Positions 1 to 11,028 of a stretch of DNA of 11,028 nucleotides are shown piece by piece. Both the position numbers and the translations under genes were made by a program. Positions within the stretch are counted from its first letter, which is position 1. The number at the start of each line of letters is the position of its first letter. Origin of the DNA: Frankiales bacterium (GTDB taxonomy: Bacteria > Actinomycetota > Actinomycetes > Mycobacteriales > SCTD01); NCBI GenBank assembly GCA_025464695.1, contig JAODNQ010000113.1:1-11028 (forward strand), written 5' to 3'. The notes under the pieces were generated by a model, which was given only the letters and a program-made list of their open reading frames with translations, searched no databases and was not told the origin of the DNA.

Positions 1-2
1 GC

Positions 3-2552
3 CGCCTGCACCACGAGGCGCTGTCCCAGGCCGCCCGGCTGCGACGGGCGCGGGGGCCCTCTGCTGGGTGACCCCGCTCGGTCCACCGGGCTCGCGGCAC
101 CCGGCCACCCCTCCGCCACGACTGACGGCGCGGACCCCGTCCCAGCAGGGCCGGCCAGCCGCGCCGTCGTCCCGCCGGGCCCACGCGCCGGCCTGGACGC
201 CGCCCGCGGCTGCGCCTGTGGCCCGCGCAGGGTCCCGTCCCCGTCGTGGCCCGCGCTGACCAGCTGCCCGTCGCGGAGCGCCAGGGCGGTGTCGCCGTCC
301 CGGTCGGTGCGGTAGGAGCGGGCGCCCTCGTCGAGCAGCTGTCCCAGGGTCTGGGCGGAGGGGTGGCCGTAGCCGTTGTCCTGCCCGACCGAGGTGAGCG
401 CCAGCCGCGGCCGGACCGCGGCCAGGAAGGCCGGGTCCTGGTGCCGGCTGCCGTGGTGAGGCACCTTCAGGACGTCAGCCGTCAGGTCCGCGCCGCTGCG
501 CACCAGCTCCCGCTGGGCCTCCGGCTCGACGTCGCCGGTGAGGAGCAGCCGGACGCCCCCGACCTCCACCCGCAGCACGAGGCTGCTGTTGTTCGGGTCG
601 GAGCTGGTGCCGTGGAAGGCGTGGGCCGGGGCGACGACCTCCCAACGCACCCCGCCCGCACTGCGGACCGACCCCACCGCAGCCGGCGCCACTGGGACCC
701 CTGCCGCCGCGGCCTGCTGCTGCACCTCCCGCCACTGCGCCTCGGGCTCGTCGAGCGGCCCCACCTCCACCTGCCCGACAGCGCGCCCGTGCAGGACGCC
801 GGGGAGGCCGTCGACGTGGTCGGCGTGCAGGTGCGTCAGCACCACCAGCGGGACCGACCGGACGTGCAGCCGTCGCAGGCAGCGGTCGACCGCACGGGGG
901 TCAGGACCGGCGTCGACCACGAGCGCCTGCCCCCGTCCGAGCGAGAGCACCGAGGCGTCTCCCTGCCCGACCGAGCAGCTGACCATGAACCAGCCGTGCG
1001 GCGGCCAGCCAGGCCGCAGCGCTCCCAGCCCCGCGACCGCGAGGAGCACCCCCACCGTCCCCACCGCGAGCACCTGACGCAGCAGGGCCCGGCGCAGGAC
1101 GAGCACCAGCGCGAGGGTGACCAGCACGAGCAGCAGCGCGCCGGCGCGGCCGTCGGGCCAGGGCAGCTGCCCACCCGGCAGGACCGCTCCGCGCCGCGCG
1201 ACCAGCACGAGCCACGCGGTCGGGACCCACGCCAGCCAGGCGACCCCCTGCGCCAGCGGCAGGCTGACCGGCGCCACGAGCGCGCACAGCACCCCGAGGA
1301 CCGTCGCGGGTGCGACAGCCGGGACGGCCAGCAGGTTCGCCGGGACGCTCAGCAGTCCGAGCGTCCCGGCGAGTGCGACCACCACCGGGCCGCACGCGAC
1401 CTGGGCCGCCGCCGGCACCGCCAGCGCCTCCGCGAGCCAACGAGGCAGCCGCCGGGCCAGGGCGTCGCGCCACCCGGGTGCCAGCAGGAGCAGGCCGCCG
1501 GTCGCCAGGACCGACAGCGCGAACCCGGCCGTCCCCGCCAGGTCGGGGTCGAGCAGGACCAGCAGCAGCACCGACGCCGCGAGGGCGGGCAGGGCCGAGC
1601 GCCGGCTGCCGGTGGCCAGCCCGACCAGCCCGACGCCACCCATCACCGCGGCGCGCAGGACACTGGGCGAGGGCCGCGCCAGCACGACGAAGCCGAGGAG
1701 CGCCAGCCCCGCGAGCACCGGTGACGCCCGCAGACCGAGGCCCAGCCGCCGACTGAGCAGGAGCACCGCTCCGGCGACGATCGCGCAGTTCGTCCCGCTG
1801 ACCGCGACCAGGTGGGTCAACCCGGTGCTCCGGAAGTCCTCGCGCAGCTGCGGGTCCAGCCGGCTGGTGTCACCGACGACGAGCCCCGGCAGCAGCCCCC
1901 GCTCGGCCTCGGGCAGGACGGCTACGGCGTCGCGGAGCCCGCCGCGCAGCCGTCCCGCCACCCGTTGCAGGCGGCCCGGCCGACCGAGGAGGACCGGTCG
2001 ACCTCGGGCGGACAGCACGGCCGCGACGTCGTCCCCCGGCTCGGCCGCGCGCAGCCGCCCCTCCGCTGACAGCCGCTGCCCGGGCAGGAGCCCCAGCCAC
2101 GCGCGCTCCTGGGTGAGGACCAGCACGGGGGCGCGCAGGCGCTGGACGCGGCCCGCCGAGGTCACCCGCTCGACCCGCACCTGCGCGACGACCAGCGGAC
2201 GCCCGCCCGCCGCCGCCCCCGCCGTGCGCGGGTCGTCCGTCACGACCGCCTCCACGACTACGGCGGCGCCCCGCTCCGCCAGCGCCGGCAGCGGCCCGGT
2301 GGTCCGGCTGTGCACGCGTGCCGCGGTGCAGGTGCCGGCGGCCGCGGCGCACAGCAGGGCTGCAGCCAGACCGGCAGCGGCACGACGAGGGCTGCGGAGC
2401 AGCAGCACCAGCCCGGCGGCGGCGGCGACGACGGCGAGCAGGACCACCGGTCCCGGCGGCACGGCGCGCGCCTGCCAGGCGACCAGCCACGCGGTGACGG
2501 CGGCGGGGACGAGGCGGAGGTCGAGCGGCTCCTGCGTCGCCTCCGGCCTCAC
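3..2552 (-). CDS. comEC: ComEC/Rec2-type DNA-uptake channel protein, 3' end outside the window
   Basis: Inner-membrane channel of the competence machine, which moves single-stranded DNA into the cytoplasm. The GTG start lies in the GTGA overlap with the comEA stop, and the frame stays open for 850 codons to the window edge. The N-terminus has hydrophobic segments (about residues 12-55), then a soluble region of the DUF4131 type (about 60-200). The polytopic Competence domain follows (about 225-500) with its HLVAVSGTN signature (S252-N255). A C-terminal metallo-beta-lactamase-like domain starts near VGQGD (528-532). Its metal ligands look intact: THLHADH (H574, H576, D578, H579), GDVE (D674), VPHHGS (H699, H700) and YRTDRDG from Y747. 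The recognisable fold ends near residue 766. The remaining 84 or so residues are Gly/Pro/Ala/Arg-rich and have no recognised match; the true stop is not visible. Family identity is certain; natural competence of the host is not shown. Confidence 0.95.
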   Translation of the reverse strand, partial: MRPEATQEPLDLRLVPAAVTAWLVAWQARAVPPGPVVLLAVVAAAAGLVLLLRSPRRAAAGLAAALLCAAAAGTCTAARVHSRTTGPLPALAERGAAVVVEAVVTDDPRTAGAAAGGRPLVVAQVRVERVTSAGRVQRLRAPVLVLTQERAWLGLLPGQRLSAEGRLRAAEPGDDVAAVLSARGRPVLLGRPGRLQRVAGRLRGGLRDAVAVLPEAERGLLPGLVVGDTSRLDPQLREDFRSTGLTHLVAVSGTNCAIVAGAVLLLSRRLGLGLRASPVLAGLALLGFVVLARPSPSVLRAAVMGGVGLVGLATGSRRSALPALAASVLLLVLLDPDLAGTAGFALSVLATGGLLLLAPGWRDALARRLPRWLAEALAVPAAAQVACGPVVVALAGTLGLLSVPANLLAVPAVAPATVLGVLCALVAPVSLPLAQGVAWLAWVPTAWLVLVARRGAVLPGGQLPWPDGRAGALLLVLVTLALVLVLRRALLRQVLAVGTVGVLLAVAGLGALRPGWPPHGWFMVSCSVGQGDASVLSLGRGQALVVDAGPDPRAVDRCLRRLHVRSVPLVVLTHLHADHVDGLPGVLHGRAVGQVEVGPLDEPEAQWREVQQQAAAAGVPVAPAAVGSVRSAGGVRWEVVAPAHAFHGTSSDPNNSSLVLRVEVGGVRLLLTGDVEPEAQRELVRSGADLTADVLKVPHHGSRHQDPAFLAAVRPRLALTSVGQDNGYGHPSAQTLGQLLDEGARSYRTDRDGDTALALRDGQLVSAGHDGDGTLRGPQAQPRAASRPARGPGGTTARLAGPAGTGSAPSVVAEGWPGAASPVDRAGSPSRGPPRPSQPGGLGQRLVVQA

Positions 2553-3523
2553 ACGGTCACCGCGTCGCGCAGGGACTGGTACTTGCTCTCGCCGATCCCG
2601 GACACCTCGCGCAGCTGGTCGACGCTGCGGAAGGGGCCGTGCGCGGTCCGGTAGTCGACGATGCGTTCGGCGAGGACGGGCCCGATGCCGGGCAGGCCGT
2701 CGAGGTCGGCCGACGTCGCTGTGTTGAGGTCGACGAGCGCCCCGGCGGCACCGCCCGCTGCCGCTGCCCCTGCGCCGGTCCCCGCTCCGGCCACCGGCGC
2801 CGCCCCGCCGACGACCACCTGCTCGCCGTCCACCAGCCTCCGGGCCAGGTTCAGCAGCCCGACCTCGGCGCCGGGGGCCAGCCCGCCCGCGGCGCGGACG
2901 GCGTCGTCGACACGGCTCCCGGCGGCGAGCCGCACCAGACCAGGCCGCTTCACGTCGCCGGCGACGGCGACGACCACCTCCCCTCCTGGCGCGACAGCAG
3001 GACCGGCCGTCGGGGACGCACCCACGGTCGTGTCCGCGACGGCCCGTCCCGCTCGCTCGAGCACGGGCGGTGCCACCTCGCGGGGCGCTCCCCGGAGCAC
3101 GAACAACGCGGCCACGAGGCAGGCGAGGACCCCGACGACGGCCAGTCCGAGGACGGCCCGCCGGCCGGGGTCGAGCCGGCCGGACTGCAACCGCTCCCGG
3201 AGCGACGGCGCGGACCCGGATGCCGACGGCGCCGCCGGCCCGACCGGCTCCTGGGGCGCAGGGGGATCAGCGGGCGGTGCTGTCGCAGCGACATCGACAC
3301 CGCGAGCAGGGGACGGCGCACCAGCGGCAGGCTGCGGGGCGGCAGGACCCGCGGGCGCACCGCGCTCGGGACCCCCGGAGGGTGTCGGCGGGGTCCAGGC
3401 GCCCCCGTCCGCGACCGCCGGCGGCACCCAGCCGGTCTCCGCCGGCCCGGGCAGCAGGCCCCGGACGCGGGCGGCGGCAGCAGCCTGCTCCGGACCGGGA
3501 GCGGGGCGTCGGGGCAGGAGCAC
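2549..3523 (-). CDS. comEA: ComEA-like DNA-binding receptor (SLBB plus helix-hairpin-helix)
   Basis: Membrane-anchored receptor that binds incoming double-stranded DNA outside the membrane and hands it to ComEC. The 324-residue protein has a long Pro/Ala/Gly-rich N-terminal segment (1-105), one transmembrane helix (about 123-143), an SLBB domain (about 182-240, with VAVAGDVKRPG and NLARRLVDGEQVVV), a Gly/Ala linker (241-262), and a C-terminal helix-hairpin-helix pair (263-324). The hairpins are LPGIG (277-281) and VSGIG (307-311), preceded by LNTATSADL. The GTG start is the first possible start after the in-frame plsY stop and has no Shine-Dalgarno sequence, but TACGGT sits six bases before it, so the message may be leaderless. 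The disordered N-terminus is longer than in Bacillus ComEA. The stop overlaps the comEC start, implying coupled translation. Confidence 0.95.
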   Translation of the reverse strand: MLLPRRPAPGPEQAAAAARVRGLLPGPAETGWVPPAVADGGAWTPPTPSGGPERGAPAGPAAPQPAAGAPSPARGVDVAATAPPADPPAPQEPVGPAAPSASGSAPSLRERLQSGRLDPGRRAVLGLAVVGVLACLVAALFVLRGAPREVAPPVLERAGRAVADTTVGASPTAGPAVAPGGEVVVAVAGDVKRPGLVRLAAGSRVDDAVRAAGGLAPGAEVGLLNLARRLVDGEQVVVGGAAPVAGAGTGAGAAAAGGAAGALVDLNTATSADLDGLPGIGPVLAERIVDYRTAHGPFRSVDQLREVSGIGESKYQSLRDAVTV

Positions 3524-3559
3524 GGCCGGACCGTAGGAAGGCCGCGCAGGTCGTGTCCG
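3521..3559 (-). promoter_or_regulatory. Putative leaderless promoter of comEA-comEC
   Basis: Reading leftwards, TACGGT (3535-3530, fits TANNNT) is followed by six bases and the GTG start. CGGACA (3559-3554) lies 18 bases upstream of it and matches four of six bases of TTGACA. Transcription would begin at or next to the start codon. No Shine-Dalgarno sequence is present, which fits this reading. It is inferred from spacing only. Confidence 0.5.
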
Positions 3560-3569
3560 CGGCGAGCGA

Positions 3570-3602
3570 CCGGCTGTGGACGACCTGCCCCGGCTGTGGA
3601 CG
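3570..3602 (-). repeat. Two 13-bp direct repeats upstream of comEA, DnaA-box-like
   Basis: CGTCCACAGCCGG on the minus strand occurs twice (3602-3590 and 3582-3570), exactly 20 bp apart, which puts both copies on the same DNA face. Each carries the TCCACA core of actinobacterial DnaA boxes (extended forms GCGTCCACA and TCGTCCACA). The pair lies just upstream of the putative comEA -35 element and downstream of the plsY stop. It looks like an activator or DnaA-type binding site; the binding protein is unknown. Confidence 0.5.
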
Positions 3603-3607
3603 CAGGC

Positions 3608-4159
3608 CTACCCGGCGAGCCGCCGTGCCAGGTTCCCCTGGTGCCGCACCACCACCACCGCAGCCAGCACGAGGGCCCACAGCAGGTCCTCGTGCAGCAC
3701 TGCGGCGACCACGACGACGGACACCGCCGCGGACACCGACGCCAGGGCGATCCAGCGCGACGCCCCGAGCACGAGCAGCCAGGTGAGCAGCACCACGGGG
3801 GCCCACAGCGGGTGCGCCCCGAGGACGGCACCCGCCGCCGTCGCCACGCCCTTGCCGCCACGACCACGCAGGAAGGGGGACGTCACGTGTCCCAGCACCG
3901 CGGCGACCCCGGCCACCAGACCGGCGCGGTCATCGACCAGTCCGAACGCCACGGCGGGGAGCAGGCCCTTGCAGACGTCCGCGACGGCCACGGCCACGCC
4001 GGCCCGTCGGCCCAGTGCTCGGCCGACGTTGGACGCACCCGGGTTGCCCGACCCGATCTGCCGCAGGTCGACGCCGCGAGCGTGCGCCAGCAGGGTCGCC
4101 GGCGAGACGGAGCCGACCAGGTACCCCGTCAACGCCGCGACGACCAGGAGAGGCGTCAC
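3608..4159 (-). CDS. plsY: Acyl-phosphate:glycerol-3-phosphate acyltransferase PlsY
   Basis: Integral membrane enzyme that transfers an acyl group from acyl phosphate to glycerol-3-phosphate, giving lysophosphatidic acid, the first step of bacterial phospholipid synthesis. The 183-residue protein is close to the usual length of about 200 and shows the family motifs: SVSPA in the first helix (17-21), GSGNPGASNVGR (36-47), GHVTSPFLRGRGGKGVAT (90-107, with the glycine-rich GGKG) and a C-terminal VRHQGNLARRL (171-181). Several hydrophobic helices lie at about 3-25, 53-90, 106-132 and 137-171. The GTG start overlaps the degV stop as GTGA. The frame stays open far upstream, but the PlsY homology begins exactly at this start. 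Its position directly after a FakB-like gene suggests shared handling of acyl phosphate. Confidence 0.95.
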   Translation of the reverse strand: MTPLLVVAALTGYLVGSVSPATLLAHARGVDLRQIGSGNPGASNVGRALGRRAGVAVAVADVCKGLLPAVAFGLVDDRAGLVAGVAAVLGHVTSPFLRGRGGKGVATAAGAVLGAHPLWAPVVLLTWLLVLGASRWIALASVSAAVSVVVVAAVLHEDLLWALVLAAVVVVRHQGNLARRLAG

Positions 4160-5001
4160 CGCCGCGACACCACGACCGCGAGCGCGCCGGGTCCGACGTG
4201 AGCACCGACCACGGCTCCCACCTCGGACACGTGCAGAGCACCGAGGCGCGGCACGAGCCCCCGCAGCTGCTCCGCGAGGTGCGCGGCCCGCTCCGGCGCT
4301 GCCAGGTGGTGCACCGCGACGTCCGCCGGTCCCTCGCCGGCGGCCTCGACCGCGAGCTCGACGAGCCGGGCCAGGGCGCGCGAGGAGGTGCGCACCTTCT
4401 CCTTCGGGGCGATGCGCCCGTCGACCACCTGGAGCAGGGGCTTCACGGCGAGGGCCGTGCCGAGCAGGGCCGACGCCGCGCCGATCCGTCCGCCCCGGCG
4501 CAGGTGCTCGAGCGTGTCGACGTAGAACAGGCAGGTGGTGCCGGCAGCGCGCTCCCGGGCCGCCTGCTCGACGGCCTCCCCGTCCGCCCCGCCGTGGGCC
4601 GCCTCGACCGCCGCGAGCACCGCGAAACCGAGCCCCATGCCGATGGTCCGGCTGTCGACGACCCGCACCCGCAGCCCGTCCTCCGCGACCTCCCGGGCTG
4701 CGAGCACCGCGGCGTCGTGGGTGCCGGACAGCGAGGAGGACAGGTGCACCGAGACGAGGTCGCGAGCCCCCGTCGCCCGGTACGCCCGCACGAGCTCGGC
4801 CGGGGTGGGCCGCGACGTGGACACCTCGACGCGCCGCTCGGACAGCGCCTGCGCGACGTCGGCGGGCGACACCTGCAGCCCCTCCACGCCCGTTCGCCGG
4901 CCCAGCACCACGTGCAGCGGGACGACGCCGATGCCCTCCCGGTCGGCGACGCCGTCCGGGAGGTACGCGGTCGAGTCGGTGACGACGGCGACCTCGGGCA
5001 C
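4156..5001 (-). CDS. DegV family (FakB-like) fatty-acid-binding protein
   Basis: DegV proteins bind a fatty acid in a buried tunnel. The FakB members present it to the kinase FakA, which makes the acyl phosphate used by PlsX and PlsY. The 281-residue length is typical. Family motifs are VTDSTAYLP (7-15), STSRPTPAEL (61-70), LSSSLSGTHDAA (87-98), VVDSRTIGMGLGF (114-126), VDTLEHLRRGGRIG (161-174), KPLLQVVDGRI (187-197), KEKVRTSSRAL (200-210) and GAVVGAHVGPGAL (262-274). Likely carboxylate-site residues are Thr62, Ser92, Arg172 and His268, judged by motif position and not by alignment. The GTG start has no Shine-Dalgarno sequence, but TAGCCT lies six bases upstream. There are 57 bp between this start and the end of leuS, and the stop overlaps plsY. 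No FakA homologue is visible in the window. Confidence 0.92.
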   Translation of the reverse strand: MPEVAVVTDSTAYLPDGVADREGIGVVPLHVVLGRRTGVEGLQVSPADVAQALSERRVEVSTSRPTPAELVRAYRATGARDLVSVHLSSSLSGTHDAAVLAAREVAEDGLRVRVVDSRTIGMGLGFAVLAAVEAAHGGADGEAVEQAARERAAGTTCLFYVDTLEHLRRGGRIGAASALLGTALAVKPLLQVVDGRIAPKEKVRTSSRALARLVELAVEAAGEGPADVAVHHLAAPERAAHLAEQLRGLVPRLGALHVSEVGAVVGAHVGPGALAVVVSRR

Positions 5002-5013
5002 CCGCGCAGGCTA
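4999..5013 (-). promoter_or_regulatory. Putative leaderless -10 element of degV-plsY
   Basis: TAGCCT (5013-5008, minus strand) fits TANNNT and is separated from the GTG start by six bases (GCGCGG). No convincing -35 hexamer is seen at 16-18 bp, and no Shine-Dalgarno sequence precedes the gene. If active, it would give degV-plsY expression independent of the leuS attenuator. Otherwise the genes depend on read-through from leuS. Confidence 0.4.
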
Positions 5014-5058
5014 GACCGCGCCGGGCACGACGGGCCGTCACGGGACGGGCGGCGCCAG

Positions 5059-7530
5059 CTAGGCGGGCACCACGTTCACCAGCTTCGGCGCCCGCACCAC
5101 CACGGTCTTCACGCCGCGCCCGTCCAGCGTGCGCACGACGGCCTCGTCGGCCAGCGCCAGCGCCTCGAGCTCGGCCGCGTCGATGTCCGGGGCCACCTCG
5201 AGCCGGGCCTTCACCTTGCCGGCCACCTGCACCACGCACGTGACCGACTCCTCGACGAGCAGCGCCGGGTCGACGTCGGGCCAGGAGGAGTCGTGCACGG
5301 AGTCGCCGGCCTCGACGTCGTGACCGAGCCGGGACCAGACCTCCTCAGCGGTGTACGGCGCGAAGCACGACAGCACGACCGCCAGGGCCGAGACGCCCTC
5401 GCGCAGCGACGCCACACCGGTGGCGCCGGCGTCGTAGGCCTTGCGCAGGGCGGAGGTCAGCTCCATGGACCGGGCGACGGCGACGTTGAACCGCTGCCCC
5501 TCGACCAGCCGGGTGATCTCGTCGACGCTGCGGGCGACGACGCGGTCGACCGCCGGGTCCCGCGCGTCCGACGGCGTCAGCTCCCCGACGTCGGTGCCCA
5601 GCCGGACCACGCGCGCCAGGAACTTCACCGACCCGGACGGCGACACGTCGGCCCAGTCGATGTCCTCCTCCGGCGGTCCGGCGAAGACCATGGTCAGCCG
5701 CACCGCGTCGACGCCGTAGCGCGAGAGCTCCTCGCCCAGGTGGACCATCGTCTCGGGCTTGGACTTGCTCATGGCCTGCCCGCCGTTGATGACCTGCCCC
5801 TGGTTCATCAGTGCGGCGAACGGCTCGACGACGTCGACCATGCCCATGTCGTGCAGCACCTTGGTGAAGAAGCGCGCGTACAGCAGGTGCAGGATCGCGT
5901 GCTCGACGCCGCCGACGTACTGGTCGACCGGCATCCACTGCCGCACGGCCTCCGGGTCGAACGGGCCGTCCTCGTACCCCGGCGAGCAGAAGCGCAGGAA
6001 GTACCAGGACGAGTCGACGAAGGTGTCCATGGTGTCGGTGTCGCGGGTGCCGGGACCGCCGCAGCGGGGGCACGGGGTGTTCACCCAGTCGGTCGCCGCC
6101 GCCAGCGGCGACGTGCCCGCGGGGCGCAGGTCGGTGCCGCGCAGGTCGGGCAGCACGACTGGCAGCTGGTCGTCCGGCACCGGCACGAGCCCGCAGTCGG
6201 GGCAGTGGACGACCGGGATCGGCGTGCCCCAGAAGCGCTGGCGGGACAGCAGCCAGTCGCGCAGCCGGAAGGTCACGGTCGCCTCGCCGGTGCCGCGCTC
6301 GCCCAGCAGGGCGACCGCCCGCGAGATCGCCTCGGCCTTGGGCAGCCCGTCCAGCACGCCGCTGTTGACCAGGAGCCCGTCCCCGGCCGTCGCCACTCCC
6401 GAGACCGCCGGGTCCTCCTCGCCGGTGTCGACGACGACCCGGACCGGCAGCCCGAAGGCCCGCGCGAAGTCGAGGTCGCGCTGGTCGTGCGCGGGCACGG
6501 CCATGATCGCGCCGGTGCCGTACTGCGCCAGGACGTAGTCGGCGGCGTAGACCGGCAGCTCCTCACCGGTCAGCGGGTTGACGGCGACGACGCCCAGGGG
6601 CACGCCGGTCTTCTCCCGCTCGGTGCTCTGCCGCTCGATCTCGGTGAGCCGCCGGACCTGGTCGCGGTAGGCCTCGAAGGCCGCCCGCTGCTCGGGGGCG
6701 CACAGCTCGTCGGCCAGGGCGGCGTCGGCAGCGACGACGAAGAAGGTCGCGCCGTAGAGCGTGTCGGGACGCGTGGTGAAGACGGGGACCTCGCGCTCCC
6801 CGATGCGGAAGCGCACCGTCGCGCCCTCGGAGCGCCCGATCCAGTTCTCCTGCATGCGGAGCACCCGCGACGGCCACGTGCCGCGCAGCTGCTCCATGTC
6901 GTCGAGCAGCCGGTCGGCGTAGTCGGTGATCTTGAAGTACCACTGTGTGAGCTCGCGCTTGGTGACCTGCGCGCCGCACCGCTCGCACGCGCCCTGGACG
7001 ACCTGCTCGTTCGCCAGCACGGTCTGGTCCTGCGGGCACCAGTTGACCGCGCTGCTCTTGCGGTACGCCAGGCCGCGCTCCAGGAAGCGGGTGAACAACC
7101 ACTGCGTCCAGCGGTAGTACTCCGGGTCGCTGGTGTGCAGCCGCTTGGACCAGTCGAAGCTGATCGCGTAGCGCCGGAAGCTGTCGGCCTGGACGTCGAT
7201 GTTCGCGTAGGTCCAGGCGGCCGGGTGCTCCCCCCGCTTGATCGCGGCGTTCTCCGCGGGCAGCCCGAACGAGTCCCAGCCGGGCGGGTGCAGGACGTCG
7301 TAGCCGCGTCGCATCCAGTAGCGGCTGGCGACGTCGGCGATGGCCCACGCCTCCGCGTGACCCATGTGCAGGTCGCCGCTCGGGTACGGGAACATGTCGA
7401 GCAGGTACTTCTTCTCCGCGCCCTCCCGGCGGCCCGCGCGCGACAGGTCGAGCCGGTCCCAGACAGGCAGCCAGCGCTCCTGCGCGGCGTGCGGGTCGTA
7501 GGCGTCGGCCTCGGGCTGCGGGTGGGTCAC
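5059..7530 (-). CDS. leuS: Leucyl-tRNA synthetase, bacterial type
   Basis: Class I synthetase that charges tRNA-Leu in the cytoplasm. The GTG start at 7530 is preferred because GGAG lies five bases upstream; a TTG at 7545 would put that GGAG inside the gene. The product is 823 residues, a little shorter than E. coli LeuS (about 860). It has the HIGH-type motif HMGH (55-58) inside [16 protein letters not shown], and [15 protein letters not shown] with a following CERC. The CP1 editing domain has TTRPDTLYG (threonines 252-253) and [15 protein letters not shown] with the editing aspartate at 349. A second zinc-ribbon-like region has CPDC and CPRC. The KMSKS-type loop reads AMSKS (586-590), with Ala in place of the first Lys. 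The C-terminus ends [10 protein letters not shown], as in the family. Expression is probably controlled by the leader and attenuator upstream. Confidence 0.97.
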
Positions 7531-7535
7531 GTCGT

Positions 7536-7539
7536 CTCC
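7536..7539 (-). promoter_or_regulatory. leuS ribosome binding site
   Basis: GGAG on the minus strand, five bases before the GTG at 7530. It decides the start of leuS and lies just after the U-rich tail of the attenuator hairpin, so only read-through transcripts carry it. Confidence 0.7.
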
Positions 7540-7540
7540 A

Positions 7541-7574
7541 GACAAGGAAGAGGCCCCTGTGCATCACAGGGGCC
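7541..7574 (-). terminator. Attenuator terminator hairpin of leuS
   Basis: In the leftward RNA, GGCCCCTGTG (7574-7565) pairs perfectly with CACAGGGGCC (7561-7552) across a three-base ATG loop, giving a 10-bp GC-rich stem. A pyrimidine stretch with seven T in twelve bases follows at once. It sits between the leader peptide and the leuS ribosome binding site, which is the position of an attenuator and not of a gene-end terminator. Its 5' arm shares five bases (7574-7570) with the antiterminator, so the two cannot form together. Confidence 0.85.
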
Positions 7575-7603
7575 GCGGTCTGAGCTGGTGCTCAGCGCGG
7601 CCC
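7570..7603 (-). promoter_or_regulatory. Antiterminator hairpin of the leuS leader
   Basis: In the RNA, GGGCCGCG plus CTGAGC (7603-7590) pairs with GCTCAG plus CGCGGCCC (7585-7580 and 7577-7570). The loop is ACCA and there is a two-base AC bulge on the 3' side, giving 14 bp in total. The leader stop codon TGA (7594-7592) lies within the 5' arm. A ribosome reaching the stop would cover this arm and leave the terminator free to form. A ribosome held at the Leu codons, just upstream, would let this hairpin form. Confidence 0.8.
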
Positions 7604-7624
7604 GGGGAGCAGCAGGGTTGCCAT
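7592..7624 (-). CDS. leuL: Leucine-rich leader peptide of leuS (10 residues)
   Basis: ATG-started reading frame encoding MATLLLPGPR and a TGA stop, with three consecutive leucine codons (CTG CTG CTC) at residues 4-6. It lies immediately before two mutually exclusive hairpins and 62 bp before leuS. The Leu run directly before the antiterminator arm is what a leucine-sensing leader needs. The peptide itself probably has no function beyond being translated. AGGA lies seven bases upstream and could act as a ribosome binding site, but it falls inside a TAGGAT that looks like a -10 element. The symbol leuL is used by analogy with leucine-operon leaders. Confidence 0.8.
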   Translation of the reverse strand: MATLLLPGPR

Positions 7625-7636
7625 GCGGCGATCCTA
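7622..7636 (-). promoter_or_regulatory. Putative leaderless promoter (-10) of the leuS leader transcript
   Basis: TAGGAT (7636-7631, minus strand) is separated by six bases from the ATG of the leader peptide, so transcription would start at the A of the ATG. No clear -35 is seen; TGCTCA at an 18-bp spacing matches TTGACA at only three positions. The same layout occurs before degV and comEA. Confidence 0.55.
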
Positions 7637-7676
7637 CGGGCCAAGGTCGTCGCATGAGCAGAACAGGGTCCCGCGG

Positions 7677-8558
7677 ATGACCGCCCGCACCGTGACGACG
7701 CCCGACGGGCGCAGCCTGGACGTCGAGGTGTCCGGCGACGACGCCCTGCCGCTGCTCGTCCACCTGCACGGCACTCCGGAGGGCCACCACCTCTCCCCCG
7801 CCCTGGTGGCCGCGGCCGAGCAGGTCGGCGTCCGCCTCGCCGGGTTCGCCCGTCCCGGCTACGCCGGCTCGACCCGCCGTCCCGGTCGTACGGTCGCCGA
7901 CGTCGTCCCCGACGTCCTGACCGTCGTGGACGCGCTGGGCGCGGACCGGTTCGCGGTCGTCGGCGTCTCCGGGGGCGGGCCGCACGCGCTGGCCTGCGGC
8001 GCGCTCGCGCAGGACCGCTGCGCGGCCGTGGCCACGGTGGCCGGCGTGGGGCCCTTCGGGGCCGAGGGGCTGGACTTCCTGGCCGACATGGGCGAGGGCA
8101 ACGAGGTGGAGTTCGCCGCGGCGCTGCAGGGCGAGGACCCGCTGCGCGCCCTCCTCGAGCCCTGGCGCCTCGACATGGTCGGCGACGGGCCGCAGGGCAC
8201 GATCGACGCGATGGCGAGCGTCTTGAGCCCGCCGGACCGCGCGGTCTTCACGGGCGAGCTGGCCGAGCAGCTGCACGCCTCCGTCTCCCTCGCGCTGCGG
8301 GACGGCGTGGACGGCTGGCTCGACGACGACCTCGCGTTCACCGTCGACTGGGGCTTCGCGCTCGCCGACGTCGGGGTCCCGGTCACCCTGTGGCAGGGCG
8401 AGCAGGACCTCATGGTCCCCCCGGCGCACACCCGGTGGCTCGCGGACCGGCTGCCCGGGTCCGAGGCCCGCCTGCTGCCCGACGACGGCCACCTCACCCT
8501 GCTCGTCACACGGCCGGCGGAGGTGCTGGCGGCGCTGGCCGAGGCGCTGCAGGGCTGA
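7677..8558 (+). CDS. Alpha/beta hydrolase
   Basis: Predicted soluble serine hydrolase of the alpha/beta fold; the substrate cannot be told from sequence. The 293-residue protein has the oxyanion-region motif HLHGTPEG (29-36), RPGYAGSTRRPGRTVADVV (59-77), which is typical of small-molecule hydrolases, and the nucleophile elbow GVSGGG with Ser98. The probable catalytic acid is Asp244 in GEQDLMVP and the catalytic His is His272 in DDGHLTL. No signal peptide is seen. I chose the ATG at 7677, directly before TARTVTTPDGR, where the homologous part begins. An in-frame ATG at 7623 would overlap the opposite-strand leader peptide start and adds 18 unlikely residues. AGGG about eight bases upstream is a weak ribosome binding site. 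It is transcribed divergently from leuS and probably alone. Confidence 0.88.
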   Translation: MTARTVTTPDGRSLDVEVSGDDALPLLVHLHGTPEGHHLSPALVAAAEQVGVRLAGFARPGYAGSTRRPGRTVADVVPDVLTVVDALGADRFAVVGVSGGGPHALACGALAQDRCAAVATVAGVGPFGAEGLDFLADMGEGNEVEFAAALQGEDPLRALLEPWRLDMVGDGPQGTIDAMASVLSPPDRAVFTGELAEQLHASVSLALRDGVDGWLDDDLAFTVDWGFALADVGVPVTLWQGEQDLMVPPAHTRWLADRLPGSEARLLPDDGHLTLLVTRPAEVLAALAEALQG

Positions 8559-8577
8559 GCAGGCCGGCCGCGCGGGG

Positions 8578-8586
8578 TTGTCCACA
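8578..8586 (+). promoter_or_regulatory. DnaA-box-like 9-mer TTGTCCACA
   Basis: Exact match to the DnaA box form favoured in high-GC actinobacteria (TTGTCCACA), alone in the gap between the hydrolase and the secreted protein gene. A single copy is not an origin. It could be a regulatory DnaA site or chance. Confidence 0.35.
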
Positions 8587-8614
8587 GGGGCCGCCACACA
8601 GGGCCACGGACCGC

Positions 8615-8638
8615 TACTTTCCGTGCATCCCCGCACGG
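8615..8638 (+). promoter_or_regulatory. Possible -10 element and adjoining inverted repeat before the secreted protein gene
   Basis: TACTTT (8615-8620) fits TANNNT and stands out in this GC-rich gap, but no -35 is seen at 16-18 bp. Directly after it, CCGTGC (8621-8626) and GCACGG (8633-8638) form a perfect 6-bp inverted repeat around ATCCCC. That position would suit an operator or the start of the 5' untranslated RNA. Confidence 0.35.
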
Positions 8639-8664
8639 CGTGCACCGGCACCCGTCGTCGTCGA

Positions 8665-8668
8665 GAGG
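8665..8668 (+). promoter_or_regulatory. Ribosome binding site of the secreted protein gene
   Basis: GAGG six bases before the ATG at 8675. It selects this start over the open frame that continues upstream, and the signal peptide begins directly after it. Confidence 0.7.
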
Positions 8669-8674
8669 TGCTCG

Positions 8675-9994
8675 ATGCTCCCGTCCCCCGCCCGCCCCGC
8701 CGTCCGCCGCACGGCGGCCCGGGTCCTGCTCGCCGGTCTCGTCGCTGCCGGTCTGCCCCTGGCGTCCGGCCTCGCGACGCCCGCCTCCGCGGCCAGCACG
8801 GTCCGCGCGGCGGACCCCGCTCCGACGGCCGCCGGGCGCATGACCGTCGTCAGCAGCGGCAGCCGCCCCAGCGGCGACCGGCTGGTCCTGTTCGGCGAGG
8901 TGCGCAACGACTGGAACCGGGTGGCCTCGACGCCGCGCGTCCACGTCGACCTCCTGGGCGCGAACGGCGCAGTGCTGGCCGGCGAGGACCTCTACACGGA
9001 CCTCAACAAGCTGCTCCCGGGCGAGCACACGACCTTCCGCCAGTCCGTCGCCAAGCCCGCCGGCTACGCCTCGGCCAAGGTCACCAGCGTGACCACCCCG
9101 TCGTCGTACTCGGTGCCGAACCACGGCTTCACCGTCACGCTCACCGGCAACACCGTCGACGGCACCAGCCGCACCCTGACGGGGACGGTCCGCAACGACA
9201 ACACCGCCGCGGCCTCGCTGCCGGCGGTCACGCTGGTGCTGCGCGACGCCGCCGGCACCGTCTACGACTCCGACGACGCCTACCCGAAGACGGCGGACAG
9301 CAGCAGCACGCTCGCCCCCGGGGCGACGGCCAGCTTCTCCACCACCCGCTTCAGCGACGACCCCTACGTGGAGGGCGGGAGCATCAGCGCCGTCGCCGAG
9401 TCCTCGAGCGCCCCCAGTCCCTTCCCGACCGAGCTCGGCCTGTCCGTGCCGAAGCTGGTCAGCGCCGGTGAGGCCGGCACGGTGAAGATCACGGTGCTCG
9501 GCAAGGGCACGCTCGGCGCTGCACCGGCCGGCATCAAGGTGCAGCTGACCGGCCGCGAGGCCCGCCAGCCCGCGTTCCGCCTGCTCCGCACGGTCACCAC
9601 GACGGGCAGCTCGACGGTGTCGTTCGACCTCAAGCCGCAGCGCGACATCCGCTGGCAGGCCAAGGTCCCGGCCGCCGCGAACGCCGTCGCGTCCGCCAGC
9701 GGCTACACGCTGACCCAGGTCGCCTTCGGCGTGTCCACCACCGGCACCACGCGCTCCGGCTCCGGCACCCTCAGCGGCGGCGTCCGCCCGGCCAGCGCCG
9801 GTGCGGTCGTCTACCTGCAGCAGCAGACCGGCGGCGTCTTCCGCAACGTCGCGTCGTACAAGCTCTCCAGCTCGTCGACGTACACCTTCACCGTCCGCAA
9901 GCCGGTCGGTCGCTACACCTACCGCGTCTACAAGCCGGCCGTCACCGGCAACCAGGCCGGCTACGGCCCGGTGATGGTCTACACCGTCTACTAG
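8675..9994 (+). CDS. Secreted protein with two FxLYD-like and two Ig-like beta domains
   Basis: A 439-residue exported protein of unknown function. The signal peptide has a basic start (R7, R11, R12, R16), a hydrophobic core (17-33) and probable cleavage after TPASA (residue 39). Residues 55-140 resemble the FxLYD fold (LVLFGEVRNDWNRVASTPRV, then LLGANGAVL). Residues 152-242 look like a second copy (RTLTGTVRNDNTAAASLPAV, then LRDAAGTVYD). The C-terminal half holds two similar Ig-like strands sets. The first has VQLTGR, then FRLLRTV, then FDLKPQRDIRWQAKVPAA (289-334). The second has VYLQQQ, then FRNVASY, then FTVRKPVGRYTYRVYKPA (379-422). There are no cysteines after the signal peptide, no catalytic motif and no sortase or lipobox signal. 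It is probably a free extracellular or wall-associated binding protein. It is transcribed alone and ends at the strong hairpin downstream. Confidence 0.85.
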   Translation: MLPSPARPAVRRTAARVLLAGLVAAGLPLASGLATPASAASTVRAADPAPTAAGRMTVVSSGSRPSGDRLVLFGEVRNDWNRVASTPRVHVDLLGANGAVLAGEDLYTDLNKLLPGEHTTFRQSVAKPAGYASAKVTSVTTPSSYSVPNHGFTVTLTGNTVDGTSRTLTGTVRNDNTAAASLPAVTLVLRDAAGTVYDSDDAYPKTADSSSTLAPGATASFSTTRFSDDPYVEGGSISAVAESSSAPSPFPTELGLSVPKLVSAGEAGTVKITVLGKGTLGAAPAGIKVQLTGREARQPAFRLLRTVTTTGSSTVSFDLKPQRDIRWQAKVPAAANAVASASGYTLTQVAFGVSTTGTTRSGSGTLSGGVRPASAGAVVYLQQQTGGVFRNVASYKLSSSSTYTFTVRKPVGRYTYRVYKPAVTGNQAGYGPVMVYTVY

Positions 9995-10002
9995 CCGCAC
10001 GA

Positions 10003-10039
10003 CGACGAGGGGCCTCCCGGGCAGGGAGGCCCCTCGTCG
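10003..10039. terminator. Bidirectional hairpin terminator
   Basis: A perfect 16-bp inverted repeat (10003-10018 with 10024-10039) around a five-base loop GGGCA lies between two convergent genes, 8 bp after one stop and 18 bp from the other. There is no T tract on either side, which is common for actinobacterial terminators. Confidence 0.88.
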
Positions 10040-10057
10040 CGCGTCCGGGCCGGGACG

Positions 10058-10738
10058 TCAGGCGGCGACCCCTGGCGTGCCGCGGTCCTGCTGGTCCCCC
10101 GATCCAGGACCCCGACGACCGCCCCGGCGGCCCGGACCCTCGAGCGCGGAGCTGCCGGCCAGGACCCGCTCGGCCACGGTGCCGTCGCCGTCCGGCAGGA
10201 CGTGGACGACGACCTGCTCGCCCGCGTCCAGGTCCGCCAGCCCGGCGACGACGCCGTCCTCGAGCACCTGGGTGCCCGCCGCGACGGGCACCGTCGTCGT
10301 CGTGCCGTCGGCGGTCCGCACGGTCACGGTGTCACTGCCGACCCGGGTCAGCGTCCCGACCAGCCGGGTCTCACCGCCGACACCGCCGAGACCGCCGAGA
10401 CCGCCGAGACCGCCGACAGCACCGGCCCCGTCGGGAGCGGCCGGAGCGGCGGGCACCTGTGTCGTGCCCTGCGGCACCTGCCCCGCGTCCCTCGGCACCC
10501 GAGCCGCGCCCTGCGGCACCTGAGCGCTGCTGCTCGCGGAGGCCGGGACGGCCTCGGGGCCGCCGCCCCGCAGTGCTGCGACGCCGACCAGCCCCGCCAC
10601 CAGACCGACCCCCACCAGCACGGACGTCTGGACGGCGCCGGGCACCCGGCCGAGCAGCGAGCGGGTCGGAGCCGGGGCGGGGACGGGGTCGGGGTCGGGG
10701 TCGGGCGGGACCTGCGGGGGGAAGACGTACTCGTCCAC
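10058..10738 (-). CDS. Membrane-anchored DUF5666-like protein with repeat linker
   Basis: A 226-residue protein of unknown function. The GTG start has GAGGAG five bases upstream. An acidic, proline-rich N-terminus (DPDPDP, residues 13-18) is followed by one transmembrane helix (about 38-56). The linker then has four heptads of the form QVPQGxx and a GGL/GGV repeat. The C-terminal domain begins ETRLVGTLTRVGSDTVTV, continues with DGTTTTVPVAAGTQV and DLDAGEQVVVHVLPDGDGTVAERVL, and matches the pattern of DUF5666 beta-barrel domains. A charged Gly/Arg-rich tail closes the protein. The topology suggests a cytoplasmic N-terminus and an external domain. It is convergent with the secreted protein gene and follows the flavin oxidoreductase gene on the same strand after a 140-bp gap, so it is probably transcribed separately. 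Confidence 0.8.
   Translation of the reverse strand: MDEYVFPPQVPPDPDPDPVPAPAPTRSLLGRVPGAVQTSVLVGVGLVAGLVGVAALRGGGPEAVPASASSSAQVPQGAARVPRDAGQVPQGTTQVPAAPAAPDGAGAVGGLGGLGGLGGVGGETRLVGTLTRVGSDTVTVRTADGTTTTVPVAAGTQVLEDGVVAGLADLDAGEQVVVHVLPDGDGTVAERVLAGSSALEGPGRRGGRRGPGSGDQQDRGTPGVAA
10373..10417 (-). repeat. Five in-frame 9-bp tandem repeats encoding GGL/GGV
   Basis: The unit ACCGCCGAG (plus strand) occurs three times between two end copies that read ACCGCCGAC, with no interruption. It encodes GGV-GGL-GGL-GGL-GGV in the DUF5666-like protein. Changes in copy number would lengthen or shorten the linker without breaking the frame. Confidence 0.85.
10454..10537 (-). repeat. Four 21-bp degenerate tandem repeats encoding heptads
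   Basis: Units start at 10454, 10475, 10496 and 10517 (plus strand), each beginning CACCTG or CACCCG; the first three end CTGCGG or CTCGG and the last is degenerate. They encode VPQGAAR, VPRDAGQ and VPQGTTQ-type heptads next to the membrane helix, so this is a second in-frame minisatellite in the same linker. Confidence 0.7.
10674..10709 (+). other. G-quadruplex-prone run
   Basis: The plus strand has seven G tracts (five of GGGG, two of GGG) separated by only one or two bases, including the repeated GGGGTC unit. This exceeds the usual rule of four G tracts of three or more with short loops. It lies in the codons for the DPDP/PAPAP segment, about 30 bp inside the DUF5666-like gene, on the template strand. 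Confidence 0.65.
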
Positions 10739-10743
10739 GGGGG

Positions 10744-10749
10744 CTCCTC
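10744..10749 (-). promoter_or_regulatory. Ribosome binding site of the DUF5666-like gene
   Basis: GAGGAG on the minus strand, five bases before the GTG at 10738. It decides the start against an in-frame start at 10777. Confidence 0.75.
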
Positions 10750-10825
10750 GTCCGGCGCAGCCGTGCTGCGCGTGCACGACGAGGGTCGCGGCCGGACCTG
10801 GCCCGCGGCTGTGGCGTCCCTGTAC

Positions 10826-10853
10826 CCGACCTGTGGGTCGGCCTGAAAGGCCG
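10826..10853 (-). other. Two overlapping small hairpins in the 140-bp gap
   Basis: CCGACC/GGTCGG (10826-10841, loop TGTG) and CGGCCT/AGGCCG (10839-10853, loop GAA) are both perfect 6-bp stems and share three bases. They lie between the flavin oxidoreductase stop and the DUF5666-like start. They may be a weak terminator for the upstream gene or leader structure; no U tract follows. Nothing else is recognised in this gap. Confidence 0.35.
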
Positions 10854-10878
10854 CGGGTGAGAGGCCCGAGGCCGTAGG

Positions 10879-11028
10879 TCAGCCGAGCCGCTCCCGCACG
10901 ACGGGCGCCACGGCGGTCCCGAGCAGCTCGATACCTCGCAGCAGGTTGGCGTGCGCCAGGCGGACGTTGGTCATCTGCAGCGACAGGCGGTCGACCCCGC
11001 CGAGGTCCTCGTGCAGGCGCAGCGCCTT
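10879..11028 (-). CDS. C-terminal end of an LLM-class (luciferase-like) flavin-dependent oxidoreductase
   Basis: Only the last 49 residues are in the window; the start is beyond the right edge. The segment reads through LGGVDRLSLQMTNVRLAH and RGIELLGTAVAPVVRERLG before TGA. The IELLGTxVAPxVR ending is typical of bacterial luciferase-like monooxygenases that use reduced flavin. Here an Ala stands where many family members have Glu. The substrate cannot be inferred from this fragment. Confidence 0.8.
   Translation of the reverse strand, partial: KALRLHEDLGGVDRLSLQMTNVRLAHANLLRGIELLGTAVAPVVRERLG

What the first reader, a model, noticed from the sequence alone, without database searches (positions are those of the whole stretch)
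7531..7624. Leucine leader peptide with two mutually exclusive hairpins in front of leuS
Directly visible are MATLLLPGPR with three adjacent Leu codons, a 14-bp hairpin whose 5' arm contains the leader stop, and a 10-bp terminator hairpin plus pyrimidine tail that shares bases 7570-7574 with the first. Ribosome-mediated attenuation by leader peptides is established for amino-acid biosynthetic operons, while leuS in Firmicutes is usually under T-box control. Here the same logic would let low charged tRNA-Leu raise synthesis of the synthetase that charges it. The design is minimal, with no separate pause hairpin. I do not know whether this leuS version has been described.
Basis: partly seen in the sequence, partly recalled or inferred. 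Interest (0 to 1): 0.78.

Follow-up and report, generated by a model that had tools for sequence, protein, structure and literature searches.

The report
Leucine-sensing attenuator before leuS
A ten-amino-acid leucine-rich peptide gene followed by a terminator hairpin sits in front of the gene for the enzyme that charges leucine tRNA, so a shortage of charged leucine tRNA should switch that enzyme on; the same kind of switch was already reported in Streptomyces, and here it is found in many other actinomycetes.

Summary
On the minus strand, MATLLLPGPR* (7624-7592), a 14-pair hairpin P1 (7603-7570) and a 10-bp terminator (7574-7552) precede leuS (GTG 7530); P1 and terminator share GGCCC 7574-7570. 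Leu run, P1, terminator and promoter position are conserved in homologous leuS leaders (93 distinct ones analysed), and a covariance model built without the window finds it at E 1.1e-6. Best explanation: ribosome-mediated transcription attenuation of leuS by charged tRNA-Leu. No RNA or expression data exist for the window.

The kind is known: predicted for two Streptomyces (Seliverstov 2005); a leaderless LeuL2 (MRAVRLLLSEPR) precedes leuS in S. lividans (Droste 2021).

Added here: (1) a -10 box 6-8 nt before the peptide's start codon in 93 of 93, so the peptide mRNA is probably leaderless family-wide; (2) P1 starts about one ribosome footprint after the first Leu codon; (3) P1 and terminator abut and, at equilibrium, coexist in most homologs, so true exclusivity is not the family rule; (4) the leader serves two LeuS lineages and has an ilvB cousin; (5) the last Leu codon is the rare CTT in 87 of 93, unexplained.

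The parts
7631..7636 (-). -10 box TAGGAT, 6 nt before the leader ATG; predicts +1 at 7624, i.e. a leaderless leader peptide
   Evidence: sequence; TAnnnT ends 6, 7 or 8 nt before the start codon in 64, 27 and 2 of 93 leuS leaders (the model that found many of them includes this box). In the 29 loci + window picked by Leu run + terminator, 26 have 6, 3 have 7, 1 has 8
7592..7624 (-). leader peptide frame MATLLLPGPR*
   Evidence: related peptides (..LLLPEPR..LLLPGPR..LLLS..LLLT) before leuS in relatives
7607..7615 (-). regulatory Leu codons CTG CTG CTC
   Evidence: run of exactly three Leu codons in 84 of 93 leaders
7570..7603 (-). hairpin P1 (14 pairs, 2-nt bulge), candidate antiterminator; its 5' arm contains the leader stop codon
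   Evidence: 5 of 7 pairs of the conserved P1 core have compensatory changes in 75 leaders
7552..7574 (-). intrinsic terminator hairpin, 10 bp
   Evidence: 5 of 7 pairs of the conserved terminator core have compensatory changes
7541..7551 (-). pyrimidine tail TCTTCCTTGTC of the terminator
7570..7574 (-). GGCCC shared by the P1 3' arm and the terminator 5' arm
7536..7539 (-). Shine-Dalgarno GGAG of leuS
   Evidence: sequence
5059..7530 (-). leuS, leucyl-tRNA synthetase, 823 aa, GTG start (start codon inferred from the Shine-Dalgarno)
   Evidence: TIGR00396 leuS_bact 897 bits; Pfam editing and anticodon-binding domains

Best explanation
A ribosome-mediated transcription attenuator of leuS that senses charged tRNA-Leu. 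Transcription probably starts on the A of the leader ATG, so ribosomes load on the leaderless RNA end. With enough charged tRNA-Leu the ribosome runs through three Leu codons to the stop codon and covers the 5' arm of hairpin P1; P1 cannot form, the terminator 7574-7552 forms and transcription ends near 7545. When charged tRNA-Leu is short, the ribosome waits with the first Leu codon in its A site; its downstream edge then lies where P1 begins, P1 folds as it is transcribed, takes up GGCCC 7574-7570 of the terminator's 5' arm and lets RNA polymerase read into leuS. Shown by sequence and comparison: the parts, their conservation and their spacing. Inferred: start site, translation of the leader, premature termination, direction of response. 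Family-wide, P1 would act mainly by lying against the base of the terminator (0-1 nt apart) and reaching a few bases into its arm while the RNA is being made, not by an equilibrium choice between two folds.
For: Parts and non-chance placement. Homologs: model R1 (trained on 26 loci + window) hits upstream of leuS in 31 of 80 loci and the window at E <= 3.3e-5, with no hit at that level elsewhere in 644 kb; 5 of those 32 were not in the training set. 63 of 64 loci brought in by the genome search (3 of them repeats of earlier loci) have LeuS just downstream; the 64th ends 342 bases after the match. Base-pair covariation: 10 of 14 pairs with two-sided changes, 98.3% of cells paired against 44.5-55.3% when slid (alignment fitted to the model); on the free MAFFT alignment 8 of 14 predicted pairs. 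P1 arms pair better with their own partner than with swapped ones (0 of 2000 permutations). Geometry: the six outer P1 pairs stand in 93 of 93 leaders with the ribosome at the first Leu codon, in 1-2 of 93 at the last Leu codon, in 0 of 93 at the stop (P1 was defined in the first state). In the window: P1 base 0.90 at first Leu and 0.00 at stop; before the terminator's 3' arm is made, full P1 forms at -27.8 kcal/mol. Independent experiment on the same kind of leader: S. lividans LeuL2 is transcribed leaderless and followed by a hairpin and U stretch before leuS (PMC8079986, passages).
Against: No transcript, 3' end, ribosome or leucine-response data for the window. At equilibrium the terminator is predicted to form with the ribosome at the first Leu codon as well (window P 0.86-0.96 for footprint edges A+10 to A+14; only with 11 nt of tail is the full-P1 state lower, -34.2 against -33.6); across the family P(terminator) is below 0.5 in only 6 of 93 in that state, 7 of 93 at the stop, so switching must be kinetic or steric. 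With the P1 arms cut off before the shared bases, the window's own P1 (-12.8) is weaker than with other leaders' arms (mean -18.5). Window tail is a weak U-tract. In S. coelicolor, as cited in PMC1262725, mutating leader codons of ilvB had no effect and of leuA an effect not consistent with attenuation.
Confidence: 0.85

Rival explanations
1. Plain terminator with a constitutive leak: the hairpin-terminator pair limits leuS expression or insulates it from upstream transcription, and the Leu run is fortuitous.
For: Terminator predicted stable in all ribosome states.
Against: Leu run of three in 84 of 93 leaders, last codon CTT in 87 of 93, fixed Leu-to-P1 spacing, -10 box placed on the start codon of the mini-frame in 93 of 93; mini-frame + terminator + -10 found 25 times before leuS and 0 times elsewhere.
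Confidence: 0.05
2. Leader-dependent control by another route: the peptide or the ribosome position governs Rho access or RNA polymerase pausing (P1 as a pause hairpin released by the ribosome) rather than an antiterminator.
For: P1 and terminator coexist at equilibrium and abut with 0-1 nt in 86 of 93 leaders, an arrangement that recalls the 1:2 and 3:4 hairpins of the trp leader (recalled); no conserved third pairing was found: Leu-codon region against terminator 3' arm is no better than swapped (338 of 2000 permutations as good).
Against: Conserved intrinsic terminators with T-rich tails make Rho unnecessary; no pause data.
Confidence: 0.08
3. T-box or riboswitch sensing uncharged tRNA-Leu or leucine directly.
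For: leuS in Firmicutes is usually under T-box control (as stated for synthetase genes in PMC1262725).
Against: Leader is only 94 nt to the leuS start; no Rfam match at gathering score in the window or in 7 homologous loci; only two chance-level matches at E 0.35 and 0.6 in 7450-7720.
Confidence: 0.02

Closest known systems
leuS attenuators of Streptomyces avermitilis and S. coelicolor (Seliverstov et al. 2005, PMC1262725; parts 1 and 2 of 3 of the text read, figures not held)
   Same: Leader peptide with Leu codons, antiterminator and terminator hairpins in front of leuS.
   Different: Reported for two Streptomyces only; leaderless start, abutting hairpins, the two LeuS lineages and the CTT codon are not described in the text read.
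LeuL2 leader peptide MRAVRLLLSEPR of leuS in S. lividans TK24 (Droste et al. 2021, PMC8079986; passages seen)
   Same: Leaderless Leu-Leu-Leu leader peptide, hairpin and U stretch, leuS. Several fetched leaders encode this very peptide (L102, L110-L114).
   Different: LeuS downstream in L102 and L110-L114 is of the divergent type (about 39-42% identical to the window's over the matched N-terminal part); the window's P1 shares five bases with the terminator.
ilvB leaders of actinobacteria (Seliverstov 2005; Mtb ilvB1 attenuator, PMC13236596, passages seen)
   Same: Short frame of Leu/Val/Ile codons, hairpin whose 5' arm is at the stop codon, adjacent ACCCCTC..GAGGGGT terminator; model R1 scores them 29-37 bits.
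   Different: Codons and P1 sequence differ; a -10 box 6 nt before the start was found in 6 of 12.
Polycysteine leaderless short frames of mycobacteria (Canestrari 2020; seen only as a reference title)
   Same: Leaderless short frame used as amino-acid-responsive attenuator.
   Different: Cysteine; termination mode differs (recalled).
Enterobacterial trp/his/leu/pheST attenuators (recalled; pheST named in PMC1262725)
   Same: Ribosome stalling logic; synthetase gene controlled by its own amino acid in pheST.
   Different: Has a separate 1:2 pause hairpin and strong 2:3 against 3:4 exclusivity; here no pause hairpin and little or no shared sequence in most homologs.

Membership tests
Actinobacterial leuS leader-peptide attenuator (Seliverstov 2005 / LeuL2) | Short frame with a run of Leu codons between promoter and leuS | tested here: met
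Actinobacterial leuS leader-peptide attenuator (Seliverstov 2005 / LeuL2) | Intrinsic terminator between leader frame and leuS | tested here: met
Actinobacterial leuS leader-peptide attenuator (Seliverstov 2005 / LeuL2) | Hairpin with its 5' arm downstream of the Leu codons that can oppose the terminator | tested here: met
   P1 shares 7574-7570 with the terminator
Actinobacterial leuS leader-peptide attenuator (Seliverstov 2005 / LeuL2) | Homology of the element to known members, window left out of the model | tested here: met
   R2 built on 39 leaders without the window (L102 and L110, which encode the S. lividans peptide, included): 26.6 bits, E 1.1e-6; a divergent member, most others score higher
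Actinobacterial leuS leader-peptide attenuator (Seliverstov 2005 / LeuL2) | Leaderless transcription of the leader frame | tested here: inconclusive
   -10 box at the right distance but no -35 match and no TSS data
Actinobacterial leuS leader-peptide attenuator (Seliverstov 2005 / LeuL2) | leuS read-through rises when charged tRNA-Leu falls | not testable with these tools
   needs RNA or reporter data
Classical enterobacterial attenuator | Separate 1:2 pause hairpin before the antiterminator | tested here: not met
   no further hairpin in the 94-nt leader fold; the Leu-codon region instead pairs with the terminator 3' arm in the ribosome-free fold
Classical enterobacterial attenuator | Antiterminator and terminator mutually exclusive | tested here: inconclusive
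   full forms exclusive in the window, energies -34.2 and -33.6; terminator favoured at equilibrium with a 7-nt tail; 40 of 93 homologs share no base
T-box riboswitch | Match to the Rfam library (T-box family included, recalled) | tested here: not met
   0 matches at gathering score
LEU element (leuA pseudoknot) | Leu codon run pairs with the Shine-Dalgarno of the gene; pseudoknot | not tested
   the window has a terminator and controls leuS, not leuA; pseudoknot not searched

The most novel reading that the evidence does not exclude
A widespread actinomycete family of leaderless branched-chain attenuators (leuS, with an ilvB cousin) that switches without exclusive base pairing: the ribosome decides whether P1 stands, and P1, packed against the base of the terminator within 0-1 nt, stops the terminator from closing in the RNA exit channel. 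The regulatory leader has been kept, or has travelled, across a replacement of the leuS gene itself, since the same leader heads two LeuS lineages, both also in the same leuS-degV-comEA-comEC slot.
Probability: 0.35. Interest if true: 0.6.

Novelty: new member of a known kind. Interest (0 to 1): 0.4.

Why it matters
It shows that the enzyme charging tRNA-Leu is probably controlled by its own product in many actinomycetes, not only in the two or three Streptomyces reported. The tight spacing (first Leu codon to P1 = one ribosome footprint; P1 to terminator = 0-1 nt) makes a simple, testable model of attenuation on a leaderless RNA, and the poor fit to exclusive pairing raises a question about how abutting hairpins influence termination. 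The near-invariant rare CTT codon and the sharing of one leader by two LeuS lineages are concrete, checkable puzzles.

Tried and rejected
Leu-codon region pairing with the terminator's 3' arm (1:4) as a family antiterminator: not supported, own mean -9.60 against -9.48 for swaps, 338 of 2000 permutations as good. In the window alone it is strong (-16.9, best of 93 partners) and removes the terminator in the ribosome-free fold (P 0.00); 8 of 93 leaders fall below 0.5 in that state.

CTT as the 'hungry codon': does not fit simply, because a ribosome held at the last Leu codon already covers the base of P1.

T-box or other Rfam family: no match. Three candidates of the first script (L034, L065, L080) were judged chance and dropped. 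Of 98 leuS leaders given to the analysis script, L030, L158 and L160 failed (no terminator or no start found) and 2 were dropped as identical, leaving 93. The ilvB rows of the terminator computation are not usable (the script set the terminator out of register: basal pairs mean 0.08), so only their P1 result is used. 1 of 10 paper searches and most structure tools were left unused; structure prediction was not needed.

Full report
What is there. The finding is confirmed base by base on the minus strand. Order: -10 box TAGGAT (7636-7631), leader frame MATLLLPGPR* (7624-7592) with CTG CTG CTC at 7615-7607, hairpin P1 (7603-7570), terminator (7574-7552) with a pyrimidine tail to 7541, Shine-Dalgarno GGAG (7539-7536), leuS from GTG 7530 to 5059. 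The protein is a leucyl-tRNA synthetase (TIGR00396, 897 bits; Pfam), followed by degV, comEA and comEC. The terminator is the only such site in 7000-8000. The simple sigma-70 scan found no promoter there, since it needs a -35 box.

Is it more than chance? A three-Leu mini-frame with a terminator behind it and a -10 box 6-7 nt before its start codon occurs in the 480 nt before leuS in 25 of 81 sources and nowhere else in the same 1.29 Mb. A covariance model built on 39 leaders without the window (R2) has the window's leader as its best match at E 1.1e-6, against 11.8 bits for the next. The window is a divergent member: P1 is only partly aligned in that match.

Homologs. Of 80 leuS loci from one scan, 31 carry the leader at E <= 3.3e-5 with model R1; 26 of them trained the model. 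Among the others are Microbacteriaceae (Leifsonia, Agromyces, Rathayibacter, Curtobacterium), Planktophila-like genomes, Thermobifida, Nocardiopsis, Kocuria and Nocardia macrotermitis; L008, L027, L047 and L068 hold too little upstream DNA to tell. In whole genomes, R1 matches 210 of 394 sampled from the class of G001 (the genome of L001) and 143 of 200 from its order, at E <= 1e-3, a threshold that also admits ilvB leaders. R2 matches 25 of 296 sampled from the phylum, so the element is mostly confined to that class. In the family of G439, the nearest reached, 16 of 24 genomes match and 14 of these matches lie before a LeuS 77-82% identical to the window's. Of 64 loci show LeuS directly downstream and the remaining one (L098) ends 342 bases after the match.

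Leaderless start. TAnnnT ends 6, 7 or 8 nt before the leader start codon in 64, 27 and 2 of 93 leaders. Many were found with a model that includes this box, but in the first set, picked by Leu run and terminator, the numbers are 26, 3 and 1 of 30 (the script preferred candidates with the box where there was a choice). In S. lividans the corresponding LeuL2 peptide was found by RNA-seq to be transcribed leaderless (PMC8079986, passages). For the window this is inference.

Structure. On a free MAFFT alignment of 27 leaders RNAalifold predicts two hairpins, with two-sided changes in 8 of 14 pairs. On 75 leaders aligned to the model (75 of about 98 held), 10 of 14 pairs have such changes and 98.3% of cells are paired, against 44.5-55.3% with partners slid. 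P1 arms fit their own partner better than swapped ones in all of 2000 permutations; by that measure, which cuts off the shared bases, the window's own P1 is weaker than average (-12.8 against -18.5).

Geometry. With the ribosome modelled as covering all RNA up to 12 or 13 nt past the first base of its A-site codon, the outer six pairs of P1 stand in 93 of 93 leaders at the first Leu codon, 2 or 1 of 93 at the last Leu codon and 0 of 93 at the stop. P1 was defined in the first state, so the first number is partly by construction; the fall at the last codon and the stop is not. In the window the values are 0.90, 0.54 and 0.00. P1 starts 13-14 nt after the first Leu codon in 91 of 93 (the block itself forbids less than 13). 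The stop codon, by contrast, may lie inside the conserved arm (CTT-ACC-TAG-CCGC) or beyond it (CTT-CCC-GAG-CCG-CGC-TGA): what is held constant is the Leu-to-P1 spacing.

Exclusive or abutting. In the window the full forms are exclusive. Before the terminator's 3' arm exists, full P1 forms at -27.8 kcal/mol and holds five of ten bases of the terminator arm. Once the 3' arm and 11 nt of tail exist, full P1 (-34.2) and shortened P1 + terminator (-33.6) are balanced. With only 7 nt of tail the terminator is favoured, P 0.86-0.96 for footprint edges A+10 to A+14, and 1.00 at the stop. Across 93 leaders the terminator forms at equilibrium in nearly all in every state (below 0.5 in 6 at the first Leu codon and 7 at the stop), and P1 lies 0 nt from it in 63, 1 nt in 23, 2-3 nt in 7, while P1's own span varies from 20 to 58 nt. 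P1 folded before the terminator is complete takes up 1-6 bases of the terminator's arm in 53 and none in 40. So equilibrium exclusivity is not the family rule; if P1 is the antiterminator it works kinetically or sterically. This is my inference.

Codon. The last Leu codon is CTT in 87 of 93 leaders, whereas CTT is 52 of 2155 Leu codons in 32 of the leuS genes. The window is an exception (CTC; its leuS has no CTT among 70). Since a ribosome at that codon already disturbs P1, I have no good explanation.

Two LeuS lineages and ilvB. Of the 63 LeuS genes behind whole-genome hits, 21 are of the window's type and 42 of a divergent type (the sample of strongest hits, with three repeats). The divergent type scores 523-582 bits with the window's LeuS, less than the bacterial LeuS structures 1h3n (811), 6q89 (702) and 3zgz (670) do (Thermus, Neisseria and E. 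coli by recall). One genome (G212) has both types, each with its own leader. In 9 regions read, the slot leuS-degV-comEA-comEC was found with 2 of 6 divergent-type and 2 of 3 window-type genes. Twelve further, weaker matches (29-37 bits) all lie before acetolactate synthase large subunit genes (NCBIfam on five of them).

Known or new. Seliverstov et al. 2005 (PMC1262725; parts 1 and 2 of 3 read) predicted classical attenuators before leuS in S. avermitilis and S. coelicolor. Droste et al. 2021 (PMC8079986, passages) describe LeuL2 in S. lividans. Searches of the open library for leuS or leucyl-tRNA synthetase attenuation elsewhere listed no other report, but subscription journals are mostly absent. 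Rfam has no family for it that matches. Verdict: a new member of a known kind, with family-wide features that I did not find described.

Noticed in passing
L147-L157, L159: Twelve weaker matches of the leuS-leader model lie before ilvB: leader frames such as MRRILVVLQRDC* with an AGCGCG..CGCGCT hairpin next to an ACCCCTC..GAGGGGT terminator. leuS and ilvB leaders look like cousins.
   Followed up: partly
L083-L145 (e.g. L110-L141 against L085-L089); L145 and L146 in genome G212: The same leader heads two LeuS lineages about 40% identical; G212 has both, each with its own leader, and both lineages can sit in the leuS-degV-comEA-comEC slot.
   Followed up: partly
last Leu codon of the leaders; window 7609-7607: CTT in 87 of 93 leuS leaders although CTT is 2.4% of Leu codons in leuS genes; the window has CTC. 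Unexplained.
   Followed up: partly
window 7624-7552: Without a ribosome the window's leader folds with the Leu-codon region paired to the terminator's 3' arm around P1, which abolishes the terminator (P 0.00); this is not a family rule.
   Followed up: yes
window 7677-8558, plus strand: Divergent alpha/beta hydrolase gene whose start (ATG 7677 or the upstream in-frame ATG 7623) lies within about 55 nt of the leader start, so the two promoters must overlap or lie very close.
   Followed up: no
window 8390-9994, plus strand: Frame with a signal-peptide-like start and a weak DUF3426 match (E 4e-7), function not worked out.
   Followed up: no
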